Notes under the pieces: model-generated
Database searches by the model: none
What the model saw: the letters and a program-made list of their open reading frames with translations, nothing else
Told to the model about the DNA's origin: nothing
Assembly: GCF_021233415.1 (NCBI RefSeq)
Contig: NZ_CP089466.1
Coordinates: 620,001 to 684,000 of the forward strand
From: Halobacterium litoreum
GTDB lineage: Archaea; Halobacteriota; Halobacteria; Halobacteriales; Halobacteriaceae
Direction: 5' to 3'
Length of the DNA stretch: 64,000 nucleotides
Position numbers and translations under genes: made by a program
In this document: in pieces, positions 1 through 64,000 of the stretch
How positions within the stretch are numbered: position 1 is the stretch's first letter
Layout: each line of letters opens with the position of its first letter

Positions 1-1
1 G

Positions 2-427
2 GTCGCGGGCGACGGCACCGACCCGGTGCGGGTGGCGTTCTCGCTCGCGCTCACCGCGAACGAGGAAAACGGACGCATCGAACCCGAGCGCGAGGCCGGC
101 GACGACACGCCGACGGGCGAACTCGCGGACGCCCTCGAAATCGCGGCGTGGTACGACACCGGCGCGTTCGGCGTCTCCCGACTCGGCGGCTGCGACGGCG
201 AGCGCGGCGTCGGCGAGACGACACTCGTCGACGGCACGCTCCGGGACGCGGACGCGGCGCTCGCGGACGGCGTGCGCCTCGGCGGCGACTGCCTCGGCTC
301 CGACCAGCAGGTCTGCGTCGGGCTGTCGTGGTCGCTCCCCGCGTCCGTCGGCAGCCGAATCCAGACCGACAGCGTCGAGACCGACCTGGCGTTCGCCGTC
401 GAGGCCTGCGGAGGCGACTCGTCGTGA
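2..427 (+). CDS. C-terminal part of a SipW-dependent (TasA/camelysin-like) secreted protein
   Basis: The reading frame is open from the window edge, so the 5' end is missing. The visible 141 residues are acidic, with scattered cysteines (GGCDGER, GDCLGSDQQVC) and end in an SVGSRIQTDSVETDLAF stretch followed by EACGGD. That ending is the layout of haloarchaeal TasA/camelysin-like proteins, where a beta-sandwich closes with a QTDS..F.F.A.QC motif. The neighbouring gene encodes a second member and the next a SipW-type signal peptidase, which supports an exported, possibly fibre-forming surface protein. The family call is inferred from this ending and from context; the signal peptide lies outside the window. 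Confidence 0.55.
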   Translation, partial: VAGDGTDPVRVAFSLALTANEENGRIEPEREAGDDTPTGELADALEIAAWYDTGAFGVSRLGGCDGERGVGETTLVDGTLRDADAALADGVRLGGDCLGSDQQVCVGLSWSLPASVGSRIQTDSVETDLAFAVEACGGDSS

Positions 428-473
428 CGACCGAACAGTCCGTTAAACCCGTCGCTGAATCCCTAAGACGGTC

Positions 474-482
474 AATAAATAT
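474..482 (+). promoter_or_regulatory. TATA-box-like promoter upstream of the TasA-like gene
   Basis: An AATAAATAT run stands out in GC-rich DNA. Its centre is 30 bases before an ATG at 508, the spacing expected for a leaderless haloarchaeal transcript. That ATG opens a 12-codon ORF (508-546) which ends at the start region of the next gene, so the transcript may begin with this mini-ORF. Confidence 0.5.
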
Positions 483-538
483 CCGGTCGTTCGGCGTAGC
501 GACGGCCATGACAGCACCGGGCTCGGGGGTGGGCGGCG

Positions 539-1552
539 GTGGTTGACGTGTCTCGGCGAACGCTCCTGCGCGGGCTGGGTGCCGCCGGCGCGGCGTCGGT
601 CGGCGCGGCCACCGGCGTCGCCACGCACGCGACGCTCCGGGACGGCGAGCCGTTCGGCACGCTCGCCGCCGAATCCGGCACGCTCGACCTCGACCTCGCG
701 ACCCGGTCGGTCGCCGACGGCGACGTGACGGAGTTCCCGACTCAGGACGGCCCGTTCCCGTCGTCGTTCGCGAGCGAACCGACGGCGACAGTCGACTTCG
801 GCACGGTCGACCCGGAGCGCGGCCGCGAGTCCGGGCACGCAACGCTCGCGTTCCGCGTTTGCGGGAATCCGGGCCGGGTGTGGTTCCGGCCGGTCGGCTC
901 CGCCTCCGGTCTCGCCGACGAACTCCACGTCGAACTCTCGCACGCCGCGACCTGCGGCGACCCCGGCGCGACCCTCTACGAGGGGTCGCTGTCCGGCCTG
1001 TTCGACGCGCTCGGCGACGGCGTGCAACTCGGCGCCGGCTGCGTGCGTCTCGGGCGCGTCGAACTGGAAGGCGGCGCGCTCGTCGGCCCGAACGACTCCC
1101 TAGCCGTCGACGACGTGCCCGGCGCACTCACCTTCGACGGCCCGGACGGCCCGGTCGAAATCGAGGTGACTGCGGGCCACTTCAAGGACGACGGCGAACT
1201 CCGGGGCGTCGACCTCGCCTCCCCAGACGCCGCCCTCTGTCGCGTCGACGTGAAAGGCGGCGGGAAACAGACGGGAAGCCGGGACGGCGTCGAGACGTAC
1301 CGCTTGGACTGCGCGGACGGCGCCACCGACCTGCTCGCCGGCACGAACCCCGGCGGCAGGCCGAGCGGCCTCAGCCACTTCGACGTGTACGCCTGCGCGG
1401 ACGGCGACTGCGTCGGCTGCGAGCCGGCGTGTCTCGAACTCGACTGGACGCTCCGGAACCCGCGCGAGGTCGCGGGCGAGTCGCTGACTCTCGACTTCGA
1501 ACTGTTCGCGCGGCAGTGCCGGCACAGCGACGCGAGGAACCCATGGCGCTGA
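539..1552 (+). CDS. SipW-dependent TasA/camelysin-like secreted protein
   Basis: The product has 337 residues. It begins with a Tat-like signal (SRRTLLRGLGAAGAASVG), and after the cleavage region come TasA-like elements: a short strand containing GTLDLDLATRSV, a CGNPGRVWF motif, and a C-terminal SLTLDFELFARQCRHSD motif typical of haloarchaeal SipW-dependent proteins. Several paired cysteines suggest disulfides outside the cell. Start choice is uncertain between GTG 539 and GTG 548; the mini-ORF at 508-546 overlaps the first and stops one base before the second. The signal peptidase gene follows 49 bases downstream, which suggests co-expression of substrate and processing enzyme. The exact role (surface fibre or matrix) is inferred. 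Confidence 0.6.
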   Translation: MVDVSRRTLLRGLGAAGAASVGAATGVATHATLRDGEPFGTLAAESGTLDLDLATRSVADGDVTEFPTQDGPFPSSFASEPTATVDFGTVDPERGRESGHATLAFRVCGNPGRVWFRPVGSASGLADELHVELSHAATCGDPGATLYEGSLSGLFDALGDGVQLGAGCVRLGRVELEGGALVGPNDSLAVDDVPGALTFDGPDGPVEIEVTAGHFKDDGELRGVDLASPDAALCRVDVKGGGKQTGSRDGVETYRLDCADGATDLLAGTNPGGRPSGLSHFDVYACADGDCVGCEPACLELDWTLRNPREVAGESLTLDFELFARQCRHSDARNPWR

Positions 1553-1601
1553 CACTCGCTCGGGCGGTCGGCGGCCGCCGGTCCGCCACGAGGTGGTCGG
1601 C

Positions 1602-2426
1602 GTGAACGCTCGCACGTGGGCGCGCCGCGCCGCCAGCGTCGCGGTCACGCTGCTCGCCGTGGTCGTCGTCGCGGCGTTCGTCGTGCAGGCCGCACCCGGC
1701 GCCGTCGGCGCCGAGGAGAGTTACGTCGTGCTCTCGGGGAGCATGGAGCCCGCAATCTCGCCCGGCGACGCCGTGGTCGTGCGCCACGTCGCCCCCGAGA
1801 ACGTCGGCGCCGGCGACGTGATAACGTTCCAGCGCGCCGGCGAGTCGACACCCGTCACACACCGCGTCGTCGAGGTGGTCGAACGCGACGGCGGCCTCGC
1901 GTTCCGCACGCAGGGCGACGCCAACGAGGACCCCGACCCGACGCTCGTTCCCGCCGACGCGCTCGTCGGCGAAGTGTGGTTCGCGATGCCGCTCGTCGGC
2001 CACGTCGTCCTGTTCGCGAACACGCTCCTCGGTCGCGTGCTGTTCGTCGTCGTCCCCCTGCTCGCGTTCGGCGCCTCGGAACTGTACGCGTACGCGACGG
2101 CCGACGACGGCGACGAGGACGCCGGCGACCCGACTCCGGTGTCGGTCGGTCCCGCACCCGAGTCCTCGGCGGATGCAGGCGGCGTCGCCCTCTCCACGAC
2201 CGACCTCCGGCTGAGTTCGTTCGTGCTCGGCGCGTTCGCCGCGTACAGCGCGTACGTCGCCTACACCGACCCGTCTCCGGTCGCCGTCGCGGTGGTCGCC
2301 GCGACAGCGGTGTCGCTCGCGTTCGTCGCGGTCGTGTTCGTCCTCGGCGACGCACCCGATTCGCGCCCGACCAGCGCGCGCACCGACGGCGGCGACAGCG
2401 AACGAGGTGACGCCGATGGCTCGTGA
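1602..2426 (+). CDS. Signal peptidase I, SipW/Sec11 type
   Basis: This is a membrane-bound serine protease that removes signal peptides. An N-terminal membrane segment (about residues 12-30) is followed by VLSGSMEPAISPGD with the catalytic Ser at about residue 47. A VTHRVVEV motif follows, with His at about 87 in place of the bacterial Lys, as in SipW and Sec11 enzymes, and then QGDANEDPDP. Two or three further membrane helices and a charged tail follow. GTG 1602 is preferred because a GAGGTG Shine-Dalgarno-like sequence lies at 1590-1595; GTG 1593 is possible. A small ORF (1543-1605, 20 codons) overlaps this start as GTGA and could couple translation to the upstream gene. Its position between TasA-like genes suggests those are its substrates. 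Confidence 0.85.
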   Translation: MNARTWARRAASVAVTLLAVVVVAAFVVQAAPGAVGAEESYVVLSGSMEPAISPGDAVVVRHVAPENVGAGDVITFQRAGESTPVTHRVVEVVERDGGLAFRTQGDANEDPDPTLVPADALVGEVWFAMPLVGHVVLFANTLLGRVLFVVVPLLAFGASELYAYATADDGDEDAGDPTPVSVGPAPESSADAGGVALSTTDLRLSSFVLGAFAAYSAYVAYTDPSPVAVAVVAATAVSLAFVAVVFVLGDAPDSRPTSARTDGGDSERGDADGS

Positions 2427-3051
2427 CGCGACCGCCGTCGCGCTCGTCGCCGTCGTGTTCCTCGCCGCCGCCGCGACCGGCTTCACGGCCGCCGAACTGA
2501 CCGACAGCGAGGGCATCGGCGTCGCCGTGAGCGTCGACAACCTGCCGGAGGACCGGCGCGTCTCGGCGTTCGGCGCGGCGAACGAGACGCTCGAAAGCGG
2601 AACCGAGAACGGAACCGCGACTGGCAACGAGACGGCAGTCGAGAACGAGACTGTCGGCGGGGACGGCAACGATACCGTTCTCGGGGCACCCGTCACCGAC
2701 AACGGGACGACCGACAACGAGACCGCCGCCGGCAACGATACCGTCACCGACAACGAGACGGGCGACAACGAGACCGTCGGGGTGCCGATTCAGAACGGGT
2801 CCGCCGACCGCCTCACGGACGGCAACGTGACCGTGGATGGCGGCGACAGCGGGACGAGCACCGACGCGACGGGAACCGACTCGACCGAGAACGAGACGGT
2901 CGCCGAACCGCCCGGCGGCGACCCGACCGACAGTGAGAACGCGACGACCGGAAACACCGACGGAGGCCCGACCGGCGCCACGAGTGACGACGAGCGCGCC
3001 AGCGACGCGAGCGCGCCCGCGGCCGGTCAGCCGTCCCGGTACTCGCCGTAG
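2416..3051 (+). CDS. Sequon-rich secreted protein of the SipW locus
   Basis: The product has 211 residues. An N-terminal hydrophobic segment (ATAVALVAVVFLAAAATGF) precedes a short TasA-like strand region (IGVAVSVDNLPED), then a long low-complexity tail of Asn-Glu-Thr and Asn-Gly-Thr repeats. That tail gives well over ten N-glycosylation sequons, so the mature protein is probably a heavily glycosylated surface or fibre component. The ATG overlaps the end of the signal peptidase gene by 11 bases, so the two are very likely co-translated. The 3' end overlaps the convergent regulator gene by 25 bases. I recognise no named family beyond the locus association. Confidence 0.55.
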   Translation: MARDATAVALVAVVFLAAAATGFTAAELTDSEGIGVAVSVDNLPEDRRVSAFGAANETLESGTENGTATGNETAVENETVGGDGNDTVLGAPVTDNGTTDNETAAGNDTVTDNETGDNETVGVPIQNGSADRLTDGNVTVDGGDSGTSTDATGTDSTENETVAEPPGGDPTDSENATTGNTDGGPTGATSDDERASDASAPAAGQPSRYSP

Positions 3052-3812
3052 GGCGTCGCGTCGGCCCACTTCGCGTCGAAGAACTCACTCGCCCACTCGA
3101 CGGCGCCCCGGTCGTCCGTGTCGACCACCAACCGCATGTGTGTCCCCTCGTCGTCGTAGCCGCCGACGTAGGCGCGTTCGTCGCCGAGGACGAGTCGGAA
3201 CGCCGGCACCTCCGCGACGCGCACGTCGAAACAGTCGCCGGCGCGCGCGTACTCCAGCATCGTCTCGCCGTCCGCCTCGAGGTACTCCACGACCGACGGC
3301 GGGTAGAGAATCGAGGCCGTCAGGTCGCTGCCGGCGCGCTCCGCGAGCGCGCGCTGGTAGGCCGGCTCCGGCACGGTCGGGTCGAACTCGCGGATGCGGT
3401 CGGCGTCCGACGCGGGCGCGAGGAACTGCCGCACCGGGCGGTACGGGTCGTCCGCCGTCGGCGTGGTGACCGACGCCGAACGGAACTTCGACAGGTCGAA
3501 GGCGCCGTCCGCGCGGGTCAGCGCCTCCAGCAGCGGCGACAGGCGCTGGGCGGCGCCGATGGTGTCGACGGCGCGGCCCGCCTCCGCGGCGACGACGTCG
3601 CCGAACGCGGTCAAGCGGTACGCGCCGTCGCGGCGCTCGACGACGCCCTGCACCTCGAACTCGCGCAGCACGCGGTGGGCAGTCGACCGGGAGACGTCGA
3701 GTGCCTGCTCCACGTCGGCCCGCGCCATCGCGCCGTCTCGGAGCGCCTCGAACAGGCCGTACCGCTCGGCCGCCGCGCACAGCACGGTCGACGGACTGTC
3801 CGATTCGTTCAT
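3027..3812 (-). CDS. Winged-helix transcriptional regulator, FilR1-like
   Basis: The product has 261 residues. The N-terminal third is a winged helix with a recognisable helix-turn-helix (RADVEQALDVSRSTAHRVLR) and a wing (VVERRDGAYRLTAFG). The remainder resembles the middle/sensor domain of archaeal FilR1-like regulators (PPSVVEYLEADGE ... FRLVLGDERAYVGGYDDEG). ATG 3812 is chosen over a TTG three codons upstream. A perfect 15-base palindrome abuts this start and may be its own operator. The gene converges on the secreted-protein gene with a 25-base overlap. Ligand and targets are unknown. Confidence 0.7.
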   Translation of the reverse strand: MNESDSPSTVLCAAAERYGLFEALRDGAMARADVEQALDVSRSTAHRVLREFEVQGVVERRDGAYRLTAFGDVVAAEAGRAVDTIGAAQRLSPLLEALTRADGAFDLSKFRSASVTTPTADDPYRPVRQFLAPASDADRIREFDPTVPEPAYQRALAERAGSDLTASILYPPSVVEYLEADGETMLEYARAGDCFDVRVAEVPAFRLVLGDERAYVGGYDDEGTHMRLVVDTDDRGAVEWASEFFDAKWADATPYGEYRDG

Positions 3813-3827
3813 CGATATCAAATATCG
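3813..3827. promoter_or_regulatory. Palindrome at the start of the FilR1-like regulator (candidate operator)
   Basis: CGATAT-CAA-ATATCG is a perfect six-base inverted repeat with a three-base spacer. It lies directly before the regulator's ATG, so a protein bound here would block initiation or transcription. Autoregulation is inferred from position only. Confidence 0.45.
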
Positions 3828-3990
3828 GTGATTTGTGATAATCCTTCGTGTCAGTACAGTCCCAAAACGTGGGGAATTTTCTGCCGGTGAGACGCTCTCG
3901 AGAGGTAACTATACGGCCACCACCGTCGTGATTGGTAACGTGTAACGCGGTACCACGTGTGGGAAACGCGGACCGCACAGGGGGAGTCCG

Positions 3991-4530
3991 ATGCTCGAAC
4001 AACGCCAACAACTAGAGAGAGCCGAAATTCACGACGTACTGAGCAACGACCGCCGCTGGCAGGTCCTCGAACTGCTCGCGGACGAGAGTCCGCGGACGCT
4101 CCGGACGCTCGCCGACCAAATCGCCGCCGTCGAAGCCGGGGAGTCGCCCGCGCCCAGACAGGTCCGGCAGAGCGTCTACGTCACGCTCCACCAGAACCAC
4201 CTGCCGAAACTCGACTCGCTGGACATCGTCCGGTACGACGACGTCTCCAAGACCGTCGCGCTCGGCGACCGCGCTGACGACATCGACGTCTACCTCGAAG
4301 TCGTCGAACGCGGCCACCTCTCGTGGAGCGAGTACTACGTCGGCGTCGTCCTCGTCGGCCTGCTCGCCACGCTCGCCAGCCTCCTCGCAGTCCCCGCGTT
4401 CGTCTACCTCACGCCGGTCACGTTCGCCGCCGGCGCGCTCCTCGTCCTCCTCGTCTCGCTCGCCGCACAGATCTACCAGCAGGGCAGCCCGTGGACCGAC
4501 CGCCTCAGGCGGGACGCTGGCGGCGACTGA
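3991..4530 (+). CDS. Membrane-anchored winged-helix protein (DUF7344-like)
   Basis: The product has 179 residues. The N-terminal part (about 1-100) is a winged helix of the haloarchaeal type that begins EIHDVLSNDRRWQVLELL and contains VYVTLHQNHLPKLDSL and IVRYDDVSKTVALG. Two hydrophobic segments follow (about residues 113-135 and 138-158), so the DNA-binding-like domain would be tethered to the membrane. A TATA-like AACTATAC lies near 3908-3915. Proteins of this layout are common in haloarchaea and uncharacterised; a regulatory role is inferred from the fold. Confidence 0.65.
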   Translation: MLEQRQQLERAEIHDVLSNDRRWQVLELLADESPRTLRTLADQIAAVEAGESPAPRQVRQSVYVTLHQNHLPKLDSLDIVRYDDVSKTVALGDRADDIDVYLEVVERGHLSWSEYYVGVVLVGLLATLASLLAVPAFVYLTPVTFAAGALLVLLVSLAAQIYQQGSPWTDRLRRDAGGD

Positions 4531-4570
4531 CGACGTGACCGTTACGTGCCCCCGGCGCGAACCCACGCCC

Positions 4571-4792
4571 ATGACACAGCGGACGCTACGCCGGGACGCC
4601 CGCGGGTCGGTCGCGCTCTGGTCGCTCGCCGCCGGCGCCGTCACCTTCCTCGTCGTCGCCGTCGCCGCCACCGCGCTGCTCGAAGACGTGTTCTGGCCGT
4701 CCGTCTTCGTCGGCGTGCCACTCGGCGTCCTCGCCGGCGCGCTCGCCGCCGTCGGCACGGCATACAGACTCGAAGAAAAACCGCGCTCCTGA
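4571..4792 (+). CDS. Small two-helix membrane protein, unknown
   Basis: The product has 73 residues from ATG 4571. An in-frame GTG upstream would add 12 residues with a low-complexity start and is less likely. Two hydrophobic segments (about residues 14-35 and 40-62) form most of the protein and the C-terminus is charged. It follows the DUF7344-like gene by 40 bases on the same strand, so the two may be co-transcribed. No family recognised. Confidence 0.55.
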   Translation: MTQRTLRRDARGSVALWSLAAGAVTFLVVAVAATALLEDVFWPSVFVGVPLGVLAGALAAVGTAYRLEEKPRS

Positions 4793-4801
4793 CGCGCCGC
4801 G

Positions 4802-6139
4802 TTACTCGACGTACGTGTACTTGCGCTCGTTCATCGGGCCCCAGCCGTCGAAGACGAACTCCGAGTCGGGCTGCGTGAACGGCTCCAGTTCCACGGACTT
4901 CTCGTGGTTGTGGCGGTCGTGGACCTGCTCGTACTCGCTCCACGAGAGGTCGTAGCGCGCGTCGATCTGCTCGTCGATGTTCGACGCCAGCACCTCCTCC
5001 TCGAAGCCGGGCTGGACGGTCTCTGCGTGAATCTCGGCCTGCGCACCGGAGCCGTAGGACGCGACGAGCATGCGCTTGCCCGCGAGGTCGACGTCGTTCT
5101 CGACGGCGTGCCGGAGCGCGCTCATCCGCGCGATGTGGACCGAGCCCGTGTACCAGTTCCCGACGTGACTGGAGATGTCGAGGGTCGGCTCGATGGTGTC
5201 TGCGTACCACTCGCGGTACGCCTCGGTGTTCTTCAGTTCGTCCATGTAGTCCCGGATTGCCTGCTCGAAGGCCTCGGCCGAGTCGAAGTCCTCGCGGCGC
5301 GGTTGGGTGCCGATTTGGTCGGCGAGTTCCGCCTCGATTTCGGTGTCCCGAATCATGTGCCGGTAGCCGAGCACCGCGGCCTTCCGAACCATCCCCGGGT
5401 AGGGCGTGTGGAACGGGATGTACTCGTAGTCGTCGGGGTGGGACTTTCCCGACACGCTCTCGAAGTCCTCGAGGGCTTCGCGCATCCGCGCGAGGTACAC
5501 CTGAATCGAGCGCTTCCCGTCGACGCTCGGGAACTGCTGGTTCGGCTTCAGGAAGTCCGTCTCGTCGGCGGAGCCGTACCCCTGCTCGGTCGAGAGTTCG
5601 ACGAGGTCCGGGTCCTCGGTGATGTACATCGCGACGGCGCCCGCGCCCTGCGTCGCCTCGCCCGCGTCGTCTCGCGCGTACAGCGCGGTGTCGGTCGCCA
5701 CGACGAGCGCGCCGCGGCCGCGGTTCCGCCCCGCGAGAATCCAGTTCACCGCGTCGTCGAGGCTCTGCGTTCCGGCGATGCAGGCGAACTTCCGCTCGCC
5801 CTTGTTCGCGTGGTGGAAGTCACCGTCGTACACCTGTTCGAGACAGCCCGCGATGTACGTCGAGACGGGCTTGGAGTTGTCGAACGCGGACTCGGTCGCT
5901 ACGTCGATGCGGCCGATGTCCTCGGGTTCGAGACCCTTCCGGTCCATCAGGCGGTGGGCGGCGTTCGCGCCCATCGTCACGATGTCCTCGTACGCGTCCG
6001 GGAACGACGAGGCGTGCAGGCCCAGCCCCTTCGTGTACTTCCCCGGGTCGTCGCCCTTCTGCGGGGCGAACGTCTCCGCGAGGTCCAGTTTCAGCTTCCC
6101 CGTCCACACTTCCATGGCGTCGATGCCGACGGCGGTCAT
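4802..6139 (-). CDS. mvaS: Hydroxymethylglutaryl-CoA synthase
   Basis: The enzyme condenses acetyl-CoA with acetoacetyl-CoA to HMG-CoA, the entry to the mevalonate pathway that makes archaeal isoprenoid lipids. The product has 445 residues. Catalytic residues are visible: Glu83 in ATESAFDNSKP, Cys120 in FACIAGTQS and His244 in IPFHTPYPGM. These match the Glu-Cys-His set of HMG-CoA synthases, and full length is retained. The gene converges on the small membrane-protein gene with 9 bases between stops. Called hmgB in some haloarchaeal annotation. Confidence 0.95.
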   Translation of the reverse strand: MTAVGIDAMEVWTGKLKLDLAETFAPQKGDDPGKYTKGLGLHASSFPDAYEDIVTMGANAAHRLMDRKGLEPEDIGRIDVATESAFDNSKPVSTYIAGCLEQVYDGDFHHANKGERKFACIAGTQSLDDAVNWILAGRNRGRGALVVATDTALYARDDAGEATQGAGAVAMYITEDPDLVELSTEQGYGSADETDFLKPNQQFPSVDGKRSIQVYLARMREALEDFESVSGKSHPDDYEYIPFHTPYPGMVRKAAVLGYRHMIRDTEIEAELADQIGTQPRREDFDSAEAFEQAIRDYMDELKNTEAYREWYADTIEPTLDISSHVGNWYTGSVHIARMSALRHAVENDVDLAGKRMLVASYGSGAQAEIHAETVQPGFEEEVLASNIDEQIDARYDLSWSEYEQVHDRHNHEKSVELEPFTQPDSEFVFDGWGPMNERKYTYVE

Positions 6140-6201
6140 ACACGCCCTTTGACGAACGCGGCTTATTGTTTTGTCGATAGGCGGTTCGACAAAAGTCGAA
6201 A

Positions 6202-8580
6202 TTATGGGTCAGTGCCGTCGGCGGTGTCCGAGACGATTCGGCTGTCCACCACGGCGCCGTCCGGTCCGTAGACGAGAATCGCTATCTTGAACGGTTCTCC
6301 GTAGCCGTACCCCGGACTCAACTTGACCTTGCTTGTACTCCGTGTCGCGCTCGTCGTGCTCGCCTTGTCGCCGGTTCCCGTGGATACGGCGACCAGTTCC
6401 GTCTCCGCGTAGTCGCCACTGGAGACAGTGTAGTCGAACCAATATCGCGGGCCCTGTCCGTTGCTAGATTTGTCATCGATGGTCGAACTCGATAGGACTG
6501 CGGTCGTTCCCGTCGACAGGTCGTCGTTGCCCGCCGGATTCGCGGCGTCCGCCACGTCGCTGACCGTCTCGGACGCGGCGACGTACTCGCCGCCGCTGTC
6601 CGAGTAGATGACGCGGACGGTCACGTCGTACGTGGCGCCCGCGCCGTAACTCGAACTGTACCGGAGCCCGCCCCGAACGCCGGCGTTCTGTAACGTCTGA
6701 GTGGCCGACCCGTCGTTCTGGTTCGCGTACTCGATTTCCACGCGCTCGAAGGAACTGTTCGTGTTCGAGACGCTGTACGACCCGACGTACTCGACGCTGC
6801 TCTGGTCTTGGTGGGTCAGGTCGTCAAGGCGGAACGCCACCTGCGGCGTCGAACCGCCACCGCCGCCACCACCGTCGTCGGCACTCGGCGGCCGTGCGTA
6901 CGCCACGAACTCGCTGCTCTCCGTCCCATCGTCGTGGCGGTAGGACACGACCACGCGGAAGTCCTCGTTCGAGACGTTCACCGCTGTTGCGCCGCCGCCC
7001 GTCACCGCATAGAACTCACTGAACGTGATTTCCGCGCTGTCGTCCGGCGCGAGTTCTACTGGTGACCCGCCGACTGTCGTGGATACGTCCGTGAACACGC
7101 CCGCGCTCGTGTCGTAGACGCGCTCCGTCCGACTCGTCTCCGCCGAGAGCGTCAGGCCGCGGTCGCCCACGTAGACGTACTGGTCGTCAAGTATCAACAC
7201 GTCTGCCGTGGCCGACTGTTGGTCCGCGAGGCTATCGACAGCGAGTTCGCTCTGGCCCGGTCCCTCCCCGGTAGCCTTGTCCGACAGCCCGGTGATGTCC
7301 GCGTTCTCCGGGATTACCGTCACGTCGGTGATTGTGACGTTCGAACCGTACTGATTCTCGACGGTGACGTTCAGCCCGCCGGGCACCGAGTCGGGGTCGG
7401 CGCCGTCGAACGCCGTCGCATTCCCTGTGTACACGAGTGACCCGCCACCGCTCCCGTTACCGACGGTTGCGGTAGTCGTGTCCACCGACGCCTCGACTTC
7501 GGTGCGGTCCGGGCCGCCGCCGAGAATCTGGAGCGTCGCCGTCCCCGACTCGCTGTCGCTCGCGCGGAACGTCGCTTGTCCGTTCTCGTCGGTCACTCGG
7601 TTCGACGTCTGGAACGGACTCGCCCCTGGGACGGAGACGGTGACGCCAGCCACCGGATTGTTGAAGCGGTCCCGCGCTTCGACGGTGACGCTGTCGCTGT
7701 CGTTCTCGACGACCGTGAGGTAATGCGGGCCGGGGTCGGCGGTGTCGCTCCCGACGCCGACGCGCGCCGTCTGGAGCGTGTACGTGTCGCGTCCCGTCAA
7801 CTGAATCTCGACGCGGTTCTCGCCCGCGTCGACGACGCTCACGTTCGGCTGGTCGCCGAGCGCGGTCTGATTCCGGAACGCGGCCGCCGAGACGCTCGTC
7901 GGCACCGTCACCGTCACCGGGCTTCCGGGGTTCTGTGGTTCGACCTGCACGCGCTGGTGGGGCGCGCTCAGCGCCTCCGGGCTCACGGTCACCGGGCCGC
8001 TCCGCGACGTGGCGAGCGAGCCGTTGATGGAGACGAGCGTGATGGTGTCCCCGCGCACCAGCAGTTGGTCGGTCAGCGGCACGGAGACGTTCCGGTCGGG
8101 GAAGTAATTCGACAGCACGCTCGCGGTGTATCGGCGCGTCGGCGCGCTCTGGTACTCGCTGTAGTCCGGGACGTACTCCACGTACTTCGTGGACGCCGAC
8201 CACGTGCCGTCGAGGAACTCCTGCGTCTCCGGGTTCGTCGCCTCGACGTTCGACACCTGTATGGTGTCGTTGTCGTACGACCCGGTTCTCAGCGTCCCCG
8301 AGGGTGGCGGCGGATTCACGAGGAAGACGCGAGACGGGTACGTCGTGCCGAGCCGGACCGACGTGGGGCGCGTGCTCCCGGCGGCCGCCGTCGACAGCAG
8401 CGAGTTCCGCAGTTGGGTCAGGTCGCCTTCGACGGCCTGGCTGTGTTTGTACTCGACGTCGGCGTTCTGCGTCGGGACGACCGTCGCTTGGTAGAGTGCG
8501 AGGGCGATGATGATAGTCGCGAAGAGTAAGACGGCGCCGACCTGGACCGTCACCCCCCGAGTGTCGTCCCTGAATCGCAC
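6202..8580 (-). CDS. Large surface protein with pilin-type N-terminus and Ig-like domain
   Basis: The product has 792 residues. The N-terminus (RFRDDTRGVTVQVGAVLLFATIIIAL in two parts) has a short charged head then a hydrophobic helix, like haloarchaeal class III signal/DUF7289-type proteins. A central region contains VEARDRFNNPVAGVTVSVPG followed by VTDENGQATFRA, the signature of bacterial-Ig/Big_1-like domains. Later parts are rich in Ser, Thr and Gly with many sequons. It is probably anchored by the first helix and extends outside the cell. The function is not known and no enzymatic motif is visible. Confidence 0.65.
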   Translation of the reverse strand: MRFRDDTRGVTVQVGAVLLFATIIIALALYQATVVPTQNADVEYKHSQAVEGDLTQLRNSLLSTAAAGSTRPTSVRLGTTYPSRVFLVNPPPPSGTLRTGSYDNDTIQVSNVEATNPETQEFLDGTWSASTKYVEYVPDYSEYQSAPTRRYTASVLSNYFPDRNVSVPLTDQLLVRGDTITLVSINGSLATSRSGPVTVSPEALSAPHQRVQVEPQNPGSPVTVTVPTSVSAAAFRNQTALGDQPNVSVVDAGENRVEIQLTGRDTYTLQTARVGVGSDTADPGPHYLTVVENDSDSVTVEARDRFNNPVAGVTVSVPGASPFQTSNRVTDENGQATFRASDSESGTATLQILGGGPDRTEVEASVDTTTATVGNGSGGGSLVYTGNATAFDGADPDSVPGGLNVTVENQYGSNVTITDVTVIPENADITGLSDKATGEGPGQSELAVDSLADQQSATADVLILDDQYVYVGDRGLTLSAETSRTERVYDTSAGVFTDVSTTVGGSPVELAPDDSAEITFSEFYAVTGGGATAVNVSNEDFRVVVSYRHDDGTESSEFVAYARPPSADDGGGGGGGSTPQVAFRLDDLTHQDQSSVEYVGSYSVSNTNSSFERVEIEYANQNDGSATQTLQNAGVRGGLRYSSSYGAGATYDVTVRVIYSDSGGEYVAASETVSDVADAANPAGNDDLSTGTTAVLSSSTIDDKSSNGQGPRYWFDYTVSSGDYAETELVAVSTGTGDKASTTSATRSTSKVKLSPGYGYGEPFKIAILVYGPDGAVVDSRIVSDTADGTDP

Positions 8581-8629
8581 GGTTGGGTGTAATCGGGAAC
8601 CGAACCGTATAAACGCGGCGGGTATCCGG

Positions 8630-9208
8630 TCAGTCGTCGTCTTCGATGACTTCCGGGTCCGAAAGCGCGCTCTGGAGGCTGTCCAGACCGTTCACCCACT
8701 CGGTGACGAGGCCGTACTCGACGTCCTCGATGACGCTCATGTCGAGTTCCTCGCCGTCGATGACCCGGGTGCCGGCGCAGGCCGTGAGGCCGAGCGCGCG
8801 GTCGAGGTCCTCCTCGGATTCGGCGTCGACGGCTGCGAGGACGTACTCCTCGACGGTCGTCTCGTCGGCGACGCCGTCGCCGATGTACTGCTCGGCGCTG
8901 TAGAACACGCAGACGAGACTCGTCTGCACGCCGTCGACGAGCATCAGTTTGTCCTCGTCGTCGAACTCGGGCTCCGAGAGCACGACCTCGCGGATGTCCG
9001 CGAGTTCCTCCGTCGCCTCCTCGGCGTCGATGTCGCCGTCGTCGTGCGCGGTGAGAATCTTCGCGACGGCGATGGCGACGTCGTCCTGGAGGTTCAACAG
9101 GAGTCGCGCGGAATCCTCGTCCTCGGGGTCGATGTCCTCGTCCCTGAGCCGGTCGAGCCAGTTCTGCCAGCGTTCTTCGGAGTAGAACTCCTCCTCGGGG
9201 GCGCTCAT
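8630..9208 (-). CDS. DUF2150 family protein
   Basis: The product has 192 residues, very acidic, from the ATG giving MSAPEEEFYSEERWQNWL. Residues YSEERWQNWLDRLRDE near the start and LMLVDGVQTSLVCVF in the middle match the archaeal DUF2150 family as I know it. No catalytic motif is seen and the function of the family is unknown. An upstream in-frame start would add ten residues but would intrude on the region before the promoter, so it is not preferred. Confidence 0.6.
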   Translation of the reverse strand: MSAPEEEFYSEERWQNWLDRLRDEDIDPEDEDSARLLLNLQDDVAIAVAKILTAHDDGDIDAEEATEELADIREVVLSEPEFDDEDKLMLVDGVQTSLVCVFYSAEQYIGDGVADETTVEEYVLAAVDAESEEDLDRALGLTACAGTRVIDGEELDMSVIEDVEYGLVTEWVNGLDSLQSALSDPEVIEDDD

Positions 9209-9293
9209 ACCACGAACGCCGGCCGCCCGAGACAAAGGCCTTTCCTTCAGCCGACAGCCGACACAACCGTTCGCACACCCGGCGTCGGCCGCG

Positions 9294-10139
9294 TCAGTCC
9301 GCGAGCGTGCCGCGCGTGTCGATTCCGTAGACGGCGTTCGGCGTCTCGACGTGCGCGAGTTCGATCGCGTCGTCGTGGCCGCGCTCTTGGAGCCAGCGCA
9401 CGCGCCGCGGCACCGTCTTCGGCCCCATCACCGCGCCCGGACGGTCGGCGTCGTCCACGAAGTCCGTCTCCATCAGGAACGGCGCGCCCTCCTCGACGGC
9501 CTCCTCGAGGTAGTCCTTCTCGCACATCACGCTCGGCGTCACGCCGTCGAGGCGCCCGCTCGCGTAGTGTTTCACGACGCGCTCGGGCGGCAGGCCCGCG
9601 TCCTCGGCCCACGCGGCCACGTCGGTCAGGTCCTTCGTCGCCTCGGTGTGCAACTGGAGCGCCACGCCCGTCTCGGCGGCGCGCTCGCAGGCGTGCCGAA
9701 GCACCGCGTTCGACGCCTCCCAGACGGCGTCGCTCACCTCGTAGTGCGGGCGCCCGGACTTCAGCGCGACGGCGCGCCCGTCGCTCGCGTACTCGGCGGC
9801 GGTGTCGATGCCCGCGCACATCAGGTCTCGCGCGTCCTCGGGCGAGAATCCGCGGTCGTCCACGAGGCGGGAAATCAGGCCGGGGTGGACGCCGAGCACG
9901 GGCCACGCCGCGCCCGGCAGTTCCTGGGTCGCCTCGTTTACGAGCCGAATCGTCTCCTCGAACACCTCGGCGAAGTCCGCGCCGTCGTCGGCTTCCACGC
10001 CGAGGTGCCACGACGGCTTGTTGCAAATCAAGAGGTGCGTGCCGCCCGCCCGCGCGAACTCCTTCGCCGCCTCGACGCCGCGGTTCGCGGCGTCGAGGTG
10101 CATGTGGTCGTCGAGCACCGGCGTCCCCAGTTCGGTCAT
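9294..10139 (-). CDS. TatD-related metal-dependent hydrolase (archaeal COG1099-like)
   Basis: The product has 281 residues and is a predicted TIM-barrel metal hydrolase of the amidohydrolase superfamily. Metal ligands expected of this fold are visible: an N-terminal HMHLDAANRG, ALKSGRPHYEVS in the middle, LQLHTEATKD, VVKHYASG and a late METDFVDD. ATG 10139 is chosen: the frame remains open far upstream, but that extension is Arg-rich antisense sequence over the next gene. The stop of the NYN-domain gene is 32 bases upstream on the same strand, so the two probably form an operon. The substrate is unknown. Confidence 0.7.
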   Translation of the reverse strand: MTELGTPVLDDHMHLDAANRGVEAAKEFARAGGTHLLICNKPSWHLGVEADDGADFAEVFEETIRLVNEATQELPGAAWPVLGVHPGLISRLVDDRGFSPEDARDLMCAGIDTAAEYASDGRAVALKSGRPHYEVSDAVWEASNAVLRHACERAAETGVALQLHTEATKDLTDVAAWAEDAGLPPERVVKHYASGRLDGVTPSVMCEKDYLEEAVEEGAPFLMETDFVDDADRPGAVMGPKTVPRRVRWLQERGHDDAIELAHVETPNAVYGIDTRGTLAD

Positions 10140-10171
10140 GGGCGTGGGTCGGTGCGCGAGCGTGAAAAGCG

Positions 10172-10627
10172 CTATTCGTCCAGCACGACGGCGTCCGTCG
10201 CCGCGTTCCGGAGGGCGTCCGACCGCCCGTGTTCGCCGGGCGCGATGGCGAGCGTGCGAACGCCGAGGCGCTCGGCCTTCTCCAGGACGGGCTTGAAGTC
10301 GGTGTCCCGGGAGGCCACCGCGAGCACGTCGACGGCGTCCGACAGCACTAGCTCGGTGGCGTCTACCGCGAGTTTCACGTCCACGTCGCCGCTCGTCACG
10401 CGCACGTCGTAGCCCCGCGCCTCCGCCGCCTGAATCAGTTCCGGGGTGGCGTGTTCGTCGAGGTAGAGGCGCGTCACCGCCAGCGCGCCGGCATCCGAAG
10501 CCGTCTCTCGCACGTCGTCTAAGTCCACGTCGAACTCCTCGCGTAAGACGTTCGGTCCGTCCACGAACAGCGCGACGTCGCCAGCGTCGTCGGCGTCGTC
10601 GCCGAGCACCTCCCGGAGTCGCTCCAT
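10172..10627 (-). CDS. NYN (PIN-like) domain protein, probable ribonuclease
   Basis: The product has 151 residues. The fold's acidic pocket can be seen: VALFVDGPNVLREEFDVDLD near the start, then GDVDVKLAVDATEL and a late VASRDTDFKPVLEKAE. This matches archaeal NYN-domain proteins (TIGR00288-type). Such proteins are predicted metal-dependent nucleases acting on RNA. It lies just upstream of the TatD-like gene on the same strand. Activity is inferred from the family. Confidence 0.75.
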   Translation of the reverse strand: MERLREVLGDDADDAGDVALFVDGPNVLREEFDVDLDDVRETASDAGALAVTRLYLDEHATPELIQAAEARGYDVRVTSGDVDVKLAVDATELVLSDAVDVLAVASRDTDFKPVLEKAERLGVRTLAIAPGEHGRSDALRNAATDAVVLDE

Positions 10628-10728
10628 ACGCCGTCTCCGAGGCCACGAGACAAGAGCGTGCCGGACCGTCGCGGACTGGCCACTACCGTGATAGAACTGT
10701 TAACGTCCGACACGACCACGTACTCGGT

Positions 10729-11229
10729 ATGGCTCGCTCGACAGCCTTCCCGTCACCCGAGGAAGCCCGGTTCGGCGACGTCACCGAACCCATCACGCTC
10801 CGCGTCGTCCTCGCCGCAATCGCCGGCGGCACGCTCGGCCTCGCCGCGATGCTCCCGTTCGTCGTCGGCATCCCCGTCGCGCTCGGCGTCTTCCAACTCG
10901 CCCCGCTCGCCGACATCGGCACGCTGATTGCCGGCGACGGCGGTCCGCTCGTCGGCGCCGCCGTGTTCGCCGCCGGCGGCGCGTTCGTCCTCCCGCTGTT
11001 CTTCGTCGTCACCGGGTCGTTCCTCCCGCCCCGGAACCCCCGGTACCTGCGCGGCGTCACGATGAGCACGCTGTTCTGGGTGACGTTCCTGTTGTTGTTC
11101 TGGCCGGGCGGCTCCGCGTTCACGAACGCCGTCTTCGTCGTCGCCACGCTCCTCGGGCACTGGGTGTACGGCCTCGTCCTCGGCGTCACCACCCACTACC
11201 TCACGGGCATCCCGGAACACGACGTGTGA
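10729..11229 (+). CDS. Polytopic membrane protein, unknown
   Basis: The product has 166 residues with four hydrophobic segments: around LRVVLAAIAGGTLGLAAMLP, VFAAGGAFVLPLFFVV, TLFWVTFLLLFWPG and FVVATLLGHWVYGLVLGV. A conserved-looking loop FLPPRNPRYLRGVTMS joins the second and third. It resembles haloarchaeal DUF6789-type proteins, but I am not certain of that assignment. It stands alone between a divergent nuclease gene and a small zinc-finger gene. Confidence 0.6.
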   Translation: MARSTAFPSPEEARFGDVTEPITLRVVLAAIAGGTLGLAAMLPFVVGIPVALGVFQLAPLADIGTLIAGDGGPLVGAAVFAAGGAFVLPLFFVVTGSFLPPRNPRYLRGVTMSTLFWVTFLLLFWPGGSAFTNAVFVVATLLGHWVYGLVLGVTTHYLTGIPEHDV

Positions 11230-11301
11230 CCGCAACCCGGCGAAGTTTCAAGGGCGGTGACGGGGCCACGTCGGCCCACCGGCACTCCGCCGGCTGATAC
11301 C

Positions 11302-11448
11302 GTGCCAGCCTGCCAGCACTGCGGTAACGACGACCGGTTCGTGTTGTCCGTCGAGTGTAGCGTCGTCCTCGACGCGGGGACCGCACGCCCGCCGACGTGG
11401 ACGACGTCGATGGCGTGTGCCGTCTGCCACGCGGACGACCTCGCCTGA
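11302..11448 (+). CDS. Small two-CxxC zinc-ribbon protein
   Basis: The product has 48 residues from GTG 11302. It starts [19 protein letters not shown] and ends [13 protein letters not shown], so two CxxC knuckles can bind one zinc ion. The frame continues upstream without a convincing start. Haloarchaea encode many proteins of this size with paired zinc knuckles, and a few are known to affect biofilm or swarming. Here only the metal site can be supported. Confidence 0.6.
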
Positions 11449-11499
11449 AGCGCGTCCGGGATACGAAAGCATTTCTTGTCGGACGCCGACGCCTCGCGT

Positions 11500-12597
11500 A
11501 TGGCCCAACGCAGGCCGCCGCTGTACGGCCGCCACGAGGACCGCGGCGCGAAGTTCACGGAGTTCGGCGGGTGGCAGATGCCCGTCGAGTTCGACTCCAT
11601 CTCGACGGAGCACGCCGCCGTCCGCGACGCCGCTGGCATCTTCGACGTCTCCCACATGGGGGAGATAGAGGTGTCCGGACCGGACGCCGAGCGCCTGATG
11701 CAGCGACTCACGACCAACGACGTGACCGCCCTCGACCCGGGGGACGCCCAGTACTCGGCCATCACGGACGAGGACGGCGTGATGCTCGACGACACCGTCG
11801 TCTACCGCCTCCCCGAGAGCCGGGACGCGGAGTTCCTGTTCGTGCCGAACGCCGGCCACGACGAGGAGGCCTACGACCGCTGGACGACGTACCGGGACGA
11901 ACAGGATTTCGCCGCGACCGTCGACAACGTCACCGCCGACTACGGCATGGTCGCGGTCCAGGGGCCCGAGGCCCCGGACCTCGTCTCGGCGCGCGCCGAC
12001 GGCGACGTCCTCGACCTCTCGAAGTTCGAGGCGACCGACGCGAGCGTCGCGGGCGTCGACTGCCTCGTCGCGAACACGGGCTACACGGGCGAGCGCGGCT
12101 TCGAACTCGTGTTCCCGTCGGACGGCGCGGGCGCGGTCTGGGACGCCTTCGCGTCGGACTGCCAGCCATGCGGACTCGGCGCGCGGGACACCCTCCGCAT
12201 GGAGTACGGCTTCCTGCTCTCCGGGCAGGACTTCGACCCCGAGGAGAACCCGCGTACGCCCTACGAGGCGGGCATCGGGTTCGCCGTCAAACTCGACACC
12301 GAGTTCGTCGGCCGCGACGCGCTCGAAGCCCAGTACGAGCAGGGCGTCGACCAGCAGTTCGTCGGCGTCACGCTCCGCGAGCGCGGCGTCCCCCGGCACG
12401 GCTACGAAATCACCACGCCCGACGGCGACACCGTCGGCGAAGTCACGAGCGGCACGATGAGTCCGACGCTCGACGAACCAATCGGACTCGGCTACGTGGA
12501 CGAAGCGCACGCCGAGGACGGCGAGTCCGTCCGCGTTGTCGTGCGCGGCACAGGAAAGAAAGCGACCATCACCACCCCCCCGTTCATCGACCAATGA
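11500..12597 (+). CDS. gcvT: Glycine cleavage system T protein (aminomethyltransferase)
   Basis: GcvT transfers the aminomethyl carbon from lipoyl-GcvH to tetrahydrofolate, releasing ammonia. The product has 365 residues. Family features include [13 protein letters not shown] near the start, [13 protein letters not shown], the [10 protein letters not shown] loop, the folate-binding [15 protein letters not shown] region and a C-terminal [19 protein letters not shown] 11500 is preferred to a TTG eight codons upstream. The stop overlaps the gcvH start as ATGA, indicating translational coupling. Confidence 0.95.
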
Positions 12598-12968
12598 GTT
12601 TCGACGTACCCGACAATCTGTACTACCTCGAATCGCACGAGTGGATCGACCCCGACACCGGCCGCGTCGGCATCTCCGACTTCGCACAGGACGAACTCGG
12701 CGACGTGGTGTTCGTCGAACTGCCCGGCGTCGGCGACGAACTCGACGCGGACAGCGAGTTCGGCGTCGTGGAGTCCATCAAAGCCGTCTCGGACATCTAC
12801 GCGCCGGTCTCCGGGGAGGTCACTGACGTCAACGAGACGCTCGAAGACGAACCCGAACTCGTCAACGACGACCCGTTCGGCGACGGCTGGCTCGTCGAAC
12901 TCGACTTCGACGACGCCGACCTCGACGACCTCCTCACGGCCGAGGAGTACCGCGACCAGATCGCCTGA
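12594..12968 (+). CDS. gcvH: Glycine cleavage system H protein
   Basis: GcvH is the lipoyl carrier that shuttles the aminomethyl group between the P, T and L proteins. The product has 124 residues and is full length. The lipoylation site is Lys63 in [17 protein letters not shown], and the N-terminal [18 protein letters not shown] is typical. It overlaps gcvT by four bases (ATGA) and is separated from gcvPA by about 200 bases containing a separate promoter. Confidence 0.96.
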
Positions 12969-13102
12969 CGCCGGGGCGGCGACTCGGCGTGTGGGACGCC
13001 CGCACGTGACACCGGCGAGAAACACCGCGTTCGTGACCACTCTCGCCTATTCTGCGGGTGTCGACACCACGAACGTGTACACTCGGGGTTCCGAAACCGG
13101 GA

Positions 13103-13110
13103 GTATCTTA
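13103..13110 (+). promoter_or_regulatory. TATA box of gcvPA-gcvPB with a leaderless mini-ORF
   Basis: GTATCTTA lies about 28 bases before ATG 13135. That ATG opens a 14-codon ORF (13135-13179) whose stop overlaps the gcvPA start as ATGA. A leaderless transcript would therefore be translated first through the mini-ORF and then, by coupling, into gcvPA. This is inference from spacing; a direct start at 13158 or 13176 is the alternative. Confidence 0.45.
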
Positions 13111-13175
13111 ATCGCCGCGCCGTAAGCCTCGCGCATGACTGCACTCGGAACTGCCCGATGCGCGCGGGGACGACC

Positions 13176-14498
13176 ATGAGCGGGAGCCCGTACGCGCCAC
13201 ACACCGAGGCGGAGACCGACGCGATGCTCGACGCGGTGGGCGTCGACAGCGTCGAGGAACTGTTCGACATCCCCGACTCGGTGCGCTTCGACGGCGAGTT
13301 CGGCATCGACGCGAAGTCCGAGCAGGCCGCCGTCGCCGAGACCGAGCGCCGACTCGCGAAGAACGACGACCTCGCGGAGTTCCTCGGGCGCGGGCACTAC
13401 GAGCACTACGTCCCGTCGCTCGTCGACCACCTCTCCCAGCGCTCCGAGTTCATCACCTCCTACACGCAGTACCAGCCCGAAGTCACGCAGGGGTTCCTGC
13501 AGGTGCTCTTCGAGTACCAGTCCCTGCTCGTGGAACTGACGGGCCTCGGCGTCGCGAACTGCTCGATGTACGACGAGGCGACCGCGCTCGCCGAAGCCGC
13601 GTTGCTCGCCAAGCGCGTGCGAGCGACCTCCGGCGACCGCGTGCTCGTCCCCGACTACGTCCGCGACGGCCACGTCAGCGTCCTGGAGAACTACACCGCG
13701 GGCGCCGACGTGACCGTCGAGCGCTACCCGACCGACGACGGCAACGTCGACCTCGACGCGCTCGCCGACGTCGCGGACGACGACGTTGTACTGGTGTACG
13801 CCGAGAACCCCACTACGGTCGGCACAATCGAGGAGAGCCTCGACGCAGTCGGTGACCTCGCCGACGACCACGACGCGCTGTTCTGTCTCGGCTCCGACCC
13901 CGTCGCTATGTCCGTCCTCCAGCGCCCCGCCGACGTGGGTGCGGACGTCGTCGTCGGCGACGCCAGTGTCCTCGGGATGCCCACGAGTTACGGCATGGGC
14001 CTCGGCGTGTTCGCGTGCAAGGAGGAGTTCCTCCGGCAGGTGCCGGGCCGCCTCGTCGGCGCCAGCGAGGACGCCGACGGCACCCGAGCGTACACGCTCA
14101 CCCTCCAGACGCGCGAACAGCACATCCGCAAGGAGCGCGCCACATCCAACATCTGCACGAATCAGGCGTGGGTCGCGCTCCGCGCCGCCATCCACGCCGC
14201 CTCGCTCGGTGCCGACGGCCTCGTCGACCTCGCGAACCGCATGGTCGAACTTCCCCGCGACCTCGCCGCTCGGCTCGACGACGTGCGCGGCGTGCAGGCG
14301 CCCGCCAACGACCGACACCACTTCCGGGAGTTCCTCGCGCACACCGACCAGCCCGCGCCCGCCATCGCCGCGGACCTCGAAGCCGAGGGGTTCGCGGTGA
14401 ACGCCGTCGACGACCACCACGTCCAGATTTGCGTGACCGACGCCAACGAACACGCGACCGACGCGCTCGTCGCGGCCTTCGAGGAGGTGGCCAACTGA
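13176..14498 (+). CDS. gcvPA: Glycine dehydrogenase (decarboxylating) subunit 1
   Basis: This is the N-terminal half of the split P protein that decarboxylates glycine with pyridoxal phosphate and loads the aminomethyl group on GcvH. The product has 440 residues from ATG 13176. Typical features are [52 protein letters not shown], the [18 protein letters not shown] stretch and [22 protein letters not shown] 13158, in frame, is an alternative start. The stop overlaps the start of gcvPB (TGATG). Confidence 0.94.
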
Positions 14499-15919
14499 TG
14501 GAGTACTACGACCAAGCCCGCTACCAGCCCGCGGACGCCGACAACTACGAACCGCTCCTCTCGGAGAAAGACCAGACCAGCGTCGACGTGGACTCGCCGC
14601 TCCCCGACGACCTCACGCGCGACGACGTGACGCTCCCGAGCCTCGAAGAACCCGAACTCGCGCGCCACTACGTCCGGCTCAGCCAGCAGAACTACGGCGT
14701 CGACTCCGGCCCGTACCCGCTTGGCTCCTGTACGATGAAGTACAACCCCCGGTTCACGGAGGACGTCGCCGCCGTCGACGATGCGAGCGTCCACCCCGAC
14801 CGCTCCGGGGACTCCGTGCAGGGAACCCTCCAACTACAGTACGACCTCCAGGACTACCTCGGACGCATCGGCGGCATGGACGCCGTCACGCTCCAGCCAC
14901 CAGCCGGCGCCGCGGGCGAGTTCGCGGGCATCCTGCTCGCGGAAGCCTACCACGAGGCCAACGGCGAAGGCCACCGCGACGAGGTCGTCGTCCCGGACGC
15001 CGCCCACGGCACGAACTTCGCGTCCGCCGCGCTCGGCGGCTACGACGTCGTGGAGATCCCCTCAGGCGACGACGGGCGCGTCGACATCGACGCGCTCGAA
15101 GCCGCGCTCGGCGAGAACACCGCCGCGTTGATGCTCACGAACCCGAACACGCTCGGGCTCTTCGAGCGCAACATCGAGCAGATTTCGGAGATGGTTCACG
15201 ACGCCGGCGGCCTGCTCTACTACGACGGCGCGAACCTGAACGCCTTGCTCGGGCGCGCTCGCCCCGGCGACATGGGCTTCGACATCATGCACTTCAACGT
15301 CCACAAGACGTTCGCGACGCCCCACGGCGGCGGCGGTCCGGGCGCCGGCCCGGTCGGCGTCACCGAGGACCTCGCCGAGTTCCTCCCCGACCCCCACGTC
15401 CGGAAGACGGAAAGCGGCCAGTACGAGCGCTACACGCCCGAACGGTCCGTCGGGAAGGTCCACGGCTTCGAGGGTAACTGGCTCGTGCTCGTGAAGGCGT
15501 TCGCGTACATCGACCGCCTCGGCGACGACGGCCTCTCGGACGCCTCCGCGAAGGCCGTCCTGAACGCCAACTATCTCGCCGAACAGGTGGAGTACGACGT
15601 GCCACTCGGGCCGTTCCACCACGAGTTCGTCGCGAGCGCGGGCGACCAGGACGCCGCCGACGTCGCCAAGCGCATGCTCGATTACGGCGTCCACCCGCCG
15701 ACGACGAAGTGGCCGGAACTCGTCGACGAGGCGCTGATGACCGAACCGACCGAGGTGGAGACGAAGTCGAACCTCGACGACCTCGCGGACGCGTTCAACG
15801 CGGTCGCCGGCGAGGACGACGAGACGCTCGCGAACGCGCCGACCCGAACGACGGCGCGTCTCATCGACCAGACGACGGCCGCGCGCAACCCCCGACTGTC
15901 CTGGCACGACCTCGACTAA
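14498..15919 (+). CDS. gcvPB: Glycine dehydrogenase (decarboxylating) subunit 2
   Basis: This is the C-terminal half of the split P protein and carries the pyridoxal phosphate lysine, Lys270 in HFNVHKTFATPHGGGGPG. The product has 473 residues. Other family marks are YPLGSCTMKYNPR, LQPPAGAAGEFAG, TNPNTLGLFE and YGVHPPTTKWP. Its start shares one base with the gcvPA stop, so the subunits should be made in equal amounts. The gcvT-gcvH and gcvPA-gcvPB pairs give every dedicated component except the shared lipoamide dehydrogenase. Confidence 0.96.
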   Translation: MEYYDQARYQPADADNYEPLLSEKDQTSVDVDSPLPDDLTRDDVTLPSLEEPELARHYVRLSQQNYGVDSGPYPLGSCTMKYNPRFTEDVAAVDDASVHPDRSGDSVQGTLQLQYDLQDYLGRIGGMDAVTLQPPAGAAGEFAGILLAEAYHEANGEGHRDEVVVPDAAHGTNFASAALGGYDVVEIPSGDDGRVDIDALEAALGENTAALMLTNPNTLGLFERNIEQISEMVHDAGGLLYYDGANLNALLGRARPGDMGFDIMHFNVHKTFATPHGGGGPGAGPVGVTEDLAEFLPDPHVRKTESGQYERYTPERSVGKVHGFEGNWLVLVKAFAYIDRLGDDGLSDASAKAVLNANYLAEQVEYDVPLGPFHHEFVASAGDQDAADVAKRMLDYGVHPPTTKWPELVDEALMTEPTEVETKSNLDDLADAFNAVAGEDDETLANAPTRTTARLIDQTTAARNPRLSWHDLD

Positions 15920-15984
15920 CTCGACCGTCGATTCGCCCCCGGATTTAGCGAATCCTTATTACTCGACGGGCGCTCGGTTAATAC

Positions 15985-16410
15985 ATGACCGTCGTCTCCG
16001 TCTCGATGCCCGACGAACTGCTCGACCGCATCGACGAGTTCGCTGACGGCCACGGCTACACCGGCCGCAGCGAAGTCGTCCGCGAAGCAGCGCGCAACCT
16101 CCTCGGCGAGTTCGAGGACAAGCAACTCGAAGACCGCCCGCTCATCGGGGTCGTCACCGTCCTGTTCAGTTACCAGGACTCCACCGTCGAAGAGCGCATG
16201 ATGGGCCTCCGCCACGAGCACGACAACCTCGTCACGTCGAACGTCCACAACCACGTCGGCGACCACTACTGCATGGAGCTGTTCATCCTCGAAGGCCAAC
16301 TCGACGAGATTTCGGAGTTCGTCGGACGCGTTCGCGCCACCAAGGACACGCTGACCGTGGATTACTCCGTCATCCCCGTCGACGGCTTCGACGCGCTCTC
16401 CACGGCCTGA
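15985..16410 (+). CDS. nikR: NikR-type nickel-responsive regulator
   Basis: NikR represses nickel uptake genes when nickel is bound. The product has 141 residues. The ribbon-helix-helix is at the N-terminus ([18 protein letters not shown] ... [14 protein letters not shown]). The C-terminal ACT-like domain keeps the metal ligands: His77 in GLRHEHD and His88, His90 and Cys96 in [14 protein letters not shown], matching the His-His-His-Cys set of E. coli NikR. A TATA-like sequence in the AT-rich 15945-15965 region precedes it. No nickel transporter is nearby in this window. Confidence 0.9.
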
Positions 16411-16863
16411 CTACCCCACTTTTCCTGCGTACTGCTGCGTCCGCCGCCAGCGCCGCCTGTCCTCTTGAGCCGTCGCTCACGCCTGACTGTCAATTTTGTA
16501 TTGTTGTATGGAGTTTATCTGCTGTGGTTAGTTCGCCGATACGCGGTCGAAGCGAGGGGTTCGGCGGCCAGAAACGGGAATCGGGACGAACGCCGGGGCG
16601 TGGTCGGTGCAGTTCGAGCTGAACGAGTCCAGCACTGCGACTCGGCGGCAACACCTGTGGTCGGACGCCGTACGGACAGCGCTACCGGGGCTGTCTCAGC
16701 ACGCTCGCGCGATTGGGCGTGTCCGTTCACGCTCTCGCACGCGCGAGTGCCTGAATTGGCATCACCGGGGCGAGAGTCTGCTACCTTGGGGAAGTACCGA
16801 GACCGCGCTGCCGGCGCGGTCGCTCAGGGGCGTTCGTCGAGCGTGGAGAAGCGGTGACGGTCG
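16411..16863. other. Gene-free stretch with an AT-rich promoter-like segment
   Basis: This 450-base interval has no convincing gene. A T-rich run (CTTTTCCT) near 16420 could terminate nikR transcription. An AT-rich patch at about 16491-16525 looks promoter-like, but every frame after it either stops at once or is Arg/Ala-rich without family features. I searched by eye for RNase P and SRP RNA signatures and saw none. Confidence 0.4.
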
Positions 16864-17034
16864 TTACGCAGAGGCCGTGGAGTCGATGTCGCCGTCGATG
16901 CGAACGAAGCCGAAGCCACACTCCGGGCAGTACCACTTGGTCTTCTGGCCGAGGTGGAGTTCGGTCGCGGCGGCGCGGTAGAACGTGCGCTCTTGGCCGC
17001 AGTCGGGGCAGTGGTGGTCGAGTTCGCGAGCCAT
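16864..17034 (-). CDS. Small zinc-ribbon protein (DUF7838-like)
   Basis: The product has 56 residues from the ATG giving MARELDHHCPDCGQERTF. Two knuckles, CPDCG near the start and CPECG near the end (WYCPECGFGFVRIDGD), would hold one zinc. A TATA-like TTTATATCC on the minus strand near 17101-17109 fits a start a little upstream of the ATG. The layout resembles widely distributed haloarchaeal single-ribbon proteins; a role in nucleic-acid or protein binding is only a guess. Confidence 0.7.
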   Translation of the reverse strand: MARELDHHCPDCGQERTFYRAAATELHLGQKTKWYCPECGFGFVRIDGDIDSTASA

Positions 17035-17231
17035 GTGCGACGCTGGACGGGCGAAGCAGTTGAACGTACTGGTTTTCGGGGGTCGGAACCAGTGATGTTG
17101 GGATATAAACCACGTGGCGCGATATGGAACGCCAGTCGGGGGCAACTCGCCGTTAGAGGTTTGTATCCGGTCGCCCCAGTATTTGGTATGTGGTATCACG
17201 CCCCACAGTCCGGCGTTCGGGGGTGGTCGTG

Positions 17232-17945
17232 ATGCTCGTGGCCAACGCCGACACCACGTCTCCGCACGACTTGGTCGCCGGGTCTCGGCGTCTCCGGCAC
17301 GCCGTCCACCACCGACACGATTCGAGCGAACTGTTCGACTCGCTCGCCGACCTCGACGAGGGCGTCCTCGACGTACTGCGGGACGACCCGGACGCGGCCA
17401 CCGCGTTCTGGCTGAACCTCCACGGGGCGCTCGTCGAGCGCGCGCGGTCGTCGGGCGCTCGCGAGTGGTGTCGCGTCGCCGGCGTCCGCGTCGACGCGGC
17501 GACCGCGTTCCACGGAATTTTGCGTGCGGGCCGGTGGAAACACGGCTTCGGCTACCTCCCGCATCCGTTCGCCGACCGGTTCGAGCGCCGCCACCGCCTC
17601 CGCGACCTCGACGCTCGCGTCCACTTCGCGGTCCTCGCTGCCCGGCACGCGCCCGGCCTGTCGGTCACGTACACCGCCGCGAACGTCGACGGCGAACTGG
17701 ACGCCGTCGCGCGAGCGTACCTCGATGCGACTGCCGAACACCTGCCGAGCGCGGGCGTCGTCCGCGTCCCGCGCGTGTTCCTCTGGTACCGCGGGGACTT
17801 CGGCGGCCGTTCGGGAATTCTGTCCCTGCTCGCGGAGTACGACGTGGTGCCCGCGGACGCGTCGCCGCGACTCTCGTACACCGCCGCGTCGCCAGCCGCC
17901 GGTTCGGAACGCGCGCCCGAACGCCCGCCGGAGGACCCTCAGTAG
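17232..17945 (+). CDS. DUF547 domain protein
   Basis: The product has 237 residues. DUF547 marks are AAFWLNLHGALVERA (here TAFWLNLHGALVERA) in the first third, then FHGILRAGRWKHGFGYLP, and LDARVHFAVLAARHAPGL and LSVTYTAANVDGELDAVA in the second half. The family is widespread and of unknown activity. ATG 17232 is taken as start; upstream in-frame codons run into the promoter region of the zinc-ribbon gene. It converges on the CsaA-like gene with a seven-base overlap. Confidence 0.65.
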   Translation: MLVANADTTSPHDLVAGSRRLRHAVHHRHDSSELFDSLADLDEGVLDVLRDDPDAATAFWLNLHGALVERARSSGAREWCRVAGVRVDAATAFHGILRAGRWKHGFGYLPHPFADRFERRHRLRDLDARVHFAVLAARHAPGLSVTYTAANVDGELDAVARAYLDATAEHLPSAGVVRVPRVFLWYRGDFGGRSGILSLLAEYDVVPADASPRLSYTAASPAAGSERAPERPPEDPQ

Positions 17946-18262
17946 AGTTCGCCGCCGAGCGGGACGTCCTCGTCGGGAGTGACAAGCACGGGGTTTCCGT
18001 CTTCGTCGGGCACGCCCACCGTGAGCACTTCCGATTCGAAGCCCGCGATGTTGACCGTGCCGAGGTTCGTCGCGCACAGGACTTGGCGGCCGACGAGGTC
18101 GTCGGGGTCGTGGTTGTAGCCGGTCTGTGCCGCGGACTGCACGACGTCGTCGCCGAGGTCGATTTCGAGTTTCGCGAGTTCGGGTTTGCGCGCTTCCTCG
18201 AACGGTTCGGCGGCGAGCACTTCGCCGACGCGGAACGTCGTCTCGAAGAGACTGTCTGCCAT
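17939..18262 (-). CDS. csaA: CsaA/EMAP-type tRNA-binding domain protein
   Basis: The product has 107 residues and is a stand-alone OB-fold of the tRNA_bind family. Features are FRVGEVLAAEPFEEARKP near the start (the DIRVG region of CsaA), VQSAAQTGYNHDPDDLVG, then NLGTVNIAGFESEVLTVG. In bacteria CsaA is a chaperone-like export factor and the same domain binds tRNA when fused to synthetases. ATG 18262 is preferred over longer frames that run antisense into the glutaredoxin gene. Confidence 0.8.
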   Translation of the reverse strand: MADSLFETTFRVGEVLAAEPFEEARKPELAKLEIDLGDDVVQSAAQTGYNHDPDDLVGRQVLCATNLGTVNIAGFESEVLTVGVPDEDGNPVLVTPDEDVPLGGELY

Positions 18263-18337
18263 GCCCTCTCGCAGGCGACGGGGGAGAATGAGGTTTGGGG
18301 AGCCAACACATTTGGTCGCGCCGGCCGAACCCCGAGT

Positions 18338-18577
18338 ATGGACCTGATGCTGTACTCTCTGGACGGGTGTCCGTACTGCGAGGCGGTCTCCGACGCGCTG
18401 GACGAACGCGGCATCGACTACGAGACGGAGTGGGTCGACGCACTCCACTCCGAGCGAAACGAGGTCAAGCGCGTGAGCGGCCAGCGCGCCGTACCGGTGC
18501 TCGTGGACGAGGAGCGCGGCGTGACGATGCCGGAGAGCGAGAACATCCTCGACTACGTGGAGGTGACGCTGTCGTGA
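18338..18577 (+). CDS. Glutaredoxin-like protein
   Basis: The product has 79 residues with a thioredoxin fold. The redox motif CPYC is at residues 11-14 (LYSLDGCPYCEAVSDAL), a cis-Pro loop is AVPVLVDEE and the C-terminal helix begins ESENILDYVE, as in glutaredoxins and GST N-terminal domains. The stop overlaps the next gene's GTG (GTGA), so it is co-translated with a cobalamin adenosyltransferase. Haloarchaea use gamma-glutamylcysteine rather than glutathione, so the natural thiol partner is probably that. Confidence 0.85.
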   Translation: MDLMLYSLDGCPYCEAVSDALDERGIDYETEWVDALHSERNEVKRVSGQRAVPVLVDEERGVTMPESENILDYVEVTLS

Positions 18578-19110
18578 AGATTTACACGCGACGCGGGGAC
18601 GCCGGGCAGACGGACCTCCGGAACATGGACCGCGTGTCGAAGACGAACCCGCGAATCGAGGCGTACGGCACCGTCGACGAGGTCAACGCCGTGGTGGGGA
18701 CGGTGCGCCCGACGGGGTACGACGACCTGGACGACTACCTCGGCGAGGTCCAGAACCACCTGCACGTCGTGCAGGCGGACTTCGCGAACCCCGAACCGGA
18801 CGACGACGACCCGGTGGTCCGCGAGGAGCACGTCGAGGCCGTGGAGTCGTGGATAGACGCCTGCGACGAGGAACTGGAGCCACTGGAGTCGTTCATCCTC
18901 CCGGGTGGGAGCGACGTCGGCGCGAAACTCCACCAGGCGCGGGCGGTGTGTCGGCGCGCGGAGCGACGCGCGGTGGCGTTCGCGGACCGCGAGGACGGCG
19001 TGAACGAGACGGCTATCGCGTACCTGAATCGGCTGTCGGACGCGCTGTTCGTGTTCGCGCGACTGGCGAACCAGCGCGAGGGCGTCACCGAGGAGTCGCC
19101 GACGTACTGA
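18574..19110 (+). CDS. pduO: ATP:cob(I)alamin adenosyltransferase, PduO type
   Basis: The enzyme converts cob(I)alamin plus ATP to adenosylcobalamin. The product has 178 residues. Family motifs are KIYTRRGDAGQTDL at the N-terminus, EAYGTVDEVNAVVG, FILPGGSDVGAKLHQAR and CRRAERRAV followed by YLNRLSDALFVFAR. The start is GTG 18574, overlapping the glutaredoxin-like gene. Adenosylcobalamin is needed by methylmalonyl-CoA mutase, which would act after the propionyl-CoA carboxylase encoded 11 kb downstream. Confidence 0.92.
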   Translation: MKIYTRRGDAGQTDLRNMDRVSKTNPRIEAYGTVDEVNAVVGTVRPTGYDDLDDYLGEVQNHLHVVQADFANPEPDDDDPVVREEHVEAVESWIDACDEELEPLESFILPGGSDVGAKLHQARAVCRRAERRAVAFADREDGVNETAIAYLNRLSDALFVFARLANQREGVTEESPTY

Positions 19111-19214
19111 CGCTGACGAAGAGGCGGGTCCGCGGCGGTGATGCCAGTCGCCGCGGGGGTGCCGACGGTGCTGGGACAGACGTGGACGGGCGGCCGGCGC
19201 GCCCGCCGACGTGA

Positions 19215-19230
19215 TTTAGGTTGGCCTAAA
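19215..19230. promoter_or_regulatory. DtxR/SirR/Idr-type iron box
   Basis: TTTAGG-TTGG-CCTAAA is a perfect six-base inverted repeat with a four-base spacer. Its left 14 bases match the DtxR-family consensus (TTAGGTTAGCCTAA) at 13 positions. Haloarchaeal Idr/SirR regulators use the same kind of site. It lies 67 bases before the small-protein gene at 19297 and over its promoter region, so that gene is probably iron- or manganese-controlled. Confidence 0.7.
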
Positions 19231-19296
19231 CAAACTAAAAACTATCGGAGCGCAGCCGCCGAAAGCGCTATCTCCGCTCGCGGAATACTGTCGCCT

Positions 19297-19491
19297 ATGA
19301 ACCGACACTTCAGAGACGCGCAGTACTACGCCCGACGCACCGCCGAAGAGGTCGCCACCGGCATCCGCGAGGAACTCGAACCCGTCACCGAGCGTGTCCG
19401 CGAACGCGTCGACCGCGAGGACACCGATGAACCGACGGGCGTCCGCGACCGCGCCCGCGAGCAGGCTCGCGGCGTCCGCCAGCGCATCTAG
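19297..19491 (+). CDS. Small charged helical protein (DUF7553-like), probably iron-regulated
   Basis: The product has 64 residues, almost entirely helical and charged: it starts MNRHFRDAQYYARRTAEEVA and continues with heptad-like EELEPVTERVRERVDRED. It has no signal or membrane segment. ATG 19297 is chosen; the frame upstream is not protein-like. The iron box at 19215-19230 covers the promoter. The function is unknown, and the DUF assignment is from memory. Confidence 0.65.
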   Translation: MNRHFRDAQYYARRTAEEVATGIREELEPVTERVRERVDREDTDEPTGVRDRAREQARGVRQRI

Positions 19492-19543
19492 CCGCCCCGG
19501 AACGCAAGCCTTAATGGCGGCCTCCGGGTACTATTCGATGCGC

Positions 19544-19618
19544 GGGTCGGTGGTCTAGTCAGGCTATGACGGCTCCTTCACACGGAGCAGGTCGGCGGTT
19601 CAAATCCGCCCCGACCCA
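19544..19618 (+). tRNA. tRNA-Val (CAC)
   Basis: A 75-base cloverleaf can be drawn: acceptor GGGTCGG/CCGACCC, a D-arm around TGGTCTAGTCAGGCTATGAC, an anticodon stem GCTCC/GGAGC with loop TTCACAC (anticodon CAC), a T-arm GGCGG/CCGCC with loop TTCAAAT, and discriminator A. No intron is seen and CCA is not encoded. A TATA-like CTTAATGG lies about 32 bases upstream. Confidence 0.95.
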
Positions 19619-19681
19619 CTTCTACCGAAGCAACGACCGCGAGCGACCGCCGTGTCGCTCGCGTCGTTCGCGGGTGTGTGC

Positions 19682-19762
19682 GGTCGGGGCGGATTCGAAC
19701 CAGGGAGGTCGCGCGCAGCGAAGCGAGCACGCCCGACCGAGGTTCAAATCCGCCTCGGTTCG
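19682..19762. repeat. Degraded copies of the tRNA-Val 3' end
   Basis: Positions 19683-19701 are an inverted copy of the tRNA T-arm and 3' acceptor with one mismatch over 19 bases. Positions 19741-19755 repeat the T-arm (GGTTCAAATCCGCC) in direct orientation inside a seven-base-stem hairpin (ACCGAGG/CCTCGGT). Such copies next to an intact tRNA gene are what integrase-mediated insertion and later decay leave behind. No integrase gene is present in the window. Confidence 0.6.
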
Positions 19763-19917
19763 TCTTCCGAACTCCGGTCCGTCGACCACCGGGTAGCGAC
19801 AGCCCTTATACTCGTACTAGGTGTCGGGTGACACCCACCCACATTGGACGGCAGAACACATCTTTATTATTTTCAGGCGAAGCGATTTATACTGCGTCGT
19901 ATTTTGCTACTCGCGTA

Positions 19918-19992
19918 ATGAAGCAGACGAACGTCGAAGTATCTGCACTAAACACGAACGAAACTAACAATCTGAACGGGGGTAGTCGGTGA
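19918..19992 (+). CDS. Asn-rich 24-residue leader ORF of amt-glnK
   Basis: The ORF begins at an ATG 29 bases after the centre of a TATA box (TTTATA, 19886-19891), so it would be the first codon of a leaderless transcript. The peptide has six Asn and one Gln in 24 residues (MKQTNVEVSALNTNETNN then LNGGSR). Its stop overlaps the amt start as TGATG, so amt translation could depend on it. A leader rich in amide amino acids before an ammonium transporter suggests a nitrogen-linked translational control, which is inference. It could also be an unremarkable coupled ORF. Confidence 0.5.
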   Translation: MKQTNVEVSALNTNETNNLNGGSR

Positions 19993-21308
19993 TGGCGGTG
20001 CCCCCGGAGGTCGCGAACGGCGTGAACACGGTGTGGGCGCTCGTCGTGGCGTTCCTCATCTTCTTCATGCAGCCCGGATTCGCGTTACTGGAGAGCGGGC
20101 AGGTGCGCGCGAAGAACGTCGGGAACGTCCTGATGAAGAACATGACCGACTGGACGGTCGGCGTGCTCGCGTACTTCGTGTTGGGGTACGGGCTGTCGTC
20201 GGTCGTCGCGTCGCTGACGAGCGGGGCCGCGCTCGGCACGCCGTTCGCGTACTTCTCGAACCCCACGGGGTGGGTGACGTGGCTGGTCGGCGCGGTGTTC
20301 GCGATGACTGCCGCGACTATCGTCTCCGGCGCCGTCGCGGAGCGCATGAACTTCCCGGCGTACGTGTTCGTCGCCGTCGTGATGACCGCCGTCGTCTACC
20401 CGGTGACGACGGGGATGACGTGGGACGGCGGGCTGCTGTCCATCGACGGGTTCGTGGGCGAGGCCCTCGGCGCTGGCTACCTCGACTTCGCGGGCGCGAC
20501 GGTCGTCCACATGCTCGGCGGCATCGCGGGGCTCGTCGGCGCGAAGATGGTGGGGCCACGGGAGGGCCGGTTCGACGACCGCGGGAACAGCCACGCGATT
20601 CCCGGTCACTCGATGCTGCTCGCGGTGCTCGGCACGCTCATCCTCGCCTTTGGCTGGTACGGCTTCAACGTCGGGACCTCGGCCATCTACGGCCCGGAGA
20701 ACGAACTGCTCGGGGCGACGCTCGGCCGCGTCGCACTCAACACCACGATGGGGATGGGTGCGGGCGCCGTCGCCGCGATGGCGGTGTCCAGTTACCGGCA
20801 GGGCAAGCCCGACCCGCTTTGGACCGCAAACGGCCTGCTCGCCGGTCTCGTCGCCGTGACGGGGGCGGTCCCGCACGTGACGTGGGTCGGCGGCGTCGTC
20901 CTCGGTGGTCTCGCCGGCGCACTCGTCCTACCGACCTACCGCTTCGTCGTCGACTCGCTGCGCATCGACGACGTGTGTGGCGTGTTCGCCGTCCACGGGA
21001 TGGCCGGCGCGCTCGGCACGGCGCTCATCCCGGTGTTCGCCACGGGCGGCTTCGGGACCACGCAGTTCGTCGTCCAGGTGGTCGGCGTCGGCGTCGTCGC
21101 GCTCTGGGCCGTCGTCGCGAGCGCGGTCACGTTCGGCGCCGCCGACCTCCTGTTCGGTCTCCGGGTGTCCAGCGAGGAGGAGGAAGCCGGCCTCGACGAG
21201 AGCGAACACGGCGTCTCCGTCTACCCCGAGTTCACAGGCGACGCGAGCCCCGAAGCGCCGACTGTGAGTGCCGACGGCGGCCGCGTCGGGGGTGACGGCG
21301 ATGACTGA
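19992..21308 (+). CDS. amt: Ammonium transporter Amt
   Basis: This is an eleven-helix channel for ammonia/ammonium. The product has 438 residues. Conserved parts are [20 protein letters not shown]-like near the N-terminus, [17 protein letters not shown] and [12 protein letters not shown], which carry the twin pore histidines, and [10 protein letters not shown] hydrophilic tail of about 45 residues follows the last helix. The start ATG 19992 overlaps the leader ORF, and the 3' end overlaps glnK by eight bases, giving the usual amt-glnK pair in which GlnK blocks the channel. Confidence 0.95.
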
Positions 21309-21654
21309 GTCGGCCATCGAGATGGTCGTCGCGGTGATTCGCCCGGACAAACTCGCGGACGTGAAACAGAAACTCGCGAACACGGGCGCACCGTCGCTGA
21401 CCGTGACGCAGGTGTCGGGCCGGGGGTCTCAGCCCGCGAAGACCGAGCAGTGGCGCGGCGAGGAGTACACGGTCGACCTCCACCAGAAGGTGAAAGTCGA
21501 GTGCGTCGTCGCCGACGTGCCAGCCGAGGACGTGGTCGACGCCATCGCGGAGGCCGCCCACACCGGCGAGAAGGGCGACGGCAAGATATTCGTCCTCCCG
21601 GTGTCGAGCGCGACCCAGGTCCGCACCGGGAAAACCGGCCCGGACGCGGTGTAG
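21301..21654 (+). CDS. glnK: P-II nitrogen regulatory protein GlnK
   Basis: The product has 117 residues and senses 2-oxoglutarate, ATP and ADP, regulating Amt. The T-loop runs [20 protein letters not shown] with the conserved Tyr56 and is followed by the ATP-binding [13 protein letters not shown] and [13 protein letters not shown] 21301 is inside the amt 3' end, so the pair is co-translated. Nucleotidylation of the tyrosine is possible, but no modifying enzyme is in the window. Confidence 0.95.
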
Positions 21655-21674
21655 CGCTCAGTCCTCTGTAGGAC

Positions 21675-22700
21675 TCAGTCCTCGAAGGGCGCGTGTTCGG
21701 CTCTCCACCCTTCCTCGGTCTCGGTCACGGACTCGACCTCGTAGAACCGGAGGCGGCGCTCCTGTTTCGTGCGCACCGGCGTGTCGTAGTGTTCGGCGTC
21801 GTAGTCGAAGTCGTCGTCGCTGTCCGCGACGAACTCGCGGTGTGCGGCGAGGCGCTCGCTCGCGAGGTCCCGCGAGAGTGCTGGAGCGTCCCGGATGCGG
21901 TCGGCGAACGCCGCGGCGAAGCCGTCGTCGCGCTCCACGCCGACGGAACTCCGGCCAGCGACGCAGGCCGCGAGACTCGTCGTGCCCGTCCCCCAGAACG
22001 GGTCGAGGACGGTGTCGCCGTAGACGGAGTACATGTTCACGAGGCGGTACGGGAGTTCGAGGGGGAAGGCGGCCGAGCGCTCCCGCAGGTCGGGGTCGGC
22101 GAGATGCTGTCGCTCGCCGCCGAGGCCGTCCCAGACGTCCGAGAACCACCGGTTTCGCTCCTCCCAGAAGTACGCCGCCTCGTACCGGCGGTCGGCGCCC
22201 GCGTCGAACTCCCGCCTGCTCCCGTTCCGGAACACGAGCACGTGTTCGTGTTCGAGCGTGACGTACGCGTTCGGCGGCACCATCCCGCTGCCCATGAACT
22301 TCGCCGCGGAGTTCGTCGGCTTCCGCCACAGCACGCCGGGCAGCGGGTCGAATCCGAGTTCGGCGAACGTCTCGGTTACGCGGGCGTGGTTGTCGTAGAC
22401 GCGAAAGCGGTCGAGGTTCCGGGTGGCGTCCCCGACGTTCACGACGGCGATGCCGCCCGGCCGGAGGACGCGACCGACTTCCCGCCACGCGTCGTCGAGG
22501 ACACTCAGCATCAAGTCGTGGGCGCGCTCGCCGTCGTTCGCGTCGAGCGCGTCGCCGATTTCGGGGTCGAGGGCGGCGAACGCGTCGTCCCACATCTCTA
22601 TCATCGGATAGGGCGGGGACGTGACCACGAGGTCCACGCTGTCGTCGGCGAGCGGGAGCGAGCGCGCGTCACCGACGTGTACGCGGTGGGTGGTCTCCAT
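21675..22700 (-). CDS. zim: Beta-class DNA methyltransferase, probable CTAG methylase
   Basis: The product has 341 residues. The catalytic motif TSPPYP is at residues 28-33 and the SAM-binding motif DPFWGTGT at 234-241, the order of beta-class N4-cytosine/N6-adenine methylases. No restriction endonuclease gene is adjacent, so it is an orphan. It resembles the haloarchaeal Zim CTAG methylase in architecture and size, and the symbol rests on that resemblance. ATG 22700 is used. Confidence 0.72.
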   Translation of the reverse strand: METTHRVHVGDARSLPLADDSVDLVVTSPPYPMIEMWDDAFAALDPEIGDALDANDGERAHDLMLSVLDDAWREVGRVLRPGGIAVVNVGDATRNLDRFRVYDNHARVTETFAELGFDPLPGVLWRKPTNSAAKFMGSGMVPPNAYVTLEHEHVLVFRNGSRREFDAGADRRYEAAYFWEERNRWFSDVWDGLGGERQHLADPDLRERSAAFPLELPYRLVNMYSVYGDTVLDPFWGTGTTSLAACVAGRSSVGVERDDGFAAAFADRIRDAPALSRDLASERLAAHREFVADSDDDFDYDAEHYDTPVRTKQERRLRFYEVESVTETEEGWRAEHAPFED

Positions 22701-22773
22701 TGAGTCACGCGACCGGGGGCGGCCACATACGCGTTTCGCTCCCCGGAAGCGCGCGCTGTGAGCGGTCGGCGCG

Positions 22774-22974
22774 TCAGGCGTCGTTCATGCGGAGCGCCGT
22801 CGTCGCGTCGCACACGCTACAGGTCGCGACACGGTAGGGCTCCCGAGAGAACGCGGCGCTCTCGTCGTCGCCCTCTCGCTCCGCGCGCAGTTCGATGGCG
22901 ACGGAGTGCGGGGTGTCGCAGTCGCAGTCCTCGCAGAACTCGCTGCGGCCTGTGTCAGGGGTGGTGGTGGCCAT
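22774..22974 (-). CDS. Small zinc-finger protein (DUF7835-like)
   Basis: The product has 66 residues. Knuckles CEDCDCDTPH near residue 14 and TCSVCDATTAL near the C-terminus give a four-cysteine site. It stands alone behind the methylase gene on the same strand, separated by about 70 bases. It is one of three small zinc-ribbon proteins in this window. No function can be assigned. Confidence 0.7.
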   Translation of the reverse strand: MATTTPDTGRSEFCEDCDCDTPHSVAIELRAEREGDDESAAFSREPYRVATCSVCDATTALRMNDA

Positions 22975-23133
22975 GGGTACCTCGACGTTACACGGGAAGG
23001 GAGAAAAACCGGGTCGGCGCTCGCCCCGCGTTCGGCCCGATTAAATCGAATTAAACCGCATGACGGCGGCGGTATCGCGATGCCGTCGGCTGTGCGTGCT
23101 AGTCGCTGTCGAGGCGCGAAGAACGGCGAGAAC

Positions 23134-24003
23134 CTACAGCAGGTCCTCGATGTTGTCGGCGACCTCCTCGGGGGTGTCGCCGACCGGCACGCCCGCGTCG
23201 TTCAGGGCGTTGATTTTGGACTCCGCGGTGCCGGTGCCGCTGCCGGAGACGATGGCGCCCGCGTGGCCCATGCGCTTGCCCGGCGGCGCGGTGCGACCGG
23301 CGATGAAGCCGGCGACCGGCGTGTCCATGTTCTCGGCGATGAATCGGGCGGCCTCCTCCTCGTCCTCGCCGCCGATTTCGCCGCACATCACGACCGCGTC
23401 GGTGTCCTCGTCGGCCTCGAACAGTTCGAGGGCGTCGATGAAGTCCGTCCCGATGATGGGGTCGCCGCCGATGCCGATGGCGGTGGTCTGCCCGATGCCG
23501 CGGGACGTCAGCGAGTCCACGACCTGGTAGGTCAGGGTGCCCGACCGGGAGACGAGGCCGACGTTCCCGGCCTCGAAGATGTTGCCCGGCAGGATGCCGA
23601 GTTTGGCCTCGCCCGGCGTGATGATGCCCGGACAGTTCGGGCCGAGCAGGCGCGTGTCGACCTCCGAGAGGCGCTTGTTCACCTTCGCCATGTCCTGGGT
23701 CGGGATGCCCTCGGTGATGGCGACCACGAGGTCGAGGTCCGTGTCGAGGCCCTCGAAGACCGCGTCACCGGCGAACGCCGGCGGTACGAACACCACGGAG
23801 GCGTCCGCGTCCTCGGCGTCGACGGCCTGGTCGACGGTGTCGTAGACCGGGACGCCGGCGACCTCTTGGCCGCCCTTGCCGGGGACCGCACCGGCGACGA
23901 CGTTCGTCCCGTATTCGATCATCTGTTCGGCGTGGAACTTGCCCTCTCCGCCCGTGATGCCCTGCACCACGACGCGGGTGTCGTCGTCGACTAGAATGCT
24001 CAT
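23134..24003 (-). CDS. sucD: Succinyl-CoA synthetase (ADP-forming) alpha subunit
   Basis: This is the TCA-cycle subunit that binds CoA and carries the phosphorylated histidine. The product has 289 residues. [19 protein letters not shown] is the CoA-binding start, [20 protein letters not shown] follows, and the active-site His lies in [11 protein letters not shown]. The start ATG overlaps the sucC stop by four bases, so the subunits are co-translated. Confidence 0.96.
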
Positions 24004-25148
24004 TGGTCACCCTCCTCGTTGGCGTACTCGACGGTGCGCTGCACGGCGCCTTCGAGCGTCTCCTCGACGGTCACGAGGTCGTCGTTCAGAATCTCGCGGC
24101 CCTCGGCGGCGTTCGTCCCGGCGAGGCGGACGACCACCGGCTTCGGAATCTCGTCGAACTGTTCGAGCGCGGCGTTGATGCCCTTCGCGACCTCGTCCCC
24201 GCGCGTGATGCCGCCGAAGATGTTGAACACGACGGCGTCGACGTTCTCGTCGCTGAAGACCATGTCCAGCGCGTTCGTGACGCGCTCGGCCTTCGCGCCG
24301 CCGCCGATGTCGAGGAAGTTCGCGGGCTTCCCGCCGTAGTAGTCGACGAGGTCAAGCGTGGTCATGACGAGCCCGGCGCCGTTCCCGATGATGCCGACGT
24401 TGCCGTCGAGGCGCACGTAGTCGAAGCCGTAGTCGTTGGCCTTGGCTTCGAGTTCGTCCTCGGCGGCCTCCTCCTCCATGTCGGCGAAGTCGGGCTGTCG
24501 GAACAGCGCGTCCTCGTCGATCTTCATCACGGCGTCCGCGGCGACCGCCTCGCGGTCGCTCGTGATCATGACGGGGTTGATTTCGACTTCCGTGGCGTCG
24601 CTGTCGTCCCAGAGTTCGTAGACCGTCTGGACGATTTTCGCGACGTCGCCGGCGACGTCCTGGTCGATGCCCGCGTCGTAGACGGCCTTCCGGGCCTGGT
24701 ACGGGTGGAGACCGAACGCCGGGTCGACGTGCTCGCGGACGATGGCGTCCGGGTTCTCGTGGGCGACCTCCTCGATGTCGACGCCGCCCTGCTCGGACAC
24801 CATCACGACGGGTTCGCCCTCGCCGCGGTCCATCGTGACGCCGACGTACAGTTCGTTCGTGAAGTCCACCGCTTCCTCGACGAGAACCTTCTCGACGGTG
24901 TAGCCCTTGAGGTCCATGCCGAGGATGGACTCGGCGGCCTCGCGGACTTCCGACTCGTTCTCGGCGAGCTTGATGCCGCCGGCCTTCCCGCGGCCGCCGA
25001 CGTGTACCTGCGCCTTCACCGCGACGGGGTAGCCGAGGTCCTCGGCGGCCTCGACGACCTCGTCGACGGTAGTGGCGAGCGCCGACCCCGGGGTCGGGAG
25101 GCCCGCCTCGGCGAAGACCTGCTTCGCCTGATACTCGTGCAGTTTCAT
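24000..25148 (-). CDS. sucC: Succinyl-CoA synthetase (ADP-forming) beta subunit
   Basis: This is the nucleotide-binding and specificity subunit. The product has 382 residues with the ATP-grasp start [20 protein letters not shown], the [18 protein letters not shown] loop, [19 protein letters not shown], and the C-terminal [13 protein letters not shown] and [16 protein letters not shown]. It is the first gene of sucCD on this strand and overlaps sucD by four bases. Confidence 0.96.
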
Positions 25149-25202
25149 GCACTCGAAAGGGCGTGCGCGCCCCGCTTAAAGTCCACCATTCTCCGCTCGC
25201 GC

Positions 25203-25865
25203 TCACGCCGCGCGGTAGCGGTAGTAGGAGTAGCCGACGGAGACGACAGCGGCGAGAACTGCCGGTGCGAGGACGAGTGCGAGCGCGTAGTCGGGGGCGA
25301 GCGCGCCGGCCGCCGCGACGACGCCGCCGACTTCGAAGACGCGCGCGACGACGCGGTTGGTGTCTCGCCAGACGCCCTCGTCTTCGAGGGTCCACGGCGT
25401 GCGCACGCCGACGAACCAGTTCTGGTCGGTGCGTTCGGTGACGACACCGGCGACGACGTAGATGGCGCCGATGGCGGGCGCCATCGCCTGCAGCACGCTG
25501 ATTTCGACGCCCGCGTTGACGGCGACGACCACGGCGTTCACGTACGCGAGGAAGCCGACGGTCGCGAGCGCGAGCGCGTCGTACGCGAACCGGAAGTCGG
25601 CGGAGTTGTCACGAGGGTCGATTCGCGGCAGGACGGCGAAGAGGCCGAGCACGAGAGCGGCGATTGCGGGCAACAGCGCGAGGCCGAGTTCGCGGGACAT
25701 CGTGCCGTCCGCTTGGCCGGCGGCGTTCTAGTGGGTCGCCATCCGCGCGGGCATCTCCGGGTACGCGAGGGCGCTCACCGCGGCCGAGGCGGCGACGAGC
25801 GCGCCGCCGCCCAGCAGGAGGCGTCGGTTCGGGTTCACGTTCGAGACTCTGTCGTCCCCCGACAT
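25203..25865 (-). pseudogene. SdpI-family membrane protein interrupted by an in-frame TAG
   Basis: Read from ATG 25865, the first 45 codons give a membrane segment and then YPEMPARMATH, the start of the DUF1648 motif. A TAG codon at 25730-25728 follows and the same frame continues NAAGQADGTMSREL into a 165-residue downstream part. DUF1648 normally has an aromatic residue at the stop position (H-W/F-N-x-x-G-x-x-D), so a single TGG-to-TAG change explains the break. The downstream part ends with the SdpI signature NWFVGVRTPWTLEDEGVWRDTNR in pieces (VGVRTPWTL, VWRDTNR) and four to five helices, and could be made alone from ATG 25700. Readthrough or sequencing error are alternatives. Confidence 0.75.
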
Positions 25866-25935
25866 AAACCCCGGCAGGGACTCGGTTCTGTTGGGTGCCG
25901 GATACGTTTACGGGGCTGGCGGCCCACGTGCCGGT

Positions 25936-26640
25936 ATGCACGCCGACTTCGACTTCGACGGCGACGTGGTGCTCGTGACCGGTGCGTCGGGCGCGCTCGG
26001 GAGCGCGGTCTGCCGGGCGTTCGGCGACGCGGGCGCCACCGTCTGCGGGACCGACGTGGTGGAACCGAGCGAAGACACCGAACTCGACCGCGGCGAGGTC
26101 TCCTTCTACCGCGGCGACCTGACCGACGAGACGCAGGCCGAACACGTCGTCTCCGGCGTCGTCGACGCCCACGGCGGCCTCGACGCGCTCTGCAATATCG
26201 CGGGAATGTGGAAGGGCGGGTCACCCATCGAGGAGACCGACGTGGAGACCTTCGAGCAGGTGTTCGACGTGAACCTCAAGACGATGTTCCTCGCGACCAA
26301 GCACGCGCTCCCACACCTGCGGGAGTCCGGCGGGAACGTCGTCTCCGTGTCGGCGCGCGCGAGCCTGGAGGGCGGCGAGGGCGACGGCCCGTACCGCGCC
26401 GCGAAGGCCGGCGTCCGCCTGCTCACCGAGACTGTCGCCGAGGAGAACAAGGGCGAGGTGCGCGCGAACGCCGTGCTGCCGTCGGTCATCGACACGCCCC
26501 AGAACCGCGAGATGCTGCCGGACGCCGAACACGATTCGTGGGTCGACCCCGCGGATATCGCGCGCGTCGCGATGGCGCTCTGTTCGGACGCGACGGTGCC
26601 GACGAGCGGCGGCGCCATCCCGGTCTACGGCGAAGCGTGA
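25936..26640 (+). CDS. Short-chain dehydrogenase/reductase
   Basis: The product has 234 residues with a Rossmann fold. The cofactor motif is VTGASGALGSAVCRAFG, an NIAG in place of NNAG follows, and the catalytic YxxxK is YRAAK with the serine in VVSVSARAS. ATG 25936 gives the right N-terminus; an upstream in-frame start adds a Gly-rich segment. The acidic Asp after the second strand (GTDVVEPS) suggests NAD(H) preference. The substrate is unknown. It stands alone between the broken SdpI gene and the transporter pair. Confidence 0.85.
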   Translation: MHADFDFDGDVVLVTGASGALGSAVCRAFGDAGATVCGTDVVEPSEDTELDRGEVSFYRGDLTDETQAEHVVSGVVDAHGGLDALCNIAGMWKGGSPIEETDVETFEQVFDVNLKTMFLATKHALPHLRESGGNVVSVSARASLEGGEGDGPYRAAKAGVRLLTETVAEENKGEVRANAVLPSVIDTPQNREMLPDAEHDSWVDPADIARVAMALCSDATVPTSGGAIPVYGEA

Positions 26641-26716
26641 CACCACGTCACGTGTTAACTTACGACTGCGCAGTCGTGCGGTTTTTATCCACCACGGGGG
26701 TACGCCGTGGTACACC

Positions 26717-28063
26717 ATGGCAGAACGTGAAACGTGGGCGACTCGTCTCGGGTTCATCCTCGCGGCGGTCGGCAGCGCAGTCGGTCTCGGGAACATCTGG
26801 CAGTTCCCGTTCAAGACCGCGACTACCGGCGGTTCGGCGTTCGTGTTCGTCTACCTCGTCGCCGCGCTCGTCATCGGCCTCCCCGCCATCCTCGGGGAGT
26901 TCGTCGTCGGGCGGCGCGCGAACATCAACGCCGTCGAAGCGTTCGACAAACTGAAACACCCGGCGTGGACCGTCGTCGGCGCGCTCGGCCTGCTGACTGG
27001 GCTGTGGATTCTCTCCTACTACAGCGTCGTCGGCGGCTGGGTCATCCGGTACATGGCCGGCAGCGTCACCGGCGCGTACTTCGCCACGCCGGCCGAGTAC
27101 TTCGGCCGCGTCTCCATGGGGTGGGAGGCGATCGCCTTCCACGCCGGCTTCATGGCGCTCACCGCGAGCATCGTCGCGTTCGGCATCGAGGACGGCATCG
27201 AGAAGGCGACGAAACTGATGGTGCCGTCCATCCTCGTCATCCTCGTCGGCCTCGCCGCCTACGCGTTCACGCTCGACGGTGCGGCCGCCGCCTACGACTA
27301 CTACCTCTCGCCGGACTTCGGCTACATCGCGAACAACCTCGCTGACATCGTGCCGTTCGCCGTCGGCCAAGCGTTCTTCTCGCTGTCGCTCGGGATGGGC
27401 GCGATGATAACGTACGCGTCCTACCTCGGGGACGACGACAGCCTCCCCGCGGACGGCAGTCTCATCGTCGTCCTGAACACGTTCGTCGGCCTGCTCGCCG
27501 GCCTCGTCGTGATTCCGCTGCTGTTCGCGCAGTTCGGCGAAGTTCCGAGCGGCGCGGCGGGCGGCGGTCCCGGCGCGCTGTTCGTCTCCGTCGCCGACGC
27601 CTTCGCGCAACTCGGCGGCCTCCCAGGGAAGGCACTCGGCTTCGTGTTCTTCGGCGTCGTGCTCGTCGCCGCGCTCTCCTCGGCGATTAGCCTGCTGGAA
27701 GTCGTCACGTCCTACCTCGTGGACAACTACGGCGCCAGCCGTCCCGTCGTCGCGTTCGGGTTCGCCGGCGGCCTGTTCGTGGTCGGCACGCTCTCCGCGT
27801 GGAACACTGCGTGGCTCGGTTGGTTCGACACGCTCGCGTACGGCGTCCTCCTCCCGCTCTCGGTGCTCCTCGGCGTCATCTTCGTCGGGTGGGTGTACGG
27901 CCCCGAGGCCGTCGACGAAATCAAGAAGGGCACCGGCGGCGGCGAGACGTTCGCCACCGCGTGGCTCTGGTCGATGCGCACCTACGTCCTCGTCGGCGTG
28001 TTCGTGACCCTCTACCTCGGCGTCACGGGCATCTACGAGGCGCCGCCGATTCCGGTCCTCTAA
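26717..28063 (+). CDS. Sodium-dependent transporter, NSS/SNF family (copy 1)
   Basis: This is a LeuT-fold symporter, probably for an amino acid or similar amine. The product has 448 residues. The TM1 signature WATRLGFILAAVGSAVGLGN includes the sodium-binding unwound segment, followed by IWQFPFKTATTGGSAF. About eleven to twelve helices are visible. A short acidic-basic loop EIKKGTGGGETF lies before the last helix. It has a close paralogue starting 140 bases downstream on the same strand; the substrate cannot be told from sequence. Confidence 0.92.
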   Translation: MAERETWATRLGFILAAVGSAVGLGNIWQFPFKTATTGGSAFVFVYLVAALVIGLPAILGEFVVGRRANINAVEAFDKLKHPAWTVVGALGLLTGLWILSYYSVVGGWVIRYMAGSVTGAYFATPAEYFGRVSMGWEAIAFHAGFMALTASIVAFGIEDGIEKATKLMVPSILVILVGLAAYAFTLDGAAAAYDYYLSPDFGYIANNLADIVPFAVGQAFFSLSLGMGAMITYASYLGDDDSLPADGSLIVVLNTFVGLLAGLVVIPLLFAQFGEVPSGAAGGGPGALFVSVADAFAQLGGLPGKALGFVFFGVVLVAALSSAISLLEVVTSYLVDNYGASRPVVAFGFAGGLFVVGTLSAWNTAWLGWFDTLAYGVLLPLSVLLGVIFVGWVYGPEAVDEIKKGTGGGETFATAWLWSMRTYVLVGVFVTLYLGVTGIYEAPPIPVL

Positions 28064-28148
28064 GAATCGTCACCGAAAACCGGTTTCGTCCCTGGAATCA
28101 AAATTCTATAACGGTCTTTCAGGCGTTTAGCGGCGACATTTGTAGCAG

Positions 28149-28176
28149 TTGAGGGTTCGTCGGACGAAACCCTCAA
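28149..28176 (+). promoter_or_regulatory. Hairpin between the two transporter genes
   Basis: TTGAGGGTT-CGTC and GACGA-AACCCTCAA form an inverted repeat with a single bulge and a very short loop. It sits 27 bases before the second transporter ATG. It could act as a terminator for copy 1, an operator, or an RNA hairpin controlling copy 2. Confidence 0.45.
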
Positions 28177-28202
28177 ATGGGCGCCCTTGCTACGCAGTGG
28201 CA

Positions 28203-29636
28203 ATGACACGCGAATCGTGGCAGACCAGAATCGGCTTCATCCTCGCGGCGGTCGGGTCCGCCGTGGGACTCGGGAACCTCTGGCGGTTCCCGTGGATGAC
28301 GAGCGAAAACGGCGGCGCCGCCTTCCTCCTCGTCTATCTCGGCATCGTGCTCGCCGTCGGCGTCCCGGGCTTGCTGGCGGAGTTCGTTATCGGGCGACGC
28401 TCCCGACGCAACCCGGTCGGCGCGCTCTCGGACCTCTCGGACTCCAAGGGGTGGACGGCGTTCGGTCACGTCTTCGTCGTCACCGCGGTCGTCTTGCTCT
28501 CCTTCTACAGCGTCGTCGGCGGGTGGATTCTCCGGTACGTCGCCGCCAGCGCGACGGGCGCGTACTTCGCCGACCCCGGCGCGTACTTCGCCGGCATCGA
28601 CTACGGAATCGAAGCGGTCGCGTTCCACCTCGCCTTCCTCGGCGCCACCGCCGCCATCGTCCTGCGGGGCGTCCGACGCGGCATCGAGTCCGCGACCAAA
28701 CTCATGATGCCCGCCATCCTCGTCCTCCTCGTCGGCCTCGCGGCGTGGGGCCTCAGTCTCGACGGCGCGGGCGCGGGCGTCGACTTCTTCCTCACGCCCG
28801 ACTTCGGCTACCTGCGCGCGAACTTCCTCGACATCCTCCCCGCGGCCGCCGGGCAAGCCCTGTTCACGCTCTCGCTGGGCGCCGGCACGATGGTGACGTA
28901 CGCCTCCTACCTCGGCGAGGACCGCTCGCTCGTCGCCGACGGCACCGCCATCGCGACGCTCAACACCGTCGTCGGCGTGCTCGCCGGCGTCGTCGTCTTC
29001 CCGATTCTGTTCGCGCTCGGCGCGGGCGCCGGGGCCGGCGGTCCGGGCGCGCTGTTCGTCTCGCTCGCCGGCGCGTTCGCCGCGCTCCCGTACGGACAGG
29101 TCGTCGGCGTCGCGTTCTTCGGCGTCGTCGCGCTCGCCGCGCTCTCCTCCTCGATTTCGATGCTGGAGATTCCCGTCTCCTTCCTCGTCGACGAGTACGG
29201 TGTCAGCCGACCGACTGCGACCGCGTCGTTCGTCGGCGTGTTTGCCGTCACCGGCTCCGTCTGCGCGCTCTACCCGAACGTGTTCTCGTTCGTCGCCGGC
29301 ACGCTCGTCGACCTCCTGCTGACCGGCGGGCTCGTCGGCTTCCTGCTGTTCGCCGGGTGGGTGATGGGCCGCGGCGCCCTCGACGAGTACCGGCGCGGCG
29401 CGGGCGGTCTCGCCCGCAGCCTCGCCACCCCGTGGCTGTACGCCGTCGGCGTCGTCATCCCCGTGTTCCTCGTGTTCACGTTCGTCTCCGGCGTCGCTGC
29501 CGCGCTCGGCGTCACCGTCGAACCGCTCTCGGTCCTCGGCGTCACGCTCGACCAGACGCGCGTGTTCGCCGTCGTCAGCGTCGCTCTCGCCGTCGTCGCG
29601 TTCCTCGGTCTCCGCCGTCCGGACTCCGTGCTGTAG
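28203..29636 (+). CDS. Sodium-dependent transporter, NSS/SNF family (copy 2)
   Basis: The product has 477 residues from ATG 28203 (MTRESWQTRIGFILAAVG). The TM1 motif is SAVGLGNLWRFPWMTSENGG, closer to the canonical family RFPY form than copy 1. It shares the overall helix plan with copy 1 but diverges strongly in the second half and has one more C-terminal helix (VFAVVSVALAVVAFLGL). The tandem arrangement suggests an old duplication with separate substrates. Confidence 0.92.
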   Translation: MTRESWQTRIGFILAAVGSAVGLGNLWRFPWMTSENGGAAFLLVYLGIVLAVGVPGLLAEFVIGRRSRRNPVGALSDLSDSKGWTAFGHVFVVTAVVLLSFYSVVGGWILRYVAASATGAYFADPGAYFAGIDYGIEAVAFHLAFLGATAAIVLRGVRRGIESATKLMMPAILVLLVGLAAWGLSLDGAGAGVDFFLTPDFGYLRANFLDILPAAAGQALFTLSLGAGTMVTYASYLGEDRSLVADGTAIATLNTVVGVLAGVVVFPILFALGAGAGAGGPGALFVSLAGAFAALPYGQVVGVAFFGVVALAALSSSISMLEIPVSFLVDEYGVSRPTATASFVGVFAVTGSVCALYPNVFSFVAGTLVDLLLTGGLVGFLLFAGWVMGRGALDEYRRGAGGLARSLATPWLYAVGVVIPVFLVFTFVSGVAAALGVTVEPLSVLGVTLDQTRVFAVVSVALAVVAFLGLRRPDSVL

Positions 29637-29702
29637 CGGACGCCGGAGCGTAGCAGTCTCGGAATCCTTTTGCCGCCGCTGTGGGAAGACAGCACCAATC
29701 AG

Positions 29703-31253
29703 ATGACGATGGAAGAGCGCATCGAGGAACTGCGCGAGAAGACCGAGCGCGCACTCCTCGGCGGCGGCGAGGACCGCATCGAGTCCCAACACGACAAGGG
29801 CAAGATGACGGCCCGGGAGCGCATCGACTACTTCCTCGACGACGGCACGTTCAACGAGTTCGACCAACTCCGCACCCACCGGAGCCACAACTTCGGGATG
29901 GAGGAAACGCAACTCCCCGGCGACGGCGTCGTCACCGGCTACGGCGAGGTCAACGGCCGCACCACGTTCGTGTTCGCACACGACTTCACCGTCTTCGGCG
30001 GGAGCCTCGGCGAGGTGTTCGCGGAGAAAGTCACGAAGGTCATGGACAAGGCGATGGAGGTCGGCGCGCCCGTCATCGGCCTGAACGACTCCGCGGGCGC
30101 CCGGATTCAGGAGGGCGTCGACTCGCTGGGCGGGTACGCGGAAATCTTCACGCGAAACGAGAAGGCGTCCGGCGTCGTCCCCCAGATTTCGGCCATCATG
30201 GGGCCGTGTGCGGGCGGCGCGGTGTACTCGCCCGCCATCACGGACTTCGTGTTCATGGTGAAAGACACCAGCCACATGTTCATCACCGGGCCGGACGTCA
30301 TCAAGACGGTCACCGGCGAGGAGGTCGGCTTCGAGGAACTCGGCGGCGCGACCACTCATTCCTCCGAGTCGGGCGTCGCGCACTTCGCGTGCGAGAGCGA
30401 GGAGGACGCCCTCGACAACATCCGGCGCCTGCTCTCTTATCTCCCGCAGAACAACGTCGAGGACCCGCCCCGCGTCGAACCGTGGGACGACCCGGAGCGC
30501 CGCGACGAGGAACTCACCTCCATCGTCCCAGACCAGCCCCGGAAGCCCTACGACATGACCGACGTCATCGGGAGCGTCGCGGACGAGGGCTCGTTCTTCG
30601 AGGTCCAAGCGGACTACGCGAAGAACATCGTCGTCGGGTTCGCGCGCCTCGACGGGCGCTCCGTCGGCGTCGTCGCGAACCAGCCCCGCGTGAACGCGGG
30701 CACCCTCGACATCGAGGCCTCGGAGAAGGCGAGTCGGTTCGTGCGCTTCTGTGACTCGTTCAACGTCCCGATTCTGACGTTCGTGGACGTGCCGGGGTTC
30801 CTGCCGGGCACCGACCAGGAGCACAACGGCATCATCCGCCACGGCGCGAAACTCCTGTACGCGTTCAGCGAGGCGAGCGTGCCCCTGATGACGGTCATCA
30901 CGCGGAAAGCGTACGGCGGCGCGTACGACGTGATGGCCTCCAAGCACATCGGCGCGGACGTGAACTACGCGTGGCCGACCGCGGAAATCGCGGTGATGGG
31001 GCCGAAGGGCGCGGTGAACGTCCTCTACCGCGACGAACTCGAGGACGCCGACGACCCCGACGAACTCCGCGAGGAACTCATCGACGAGTACCGCGAGGAG
31101 TTCGCGAACCCGTACACGGCGGCCGACCGCGGCTACGTCGACGCGGTCATCGAACCGACCGAGACCCGTCCGCGCCTCATCGAGGACCTGGAGATGCTGG
31201 CGAGCAAGCGCGAGGACACGCCCGACAAGAAACACGGCAACATCCCGCTGTGA
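29703..31253 (+). CDS. pccB: Propionyl/acetyl-CoA carboxylase carboxyltransferase subunit
   Basis: This subunit transfers the carboxyl group from carboxybiotin to propionyl-CoA, giving methylmalonyl-CoA. The product has 516 residues. Key stretches are [51 protein letters not shown], the oxyanion region [16 protein letters not shown] and the C-terminal [22 protein letters not shown] 29703 is the start. It overlaps pccX by one base and is followed by pccA, so the whole carboxylase is encoded here. Confidence 0.93.
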
Positions 31254-31510
31254 TGGCCGTGACCGACCCAGACCTCCGGATTCCGGACGACGCCACCGAC
31301 GAGGAGGCGGCCGCCATCGCCGCGGCGGTGAGCGCGCACCTCGCGCGCCTCGAAGCCGAGGCCAGCGACGACGCGGAGACCGACTCCTGGGACGGGGAGA
31401 AGTGGTCGTTCGCGGGGCGCGTCGAGGCGCTCGGCGGCGCACCGACGCGCGTGCCGGACGGCGCGCCGACGGACGCGTGGAGCGCGGCGGGTCGCCGCGA
31501 GCGGTTCTGA
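31253..31510 (+). CDS. pccX: Small acyl-CoA carboxylase-associated protein PccX
   Basis: The product has 85 residues and lies between pccB and pccA, as the short PccX of the haloarchaeal propionyl-CoA carboxylase does. It has a helical acidic N-terminal half ([20 protein letters not shown]) and ends [14 protein letters not shown] ... [12 protein letters not shown], a layout like actinobacterial epsilon subunits. The start shares a base with the pccB stop (TGATG). It presumably stabilises the complex. Confidence 0.85.
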
Positions 31511-31660
31511 GGCGACGCGACCGGTTCGACGTCTCCGACCGCGGTTCGCCGTCCGCGAACTGTTTCTGTGGCGCAAGTTCGTCAACGTCGACGGCCCGCC
31601 CGGGTAGACGACTCCGAACCGAAGGTATGAGTAGGGCGACCCAAGAATGAGTCCTCAAGA

Positions 31661-33490
31661 ATGTTCGAGAAGGTGCTCGTCGCGAACCGCGGCGAAATCG
31701 CCGTTCGCGTGATGCGAGCGTGCGAGGAACTCGGCATCGACACCGTCGCCGTCTACAGTGACGCGGACAAACACTCCGGACACGTCCGGTACGCGGACGA
31801 AGCGTACAACGTCGGGCCGGCGCGCGCGGCCGACTCCTACCTCGACCACGAGGCCATCATCGACGCCGCCCAGCAGGCCGACGCGGACGCCATCCACCCC
31901 GGATACGGCTTCCTCGCCGAGAACGCGGAGTTCGCGGGGAAAGTCGAAGACGCCGAGGGCGTGAAGTGGGTCGGCCCGTCGGCGGACTCGATGGAGCAAC
32001 TCGGCGAGAAGACGAAGGCCCGGAAGACGATGCGGGAGGCCGACGTCCCCATCGTCCCCGGCACCACGGACCCCTGCGAGTCCGTCGAGGAGGTCCACGA
32101 GTTCGGCGAAGAGCACGGCTACCCCATCGCCATCAAGGCCGAGGGCGGCGGCGGCGGTCGCGGGATGAAAATCGTCCGCGACCCCGAGGAGGCCGAGGAG
32201 CAACTCGAGTCCGCCCAGCGCGAGGGCGAGGCGTACTTCGACAACGCGAACGTCTACCTCGAGCGCTACCTCGAGAACCCCCGCCACATCGAGGTCCAGA
32301 TTGTCGCCGACCACCACGGCAACGTCCGGCACCTCGGCGAGCGCGACTGCTCGCTCCAGCGCCGCCACCAGAAGGTCATCGAGGAGGGGCCGAGCCCGGC
32401 GCTCACCGACGAACTCCGCGAGGAAATCGGTGAGGCCGCGCGCCGCGGCGCCGACGAGGCCGGCTACTACAACGCCGGCACCTTCGAGTTCCTCGTCGAG
32501 GAAGACCCCGAGCGCGAGGACGGCGAACTCCTCGGGCCGGAGGCGAACTTCTACTTCCTCGAGGTGAACACCCGGATTCAGGTCGAGCACACCGTCACCG
32601 AGGAACTCACGGGCATCGACATCGTGAAGTGGCAACTCCGAGTGGCGGCCGACGACGAACTCGGATTCTCGCAGGACGACGTGGACCTCGAAGGCCACGC
32701 GATGGAGTTCCGCATCAACGCCGAGAACGCCGCGGACGACTTCGCGCCGGCCACGGGCGGCAAACTGGAGACGTACGACCCGCCGGGCGGCATCGGCGTG
32801 CGGATGGACGACGCGCTCCGGCAGGGCGACGACCTCGTCACCGACTACGACTCGATGGTGGCGAAACTCATCGTCCACGGGAGCGACCGCGAGGAGTGCA
32901 TCGCGCGCTCCCAGCGCGCGCTCGCCGAGTACGACATCGAGGGCATCCCGACCATCGTCCCGTTCCACCGGCTGATGCTCGAGGACGACGCCTTCGTCGC
33001 GGGCACGCACACGACGAAGTACCTCGACGAGCACCTCGACACCGACCGCATCGAGGAGGCCCAGGAGAAGTGGGGCACCGCGTCCGATTCCTCCGGGGGC
33101 GACGAGGACGTCGTGGAACGGGACTTCACGGTCGAAGTCAACGGGAAGCGCTTCGAGGTCAACCTCGAAGAGCGCGGCGCCGCCCAACTCGCGACGAGTG
33201 GCGGCGAGAGCGGCGGCCAGCGCCCCGAGCCCGCGGGCGGCGACGACGGCGGGAGCGAGACGACCGTCGAGGGCGACGGCGAGGTCGTCGAATCCGAGAT
33301 GCAGGGCACCATCCTCGACGTGCAGGTCGAAGAGGGCGACGAGGTCGCGGCGGGCGACGTGCTCGTCGTGCTGGAGGCGATGAAGATGGAAAACGACGTG
33401 GTGGCGTCCCGCGGCGGCACGGTGACCCAGGTGGCTGTCAGCGAGGACGACAGCGTCGACATGGGTGACGTGCTGGTCGTCATCGACTGA
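31661..33490 (+). CDS. pccA: Acyl-CoA carboxylase biotin carboxylase/biotin carrier subunit
   Basis: This subunit carboxylates biotin with ATP and bicarbonate and carries it. The product has 609 residues. The biotin carboxylase domain (about 1-450) starts [19 protein letters not shown] and contains [16 protein letters not shown] and [18 protein letters not shown] low-complexity linker (about 490-530) leads to the carrier domain with biotinyl Lys575 in [10 protein letters not shown]. It works with PccB and PccX, and the birA gene 2.7 kb downstream encodes the ligase that would biotinylate it. Confidence 0.94.
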
Positions 33491-33533
33491 CGTCTCCGAA
33501 TTTTTATTGTAACGCGGTTTCGTGTGTGACACG

Positions 33534-33794
33534 ATGACGGGGGTGTCGTGTCGACGCGCCGGCCCGCGCCGGTCGGACCGACGGCAGAACGCCGGACGGC
33601 ACACCGAGAGGATTAACCACGTCGGCGACCTCGCCACGGTAACCGGAACCGCCCCGCTCGCCATGCACGCCACCACCCGCCGCCCGCGACCGCTCACCGC
33701 CACGCCGCCCCAGCGACCGGAATCCGGTCCGGCGGTCGTGGGCCGCGGGCGAACAGCGCCCACCGACCGGCGCCGGGAGGCGGTGTCGCGATGA
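33534..33794 (+). CDS. Doubtful Arg/Pro-rich ORF leading into the CHAT gene
   Basis: The 86-codon ORF starts at an ATG 29 bases after a TATA-like TTTTATT (33502-33508) and its stop overlaps the next start as ATGA. The composition is Arg, Pro and Thr-rich, unlike the acidic proteins around it, and no family is recognised. It may be a translated leader that couples translation to the CHAT gene, or only a chance open frame. An ATG at 33663 would give a 43-residue version. Confidence 0.3.
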   Translation: MTGVSCRRAGPRRSDRRQNAGRHTERINHVGDLATVTGTAPLAMHATTRRPRPLTATPPQRPESGPAVVGRGRTAPTDRRREAVSR

Positions 33795-35866
33795 ACGTCG
33801 AGTTCGCGCCGCTCGCCGACCCGCCGGGAATCCGCATCCGCGACCCCATCGAGAACGCGCAGTTCGAACTGTACACGGACGCCGTCGTCGACCCGAAGCC
33901 GGCCGACCCCGACCAGTTCGTGTTCCCCGTCGACGCCGCCGTCACCGTCGACGTCGCGGAACTGGAGGTGCCCCAGTTGGCCGACGTCATTCTCCGCACC
34001 GACGACGGCAGCCTCGTCGGCGAGTCGACGAACCAACAGCGCGTCGAGTACCCGCCGAAGTGGTACTCGCTGAACATCGACATCGGCGCGATGAAACTCC
34101 AGGCCGTCGTCGACGGCGCGGTCTCCATCCGGCGCTCCGAGACGTCGACGCACGTCGAGTTCCCGTCCGCGACGGCGGTGTCTCTGGGGGCGCGGTCGCT
34201 CCACGAGTCGCCAGCGGGCACCATCACCGTCGGCGACGGCATCGAGGACGCGATGCGCGCGGTCTCCTACGCCGGGTCCGCGCTCAAGACCACGTCCTGC
34301 GAGCGGTCGTTCCCGACGCTCCGCGGCCACCCGCCGCTCGTCGAACGCGGCGACGCCTTCCGCGTCCCCGACGGCATCACGAAACCCGAGACCGACGTGA
34401 CCATCGAGATTCCACGCGACTACGGCGACCTCTATCGCGTGAGTTCGCTGGCGTACTACCTCGGCGCGGACGTCGTGCCGGGGGACGGTCGCACGCTCGT
34501 CGCTGGCGACTTCCGGTACGACCTCGACACCGACCGCGGGTTCGAATCGGAGGTGAACACGCTCCTGAAACACGTCTTCTTCCTCGACTGCGTGACCCGC
34601 ACCGAGGGTCTCTACCCGGTGACGCTCGCGGAGCGCGACGCCGTCGCCGACGACTTGACGTTCGACCCGGCGGCGCTGTACGACGCGTCGCTTGCCGACC
34701 AGTTGCGGGCGTACCTCGACGTCCCCTACGAGGTCACGGAACCGCACTGGCCGCGCTGGAAACTCACCGCGGACTTCGCGCCGGAACCCGAGCACGTCGA
34801 GTCGGTGCCGTTCGTCGCGAACGAACTCGGCGCGGTGCGGATTCCGAGCCCGGACGAGGAGCCGACAGTCCACGCCGAACCCGACGAACTCGCGGCGTTC
34901 TACCGGTCGGCGGAGTCACTCGCGCGGAGCGCGACGGACGCCGACGCGGTCGGCGACGAGGTCGTGAAACCACGGGAGACGGCGGCAATCGAGCACGCGT
35001 GGATCGGGGCGGGGTTCCCGCTCGGCGCGAGCAAGACCGACATCGAGTCCTACCGGCGGCGACTCGACCGGCCGACGCGGGAGCGCGAACACATCGGCAT
35101 CGACGTCGTCTGCAACGAACCCGAGATGAGCCAGGAGGACATCGTCGCGGAGTTCTACGGGACGCGGGACCTCTTCGAGTTCGACATCGACGTCCACTAC
35201 GAACTCTCCGGCGAGGAACTCGCAGAGGTGCTGCAGTCGGACACCGACTTCCTGCATTACATCGGGCACGTGGACGACGACGGGTTCCAGTGCTCGGACG
35301 GGATGTTCGACGCGCGCACGCTCTCCGAGGTGAACGTGGACGCGTTCCTCCTGAACGCGTGTCGGTCCTACGAGCAGGGCGAGGCGCTCGTCGAGCGCGG
35401 GAGCCTCGGCGGCATCGTGACGCTCGCGAACGTCAGCAACGACCCGGCGGTGCGCATCGGGCGCGCGCTCTCCCGCCTGCTGAACAGCGGGTTCACGCTG
35501 CAGGCGGGGTTGTCGGTGGCGCGGAACGTGACGCTGTTCGGGAACCAGTACATCACCATCGGCGACGGCACGCTCCAGTTGGTCCAGCACGCGACGGGGA
35601 CGCCGATATCGACCGAGTTGGAGCGCGTCGACGGTGAGTACGAGCTCTCGATTCACGGCTATCCGACGTCCCGGTCGTCCATCGGGTCGCTGTTGACGCC
35701 GAACGTCGCCGAGAACACGGTTCGCTACCTGAACTCCGGGCTGGCCGATACGTTCCGACTGTCGACGACCGAACTGCGAGAATTCTTCAACCGCGGCGTG
35801 GTGCCGGTGATGATGGACGGCGAACTCGTCTGGAGTGACGAACTTCTGGAAGGCCTGCTCGACTAG
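33791..35866 (+). CDS. CHAT-type (caspase-like) cysteine protease, haloarchaeal
   Basis: The product has 691 residues. The C-terminal part carries the CHAT/peptidase C14-like signature: DFLHYIGHVDDDGFQCSDG with His493 and FLLNACRSYEQGEALV with Cys524, then LGGIVTLANVSND and IGRALSRLLNSGFTLQAG. The His-Cys dyad and the NACRS context are those of CHAT proteases. The first 450 residues have no recognised domain and no signal or membrane segment, so the protein is cytoplasmic; such N-terminal regions usually sense a partner. It ends on the same CTAG as a convergent gene for a tiny membrane protein. CHAT proteases often act in regulated cell death or defence; that role here is inferred. Confidence 0.72.
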   Translation: MNVEFAPLADPPGIRIRDPIENAQFELYTDAVVDPKPADPDQFVFPVDAAVTVDVAELEVPQLADVILRTDDGSLVGESTNQQRVEYPPKWYSLNIDIGAMKLQAVVDGAVSIRRSETSTHVEFPSATAVSLGARSLHESPAGTITVGDGIEDAMRAVSYAGSALKTTSCERSFPTLRGHPPLVERGDAFRVPDGITKPETDVTIEIPRDYGDLYRVSSLAYYLGADVVPGDGRTLVAGDFRYDLDTDRGFESEVNTLLKHVFFLDCVTRTEGLYPVTLAERDAVADDLTFDPAALYDASLADQLRAYLDVPYEVTEPHWPRWKLTADFAPEPEHVESVPFVANELGAVRIPSPDEEPTVHAEPDELAAFYRSAESLARSATDADAVGDEVVKPRETAAIEHAWIGAGFPLGASKTDIESYRRRLDRPTREREHIGIDVVCNEPEMSQEDIVAEFYGTRDLFEFDIDVHYELSGEELAEVLQSDTDFLHYIGHVDDDGFQCSDGMFDARTLSEVNVDAFLLNACRSYEQGEALVERGSLGGIVTLANVSNDPAVRIGRALSRLLNSGFTLQAGLSVARNVTLFGNQYITIGDGTLQLVQHATGTPISTELERVDGEYELSIHGYPTSRSSIGSLLTPNVAENTVRYLNSGLADTFRLSTTELREFFNRGVVPVMMDGELVWSDELLEGLLD

Positions 35867-35997
35867 GGGCCGGAAATCGTCGACGTGTTGCTCGCGGCCG
35901 CTGCGCCCGTCGTCGACAGGAAGACGAGCATCGTGAACAGCGCGCCGATCATTCGCGGGTGGTCCGACAGGAACTGCGTGAACTTGCTATCTGACAT
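35863..35997 (-). CDS. 44-residue secreted or single-helix membrane protein facing the CHAT gene
   Basis: The ATG gives MSDSKFTQFLSDHPRMIGAL followed by FTMLVFLSTTGAAAASNTST, a charged head and one hydrophobic segment with a signal-peptidase-like AxA site. The stop codon shares the palindrome CTAG (35863-35866) with the CHAT gene stop, so the two genes overlap by four bases tail to tail. An AT-rich upstream region with TTCAATATG on the minus strand (near 36020-36030) gives a near-leaderless promoter. I recall similar short haloarchaeal proteins (DUF7503-like). It could be a toxin-like or sensed partner of the protease, which is speculation. Confidence 0.65.
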   Translation of the reverse strand: MSDSKFTQFLSDHPRMIGALFTMLVFLSTTGAAAASNTSTISGP

Positions 35998-36177
35998 CGA
36001 CACTCACACGTAACTCGGCATACATATTGAATCTATTCGAAGATAACCGATAAAAAATATCCGTAACAATTGTGTATTGAATAACAGGTTCTAGTAACTT
36101 GAGCCGGAATCTCGGTGAAGGCAACGGGGCGACCGGGATGACGACCCTTTTGCCGGTGCGCGCGGAACGACCGACCG

Positions 36178-37125
36178 ATGAACGAGACGCGACGCGCCGT
36201 CCTCGCCGCGCTCGCGGACGGCCCGGTCACCGGCCCGGACCTCGCCGACAGCCTCGGGGTCTCCCGAGCGGCCGTCTGGAAGCACGTCGAAGCGCTCCGC
36301 GACGACGGCTTCGACGTTCAGAGCGTCGACGACGGCTACACGCTCACCGGCGTCCCCGACTACGGCGGCGCCGCCGTGGCCTTCGAGTTGGACGCCGACT
36401 TCGACGTGGAGTACCACGACGCGCTCCCGAGTACGAACGACCGCGCCCGCGAACTCGCCGCCGATGGCGCCAGCGACGTGGCCGTCATCGCGGACCGACA
36501 GACGGGCGGGAGGGGGCGCCGCGGGCGCGAGTGGTCGTCGCCGTCGGGCGGCGTCTGGATGAGTCTCGTGTTGCGCCCCGACGTGCCGCCGGCTCGCGTC
36601 CCGCTTCTCACGCTCGCCGCGGCGGTCGCCGTCACCGACGCCGCGCGCGAGGCCGGCGTGGACGCCGCCATCAAGTGGCCGAACGACGTAATCGTGCCCG
36701 ACGCGGGCGACGACTCCGGGCGCGGCGGCGCGAAACTCTGTGGTGTGCTCACGGAGATGGAGGGCGAAGCCAGCAGGGTGTCGTGGGTGGTCGTGGGAAT
36801 CGGCGCGAACGTCGACGTCGACCCCGACGAACTGGCGGGAGACGCGACGAGCGTGCGCGCGGAGGTCGGCGACGTGCCGCGGCGCGCGTTCGTCCAGCGC
36901 GTCCTCGAACGGTTCGACGAACTCAGAAGCGACCCCGCGGGCATCGTCGACGCGTGGCGGGAGCGCGCGGCGACGCTCGGAGAGCGCGTGCGCGTCGAGA
37001 CGACAGACGGCGACATCGAGGGGGATGCCGTGGACGTGACCGAGTACGGCGCGCTCGTGGTCGACACCGAGGACGGCGAGCGCGTCGTCCACGCCGGCGA
37101 CTGCCAGCACCTCAGAACGACTTAG
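36178..37125 (+). CDS. birA: Biotin-[acyl-CoA carboxylase] ligase with HTH
   Basis: This ligase activates biotin with ATP and attaches it to carrier lysines such as Lys575 of PccA. The product has 315 residues. An N-terminal winged helix (TGPDLADSLGVSRAAVWKHV) is followed by the catalytic domain with STNDRARELA, the biotinyl-AMP loop GGRGRRGREWSSPSGG, WPNDVIV and GIGANVDVD, and a C-terminal SH3-like cap. The DNA-binding domain suggests it also regulates biotin genes. It converges on the acyl-CoA dehydrogenase gene with a four-base overlap. Confidence 0.93.
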   Translation: MNETRRAVLAALADGPVTGPDLADSLGVSRAAVWKHVEALRDDGFDVQSVDDGYTLTGVPDYGGAAVAFELDADFDVEYHDALPSTNDRARELAADGASDVAVIADRQTGGRGRRGREWSSPSGGVWMSLVLRPDVPPARVPLLTLAAAVAVTDAAREAGVDAAIKWPNDVIVPDAGDDSGRGGAKLCGVLTEMEGEASRVSWVVVGIGANVDVDPDELAGDATSVRAEVGDVPRRAFVQRVLERFDELRSDPAGIVDAWRERAATLGERVRVETTDGDIEGDAVDVTEYGALVVDTEDGERVVHAGDCQHLRTT

Positions 37126-38870
37126 TCGGCGGTCGGCGCGTCGCCGAGTTCCGCAGGGTCGAGGGCCGCGTACCGCGATATCGCGTCGAAGTGTTCGAGT
37201 GCCAGCGCGTTCTCGGGGTCGGGCCGGTCGCTCCCGAACGCGTCTGCGACGAACGCCTCGGCGACGACTGCTTCTCTCGCGTCGCCCGCTTCGAGCCGGT
37301 CGGCCGCGAGCGCGAGCAGACTGCTCGCCGCGAACACGTCGTAGGCGTAGTCCGCGAGCGCCTTCGCCTCGTGTTGGGCGCGCTCGCGGTCCGCGCCGGC
37401 GAGCGCGAACAGCGCGTCACGGAGGCCGTCGCGCTCCTCTCGAACCGTCTCGACCGTCTCCGCGAGTCGGTCGTCGTCGGCCGAGTCGAGGTGTTCGTCA
37501 ATGCGCGCGAGCAGGGGTTCGGCGGCGTTCTCGCGGTCGAGCGCCCGCAGGAGGTCGAGCGCGAGCACGTTCGACGGCCCCTCCCAGATGGGGAGGACTT
37601 GCGCGTCCCGGAGCAACCGGTGGGTGACGTAGTCCGCGACGTAGCCGTCGCCGCCCCGAATCTCCATCGCGTAGGAGGTGGCGTCCACCGAGAGCCGTCC
37701 GGTCCGGTACTTCGCGATGGGGACGAGCGCGCGCATCAGCGCGTAGGCGTCCTCGTCGCCCGATTCGGCGGCGTCGAGGGCGTGGGCCGCGGCGAGCGTG
37801 ACGGCGACCATCCCCTCGTAGCGCACCGTCCACTCCGCGAGGTCCCGTCGCATCAGTGGGTGTTCGTCGAGCGCGCGCCCGAACGCCTCGCGGTTCGCGG
37901 CGTGGATCTTCGCTTCGAGGAGCGCGCGCCCCGTGACGCCGACGGCGCCCGCGGCGTTCGCGACGCGCTCGAAGTTCAGCATCGTGGTCATCTGCCGGAA
38001 GCCGTTCTCCGGTTCCCCGACGAGGTAGCCGGTCGCGCCCGCCAGTTCGACCTCGCCCGTGGGCACCGAGCGCGTGCCGAGTTTGTCCTTCAGGCGGCGG
38101 TACGTCTGGTCGTTGAGGCTCCCGTCAGGTTTCGTGTGGGGCACGAGGAACAGCGAGAGGCCGTCCACGCCCTCGGGCGCGCCCGCTCGCCGGGCGAGCA
38201 CGAGCGTCCCCTCGGCGTCGACGTTCGAGCAGAACCACTTCTCGCCCGAGACCCGGTAGGTGCCGTCTCCGGCCTCGACCGCCGTCGTCTCGTTTCGCCC
38301 CACGTCGCTCCCGCCCTGCTTCTCGGTGAGGAACATCGCGCCCTCGACGTGGTCGTCGTGCTCGCGCGCCGTGAGGCGGTCGAAGTAGTCCGCGAGCACG
38401 TCGGCGTGGACGCTGTCCTCGCCGTAGTTGTCGAGCACGAGCGCCGCGCCCGCGGTCATCGAGACGGGGCACGCGAATCCGATGTCGGTGTACGCGAGCA
38501 CGGCCTGCGCGAGCAGCGAGTACGCGAGTCCCGGCGCGTCGTCTCGGTTCTCGGGTGCGTCGAAGGCGTCGGCGACGACGCCGAACTCGTAGGTCAGCCG
38601 GTCGTTCTCTCGTTGGGCGGGGTGGTACTCGACGCGGTTCTGCACGTCGCCCCGACGGTCGTAGGTGTGGCGTTCGGGCGCGTGCCGGTTCGCGAGGTCG
38701 GCGTTGTCCGCGATTTCCTCGCCGACGAGTTCGCCCCACTCGGTCAGCCGGTCGTCGACCCACGCCCAGTCGTCGCGGTGGCGTCGCGCGTGCCGGCGGA
38801 GCGTCGGGTCCCACGTCCAGTAGTTGCAGTGGCGACCCCGGTCGAGGTCGCCGTACGACAGTCTGCTCAT
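37122..38870 (-). CDS. Acyl-CoA dehydrogenase, AidB-like
   Basis: The product has 582 residues from the ATG giving MSRLSYGDLDRGRHCNYW. It is a FAD enzyme: AMFLTEKQGGSDVGRNET and YRVSGEKWFCSNVDAEG form the flavin and substrate region, GLSLFLVPHTKPDGS follows, and IRGGDGYVADYVTHRLLRDA and LPIWEGPSNVLALDLLRAL carry the late conserved Arg and acidic residues. The long form and the IWEG(P)SN motif are typical of AidB-like members. Natural substrate uncertain: fatty acyl-CoA oxidation or DNA-alkylation protection. Confidence 0.85.
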   Translation of the reverse strand: MSRLSYGDLDRGRHCNYWTWDPTLRRHARRHRDDWAWVDDRLTEWGELVGEEIADNADLANRHAPERHTYDRRGDVQNRVEYHPAQRENDRLTYEFGVVADAFDAPENRDDAPGLAYSLLAQAVLAYTDIGFACPVSMTAGAALVLDNYGEDSVHADVLADYFDRLTAREHDDHVEGAMFLTEKQGGSDVGRNETTAVEAGDGTYRVSGEKWFCSNVDAEGTLVLARRAGAPEGVDGLSLFLVPHTKPDGSLNDQTYRRLKDKLGTRSVPTGEVELAGATGYLVGEPENGFRQMTTMLNFERVANAAGAVGVTGRALLEAKIHAANREAFGRALDEHPLMRRDLAEWTVRYEGMVAVTLAAAHALDAAESGDEDAYALMRALVPIAKYRTGRLSVDATSYAMEIRGGDGYVADYVTHRLLRDAQVLPIWEGPSNVLALDLLRALDRENAAEPLLARIDEHLDSADDDRLAETVETVREERDGLRDALFALAGADRERAQHEAKALADYAYDVFAASSLLALAADRLEAGDAREAVVAEAFVADAFGSDRPDPENALALEHFDAISRYAALDPAELGDAPTAD

Positions 38871-38918
38871 GGTGAGCGTTGTCACGCGACGTGGCTTGAA
38901 TGTTCGCCCGCCGACCGG

Positions 38919-39359
38919 TCAGGCGTCGACGCGCACCGTCAACACCGGCACCGACGACGACCGCACCACCTTCTCCGCGACGCTCCCCAACAGCAGGCGG
39001 TCGATGCCGCCCCGCCCGTGTGTCCCCATCACGACGAGGTCACAGCCCTCCTCCTCGGCGTACCGCACGATTTCGCGGCTCGGGTTGCCGTCCACGAGCG
39101 CGCGCTCGACGGCCACCCCGTGTTCGTCGGCCAGCGTCTCCACGTCGTCGAGCGCGCTCGCGCCCTCCTCGTTGAGCATCGACGCGACGCTCTCCCACGA
39201 CGAGTCCATCGGGAGCCCCGCGAAGCTCGCGGAGTTCACGACGTACAGCGCGTGAATCGTGGCGTCGTGCTCGGCTGCCAGGTCGACGGCGTGCTCGACG
39301 GCCTCCCGCGTCGCGTCGGAGCCGTCGGTCGGCACGAGGATGTGCTCGTAGCGACCCAT
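38919..39359 (-). CDS. Universal stress protein (UspA family)
   Basis: The product has 146 residues. The start YEHILVPTDGSDATREAVEH and the nucleotide-binding GTHGRGGIDRLLLGSVAEKV (G-2x-G-9x-G-S) show an ATP-binding UspA. It sits alone, 39 bases before the acyl-CoA dehydrogenase gene's promoter region on the same strand. Haloarchaea have dozens of such proteins with unknown individual roles. Confidence 0.92.
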   Translation of the reverse strand: MGRYEHILVPTDGSDATREAVEHAVDLAAEHDATIHALYVVNSASFAGLPMDSSWESVASMLNEEGASALDDVETLADEHGVAVERALVDGNPSREIVRYAEEEGCDLVVMGTHGRGGIDRLLLGSVAEKVVRSSSVPVLTVRVDA

Positions 39360-39397
39360 GTGTCGTGCTAGCGTTCGCAGGGCCGTGGGTTAAGTGT

Positions 39398-40414
39398 TCA
39401 GGGAGAAACGACGCGTTTCACGTCGCTCGCGCCGGCCCGCCGCACCGCCGCCCGCACCGGGTCGCGGACGCCCGCGAGGTTGTCCGAGTCGCCGTCCAAC
39501 ACGAGCAGTCGGGCCTCCCGGCCGGCCTCGATTGTGCCGTAGTTCGCGCCGACCACCTCGGCGCCCGCCCGCGTCGCCATCCGCAGCACCTCGGGCGCCT
39601 CGACGTCACAGCACTTCGAGACGAACTCCATCTCCCGGAACATCGACGGGCTGTTCGTCATCACGTTGTCCGTCCCGAGCGCCACCGACGTCCGGTCGAG
39701 GAGGTCGCGGACCGGCGGCAGGCCGACGTCGGTCACGAGGTTCGACCGCGGGCACACCGCCACCGGAATCTCCTTGTCTTCGACGCGGTCCAAGTGCAGT
39801 TCCTCGGCGTGGACCATGTGGACGAGCAGGTCCGGGTCGAGGTCCAGCGCGGGGTTGATGTCCGAGGCGTCCACCTCGCCCGCGTGGATGGCGAAGGGCT
39901 TGCCGGCCTCCCGCGCGGCGTTGCGCTCCTTCCCGAACTCGCCGTCGGCCGCGCCGCTCGCGCCGAAGCCGTCGGCCACGTCGACGACGTCCGGGTCGTC
40001 CCGGCCGAACGCGAACACGTCCACGTCGGCGGCCTCGGCGGCCTCTCGGAGCGCGTGGACACCCGCCACGCCGCCCTCTCGGAATTCGAGTGTCGCCGCG
40101 GTGCCCGTGGACTGCATGAACGACAGCGAGCGCGCCATCCCCTCGACCAATTCCTCGCGGTCGGCCTCCCGGAGCAGGCGGTGTTTCAGACCATCCGGCG
40201 GCGCCACCAGTTCTTCGAGCGTGAGACCGCGCCCGGCCTCCTTCGCTATCGAGTCCCCGATGTGGGTGTGCGCGTTCACGAACGCCGGCAACACGATGTC
40301 CTCGGACTCCACGTACTCCTCGTCCAACCGCACGATTTCGCCGTCCTCGACGACGAGCGTTCCCTGTACGGGCTCGTACTCGTCGCCCCAGAGGACGGTG
40401 CCGGAGAGTTCCAT
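39398..40414 (-). CDS. Amidohydrolase family metal-dependent hydrolase
   Basis: The product has 338 residues. The metal site is marked by AFVNAHTHIGDSIAKEAGRG near residue 50, then FAIHAGEVD, HMVHAEELHLD and LGTDNVMTNSPSMFREM. This is the pattern of cytosine-deaminase/chlorohydrolase-like amidohydrolases, so deamination or dechlorination of a nitrogen heterocycle is likely. ATG 40414 is taken; a GTG 15 bases upstream is possible. The substrate is unknown. Confidence 0.82.
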   Translation of the reverse strand: MELSGTVLWGDEYEPVQGTLVVEDGEIVRLDEEYVESEDIVLPAFVNAHTHIGDSIAKEAGRGLTLEELVAPPDGLKHRLLREADREELVEGMARSLSFMQSTGTAATLEFREGGVAGVHALREAAEAADVDVFAFGRDDPDVVDVADGFGASGAADGEFGKERNAAREAGKPFAIHAGEVDASDINPALDLDPDLLVHMVHAEELHLDRVEDKEIPVAVCPRSNLVTDVGLPPVRDLLDRTSVALGTDNVMTNSPSMFREMEFVSKCCDVEAPEVLRMATRAGAEVVGANYGTIEAGREARLLVLDGDSDNLAGVRDPVRAAVRRAGASDVKRVVSP

Positions 40415-40478
40415 ACCGAGGCCAGACACTCGGCCACCGTGAACCTTGCCCGACCGCTCCGTCGGCGGCCGCGCCGGC

Positions 40479-41702
40479 TCAGAAGTCGTCGAGTGAGGCG
40501 TACCGGCCGGGCGTGTTCACTTCCGTCACGAGCGCGCCCTCCGTCTCCAGGCCGAGCACGCGCTCGGTCGCCTTCCCGACGCTCTCGACGCCGTCGGCGG
40601 GCGCGTAGACGCCGAGGCGCCACTGCTCGCGCTGGGCGACCTGCAGGGCGTTCACGAGCGTCGACTGCTCGTCCAGCCGCCGGACCTCGCCGCCGACGAG
40701 CACGCCCGTCGTCGACTCCCGCATCGACGGCTCGCCGCGCACGTCGAGGACGACGTGCTCGGGTTCGACGCCGGCGTCTGCCGCGATGTCGCGCTCGAAC
40801 TCGCGGACCGCGTCGTGGTCGGCGCCCACCACGTCGTCGTCGACGTCGCCCATCTCGGCCCACACGGCGCGCTTGAACAGGTCGCGTTCCGCGAGTCGCG
40901 TCCCCGTCTCGGCCGTCTCGTCGTGGGACCGGAGCGCCACAGACAGTTCGTGGTCGTCCATCCGCCGGAGTTGTTCGGCGGTCATCTCCGTGGTGTCCAG
41001 TAGGCGTTCGGTCGCCCGGCGGAGCATCGACTTCGAGATGCGCGCGACGTGGTGGCTGTAGACGGTGGGGTTCATCAGCGCGCGCGCCAGCAGGAGGCTC
41101 TCGGCGGTCTGGACGTTCCCCTCGTCGAGCACCAGTTCACCGTCGATGAACGTGAGCGCGCGAAGCAGGCGCTCGTGGTCGATGGTGCCGTAGGGAACGC
41201 CGGTGTGGTGGGCGTCCCGCACCAGGTAGTCCATCCGGTCGACGTCCAGTTCGCCCGCCACCAGTTGCGCGAGTTCGCCGTCGCCGGCGACGAGCGACGC
41301 GATGTTCGCGGGGTCGAGGTCGTGGTCGTCGAGGACGCGAGCGACGCGGCCCTCGGCGAGCAGTCCGTCCACGTCGTCGTGTCGCTTCCCGGTGTGGCGC
41401 TCCACGACGCCCTCGACGTTGTGGCTGAACGGCGAGTGTCCCACGTCGTGGAGGACGGCGGCGGCGCGCACGCGCTCGGCGCGCTTTCCGCCGATGTCGA
41501 GGTGGTCGAGCGCGCGGTCGGCGAGGTGGTAGACGCCCAGGGAGTGCTCGAAGCGCGTGTGGTTGGCCGACGGGTAGACGAGGCTCACGGTCCCCAACTG
41601 CGTGATGCGGCGGAGTCGCTGGACCGGTGGTGTGTCCAGTAAGTCCGCCGCGACGCCCTCGACCTCGATGTGGTCGTGGACGCTGTCCTTGATGGTGGTC
41701 AT
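40479..41702 (-). CDS. HD-domain phosphohydrolase (dGTPase/SAMHD1-like)
   Basis: The product has 407 residues. The HD metal site is visible: NHTRFEHSLGVYHLADRALD supplies the first His, AAVLHDVGHSPFSHNVEG the HD pair and VDRMDYLVRDAHHTG the last Asp. This is the order found in SAMHD1 and archaeal HD hydrolases, which cleave triphosphate from dNTPs or act on related nucleotides. The C-terminal third is acidic and unassigned. ATG 41702 is the start. Confidence 0.85.
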   Translation of the reverse strand: MTTIKDSVHDHIEVEGVAADLLDTPPVQRLRRITQLGTVSLVYPSANHTRFEHSLGVYHLADRALDHLDIGGKRAERVRAAAVLHDVGHSPFSHNVEGVVERHTGKRHDDVDGLLAEGRVARVLDDHDLDPANIASLVAGDGELAQLVAGELDVDRMDYLVRDAHHTGVPYGTIDHERLLRALTFIDGELVLDEGNVQTAESLLLARALMNPTVYSHHVARISKSMLRRATERLLDTTEMTAEQLRRMDDHELSVALRSHDETAETGTRLAERDLFKRAVWAEMGDVDDDVVGADHDAVREFERDIAADAGVEPEHVVLDVRGEPSMRESTTGVLVGGEVRRLDEQSTLVNALQVAQREQWRLGVYAPADGVESVGKATERVLGLETEGALVTEVNTPGRYASLDDF

Positions 41703-41784
41703 TGGGCCGCGGTTCGTCGTTCTCGCGTAAAAACCCGCGGACGCGTCCCGGGGTTATTTCGTCGCTCGCGCCCCACGAAGCGGT

Positions 41785-42531
41785 ATGCGACGACAGTCCG
41801 CCACGCTCGCCGTGGCAGCCCTCCTCCTCGTCGCCGGCTGTACCGCCCTCGGCGGCAGCGGTGGCGGCGACGCGACCGACGCGAACTCGGACCCGCTGTA
41901 CGAGACGCCCCTGGACACGGACGCGGTCGTGGACGCGCACGTCGACGCCGTGCGGGACGCCGGGACGTTCACGTTCGAGACGAACAACTCCTACGGCGAG
42001 TCCCCCTCGCAGGTGTTGGTGTTCCGCGGCGACCTCGACACCGGCGCGGTGTACGTCACCTCGCGGAGCGGCGACTCCCCGTTCCAGATGTACCGGTTCG
42101 GGAACGGCACGGCCTACGAGCGGCGCGTGGACGACGGCGAGGTGTTCTACGACGACGCCGCGAACGCAGTCGACGGCGCGTCGAACTGGGTCGGCGAGGG
42201 CGTCCGAGTGCCCCTCGACCTGTTCGACTTCGCGTACGTGGGCACGACCACTGCGGACGGCGAGACGGTCCACGTCTACGAGGCCGAGGGGCCGTCGTCG
42301 CTCGCCCCGTCGGACGGGTGGCTGTCCAGAGACGACGTGACCGTCGAGTCGGCGCGAGCGACCCTCGAAATCGGCGAGAGCGGCGTCGTGAAACGCGCGA
42401 GTTACGCGTTCACGGTGGACGATACCGGCGGCACGACCTCGGTGTCGGTGACGCGGACGTACTCGAATCTGGGCGAGACCGACCTCTCGCCGCCGGCCTG
42501 GATTCCGACCGCGCGGAACGCGACTGCGTGA
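41785..42531 (+). CDS. Lipoprotein, DUF7537-like (copy 1)
   Basis: The product has 248 residues. A signal ending LLLVAGC gives a lipobox with the lipid-bearing Cys at about residue 19, then a Gly/Asp spacer. The mature part repeats the plan DAHVDAVRDAGTFTFE, YRFGNGTAYERRV, FDFAYVGTTTADGETVHVYE and ends PPAWIPTA. The paralogue directly downstream shares all of these marks. It is probably anchored outside the cell; the fold may be LolA-like, but that is a guess. Confidence 0.75.
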   Translation: MRRQSATLAVAALLLVAGCTALGGSGGGDATDANSDPLYETPLDTDAVVDAHVDAVRDAGTFTFETNNSYGESPSQVLVFRGDLDTGAVYVTSRSGDSPFQMYRFGNGTAYERRVDDGEVFYDDAANAVDGASNWVGEGVRVPLDLFDFAYVGTTTADGETVHVYEAEGPSSLAPSDGWLSRDDVTVESARATLEIGESGVVKRASYAFTVDDTGGTTSVSVTRTYSNLGETDLSPPAWIPTARNATA

Positions 42532-42571
42532 CGTCCGGAGGGGTTTTCCCGGCGCTGTGCCAAGCCGCCGT

Positions 42572-43345
42572 ATGCGACGACAGTTCGCCACACTCGCCGT
42601 GGTCGCGCTCGTCCTCGTCGCCGGCTGTGCGGCCGGCGGTGGCGGCGACGGCGCGACGACGGCGCCCGGCGACGAGAGCGGCGACCCGCTGTACGAGACG
42701 CCGCTGAACGCGAGCGCGGTGGCCGACGCCCACCTCGCGGCGCTCGAAGACGCCGGGTCGTACACGGTCACGTCGAACGGGACGCAGACGGTACAGAACA
42801 CGACGACCGAGACCAGTTCGGTGGCTCGCGGTGACCTCTCCTCGGGCGCGGTGGCCACGAGTACGGCAACGAGCCAACGCACCGTCGACGGGTTCGCGTT
42901 CGGGAACGGCACCGCCTACCAGCGCTACCAGACCGGGAACGAGACGGAGTACGTGGACGCGTCCGGCCGGATGGGGTCGGCGAGCCAGTACGGCCGCGGT
43001 ACCGTCGCGTCCTACGTCACGCTGTTCGACTTCGCGTACGCGGGCACGACCACGGAAAACGGCGAGACGGTCCACGTCTACGAGGCCGAGGGAACTGACG
43101 CCGTGAACGCGTCCGCGACGGCGTTCCGGGGGCTCAACGAGTCGAATTTCCGGTCGGCGTCCGCGACGATGCACGTCCGCGAGGACGGACTCGTGACGCG
43201 CGCGGGCTACGACATCACGGTGTCGTTCCGCGGGACCGAACAGCGCCTCGCCGTGACACAGCGGTTCTCGGCGCTCGGCGAGACGACCGTCGAACCGCCG
43301 GCGTGGATAGACGACGCGCGAGCGAACACGTCCAGTTCCTCCTGA
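42572..43345 (+). CDS. Lipoprotein, DUF7537-like (copy 2)
   Basis: The product has 257 residues. Signal and lipobox LVLVAGC are followed by a Gly-rich spacer, and then the same motifs as copy 1: DPLYETPLNASAVADAH, FAFGNGTAYQRYQTGN, LFDFAYAGTTTENGETVHVY and PPAWIDDA. It starts 40 bases after copy 1, with near-identical upstream and signal sequence (TATGCGACGACAGT), so the pair arose by tandem duplication. Copy 2 has more N-glycosylation sequons. A third, 5'-truncated relative lies at 57005. Confidence 0.75.
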   Translation: MRRQFATLAVVALVLVAGCAAGGGGDGATTAPGDESGDPLYETPLNASAVADAHLAALEDAGSYTVTSNGTQTVQNTTTETSSVARGDLSSGAVATSTATSQRTVDGFAFGNGTAYQRYQTGNETEYVDASGRMGSASQYGRGTVASYVTLFDFAYAGTTTENGETVHVYEAEGTDAVNASATAFRGLNESNFRSASATMHVREDGLVTRAGYDITVSFRGTEQRLAVTQRFSALGETTVEPPAWIDDARANTSSSS

Positions 43346-43414
43346 CTTCGCCCTTTTCCCCCGGCGCCGTCCGGTGACACAAGGGTTTACCGCGCCGCCC
43401 CCCGAGTACGGCGT

Positions 43415-44425
43415 ATGACGACGTTCCTCGCCGGGGGGACCGGCACCCCGAAACTGCTCGCGGGCGGCCGCGAGGTCTTCGACCCGGCCGACACCACGGT
43501 CGTCGGCAACACCGGCGACGACGTGGAGCTCGGCGGCCTGCTCGTCTGTCCGGACGTCGACACCGTGCTGTTCGAGGGCGGCGACGTCTTGGACCGGGAG
43601 ACGTGGTGGGGTATCGCTGGCGACGAGTCCACGACCCACGACTACCTCGGGGACCTCGCCGAGCGCGCGGGCATCGACCCCGAACCCCGGTATCTCGACG
43701 ACGAACAGCAGACCGCGGGCCGCCGCCTCGCTCGCTGGCGGCGGTTCTCGGGCGCGGCGGAGTTCATGTACCTCGGCGACCGCGACCGCGCGGTCCACAC
43801 GCTCCGCACCGGCCTCCTCGACGAGGGGAAGACGCTCACCGAGGTCACCCGCCTGCTCGCCGAGGCCTTCGACCTCGACGTCGACCTCGTGCCGATGAGC
43901 GACGACCCCGTCGCGAGTATCGTTCACTCGCCCGACGGGGAACGCCACTTCCAGGAGTTCTGGGTGGCGGAGGGCGGCGACCCGGAGGTCGTGGACGTGG
44001 AGTTCCGGGGCGCCGACGACGCGACCGCCGCCCCCGCCGCGGTCGAGGCGATACGAGACGGCCCGGTAATCGTCGGGCCGTCGAACCCCGTGACGAGCAT
44101 CGGGCCGATGCTCGCGCTCGACGGGATTCGGGACGCGCTCGCCGACGCGACGGTGGTCGCCGTCTCGCCGTTCGTGGAGGACGAGGTGTTCTCCGGCCCC
44201 GCCGCGAAACTGATGGAAGCCACCGGCTACGAGGCGTCCACGGCGGGCGTCGCGGACGCCTATCCGTTCGCGGACGCGTTCGTCCTCGACGACGCCGACG
44301 GCACCGACCTCGACCGACCGGTCGTCCGCACTGACACCGAGATGACCGACGACGCGGACGCCGAGCGCGTCGCTCGCGCGTGCCGCGAGGCACTCAGCCG
44401 CGTCGGCGCGGCGGAGGTGGCCTGA
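43415..44425 (+). CDS. cofD: 2-phospho-L-lactate transferase (coenzyme F420 biosynthesis)
   Basis: CofD joins the lactyl-phosphate (or enolpyruvyl) moiety to Fo to build F420. The product has 336 residues. [39 protein letters not shown] and [16 protein letters not shown] are diagnostic. The stop shares a base with the next start (TGATG). It heads a tight four-gene run with a dihydrouridine-synthase-like gene, a CitG-like gene and DUF447. Confidence 0.95.
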
Positions 44426-45156
44426 TGTTCGCGCCCAGAGTCGCGCTCGCCAGCCTCAGCGGCGAGTCCGACGCCGAGTGGGCGGAAGCCTGCGCGCGCC
44501 CCGCGGGCGGCGCGTTCCTCGGTGGAATCGCCATCGACGAACCGACGCGGGAGGCGGCTCGCGCGATGGTCGACCGAGACCGCGAGGAGTTCCTGCCCGA
44601 CGACCCCGTCGCGTTCGTGGACGGCCAACTCGGCGAACTCGACGACGCGTTCCTCCGGGCGGGCGTGAACGTCCGCACGACCAGCCTCGACCCGCTCCGG
44701 GACGTCGCGGCGGTCTGTGCCGACCGCGACGCGATGCTGGAGGTGAACGCGCACTGCCGGCAGGACGAGATGTGCGACGCCGGCGCCGGCGAGACGCTGC
44801 TCCGGGACACCGACCGCCTCTGCGAGCAGGTCCGCGCGGCGAGCGACGAGGGCGCCGACGTGACCGTGAAAGTGCGATCCGAGGTCGAGGACGTGCACCT
44901 GCCGACGCTCGCGAAGGCCGTCGAGCGCGCCGGCGCGACCGGTATCCACGTCGACGCGATGGACTCCCGGCGCGTGATTCGGGACGTGGCCGAGGCCACC
45001 GACCTGTTCGTCGTCGCGAACAACGGCGTCCGCACCCGCGAGGACGTCTTCGAGTACTTCGCGTACGGTGCGGACGCGGTGAGCGTCGGGCGTCCGAGTC
45101 GGGACCCCGAGCGCGTGCGCTCCGTCTATGCCGCGGTGAAGGAGTGGTTCCTGTGA
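44425..45156 (+). CDS. Dihydrouridine synthase-like TIM-barrel protein
   Basis: The product has 243 residues. The flavin-barrel features of Dus-like proteins are visible: LEVNAHCRQDEMCDAGAGE with the active-site-like cysteine region, VTVKVRSEVEDVHLPTLAKA, GIHVDAMDS, FVVANNGVRTREDVFEYF and GADAVSVGRPS. It is shorter than true tRNA-dihydrouridine synthases and lacks their C-terminal tRNA-binding domain, so tRNA may not be the substrate. Its start overlaps cofD and its stop overlaps the CitG-like gene (GTGA). Confidence 0.7.
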   Translation: MFAPRVALASLSGESDAEWAEACARPAGGAFLGGIAIDEPTREAARAMVDRDREEFLPDDPVAFVDGQLGELDDAFLRAGVNVRTTSLDPLRDVAAVCADRDAMLEVNAHCRQDEMCDAGAGETLLRDTDRLCEQVRAASDEGADVTVKVRSEVEDVHLPTLAKAVERAGATGIHVDAMDSRRVIRDVAEATDLFVVANNGVRTREDVFEYFAYGADAVSVGRPSRDPERVRSVYAAVKEWFL

Positions 45157-45995
45157 CGCCCGCCGAGCGCGCCGAACTCGCGCTCCTGCTGGAGGTCGCG
45201 GGCGCCCCCAAGCCGGGGAACGTCGACCGCGAGCGCGACCTCGCCGACCTCCGGTTCGAACAGTTCCTCGCGGGCGCCGTGGGCGCTCGCGCGGGCCTCG
45301 AACGCGCCGCCGACCCCGAGGAACCGCTCGGCGACGCCTTCGAGACGGCGGTCGCGGGGATGGCCGACGCCGCCGGCACGAACACGCAGTTCGGCTGTCT
45401 GCTCCTGCTCGCGCCGCTCGTGCGAACCGCGGCGACCGGCGACCTCACCCGAGAGCGCGCGACTGGCGTGGTCGAATCGACGACCGTCGCGGACGCCGCT
45501 GCCTTCTACCGCGCATTCGACCACGCCGACGTCGCGGTCCAAGAACCGCCTGAGGGAGCCGCGGAGTTGGACGTGCGACGCGGCGCGAACGCGGTGCCGG
45601 CGCTCCGCGACCGCGGGCTGACGCTCGCGGACGTGCTGGAACTGAGCGCGGACCGCGACGCGAACGCCGGCGAGTGGACGCGTGGATTCCCGCGCGTGTT
45701 CCGCACCGCCGCCCAAATCGAGGCGAGTGACGGCCCGCTCGTCGACCGCGCCGCGGACGCCTTCCTGCACTTGCTCGCGGAAGCGCCGGACACGCTCGTC
45801 GCCACGAACCACGGCGAGGCGGTTGCCCGAGAGGTCCGCGAGCGCGCGCTCGAACTCCAGTCCGCCGACCGCGACGCCGTCCGCGCGTTCGCCGACGAAC
45901 TCGTGGAACGCGGCGTGAATCCGGGGACGACGGCGGACCTGACCGCGGCCGCGCTGTTCGTCGCGCTCGAACGCGGGGTGTCGGTGCGTGACTGA
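45153..45995 (+). CDS. CitG-like (triphosphoribosyl-dephospho-CoA synthase family) protein
   Basis: The product has 280 residues from GTG 45153. Family motifs are EVAGAPKPGNVDRERDLADL, NTQFGCLLLLAPLV, DTLVATNHGE and NPGTTADLTAAALFVAL. CitG makes the citrate-lyase prosthetic group precursor, but no citrate lyase or malonate decarboxylase genes are present. An archaeal branch of this family (COG1767) clusters with tetrahydromethanopterin genes in methylotrophs as I recall, so a cofactor-building role near cofD is more likely. Confidence 0.75.
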   Translation: MTPAERAELALLLEVAGAPKPGNVDRERDLADLRFEQFLAGAVGARAGLERAADPEEPLGDAFETAVAGMADAAGTNTQFGCLLLLAPLVRTAATGDLTRERATGVVESTTVADAAAFYRAFDHADVAVQEPPEGAAELDVRRGANAVPALRDRGLTLADVLELSADRDANAGEWTRGFPRVFRTAAQIEASDGPLVDRAADAFLHLLAEAPDTLVATNHGEAVAREVRERALELQSADRDAVRAFADELVERGVNPGTTADLTAAALFVALERGVSVRD

Positions 45996-46042
45996 CTGGG
46001 GTGTCGCGACGCGACTGACTGGGGTGTCACGACGTGACTGAC
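45990..46042 (+). repeat. Tandem 23-base repeat at a gene junction
   Basis: Units at 45990-46012 and 46013-46035 (GACTGACTGGGGTGTCGCGA...) differ at two positions, and a 7-base partial third unit follows. The first unit contains the CitG-like stop codon and the second overlaps the DUF447 GTG start, so a small tandem duplication created the spacer between the genes. Confidence 0.75.
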
Positions 46043-46633
46043 CCGGATGGCAAACGGGCTGACTGGCCGGTCGAACTGCGCGGCGTCACCGAGACGGTGG
46101 TCGCCACGCGCGGCCCGAACGACCGCTGGAACCTCGCCGCGCTCGGCGTCCACGCGCCCGCAGACGGCGGGCCGGCGACGGCGACGACGTTCGGGAACAC
46201 GCGCACGCGCCGGAACTTCCACCGCGAGGGCGGCGGCTACGTCCAGTTCGTCGACGACCCCGTGGTGTTCGCGGACGCCGCGCTCTCGATTTCGGAGTCC
46301 GAGGAATCGGTCGTCGAGGGCGCGACGGCGTGGGCGCGCGTCGACGCCGAGCAGACGGGAAGCGAGGCGGACGGCGACACGCGCCTCGAACACTGGGCGC
46401 TCCGCCCCGTCGAGAGCGACGTCGTGCGCGAGTCGCCGTTCGCGGTGAATCGCGGCTTCTACGCCGTCGTGGAGACGACGGTGGCGGCGTCCCGTCTCGG
46501 CGTGGACGGCTACGACACCGAGACGCTCCGCGAGCGCCTGCGGTACTTCGCGGACGTGGCGCGCAACTGCGGCGGCGACCGCGAGCGCGAGGCAATCGAG
46601 CGCGTCCGCGAGCACGCCGACGGCGACTGGTGA
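46034..46633 (+). CDS. DUF447 family protein
   Basis: The product has 199 residues. DUF447 features are ETVVATRGPNDRWNLAALGV near the start, ATTFGNTRTRRNFHREGGGY, and FVDDPVVFADAAL, with NRGFYAVVETTVAASRL in the second half, consistent with a flavin-reductase-like split barrel. GTG 46034 lies in the tandem repeat. The family (COG2457) is, from memory, one of those clustered with methanopterin-pathway genes; no activity is established. Confidence 0.75.
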   Translation: MTDPDGKRADWPVELRGVTETVVATRGPNDRWNLAALGVHAPADGGPATATTFGNTRTRRNFHREGGGYVQFVDDPVVFADAALSISESEESVVEGATAWARVDAEQTGSEADGDTRLEHWALRPVESDVVRESPFAVNRGFYAVVETTVAASRLGVDGYDTETLRERLRYFADVARNCGGDREREAIERVREHADGDW

Positions 46634-46665
46634 AAGCATTTACCGGACGGCGGCCAACCCCGAGT

Positions 46666-47526
46666 ATGCGCCGCCGCTCGCTCCTCGCGTCGGGTGTCGC
46701 CCTCCTCGGCTCCGGGCTCGCGGGCTGTCTCGGCCAGTCCGGAGACGACACCGCGACCGAGTCACCGACCCGGTCGGAAACGCCGACGACCAGCGATACC
46801 GAACCCGTGACGGACGCCGACGTCTCGCTGTCCGCGAGCGTCGAACGCCTCCAGCCGGGCGCGGTGGTGCTCGGCGTCGACTCGATTTCCACTGTCGGCG
46901 ACGGCTCCCAGTACCTCTACTACCGCGTCGACGTGACCGATGGCGACCCGCCCGACCGCCTCGACTTCGGGTTCCGGTACGGCGGCGACATCTACTCGCC
47001 GGGAATCGACACCGGCGGCCAACTCTGGCGCGAATCCCGGACTGACGACCGGTACACCGCCGAGCGCGGGGAGGGGTGGCTCGTCTTCGAGTTGCCCGCG
47101 ACGCGGGCCGCCCGGCACGCCGCCCTCACGGTCGGGAGCACCGAGTGGCCGGTCGGCGAGTCCGTCCGCGAGCGCCTCGGAGCACCCGCGCCGTCGCTGT
47201 CGCTGGACTGGAACGTGGACGCCGAACAGACCCCCGGCGAGACGCCGATGTCGTTCGCGGTGACGAACGACGGCGACCGGGACACACGGTTCGTCGCGGC
47301 GCTCAACGCGGAGAACATCGACGCCGCGTACGCGCCAATCGAGGCGTTCTCGCGCCGGATTCCCGGCGGCGAGACGGTGTCGTGGGAGTTCGTCCACGAG
47401 AACGGCGTCGCGCCGGGGAGCAACGCGGTCAGCGACGGCGAGGTGGACGGCCGATACACCCTCGACTGGACGGGTGGCCGCCGCGAGCAGGCGGTGCGGT
47501 TCGTCGCCGAACCGAGCAGCGAGTAG
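46666..47526 (+). CDS. Tat-type lipoprotein, unknown
   Basis: The product has 286 residues. MRRRSLLASGVALLGSGLAG then a lipobox Cys at 21 indicates a Tat-exported lipoprotein. A Thr/Ser-rich spacer (about 22-50) leads to two beta-rich regions, the second with DRDTRFVAALNAENIDAAY. No catalytic motif is seen. A TATA-like CATTTACC near 46638 is about 28 bases before ATG 46666, so it has its own leaderless promoter. Confidence 0.7.
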   Translation: MRRRSLLASGVALLGSGLAGCLGQSGDDTATESPTRSETPTTSDTEPVTDADVSLSASVERLQPGAVVLGVDSISTVGDGSQYLYYRVDVTDGDPPDRLDFGFRYGGDIYSPGIDTGGQLWRESRTDDRYTAERGEGWLVFELPATRAARHAALTVGSTEWPVGESVRERLGAPAPSLSLDWNVDAEQTPGETPMSFAVTNDGDRDTRFVAALNAENIDAAYAPIEAFSRRIPGGETVSWEFVHENGVAPGSNAVSDGEVDGRYTLDWTGGRREQAVRFVAEPSSE

Positions 47527-47570
47527 GTGCCGGCGAACGTTTAACCGATTGAACGACGAACCTCGACGCG

Positions 47571-47846
47571 ATGGCGAGTTCGACCCGCGACGGGGACGAC
47601 GGCAGTCGGGACGCGGAGATTCGGCTCTGGCGAGAGGACGACTGGTGGCTCGCGGAGGACGTCGAGACGGGCGTTACGACGCAGGGCGAGTCCCGCGAGG
47701 CCGCGCTGTCGAACCTCGACGACGCCGTGGCGCTTGAGCGCGGCGACGCCGGACGTGAACCGACCGAAGCGGAACTCCGCGCGGTCGGCATCGACACCGA
47801 GGACAACGCCACGGGCGACGAGGAACCGCCGGACGTACTCGACTGA
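47571..47846 (+). CDS. hicB: HicB-family antitoxin
   Basis: The product has 91 residues. The HicB partial RNase-H-like core shows as RLWREDDWWLAEDVETGVTT with TQGESREAALSNLDDAVAL, ending in an acidic tail. It is followed three bases later by a HicA toxin gene. The order antitoxin-then-toxin is the reverse of classic hicAB but is common in archaea. No DNA-binding domain is visible in it. Confidence 0.8.
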   Translation: MASSTRDGDDGSRDAEIRLWREDDWWLAEDVETGVTTQGESREAALSNLDDAVALERGDAGREPTEAELRAVGIDTEDNATGDEEPPDVLD

Positions 47847-47849
47847 CGG

Positions 47850-48101
47850 ATGGCCCGCCGAACGTTCTCCGGCGAGGAAGTAGTTCGCGTCCTCGTCAAC
47901 TGCGCCGGCTTCGAGTGGCGTCGAACGACCGGCGACCACGCGCAACTGTCCTACGAACACCCGACCAACGAGGACGACACGAGACGGGTGACGGTCCCGC
48001 TACACGACGAACTCCGGACGGGAACGCTACGCGCAATCGCTGACGACGCGGGAGCGCGCGACTTCGACGCCTTTTGCGCGTGGCTCGACCGGAACGCGTA
48101 G
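47850..48101 (+). CDS. hicA: HicA-family mRNA interferase toxin
   Basis: The product has 83 residues with a dsRBD-like fold. EEVVRVLVNCAGFEWRRTTG, then GDHAQLSYEHP with the catalytic-position His, and VPLHDELRTGTLRAIADDAG match the YcfA/HicA family. It would cleave mRNA when freed from HicB. The product is intact and acidic, so the module may be functional. Confidence 0.85.
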   Translation: MARRTFSGEEVVRVLVNCAGFEWRRTTGDHAQLSYEHPTNEDDTRRVTVPLHDELRTGTLRAIADDAGARDFDAFCAWLDRNA

Positions 48102-48168
48102 CCTCGGCGCGTCGCGGTCGCAGACGGATGTCGGGACGTTCAAATTCGCGCGCTCACAAACAGTGTCC

Positions 48169-49152
48169 ATGACCGACGACGACACGCGCGAGAACGTCCT
48201 GCCGGGGTCCGACGAGGAACTGGACACGCCGGACGTTCGCGGCTACGACTTCCGCGGGGAGTTCGACTTCTTCGAGATGCTGGACTCGTACGCGACGACC
48301 GGCTTCCAGGCCAGCCACCTCGCCGAGGCCGTCGACATCACGAAGGAGATGCGCGAGGACGACGCCACCGTCTACCTGACGCTCACGTCGAACATCGTCT
48401 CCTCGGGCCTCCGAGAGGTCGTCGCGCACATGGTCCGCGAGAACTACGTCGACGTCATCATCACCACCTCCGGCTCTCTCACCGAGGACGTCATCAAGAC
48501 CGCGAAACCGTTCAAGATGGGCGAGTGGGACGTCGACGAGGCCGCGCTCCGCGAGGAGGGAATCAACCGCCTCGGCAACATCTTCGTCCCCTCGGACCGG
48601 TACGTGTGGCTCGAAGAGTACCTCTACGACTTCTTCGACGACTTCTTCGCCGAGGAGAAGGTCCGCACCCCGACCGCGTTCGCGCGCGAACTCGGCGAGA
48701 CCCTAGACGACGAGGACTCCATCCTGAAGAACGCCGCCGACAACGACGTGCCCATCTTCTGTCCGGCGCTCACGGACGCCGAAATCGGGAACTTCCTCTA
48801 CTACTACCGGCAGGGGTACGACTCCGACGTCGGCATCGAGATTCTCGACGACTACGACAGCCTCATCGAGGAAGGCCTGCTCGCCGACGAGACGGGCCTC
48901 ATCGCCGTCGGCGCGGGCGTCCCGAAACACCACGCCATCATGACGAACCTCTTCCGCGGCGGCGCCGACTACGCTGTCTACATCTCCACCGGCATGGAGG
49001 GCGACGGCTCGCTGTCGGGTGCACCGCCCGAGGAAGCGGTCTCGTGGGGGAAAATCAAGGACGACGACGCCGAACCGAACTACACCCAAATCGAGGCCGA
49101 GGCCACGCTCGTGTTGCCGCTGCTGGTCGCGGGCGCGTTCGAAGACGAGTAA
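48169..49152 (+). CDS. dys: Deoxyhypusine synthase
   Basis: The enzyme transfers the aminobutyl group of spermidine (or agmatine in haloarchaea) to a lysine of aIF5A, essential for translation. The product has 327 residues. The NAD site region TLTSNIVSSGLREVVAHMV and the active-site Lys253 in VGAGVPKHHAIMTN are present, with ISTGMEGDGSLSGAPPEEAV near the end. ATG 48169 is preferred to GTG 48163. Confidence 0.95.
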   Translation: MTDDDTRENVLPGSDEELDTPDVRGYDFRGEFDFFEMLDSYATTGFQASHLAEAVDITKEMREDDATVYLTLTSNIVSSGLREVVAHMVRENYVDVIITTSGSLTEDVIKTAKPFKMGEWDVDEAALREEGINRLGNIFVPSDRYVWLEEYLYDFFDDFFAEEKVRTPTAFARELGETLDDEDSILKNAADNDVPIFCPALTDAEIGNFLYYYRQGYDSDVGIEILDDYDSLIEEGLLADETGLIAVGAGVPKHHAIMTNLFRGGADYAVYISTGMEGDGSLSGAPPEEAVSWGKIKDDDAEPNYTQIEAEATLVLPLLVAGAFEDE

Positions 49153-49211
49153 GTCTCGTTTCTTTATCGTAGCGTTCGTTCGCTTCTGTACCTGATTCGC
49201 GGAGTTTGACA

Positions 49212-49463
49212 CCTCGAAAGCTCCGAGGCTGTGGACTCGGTGCGCTCGCTGCGCGCGCTCCCGTCGGTCGCGTGCTTGCGTCGCCCGCCTTCGTCCACAG
49301 CCTCGCCCCTTTCAGTCCCGCCCGGTACCGGCTGACCGACTGGCGCGGTGGGACTGAAAGGGGCGGCCGTCTCGGCGAACCCCGGCGACGCGAGCACCGA
49401 GCGAGCGAAGCGAGTGAGGCGCGCGGCGAGCCGCGGGAGTCGAGACGGCCGGGGCTTTCGAGG
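49212..49463. repeat. 250-base element of nested inverted repeats
   Basis: Outer arms at 49212-49225 and 49450-49463 pair with one mismatch. Inside are a 12-base perfect inverted repeat (49225-49236 with 49293-49304), a 16-base perfect one (49304-49319 with 49350-49365, containing CCCCTTTCAGTCCC) and a 10-base one (49365-49374 with 49441-49450). The arms abut one another. It carries no protein gene and fills most of the 400 bases between dys and rps17e, so it may be a repeat element or a structured RNA. Confidence 0.6.
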
Positions 49464-49552
49464 CCGTGTCGACCATGTACGAGGGCGTACGGTCTGTTCG
49501 GCACGGCTCCCGAAACGAATCCTTTTAACGCACGGCGAGTGAACACGCGAAC

Positions 49553-49732
49553 ATGGCCATCAAGCCCGACTACGTCAAGAAGACCGGGAACATCCTCATG
49601 GAGCGATACGAGGACGCGTTCTCGCGCGAGGACTTCGACCACAACAAGAAAGCCGTCACCGAGCTGACGAACATCGAGTCCAAGGAAGTGCGCAACCGCA
49701 TCGCGGGCTACATCACGCACAAGCGCAACTAA
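49553..49732 (+). CDS. rps17e: 30S ribosomal protein S17e
   Basis: The product has 59 residues, starting [20 protein letters not shown] and continuing [19 protein letters not shown] and [14 protein letters not shown], the full archaeal S17e. A TATA-like CTTTTAAC (49522-49529) is about 28 bases before the ATG, so the gene is leaderless. It precedes asd by 49 bases; this pairing is frequent in archaea. Confidence 0.95.
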
Positions 49733-49781
49733 ATTTTCCACGACCCGAAGGGGTTTCACTGTACCGTCCCGAGGGACGGGT

Positions 49782-50813
49782 ATGACTAGCGTAGGCGTAC
49801 TCGGAGCGACTGGCGCGGTCGGCCAGCGCTTCGTTCAACTGCTGGACGGCCACCCCGAATTCGACGTATCCGTGCTGACTGCGAGCCCCGCGAGCGCGGG
49901 CGACTCCTACCGCGAGGCGGCGAAGTGGCGTCTCGACACGCCGATTCCCGAGGACGTGGCCGAGACCACCGTTCGCGCGACCGACCCCGAAGAGATTCCC
50001 GACGACACCGACCTCCTCTTTTCGGCGCTGCCCTCCGACGTGGGCGCCGCGGTCGAACCCGAACTCTGCGAGGCCGGCTTCGTCGTCTCCTCGAACTCCT
50101 CGAACGCGCGAACCGACGAGGACGTGCCGCTCGTGATCCCCGAGGTGAACGCCGACCACCTCGACCTCATCGATGTCCAGCGCGACGAGCGCGGCTGGGA
50201 CGGCGCGCTCGTGAAGAACCCGAACTGCTCGACGATTACGATGGTGCCGACGCTCGCCGCAATCGACGAGTTCGGCCTCGAACGCGTCCACGTCTCGACC
50301 CTGCAGGCCGTCTCCGGCGCGGGCTACTCCGGCGTCTCGTCGATGGAGATTCTGGACAACGTCGTCCCCCACATCGGCGGCGAGGAGGCGAAGATGGAGA
50401 CCGAGTCCCGGAAACTCCTCGGCGAGTTCACGGGCGCCGAAGTCCAGTACCACGACGCCGTCGTCTCCGCCTCGTGCAACCGCGTGCCGACCCTCGACGG
50501 CCACCTCGAGAACGTGTTCGTGGAGACCGACGACGACCCGACGCCCGCGGACGTCGCCGACGCGCTCGCGGACGCGCCGACCCTCGACCTGCCGAGCGCG
50601 CCCGACCCCCTGATTCGCGTGTTCGAGGAGCCCGACCGCCCGCAGCCGCGCCTCGACCGCATGGCCGGCGACGGCATGGCGGTCGCCGCGGGCGGCATCC
50701 AGACCACCGACACCGGCCTCCAGTACAACTGCCTCGCGCACAACACTATCCGCGGCGCCGCCGGCGCGAGCGTCCTCAACGGCGAACTGCTCGCCAGCGA
50801 GGGCTGGCTCTGA
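49782..50813 (+). CDS. asd: Aspartate-semialdehyde dehydrogenase
   Basis: The enzyme reduces aspartyl phosphate to the semialdehyde for threonine, methionine and lysine synthesis. The product has 343 residues. VGVLGATGAVGQRFVQLL binds NADP, Cys149 in KNPNCSTITMVP is the nucleophile, and LQAVSGAGYSGVSSMEILDN with VSASCNRVPTLDGH completes the active site. It belongs to the archaeal/fungal type. Confidence 0.95.
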   Translation: MTSVGVLGATGAVGQRFVQLLDGHPEFDVSVLTASPASAGDSYREAAKWRLDTPIPEDVAETTVRATDPEEIPDDTDLLFSALPSDVGAAVEPELCEAGFVVSSNSSNARTDEDVPLVIPEVNADHLDLIDVQRDERGWDGALVKNPNCSTITMVPTLAAIDEFGLERVHVSTLQAVSGAGYSGVSSMEILDNVVPHIGGEEAKMETESRKLLGEFTGAEVQYHDAVVSASCNRVPTLDGHLENVFVETDDDPTPADVADALADAPTLDLPSAPDPLIRVFEEPDRPQPRLDRMAGDGMAVAAGGIQTTDTGLQYNCLAHNTIRGAAGASVLNGELLASEGWL

Positions 50814-50857
50814 GAACGGACCGAGCGTTTTAGCCCGGCCCTCGCGAACACATCCCC

Positions 50858-51694
50858 GTGACCCGCGTCGAGTGGACGTACACGGTCGAGACCAGTCGAT
50901 TCCTCCGTCTGCTCGCGGTGGCGGGCACGGGCGCGATTGGCTCGCTCTTCGTCTTCCTCGCCGTCGCCCTCGGCTTCGTCGTCGTCGACTTCCTCCTCGC
51001 CGGCGAGTTCGCGATTCTCGGCGTCCTGCTCGCGTTCGGGCTGCTCGGCGCGCGTCGACTCGCGACCCACGCCGCGCTCTTCGGCAGCGAGACCCCGACC
51101 GTCACCGACCTCCTACCGGCCCGGGAACTGCTCGCGGCGAGCGTCTCGTGGGCAGTTTTGCTCGTCGCACTCGTGGCCGCCGGCGTGCAGTCGGAACTGG
51201 CGTTCGGCGCCCTCGTGCTCGTCGCGTTCGTCGCTCTCCCGCTCGTCGCGTTCCTCCGAAGCGACGGCTACGTCGACACCGACGAGGGCGTGGTCGCCGT
51301 CGACAGAACCGGCGGCAGCGGCAGGGACGGAACGCTCGCCGGGGTCGACGCGGTCCGGCGATACGACCTCGGGCACATCGCCGTTCTCCGCGTCCGCTAC
51401 CACGACGGCACGGGCTCGTCGGCTCCGCGACTCCTGACGGTTCCCGTCGAGCGGGCCGGCGCCGTCAAGCGCGCCCTCGTCTCCAGCGACGCCGAACCGC
51501 CGGAGAGCGACCGGAATCCGCTGATAGCGAAGACGCTGTACGCGTTCGCGCTCGGGTCGTTCGCGGTCGCCGCCGGGTTCGGCTACTTCGCGTGGACGGC
51601 GGACGGCGACGCCACCGGCATCGGCGTCTACGTCGCGCTCTTCGTCGGCGTCTTCGGCCTGCTGTTCGCGTGGCTCGGCTACACCGAGGGCTAG
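50858..51694 (+). CDS. Four-helix membrane protein with a cytoplasmic beta region, unknown
   Basis: The product has 278 residues from GTG 50858. Hydrophobic segments lie at about 18-62, 86-125 and, after a soluble middle part, 222-270. The middle part (SDGYVDTDEGVVAVDRT ... GHIAVLRVRYHDG) has the strand pattern of PH-like domains. The stop shares CTAG with the convergent dehydrogenase gene. No family is recognised. Confidence 0.6.
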   Translation: MTRVEWTYTVETSRFLRLLAVAGTGAIGSLFVFLAVALGFVVVDFLLAGEFAILGVLLAFGLLGARRLATHAALFGSETPTVTDLLPARELLAASVSWAVLLVALVAAGVQSELAFGALVLVAFVALPLVAFLRSDGYVDTDEGVVAVDRTGGSGRDGTLAGVDAVRRYDLGHIAVLRVRYHDGTGSSAPRLLTVPVERAGAVKRALVSSDAEPPESDRNPLIAKTLYAFALGSFAVAAGFGYFAWTADGDATGIGVYVALFVGVFGLLFAWLGYTEG

Positions 51695-52638
51695 TCAACT
51701 CGATTTTCCAGTTTTTCGCCGGCGTCCAGATTACGGACGTTCGTCGCGAGAATTTCAGCGAGGCGCGGCCAGTGTTCCGGCGTGTGGCCGGCGTTGTGCG
51801 GCGTGAGCAGGACGTTCTCGAAGTTCCAGAGCGGGTGGTCCTCGGGCAGCGGCTCGGGGTCGGTGACGTCGAGTGCGGCGCCGCGAATCGACTGCTTGCG
51901 GACGGCGTGGACGAGCGCGTCGGTATCCACGACGCCGCCGCGCGCGACGTTCACGAGCACGCTCTCCGGCGGGAGCGTGTCGAACTCGGCCTCGCCAATC
52001 AGGCCGCGGGTGGCATCGGTGAGCGGCGTCGCGAGCACGAGGTAGTCGGTGCGAGCGAGCGCGTCGTGAACCGCCTCGTCGTCGAACCCGACGACTTCGT
52101 CGGTCGGCCCGCCCTTCTCGGGCGTGTACCGGATTCCGACGGTGTCCACGTCGAATCCTCGCAGTCGCTCCACGACGGCGTGTCCGATGGCGCCCATCCC
52201 GACGACGGTGGCGGTGGAACCGCCGAGTTCGCGGGCCTGATAGTGGCGGTACTCGCGATTCCGCTGACGGCGCCACCCCTCGTGGAGGTCGCGGGCGAAT
52301 GTCAGGAGATAGCCGAGCACCTGTTCGGCGATGCTCGGCGCGTGGATGCCCGCGGCGTTCGTCACGGCGACGCCGCGCTCGCGGAGTTCGTCCATCGGCA
52401 GGTGGCCGTAGCCGGCGTACGCACAGGCGAACAGGTCGAGGGCACCGGCGGCCTCGAGCAGGTCGCTGTCGATGCTGCAGCCGGTGACGACGCGCGCGTC
52501 GGCGACGAGTTCGCGCTCCTCGCTCGGCGTGCGCGCCAGCGCCACCTCGCGGTCGGGCAGGCGCTCGCGGAGTTCCGCGGCGTACTCGTCCATCGACAGG
52601 CCGTGTGTCCCCCTCCGTAACACCACGATGTCGGTCAT
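51691..52638 (-). CDS. D-isomer-specific 2-hydroxyacid dehydrogenase
   Basis: The product has 315 residues. The NAD-binding motif is TVVGMGAIGHAVVERLRGF, and the catalytic Arg, Glu and His appear in VLVNVARGGVVDTDAL, LDVTDPEPLPEDHPLW and TPHNAGHTPEHW. It is a phosphoglycerate-dehydrogenase/glyoxylate-reductase-like enzyme without an ACT domain. ATG 52638 is chosen over a 23-codon Arg-rich extension. The substrate is uncertain. Confidence 0.88.
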   Translation of the reverse strand: MTDIVVLRRGTHGLSMDEYAAELRERLPDREVALARTPSEERELVADARVVTGCSIDSDLLEAAGALDLFACAYAGYGHLPMDELRERGVAVTNAAGIHAPSIAEQVLGYLLTFARDLHEGWRRQRNREYRHYQARELGGSTATVVGMGAIGHAVVERLRGFDVDTVGIRYTPEKGGPTDEVVGFDDEAVHDALARTDYLVLATPLTDATRGLIGEAEFDTLPPESVLVNVARGGVVDTDALVHAVRKQSIRGAALDVTDPEPLPEDHPLWNFENVLLTPHNAGHTPEHWPRLAEILATNVRNLDAGEKLENRVD

Positions 52639-52795
52639 CGCCTGCGACGTGGACGCCGCCGGTCGTAAGCGTTGTGCGACGCGAACCCGGCCGCGTTCCC
52701 GGCGCATATCGCCTCGACAGCGCCCCTCTCCTCCGAACGCGCCCTACTCGCCGGTTTCCGAGGGGTTTTTCCGTCGTATCGTGTACGACCGAACG

Positions 52796-53023
52796 ATGAG
52801 TCAGTCCCAGCCTCTCTCGTGCGCGGCGAAACTCGCGCGCGTCGTGCTGGACAACTGCGGCCCGCTCTCCGCCGAGGAAGTGGCCGACGAGGGACGCCTC
52901 TCGGAAGCCCAAGCCCGCGACGCGCTCGAAGAACTCGACGACGCGGGCCTCGCGGACTGCGTCTGCGGGCTCTGCCCGACCAAGCAGGAAGTGTACGCCC
53001 TCACCGACGAGGACGGGGCGTAA
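52796..53023 (+). CDS. Small winged-helix regulator, MarR-like
   Basis: The product has 75 residues. AAKLARVVLDNCGPLSAEEV, then GRLSEAQARDALEELDDAGL and a wing CVCGLCPTKQEVYALT form a minimal winged helix. Three cysteines in CVCGLC could bind metal or respond to oxidation. It stands at the edge of the accessory patch, but its base composition matches the chromosome. Confidence 0.6.
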   Translation: MSQSQPLSCAAKLARVVLDNCGPLSAEEVADEGRLSEAQARDALEELDDAGLADCVCGLCPTKQEVYALTDEDGA

Positions 53024-53181
53024 CCCTCTTTCTCCGCGGCCCCCAACAGCACGTTGCGCGCCGTTAGTCCCCGACCGAGTCTGTCCACTCGGACGCGATG
53101 ACCGCTCGGAGAACCCCGGCGTGCGACATCCGGTCGGCTCAGCCGGCCCGCGCCCGCGGTCGCGTCGTCACCGCGAACTGA

Positions 53182-53281
53182 GAGACGGCTCGCGCCGTCT
53201 CGTCATCCGGTGCTCGCTTCGCGAGCGCCCGACTCGCCGGCTACCGCCGGCTCGTCAATTGGGGAGTCTGATGGACTCCCC
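53182..53281 (+). other. Four consecutive perfect hairpins in a gene-free interval
   Basis: Stems: GAGACGGC/GCCGTCTC with loop TCGC (53182-53201), GCTCGC/GCGAGC with loop TTC (53212-53226), GCCGGC/GCCGGC with loop TACC (53236-53251) and GGGGAGTC/GACTCCCC with loop TGATG (53261-53281). The surrounding 53024-53437 has no gene. The density suggests a structured RNA or a processed transcript; SRP and RNase P RNA signatures were not seen. Confidence 0.5.
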
Positions 53282-53341
53282 CGCCCGCCACGAGGGTTTC
53301 CCGGCCGACGCGGCACGCCGCCACGGGATGAGGCCGGTCGT

Positions 53342-53360
53342 TAGTGTCGCGGGCGCACAC
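53342..53360 (+). repeat. Accessory-patch border repeat R1
   Basis: TAGTGTCGCGGGCGCACAC; the first 18 bases are identical to part of R2 at 54237-54254. It lies 78 bases before the UPF0175 antitoxin gene, at the upstream edge of the patch. Confidence 0.65.
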
Positions 53361-53437
53361 TGAGGCCTTCCAGCGCCCGCTGTGTTCTGTTTCGGATTAG
53401 CCAAACACTCAAGAATCACCTGCGCCTATCTCCCGCC

Positions 53438-53683
53438 ATGGCGACGATCGAAATCGACGACGACGTCTACGAGGCGTTACAGCTCCCGGAAGCGGAGCGG
53501 TCGTCTGCGATGAAGCGAGAGTTGGCGGTCTCGCTGTACGCCCGTGACGTTCTCTCGTTCGGGAAGGCGCGCGCCCTGGCCGGGCTGTCGAAGCGGGAGT
53601 TCCAGCGCCTGCTCGGCGAGCGTGAGATTCCCCGCCACTACGGCGAACGGGAACTCGAAGAAGACATCGAATATGCCGAATAG
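53438..53683 (+). CDS. UPF0175-family antitoxin
   Basis: The product has 81 residues. ATIEIDDDVYEALQLPE, SLYARDVLSFGKARALAGLS and KREFQRLLGEREIPRHYGE match UPF0175, an HTH-bearing antitoxin. The 3' end overlaps a DUF3368 toxin gene by 11 bases. A TATA-like GGATTAGC at about 53394-53401 precedes it. Confidence 0.85.
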   Translation: MATIEIDDDVYEALQLPEAERSSAMKRELAVSLYARDVLSFGKARALAGLSKREFQRLLGEREIPRHYGERELEEDIEYAE

Positions 53684-54161
53684 CCGGCTGGTCGTCTCGG
53701 ACACGTCCCCGTTGTTGAACCTCGCACTCATCGACCGACTCGGCCTCCTCGAAGCCCAGTTCTCGGAAGTTACGGTTCCACAGCAGGTCTGGGACGAGCT
53801 TACCGACGGGGAGGATGGACTGGAGGCGCTCCGTGCGTTGCGCGACGACGGATTTCTACACCTCGTCGAGGTGGAACGCTCGGACTTGTTCGTGGAGCTC
53901 TTCCACGAACTCGACCTCGGTGAAACGGCGGCAATCTGTTATGCCGTCGAGGAGGACGCTAACTTCGTTTTGCTCGACGAGCGAGACGGACGACGCGTCG
54001 CCCGCAGACACGACTTGGACGTCACGGGCGTAATCGGAATTCTCCTTCGCGGAGCGAACACTGGGTCGATCGACTTGAAACACGAACTGGACGCCCTCCG
54101 CGAAGCGGGATTCTGGATTTCCGACGACCTCTACGAACGGGTTCTCTCCGAAGCCAGATAG
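53673..54161 (+). CDS. DUF3368 PIN-like toxin
   Basis: The product has 162 residues. The PIN acidic residues lie in LVVSDTSPLLNLALIDRL (Asp10), LDLGETAAICYAVE and VLLDERDGRRVA. DUF3368 proteins are predicted ribonuclease toxins paired with UPF0175. ATG 53673 overlaps the antitoxin gene. The gene appears intact, unlike the neighbouring PemK toxin. Confidence 0.85.
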   Translation: MPNSRLVVSDTSPLLNLALIDRLGLLEAQFSEVTVPQQVWDELTDGEDGLEALRALRDDGFLHLVEVERSDLFVELFHELDLGETAAICYAVEEDANFVLLDERDGRRVARRHDLDVTGVIGILLRGANTGSIDLKHELDALREAGFWISDDLYERVLSEAR

Positions 54162-54210
54162 TCGTCCTCCTGCGAATAGGTTGCCACAGGTATCCGACTC
54201 CACGTCCGCC

Positions 54211-54255
54211 GAGCCTACTAGTAGATTCTCGCCCGGTAGTGTCGCGGGCGCACAT
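54211..54255 (+). repeat. Accessory-patch border repeat R2
   Basis: The 45-base repeat matches R3 at 38 of 45 positions and R1 over 18 bases. It contains ACTAGTAG and a hairpin CGCCCG-(9)-CGGGCG. It lies between the DUF3368 toxin stop and the 3' end of the PemK pseudogene. Confidence 0.75.
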
Positions 54256-54259
54256 TCCA

Positions 54260-54588
54260 TCACCGTAGATACGTCTCTATCTCGTCGACGACGCTATCGA
54301 CAAACGCATCCGTGACTCGACCCTGCCAGGCAATCAGGTCCTCAATCCGTGGTGAGTGGACTGCCCACGGAGAAACGAACGAACGCTGTGGAACACACCA
54401 ACGTCCCAGTTGTCTGAACTCATTACAAGTGAATCCCGGTACTCTTTGGTCGATACTGCGACAGCGAGGAACTGCTCGTCGTTGAACGGGTGGGACTCAT
54501 TGTTGACGATCAGCCACGGTCGCTGGCTGTCCTCGCCTAGCTTGAACGGGTCGGAACTCCGGACAACGTCGCCTCGTTCCGGCTGCAT
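54260..54588 (-). pseudogene. PemK/MazF-family toxin, frameshifted
   Basis: ATG 54588 opens QPERGDVVRSSDPFKLGEDS, QRPWLIVNNESHPFNDEQF and VAVSTKEYRDSL, the N-terminal half of a haloarchaeal PemK/MazF toxin, but the frame turns into unrelated sequence and stops at 54334. Shifting frame near 54393-54401 restores VPQRSFVSPWAVHSPRIEDL and IAWQGRVTDAF to a stop at 54260. Loss of one G in GGTGGTGTT explains the break. The product would lack the C-terminal half and is probably inactive. It directly follows the wHTH partner gene. Confidence 0.85.
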
Positions 54589-54951
54589 CTATTCGTCCCG
54601 CTCGCTGGGGTGAGGTTCGTCCGGCGCGACTGCGTCCCACTCGTCTGGGTCAATGCCGTCATCGTCTTCGTTGAGCCGTTCAGTGACGTCGTGGAGTCGG
54701 TACGCATCCTTCACTCGATCGAGATCATCCGTTATTGCCCAGTACTCGCCGCGGTGACGGACGAGCTCACGTTCTTTCAGGCGAGAGAGTGCTGTCCCAA
54801 CCGTGTTCGGGTCTTCGTCGATTCCGGTAGCGATTTCCGAACGAGTGAATGCGTGATCCTGGTGCGAATAGAGGTACGTGAGTACCTGTTCCGGGACGCT
54901 CGGGTTGTTCGGGAGGTCGTCGGCCTCGAACGCCTCGATTCGAACGGGCAT
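54589..54951 (-). CDS. Winged-helix partner (antitoxin/regulator) of the PemK toxin
   Basis: The product has 120 residues from the ATG giving MPVRIEAFEADDLPNNPSVP. A winged helix covers LTYLYSHQDHAFTRSEIATG, then NTVGTALSRLKERELVRHRG with wing EYWAITDD, and the C-terminus is very acidic. Its stop directly abuts the toxin ATG. Haloarchaeal PemK toxins commonly have such a MarR-like neighbour. With the toxin frameshifted it may remain as an orphan antitoxin. Confidence 0.75.
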   Translation of the reverse strand: MPVRIEAFEADDLPNNPSVPEQVLTYLYSHQDHAFTRSEIATGIDEDPNTVGTALSRLKERELVRHRGEYWAITDDLDRVKDAYRLHDVTERLNEDDDGIDPDEWDAVAPDEPHPSERDE

Positions 54952-55054
54952 GTGTTGTACTTGGTGTGCTTCCGTAATCAATGTACTGTCGTACTCGACG
55001 TGCCGGTAGAGTCCACAGGATACTACGCCAGATACGAACACCGCCCTTCTCATC

Positions 55055-55100
55055 GAGTCTACTAGTAGAAATTCGCCCGGTAGTGTCGCGGTCGTACACA
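55055..55100 (+). repeat. Accessory-patch border repeat R3
   Basis: The copy is 38/45 identical to R2, with ACTAGTAG and the hairpin core CGCCCGG...CGGTCG. It lies upstream of the wHTH gene and before the PQQ-propeller gene, so R2 and R3 bracket the PemK module. Confidence 0.75.
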
Positions 55101-55295
55101 TCGAAACTCCCCCGAATCGACGGCTATCTGGCCTCTCGCGCGTCACGAAATTGCTGAAATCGGAGCCAAATGTGCTCACGCATCGCTACGTACAGAAGAT
55201 GTATTCTGCAGCCTGGCACCCAGCGACCAGCAATTTTCAAGCGATGATTTAGTCTAACCAAATAGTATTATGGCTGGCTATACCAAATTCGTCCA

Positions 55296-56474
55296 ATGCC
55301 CTCTAGACGCCGCTTCCTGACCACCACCGGTGCTGCCGCTTTTGCTGGTTTGGCTGGCTGTATGGGTGGTGTTCGTGACTACTTCGAGAACGATACCACT
55401 GTGGAGGGCCCTTGTGACGATTCACCCGCTACGTGGCCAACCGCTGGGGGTGATTCCGGTCGCACCGGCCAAACTGATACCGCTCCCCCGGCTCCCGACG
55501 CCGACGCTGTCGATATCCTCGCGGGCATCCACGAGAACGGACGCCGACAATTCGCCGCCGCACTCCCAACCGTCGCAAACGGGACAGCATACGTTCCGGT
55601 GACTAGTGGACTCATCGCGGTCGACCTCCAGTCCCCACTGGACGGGGCGCGCTGGAAGTACGACCTCGACGACCAGACTAAGGCAGTGCCACTGATTACT
55701 TGTGGGCTCGCCTTTGTCCCCGGACTGAATCGTCTGGACGCTCTAGATCAGAGGACTGGCGACCGGTACTGGCGTCTTGATGACGGGAGTCGAGAGGCCA
55801 CGTCCGTCGCGTCGCGTGGTGAAACCATCTTCCTTGCTGGGCCGTCTCTGATTGCAATCGACATGCGGACCGGAGACCGCCTGTGGAGTGCTGATGGTGG
55901 TGACACGCTCGCGCTCGACGATGCGGGCGTCTACAGCACGAGAAACGCCAACGGGACTGGTGACATCTACGCCCACGATTTAGACGGCGAGCAGCGGTGG
56001 CATCTCTCCCTCGGGAAGATCGTCGGGTCGGCCTCCGTTCAGGAGGGGACGGTCTGGGTTGCGGACAATCGGGTAACGGTTTACGCGATTGACGCTCGAA
56101 GCGGGGAGACGTTCTGGTCGCGGTCGCTCGATGGCGTCGAGAAGATTCACTCCGGTCTCGCCGTCCGTGGCGATGACGTGGTCGTCCCTGCAGGTATGGG
56201 CAGTACGAGTTTCGTCCTCGACGCAGCGACCGGTGAGACACGCTGGGAGCGGGATACCGGGATGGTTACTGGCCGTCCGGTCATCGGTGATGATTGGGTC
56301 GCGCTTGGCCGGACGAACACCGGGGTCACGCTCTACGACCGAGGGGCGGGCGACCAGCGAACGACCTGGTCACGCGAGGAGTACGGACTGGGGACGATCG
56401 ATGGTCTCGTCGCGGTTGAAGAGGGGTTCGTGGTTCGCGGCGGAACGAACTCGGGACTAACGCTGATCCGGTGA
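55296..56474 (+). CDS. PQQ-type beta-propeller lipoprotein
   Basis: The product has 392 residues. SRRRFLTTTGAAAFAGLAG and a Cys give a Tat lipoprotein signal. The remainder is built of WD-like PQQ repeats, recognisable as ALDQRTGDRYWRLDDGS, AIDMRTGDRLWSADGG, AIDARSGETFWSRSLDG and LDAATGETRWERDTG. About six to seven blades are likely. Such proteins act as extracellular scaffolds or redox-cofactor domains; no PQQ-dehydrogenase active-site residues are obvious. GC content is lower than in flanking core genes. Confidence 0.82.
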   Translation: MPSRRRFLTTTGAAAFAGLAGCMGGVRDYFENDTTVEGPCDDSPATWPTAGGDSGRTGQTDTAPPAPDADAVDILAGIHENGRRQFAAALPTVANGTAYVPVTSGLIAVDLQSPLDGARWKYDLDDQTKAVPLITCGLAFVPGLNRLDALDQRTGDRYWRLDDGSREATSVASRGETIFLAGPSLIAIDMRTGDRLWSADGGDTLALDDAGVYSTRNANGTGDIYAHDLDGEQRWHLSLGKIVGSASVQEGTVWVADNRVTVYAIDARSGETFWSRSLDGVEKIHSGLAVRGDDVVVPAGMGSTSFVLDAATGETRWERDTGMVTGRPVIGDDWVALGRTNTGVTLYDRGAGDQRTTWSREEYGLGTIDGLVAVEEGFVVRGGTNSGLTLIR

Positions 56475-56483
56475 GCGATGTAG

Positions 56484-56765
56484 GCGAATTATCTGTCGGC
56501 ATCGCTACGAAACGCTTTCGGCGATCTACCCATTAGTACAGGTATTTCCACGGTAGTCGCAACACCCGACGCGGACGAGACATGTGCGTACTGTGAGTCG
56601 CGAATCTTCGACCACGATCCAATCTGTGTCCGTGACTGTGACGAGGACTGTGGGTCGCCTGTTTACTTTTGTAACTACGCCTGTCTCTCGGCGTACATAG
56701 ACGAGAATAGCCTCACGACGGGCGATGCATGTGAGTGGAAGCCTGACGAAAGCGGCTGTTGCTAA
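56484..56765 (+). pseudogene. Cysteine-rich zinc-binding ORF without a start codon
   Basis: The open frame ends with 60 codons containing ten cysteines: TCAYCESRIFDHDPICVRDC, then GSPVYFCNYACLSAYIDE and a final SGCC. The spacing CxxC ... FCxxxC...Y resembles small TRASH/zinc-finger proteins. No ATG, GTG or TTG exists in frame between the upstream stop at 56481 and the first cysteine, so the gene has lost its start or uses an unusual one. Amino-acid patterning is too ordered to be chance. Confidence 0.55.
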
Positions 56766-56940
56766 TTGGGTATCTCGGTAGGTTCGAAGGAATCCTTGTC
56801 GTTGAGTACGCGCATAACACATGGAAATTCACTCTCGCCGGTGAGACTCACGAGTACCCTCTTCTGTGACACTGCCAGAGAACTACTCGGCGAGCGGGTC
56901 TTGTACTGAGCACCGTACTCTACTGTGGCTACTGTGAACT

Positions 56941-56971
56941 CTCGCCCGGACGTGTCCCGGGCGACACTTCC
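56941..56971 (+). repeat. Accessory-patch border repeat R4
   Basis: CTCGCCCGGACGTGTCCCGG followed by GCGACACTTCC aligns with the right half of R2 with small indels. It forms a perfect CGCCCGG/CCGGGCG stem. It lies at the downstream edge of the AT-richer patch, beside the truncated lipoprotein gene. Confidence 0.5.
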
Positions 56972-57004
56972 GTCAACCGCGCTGTCATCGTTTCAGTCGC
57001 CTGC

Positions 57005-58069
57005 TCAGGAGTTCGCCAGAATCGCCGGACCGAGCGACTGCGCGGCCTGTTCGGCGAGATACGAGGATTCGTTCTGCCACGGCGGGGCCTCGACGCCCGT
57101 CGCCAACCGGTAGTAGACGTTCTCTGGACCACCTGTGAGGCCGGCGAACCCGAAGGTGTACTCGCCGCGGGTGGGTTCGTCGTGGAGCGCGAACGACGAC
57201 GCGCTCCCGTCCGCGCCGGCCGTCACGTAGACGGCCTCGCCGGGTTCGAGGCGCGCGTCCGTCGTGACGGTGCCCGTGACGTCGTCGGGCATACGGCTGA
57301 TGCTGGCGCGTTGTATGGTCTCGTTCGCTCCGAAGACGTCGAACGTCGCGTTCGCCGGCAGATCCTCCTCGCCGGTGTTCCGAATCTCGACGGCCTGCCC
57401 GTCCTCGACTATCGACAGCGAGAGCTGGGGGACTTCGCCGACCCACGCCGGCGGGCCGGACCACTCCACGTCCGTGTCCAGCGTTATCGAACTCTCGACG
57501 TACGTGTTGTTCGCGTCCTCGATCGGACCCTCGCGGTCGTAGGGGATGTTTTCGAAGGATTCCTCGACGCCGTGGACGACGCCCTCGGACGTGACGAGTA
57601 CCGTTCCCTCGTACGCCGTGACCGATTCCTCGTCTTCGGCGGTTCCGTCGGCGCTGAGTTGGACGAACGTCCGGCCGCCGCGCTCGACGGTGCCGTTGAC
57701 ACTGTAGTTCCCGAGAGCGAGCGAGGACCGGAGCGTGTACCGTGGGCCGAACAAACTGTCTGGCTGCCAGACGCCACCGTGGTGCGTGGTGTTCTGCAGG
57801 ACGGTGTACGCAGTCTCGTTGTCGAGTGGGCTGTCCGGGTAGTTCTCGAACGTCATCCGGACGTAGCCGCGCGAGCCCGTCGCGTAGAACTGTTCTGTGG
57901 TTCTCCCGTCGATAGTGCGGTTGTGCACGCTGTAGTACGGCGTCTCGTTCGCGCCGCGCACGTAGTGACGGAAGTGGCTCTCGTTCTCCGTCGTCCACGC
58001 AGACGTGAACGCTGGTGGCCGTTCTCCGCCGAAACTGCCGGTCGCTGTACGCGGCCAGCGTTCCGCCAC
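57005..58069 (-). pseudogene. 5'-truncated DUF7537-like lipoprotein gene
   Basis: The 354-codon frame reads as an exported protein with sequons and the DUF7537 plan seen at 41785 and 42572 (DSLFGPRYTLRSSLALGNYS, VTSEGVVHGVEES, SGPPAWVGEVPQ). It adds a C-terminal beta domain (EIRNTGEEDLPANATFDVFG). However, no signal peptide or lipobox precedes RTATGSFGGERPPAF; upstream lies the sufS promoter. The only start is a weak GTG at 58069. A deletion that removed the first 60-80 codons and joined the gene to sufS is the simplest reading. Confidence 0.6.
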
Positions 58070-58105
58070 CCACAGCTTTTTCGGCGAGTCGTGCCGCTTT
58101 CTGGT

Positions 58106-59725
58106 ATGGACGTCGAGTCGATACGCGAGGACTTCCCGATTCTCGACCGCGAGGTTGGCGGCGAACCGCTCGTCTACCTCGACAACGCGGCGACGACGCA
58201 GACGCCGACGCAGGTGTCCCGGACGTTCACCGAGTACTACGACGAGTACAACGCGAACGTCCACCGCGGCATCCACCAGTTGAGCCACGAGGCGTCGGTG
58301 GCCTACGAGGACGCCCACGACCGACTCGCCGAGTTCGTCGGCGCGGACGGCCGCGAGGAGATGGTGTTCACGAAGAACGCCACCGAGGCCGTGAATCTGG
58401 TCGCGCACGGCCTCGGCCATCAGCACCTCGAACCGGGGACGGCGGTCGTGACGACGGAGATGGAACACCACGCCAGCCTCGTGACGTGGCAGCAAATCGC
58501 CGAGCGCACGGGCGCCGAGGTGCGGTACGTGGAAGTCGAGGACGACGGGACGCTGGACGCCGAGCACGCGAAGGAGGTAATCGACGAGGACGTGGAAATC
58601 GTCTCCGTCGCGCACGTCTCGAACGTCCTCGGCACGGTCAACCCGGTGCGCGAACTCGCGGACCTCGCACACGACAACGGCGCCGTCATCCTCGTGGACG
58701 GCGCCCAGTCCGTCCCCACCCGGCCAGTGGACGTGACCGACCTCGGCGCGGACTTCCTCGCGTTCTCCGGGCACAAGATGGCCGGGCCGACCGGTATCGG
58801 CTGTCTGTACGGCCGCAGGGACCTGCTCGAGGAGATGGACCCGTTCCTCTACGGCGGCGAGATGATTCGCCACGTCACGTTCGACGAGGCGACGTGGAAC
58901 GACCTGCCCTGGAAGTTCGAGGCCGGCACGCCGCCGATTGCAGAGGGCATCGCGCTCGCCGCGGCCGCAGACTACCTCGACGACATCGGGATGGACGCGG
59001 TCCGGAGACACGAGGACGAACTCGCGCAGTACCTGCTGGACGAACTCGCCGAGCGCGAGGACGTGGAGGCCTACGGCCCGCCCGCGGGCGTCGAGCGAAC
59101 CGGTCTGGTCTCGTTCAACGTCGGCGACGTCCACGGACACGACCTCTCCGAAATCCTGGACGACCGCGGCGTCGCGGTGCGCGCTGGCGACCACTGCACC
59201 CAGCCGCTCCACGACGTGCTCGATATTCCCGGTTCCGTGCGCGCGTCGTTCTACGTCTACACCACTCGCGAGGAGGTCGACGCCCTGCTCGACGGCATCG
59301 AGGACGCGGCCGAGCGCCGCGACGGCCTGCTCGCCTCTGACCGCTACCACGACCGCGTGTTCGAACACCACCGCGACCGCACGAACGCGGGCGGGCTCGA
59401 AGACGCGACGTTCCGCAAGCACTCCGCGGAGACCAGTTGTGGCGACGAGGGCGAGTTCCACGTCGACCTCGCGGCCGACGGCACCATCCGCGAAATCGGC
59501 TTCGAGAGCCAGTCGTGTGCGGTCAGCACCGCGGTCGCGAGCATGCTCGCCGACCACCTCACGGGCGAACCGGTCGACGCGCTCGCGGACCTCGATGGCA
59601 CCGTCGAGGCCCTCCTCGACGGCCAGTTCCCGGACGTCCGCCGCGACTGCGTCGTCGGCCCGGAGGACGTCATCAGCGAGGGCGCGACCGAACACCTCGA
59701 ATCGGCGCGCTCCGCGGACGACTGA
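58106..59725 (+). CDS. sufS: Cysteine desulfurase SufS fused to a SufU-like scaffold domain
   Basis: The product has 539 residues. Residues 1-408 are a group II cysteine desulfurase: PLP Lys224 in FSGHKMAGPTGIG and persulfide Cys364 in RAGDHCTQPLH. Residues 415-520 match SufU: ligands Cys445 and Asp447 in TSCGDEGEF, Cys471 in FESQSCAVSTAVASM and Cys515 in RRDCVVGP. All SufU metal ligands are kept, so sulfur could pass from Cys364 to the fused zinc-SufU domain within one chain. A T-rich TATA-like GCTTTTT (58074-58080) is 28 bases before the ATG. No suf genes are adjacent. Confidence 0.88.
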   Translation: MDVESIREDFPILDREVGGEPLVYLDNAATTQTPTQVSRTFTEYYDEYNANVHRGIHQLSHEASVAYEDAHDRLAEFVGADGREEMVFTKNATEAVNLVAHGLGHQHLEPGTAVVTTEMEHHASLVTWQQIAERTGAEVRYVEVEDDGTLDAEHAKEVIDEDVEIVSVAHVSNVLGTVNPVRELADLAHDNGAVILVDGAQSVPTRPVDVTDLGADFLAFSGHKMAGPTGIGCLYGRRDLLEEMDPFLYGGEMIRHVTFDEATWNDLPWKFEAGTPPIAEGIALAAAADYLDDIGMDAVRRHEDELAQYLLDELAEREDVEAYGPPAGVERTGLVSFNVGDVHGHDLSEILDDRGVAVRAGDHCTQPLHDVLDIPGSVRASFYVYTTREEVDALLDGIEDAAERRDGLLASDRYHDRVFEHHRDRTNAGGLEDATFRKHSAETSCGDEGEFHVDLAADGTIREIGFESQSCAVSTAVASMLADHLTGEPVDALADLDGTVEALLDGQFPDVRRDCVVGPEDVISEGATEHLESARSADD

Positions 59726-59728
59726 CGC

Positions 59729-60634
59729 CTACGCGCCGCCGCTGCCGCTGTTTCCGCCGCCTCCGCTGCCGCCGTTTCCACTACTGGCGTTTCCGTCGCC
59801 ACCGCTCCCGCTGTTTCCGCCGCCTCCGCTGCCACCGCTTCCGCCGCCACCGCCTCCTCCGCCGCTCGCGGCGAGGTCGCTCCACGACACGGTGTCCTCG
59901 GCGACGATGTTCGACGGCTGGAGCGCGGGGTCGGTGAGCGTCGCGCGCGCCAGCCCCACCGGCCCGACGCGGGGTTCGGGGAGCGCGTCGGCGTCCTCGG
60001 TCTCGAAGCGCGTCTCCGTCTCCGCGCCGACGACCACGCGCATCGCCATCCCGAACGTCTCGTGAGGCGAGCAGAGGAAGTCGTAGACGCCCGGTTCGGC
60101 GAACCCGAGCAGCCACGTGCTCGGCACCGGTTCGGTCGCGTTCTCCGCCGCGCCGTCACCGCTCCCGTCGCCTTCGCCTCCCTCGTCGCCTTCGCTGGCC
60201 TCGCCGCCTTCGCCGCCCGTCTCCGCCGGCGGCTCTATCTGGTCGGGGCCGATGGATTCGGGCCGCCAGCCGAGCAGCGGCGACGAGAACGCCGTCACGC
60301 CGGTCGGGATGCGCCGCCGCATCCCGAACGCGGGGTGGTAGGGAACGACGTTGTGGTCGGGGGTCTCGAAGACGAACTGCACCACGTCGCCGGGTTCGAC
60401 GTGGAGGCCCGTGGGCTCGTAGAAGAAGTCCGCGGGCCGGTCGGGGTTCGTCGGCGGGCCGGCGATGCGCGTCCACACGCGGTGGACGGTGCTCGTCTCC
60501 ACGTCCGGCACGTAGCCGCCGGGCTGTTCGTCGTCGCCGCGGCCGGCGACCGTACCGCCGACCGCCGCGAACGCGGCACCGGTGCCGAGCGCCGTCAGTA
60601 CGTCCCGTCGCGACGACCTGAGTGGTGGGGCCAT
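59729..60634 (-). CDS. Cupredoxin (halocyanin/plastocyanin-like) with Tat signal
   Basis: The product has 301 residues. SSRRDVLTALGTGAAFAAVG is a Tat signal. The copper site is complete: His in ETPDHNVVPYHPAFGM and Cys-His-Met in FLCSPHETFGMAMR. A Glu/Gly-rich insert splits the domain, and the last 45 residues are Gly/Ser repeats encoded by two near-identical DNA repeats (59741-59771 and 59805-59835). It diverges from the giant multicopper oxidase gene, so it may carry electrons to or from it. Confidence 0.85.
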   Translation of the reverse strand: MAPPLRSSRRDVLTALGTGAAFAAVGGTVAGRGDDEQPGGYVPDVETSTVHRVWTRIAGPPTNPDRPADFFYEPTGLHVEPGDVVQFVFETPDHNVVPYHPAFGMRRRIPTGVTAFSSPLLGWRPESIGPDQIEPPAETGGEGGEASEGDEGGEGDGSGDGAAENATEPVPSTWLLGFAEPGVYDFLCSPHETFGMAMRVVVGAETETRFETEDADALPEPRVGPVGLARATLTDPALQPSNIVAEDTVSWSDLAASGGGGGGGGSGGSGGGGNSGSGGDGNASSGNGGSGGGGNSGSGGA

Positions 60635-60991
60635 GTCGGCGACTTCGACCGCCCGGAAGTTTGTTACTAACTAGCACGGACTTCGCAAGCCCGGCTTACG
60701 AACGGCCGCCGAGCGCGCGCGTCGGCTTACTCGCGGGAACGGCTCGCCTACTCGGGGGCGTTTCGACGCGCCACCCCGGGGATTTCGGGCGGACCGACGC
60801 CATATACCCGACGTATCACCGGCTATGGCGGCGTCTATGGCACCGCGAGGGGCGCCGTAGCATGGGGTGACCGCTCTCATAACAAAGGACCGCTCGGCTG
60901 TCTGCCCGCGTGACGGAAACGCGTCGCGACCGGCCGGAACCCCGGTTTCACGGGTGACCGGCTCGCGAGCGCGTCGTTTTCGACCGCATCC
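60635..60991. promoter_or_regulatory. Divergent intergenic region between cupredoxin and multicopper oxidase genes
   Basis: This 357-base region has no convincing gene. AT-rich spots are TTTGTTACTAACTAGC (60659-60674), facing the cupredoxin gene, and CGCCATATACCC (60799-60810) and TCATAACA (60877-60884) upstream of the oxidase. No clear operator palindrome was found. Confidence 0.4.
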
Positions 60992-63900
60992 ATGACGAAC
61001 ACCGGACCAGACGACGACTTCGAACCGCAGGGGGAATCGCAGTCGGAGGACGACTCGTGGGTCGACCTGACCCGACGACAGCTACTCGGCGGCCTCGGCG
61101 CAATCGGCGCCGGCGGCGCGCTCACCGGCGCGAGCACGCTCGCGCTCCTCGACGACACCGAACGCAGCGCGGGCAACGAACTCGTCGCCGGTAACCTCGA
61201 CCTCGCCGTGAACTGGCAGGAGTGGTACAACGGCGAGCCCGTCGACGCCTACCCGGACGACGACGGCGACGACCGCAAGGCCACCGTCCACACCCGCGAC
61301 GAGATAGCGCGAGCGAACTACGGCAGCGACTTCGAGGACCTCGGCGGCGACCGCCGGGAGGCCGTCGAGTCGACGTTCCGCGACCAGTTCACCGACCTCG
61401 GCGACGGCGGGCGACCGCCGCTCGTCGACCTCTCGGACGTGAAACCCGGCGACTCCGGACGCATCCGCTTTGGCCTCCACCTCTTCGACAACCCCGGGTT
61501 CCTCTCGATGACCGGCGCGCTCCTCGAGGACGCCGAGAACGGGATTCTCGAACCCGAAGCCGAGGCGGGCGACGACACCCCCGACGAGGGCGAACTCGCC
61601 GACAACATCAGGGCGCGTGTCAGGTACGAGGGCGCGGAGTACGACGACGTGGAGTACGAGGGGACGCTCCGCGACGTCGTCCGGAACTTCGGCGACGAAC
61701 TCCCGCTGGACGGCGACCGGGACGCGGTCAGCCGCCAGTGCTTCGAGAACTCTCAGACCGAACACGTCGTCTTCGAGTGGAAACTCCCGGAGCACGTCGG
61801 CAACGAGGTGCAGGGCGACTCGGTGGCCTTCGACCTCGGGTTCTACGCCGAGCAGTGCCGCCACCAGGATGCGAAGGTCCGCGAGTTCACGATTCACGCG
61901 GTCTCCGCGGACATCGTCTACAACGAGTACGGCCTCCACCAGCCCGAGGACGTCGGCGCGATGTACGTCTTAGAGGAGAATCTGGACGCCGTCCGCGAGG
62001 CGTCCGGGGTGACGCCCGGCGAGGACGCCGACGTGGACACGTCGGTCATCCAGCCGTTGACGATTCGCGCGAACGTGAACGACGTCGTCGACATCAAGTT
62101 CGTCAACCACCTCGACCGGCCCGCGTCCATCCACCAGACCGCGCTTCCGTACGACGTCCAGGAGTCTGACGGGATGCACGCCGGCTACAACGACGACACC
62201 ATCGCCGCGCCCGACGACTCCATCAAGTACCGGTGGCTCGCGACGAACGAGGGCACGCACTTCTTCGCGGACGGCGCGAACCAGGCCTACGACAGCGCGG
62301 ACGAACCGCCCGAGCGAGCGAACCTCGCGTCCCGCGGGCTGTTCGGCGCGCTCGTGGTCGAACCGCGGGGCGCGACCTGGACCGACCCGGAGACGGGCGA
62401 CCACCTGCGCAGCGGCGTGCGGGCTGACGTCCACGTTCCGGAGGGCGTCGACCACCGCGAGTTCCTGACGTTCTACCACACGCCCGAGGGAATCCAGACG
62501 GCCGACGGCGGCGAACTCACGTTCCCCGACAGCGACCGCGAGCAGACCGTCCACGCCATCAACTACCGCGCCGACCCGACCGGGAACCGCGGGAAAGAGG
62601 AGTTCTACAGTTCGTGGGTCCACGGCGACCCCGGCGGCGGCGACAACGTCTACGAGGCGTACCTCGGCGACCCGACGAAGTTCGTCGCCGTCGGCGCGTC
62701 GATCGAGGAGAACCACGTCCACCACCTCCACGGCCACCGCTGGAAGGAGACGAGTCCGCGCACCGACTCCGACACTATCGACTCTCAGACCGTCGGGATG
62801 GGTGCGACCTACGAGAACAAGTTCGTCACCGCACACGGCGACATCGCGGCGGGGTTCGACGACTTCCGGACGGTGCGCCCCGAGATGGCCTTCGGGGAGG
62901 GGTTCGCGGTCGGCGCGGGCGGCGCCCACGGGAGCGCGGGCGACTACCTCTTCCACTGCCACCTGTTCCCGCACTACGGCGAGGGGATGTGGGGCATCTT
63001 CCGCGTGAACGACAAGGAGCAACCGGACCTGAAGACGCTCAGGAACAACGACCCGCCGATTCCGGCGGACTCCGACACGCCGGGGTTCCCCGACTTCATT
63101 CCGGGCGAGGACGGCGAAGCGCCGCCCGCGCCGCCCTACGACGGGACCCGCGAGCCGACCGACGCCGAGCGCGAGGCGCTCCGCGACGGCGTGCCGCCCG
63201 GCGCGCCGTACACCGACCCCGCGGACCCGGACGTGGAGTACGGCGACGACGGCGACTTCGACCCCGAGGAGGGCGAGATTCGGGAGTACACCATCGTCGC
63301 GCTCGACGCCGACGTGGTGTACAACGACGACGGCCACCACGACCCGGAGGGCATCGTCTACGTCCTCGAGGAGGACGCCGAGAAGGTACGGAACGGCGAC
63401 CTGAACCCCGAGCCGCTGTTCGTTCGCGCGAACGTCGGCGACCTCGTGAAGGTGACGCTGAAAAACGAGACCGCGGGCGGGAAGTCCAATCACATCCACT
63501 TCGTCTCCTACGACGTCCTCGGGTCGGACTCGCTGTCGAACGGCTACAACTACACCCAGCAGGCCGACCCCGGCGAGGCACTGGAGTCCCAGTGGTACGC
63601 CGACGAGGAGGGGATGATATTCTTCCACGACCACATCACGGGCATCGACGACGTGATGAACGGGTCGTTCTGCGGGCTCATCGTCGAACCGCCGAACTCG
63701 ACGTGGCGCGACCCGTTCTCGGGCGAGGAGATTCGCAGCGGCGCGCAGGCCATCGTCGAGAATCCCGACGGCGAGGACTTCCGAGAGTTCGCGCTCCACT
63801 ACCAGGACTTCGCGCAACTCCGCGAGCGGAACGGCGACTTCGTGAACCCGGACGTCCAGCACAACGAGAACGCGGGTACGATGGCCATCAACTACCGGAA

Positions 63901-64000
63901 CGCGCCCTACTACAACCGCGACGACTTCGACGGCGCGTACGTCCACTCGTCGGCCGCACACGGCGACCCGCCGACGCCGCTGCTCGAAGCCTACGAGGAC
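60992..64000 (+). CDS. Giant TasA-domain/multicopper oxidase fusion (3' end off the window)
   Basis: At least 1003 residues are open to the window edge. A Tat-like signal (LTRRQLLGGLGAIGAGGA) leads to a TasA/camelysin-like domain (about 50-300) with HLFDNPGFLSMTGALL and VAFDLGFYAEQCRHQDA. Two tandem multicopper-oxidase units of about 454 residues follow. Unit 1 has lost N-domain ligands (ASIHQT at His381, THFFADG at His423) but keeps HVHHLHGH (575-582) and HCHLFPHYGEGM (655-666). Unit 2 keeps HIHF (834-837) and FFHDH (877-881). A trinuclear copper site could thus form between unit 1's C-domain and unit 2's N-domain. It resembles large manganese-oxidase-type enzymes; the substrate is unknown. 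Confidence 0.8.
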   Translation, partial: MTNTGPDDDFEPQGESQSEDDSWVDLTRRQLLGGLGAIGAGGALTGASTLALLDDTERSAGNELVAGNLDLAVNWQEWYNGEPVDAYPDDDGDDRKATVHTRDEIARANYGSDFEDLGGDRREAVESTFRDQFTDLGDGGRPPLVDLSDVKPGDSGRIRFGLHLFDNPGFLSMTGALLEDAENGILEPEAEAGDDTPDEGELADNIRARVRYEGAEYDDVEYEGTLRDVVRNFGDELPLDGDRDAVSRQCFENSQTEHVVFEWKLPEHVGNEVQGDSVAFDLGFYAEQCRHQDAKVREFTIHAVSADIVYNEYGLHQPEDVGAMYVLEENLDAVREASGVTPGEDADVDTSVIQPLTIRANVNDVVDIKFVNHLDRPASIHQTALPYDVQESDGMHAGYNDDTIAAPDDSIKYRWLATNEGTHFFADGANQAYDSADEPPERANLASRGLFGALVVEPRGATWTDPETGDHLRSGVRADVHVPEGVDHREFLTFYHTPEGIQTADGGELTFPDSDREQTVHAINYRADPTGNRGKEEFYSSWVHGDPGGGDNVYEAYLGDPTKFVAVGASIEENHVHHLHGHRWKETSPRTDSDTIDSQTVGMGATYENKFVTAHGDIAAGFDDFRTVRPEMAFGEGFAVGAGGAHGSAGDYLFHCHLFPHYGEGMWGIFRVNDKEQPDLKTLRNNDPPIPADSDTPGFPDFIPGEDGEAPPAPPYDGTREPTDAEREALRDGVPPGAPYTDPADPDVEYGDDGDFDPEEGEIREYTIVALDADVVYNDDGHHDPEGIVYVLEEDAEKVRNGDLNPEPLFVRANVGDLVKVTLKNETAGGKSNHIHFVSYDVLGSDSLSNGYNYTQQADPGEALESQWYADEEGMIFFHDHITGIDDVMNGSFCGLIVEPPNSTWRDPFSGEEIRSGAQAIVENPDGEDFREFALHYQDFAQLRERNGDFVNPDVQHNENAGTMAINYRNAPYYNRDDFDGAYVHSSAAHGDPPTPLLEAYED

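What the first reader, a model, noticed from the sequence alone, without database searches (positions are those of the whole stretch)
25203..25865. SdpI-family gene cut by an in-frame amber codon exactly where DUF1648 has an aromatic residue
Seen: ATH-TAG-NAAGQADG in one uninterrupted frame with the domain continuing on both sides. Known: DUF1648 keeps H-W/F-N at this point, and TGG-to-TAG is one base. Inference: recent nonsense mutation, or two separately made halves with restart at ATG 25700 directly after the stop.
Basis: seen in the sequence. Interest (0 to 1): 0.6.

Follow-up and report, generated by a model that had tools for sequence, protein, structure and literature searches.

The report
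Membrane protein gene recently broken
A salt-loving archaeon (genus Halobacterium) carries a known kind of membrane protein gene with one premature stop codon, where every close relative has tryptophan; it looks like ordinary recent gene loss (or a single-base sequencing error), not a special decoding trick.

Summary
On the minus strand, 25865..25203, one open frame of 221 codons holds a single TAG at codon 46 (25730..25728), inside DUF1648 and upstream of an SdpI domain. Of 26 aligned relatives, 25 have Trp there and one remote relative has Phe; the ten closest all use TGG. None of 117 other homologous places in the order was found with a stop there. The rest of the gene has no frameshift and normal composition. 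At 40 columns invariant in ten relatives, the Trp is the only change. dN/dS to genus-mates is not raised. The gene is dispensable: 6 of 12 other genomes of the genus lack it beside a retained sucC. Another haloarchaeon has an independently decayed copy. I found no tRNA-CUA and no PylS, and TAG ends about a third of the coding-like ORFs in the window. The ATG at 25700 is a conserved internal Met of the DUF1648 motif, not a start site in relatives. Best reading: a recent nonsense mutation that abolishes the full-length product, an early pseudogene. A base-call error cannot be excluded without reads or a second strain. Interest is low.

The parts
25203..25865 (-). SdpI/DUF1648 family gene, 221 codons, with one in-frame stop (early pseudogene)
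   Evidence: Translation, Pfam, genus homologues 64-69% identical
25728..25730 (-). in-frame TAG at codon 46, in place of TGG (Trp) of relatives
25659..25799 (-). DUF1648 domain interrupted by the TAG
   Evidence: PF07853 match read through the stop, residues 23-69; genome search hit G000:C1:645659-645799
25227..25427 (-). SdpI domain downstream of the stop
   Evidence: PF13630 residues 147-213
25698..25700 (-). ATG proposed as restart; in relatives an internal conserved Met of the DUF1648 motif
24000..25148 (-). sucC-like gene next downstream; the SdpI gene precedes sucC in all genus-mates that hold it
   Evidence: the name succinyl-CoA ligase rests on my reading of the sequence
25936..26640 (+). 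divergent SDR-type oxidoreductase gene; a neighbour kept in genus-mates with and without the SdpI gene
   Evidence: family name from the sequence, not tested with a library

Best explanation
A chromosomal SdpI-family (DUF1648 + SdpI) membrane-protein gene of a Halobacterium species has recently taken a single nonsense change (TGG to TAG) at a nearly invariant Trp. Translation should end after 45 residues, so the full-length protein with six predicted membrane segments is not made. The gene is at the first step of pseudogenisation in a genus that often loses it altogether. Shown: the stop, the Trp in relatives, absence of other lesions, the losses in the genus. Inferred: that the base is real and that no functional product is made.
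For: Single TAG in an otherwise intact frame. Trp in 25 of 26 aligned relatives, TGG in all ten closest. Of 117 other homologous places in the order, none was found with a stop at the site; G099's flagged TAG lies upstream of its start, and G193's lies elsewhere in an independently decayed copy that keeps the Trp. Of 40 columns invariant in ten relatives only the Trp changed; pairwise dN/dS with genus-mates is 0.38-0.50, against 0.20-0.52 among the intact copies, so decay is young: with no hit in the other 39 invariant codons, roughly under 0.035 neutral changes per site against pairwise dS of 0.52-0.70. Six of 12 genus-mates lack the gene beside a retained sucC, and the sucC tree needs about four changes, so it is dispensable. 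TAG ends 15 of 47 coding-like ORFs in the window. No PylS above cut-off and no tRNA-CUA found.
Against: No second strain of the species and no reads were available, so a base-call error would look the same. Nearly unmutated flanks also fit a gene still in use through some unknown means.
Confidence: 0.8

Rival explanations
1. The TAG is a base-call or assembly error (or a variant fixed in the sequenced culture); the natural gene reads TGG and is intact.
For: It is a single substitution in an otherwise clean, normally evolving gene; it creates CTAG, a word about eight-fold depleted in the window (23 seen, 187 expected from base composition).
Against: The assembly is good (2 contigs, 99.4% complete) and the neighbouring genes are open; substitution errors are rare in finished assemblies (general knowledge).
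Confidence: 0.1
2. The gene now works as two pieces: a 45-residue N-terminal peptide and a 165-residue protein restarted at ATG 25700.
For: An ATG in frame lies 27 bases after the stop, and the SdpI domain is whole in the second piece.
Against: The Met is an internal conserved residue in relatives; only a GGA at -10 resembles a ribosome-binding site, and leaderless initiation, common in haloarchaea (general knowledge), cannot serve an internal start; the piece would have five instead of six predicted membrane segments.
Confidence: 0.06
3. The TAG is read through (suppressor tRNA, pyrrolysine or programmed readthrough) and the full protein is made.
For: The downstream part is conserved.
Against: No PylS above the cut-off (the weak 20.8-bit hit rings in nearly all control genomes); no tRNA-CUA among 41 tRNA hits or pattern hits; a tRNA-Trp with CCA anticodon is present; TAG is a common terminator; relatives have Trp, so there is no conserved recoding site; a review knows archaeal readthrough only for Sec and Pyl (PMC8211752).
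Confidence: 0.04

Closest known systems
SdpI/YfhL family (PF13630) with DUF1648 (PF07853), e.g. Bacillus subtilis SdpI
   Same: Both domains in one polytopic membrane protein
   Different: Stop at codon 46; next to sucC and an SDR gene, with no sdpR-like gene beside it; B. subtilis SdpI is the immunity protein and receptor of the sdpRI operon (PMC1626106), a function untested in haloarchaea
Intact syntenic orthologues in Halobacterium (e.g. strains KA-4, TGN-42-S1, H. bonnevillei PCN9)
   Same: 64-69% identity, same place before sucC
   Different: Trp (TGG) instead of TAG; full-length frame
Haloarchaeal pseudogenes in general
   Same: Decayed genes are common, e.g. over 300 pseudogenes in Haloquadratum walsbyi (PMC3119063); G193 carries a decayed copy of this same family
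   Different: Here a single fresh lesion

Membership tests
SdpI family | SdpI domain PF13630 above cut-off | tested here: met
   57.2 bits against cut-off 28.2
SdpI family | DUF1648 PF07853 N-terminal domain | tested here: met
   51.9 bits against 28.7 when read through the stop; not found in the piece starting at 25700
SdpI family | sdpR autorepressor in the same operon (B. subtilis type) | tested here: not met
   Neighbours are a sucC-like gene and a divergent SDR-like gene, judged from the sequences
SdpI family | immunity or signalling function | not testable with these tools
   needs experiment
Pseudogene by nonsense mutation | in-frame stop within a conserved domain, intact orthologues elsewhere | tested here: met
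Pseudogene by nonsense mutation | relaxed selection after the lesion | tested here: inconclusive
   dN/dS not raised; lesion too young to show
Amber recoding (pyrrolysine) | PylS present | tested here: not met
   only 20.8 bits against cut-off 178, as weakly as in nearly all control genomes
Amber recoding (pyrrolysine or suppressor) | tRNA with CUA anticodon | tested here: not met
   none found; the tRNA list lacks some expected genes (Pro, Tyr), so not a complete exclusion

The most novel reading that the evidence does not exclude
A haloarchaeal SdpI-family protein newly split into a short N-terminal membrane peptide and a five-segment C-terminal protein, both made and working together, or a full-length protein made by amber readthrough.
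Probability: 0.06. Interest if true: 0.5.

Novelty: already known. Interest (0 to 1): 0.1.

Why it matters
Little beyond annotation: it should be labelled a nonsense pseudogene (or a site to resequence) rather than a 165-residue protein starting at 25700, which an automatic gene caller would be likely to predict. It adds one case to the frequent loss of this SdpI-family gene in Halobacterium.

Tried and rejected
A first genome-contig scan with the C-terminal half found nothing. Other flagged stops: G099's TAG is upstream of its start codon and G193's is elsewhere in a frameshifted copy, so the site is not recurrent. L023 and L027 show TAGs far from the site in remote, short homologues, not followed further. 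A first alignment used unturned loci and was discarded. A codon-usage scan for other interrupted frames in the window did not even recover this site, so nothing is concluded from it. Literature searches gave no paper on this gene in haloarchaea.

Full report
Observation. The minus-strand frame 25865..25203 is 221 codons long, with one internal TAG at codon 46 (25730..25728) and a terminal TGA. Read through, DUF1648 spans residues 23-69 across the stop and SdpI covers 147-213. The genome (2.7 Mb, 2 contigs, 99.4% complete) has no other DUF1648 match. The genus is Halobacterium, judged from the contigs of genus-mates, whose lengths match named Halobacterium records.

Relatives. Of 59 related genomes, 25 (the window's own included) hold a match. 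In the alignment of 26 other loci the stop column is Trp in 25 and Phe in one remote sequence; the ten closest of those compared by codon all have CAC-TGG-AAC, where the window has CAC-TAG-AAC. In 392 genomes of the order there are 118 homologous places including this one. Only two others are flagged with a stop: in G099 it is upstream of the start codon, and in G193 it lies elsewhere in a copy that is also frameshifted and keeps the Trp. The stop is therefore private to this genome among those searched.

Age and selection. Pairwise dN/dS against six genus-mates is 0.38-0.50, against 0.20-0.52 among the intact copies; the part after the stop behaves like the part before it. Of 40 columns invariant in ten relatives, the Trp is the only one changed. 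No hit in 39 other invariant codons puts a rough upper limit of 0.035 neutral changes per site on the time since loss, small against a dS of 0.52 or more to the nearest holders. Third-position G+C is 0.96 before and 0.90 after the stop, both normal here. The lesion is thus recent, or is an error of sequencing; I cannot separate these without reads.

Dispensability. All 13 genomes of the genus have sucC; seven, the window included, have the SdpI gene just upstream of it. The other six lack it, and there an SDR or an SNF-type transporter gene stands upstream of sucC instead. On a sucC tree presence and absence need about four changes, and the nearest genome, G007, lacks the gene. Loss is common, so a fresh nonsense mutation is unremarkable.

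Restart. ATG 25700 is 27 bases after the stop. In relatives it is the Met of DGTMS inside DUF1648, in the middle of a longer protein. Only GGA at -10 resembles a Shine-Dalgarno site. Hydropathy suggests six membrane segments in the whole protein, the first before the stop, so a restarted protein would have five and lose DUF1648 as recognised by Pfam. Restart is possible but nothing favours it.

Readthrough. PylS gives only a sub-threshold match that nearly all control genomes also give. The 41 tRNA genes above the cut-off hold no CUA anticodon among those ARAGORN read; the one it could not read (L079) looks to me like an intron-bearing tRNA-Met. A pattern for CTA anticodons followed by a T arm gave eight places, none at a tRNA; the same pattern with GTT finds tRNA-Asn. 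The start of a tRNA-Trp with CCA anticodon was found. The tRNA list lacks Pro and Tyr, so it is not complete. TAG ends 15 of 47 coding-like ORFs in the window. A review lists archaeal readthrough only for selenocysteine and pyrrolysine (PMC8211752).

Known context. B. subtilis SdpI is the immunity protein and receptor against SdpC (PMC1626106). Whether haloarchaeal members do anything similar is unknown; no sdpR-like neighbour was seen here.

Verdict. A recent nonsense mutation in a dispensable known-family gene is most likely (0.8), a sequencing error next (0.1), two working pieces (0.06) or readthrough (0.04) least.

Noticed in passing
window, whole: The tetranucleotide CTAG is strongly under-represented (23 seen, about 187 expected from base composition); the premature stop creates one.
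   Followed up: partly
L074 (G193:C1:3325971-3327860): A second haloarchaeon carries an independently decayed SdpI/DUF1648 gene (internal TAG plus a frameshift) that keeps the Trp.
   Followed up: partly
window 53000-57000: A stretch of lower G+C (about 58-65% against about 70%) with a PIN-like small protein and a lipoprotein that looks like a PQQ-repeat protein; possibly acquired DNA (names from reading the sequence).
   Followed up: no
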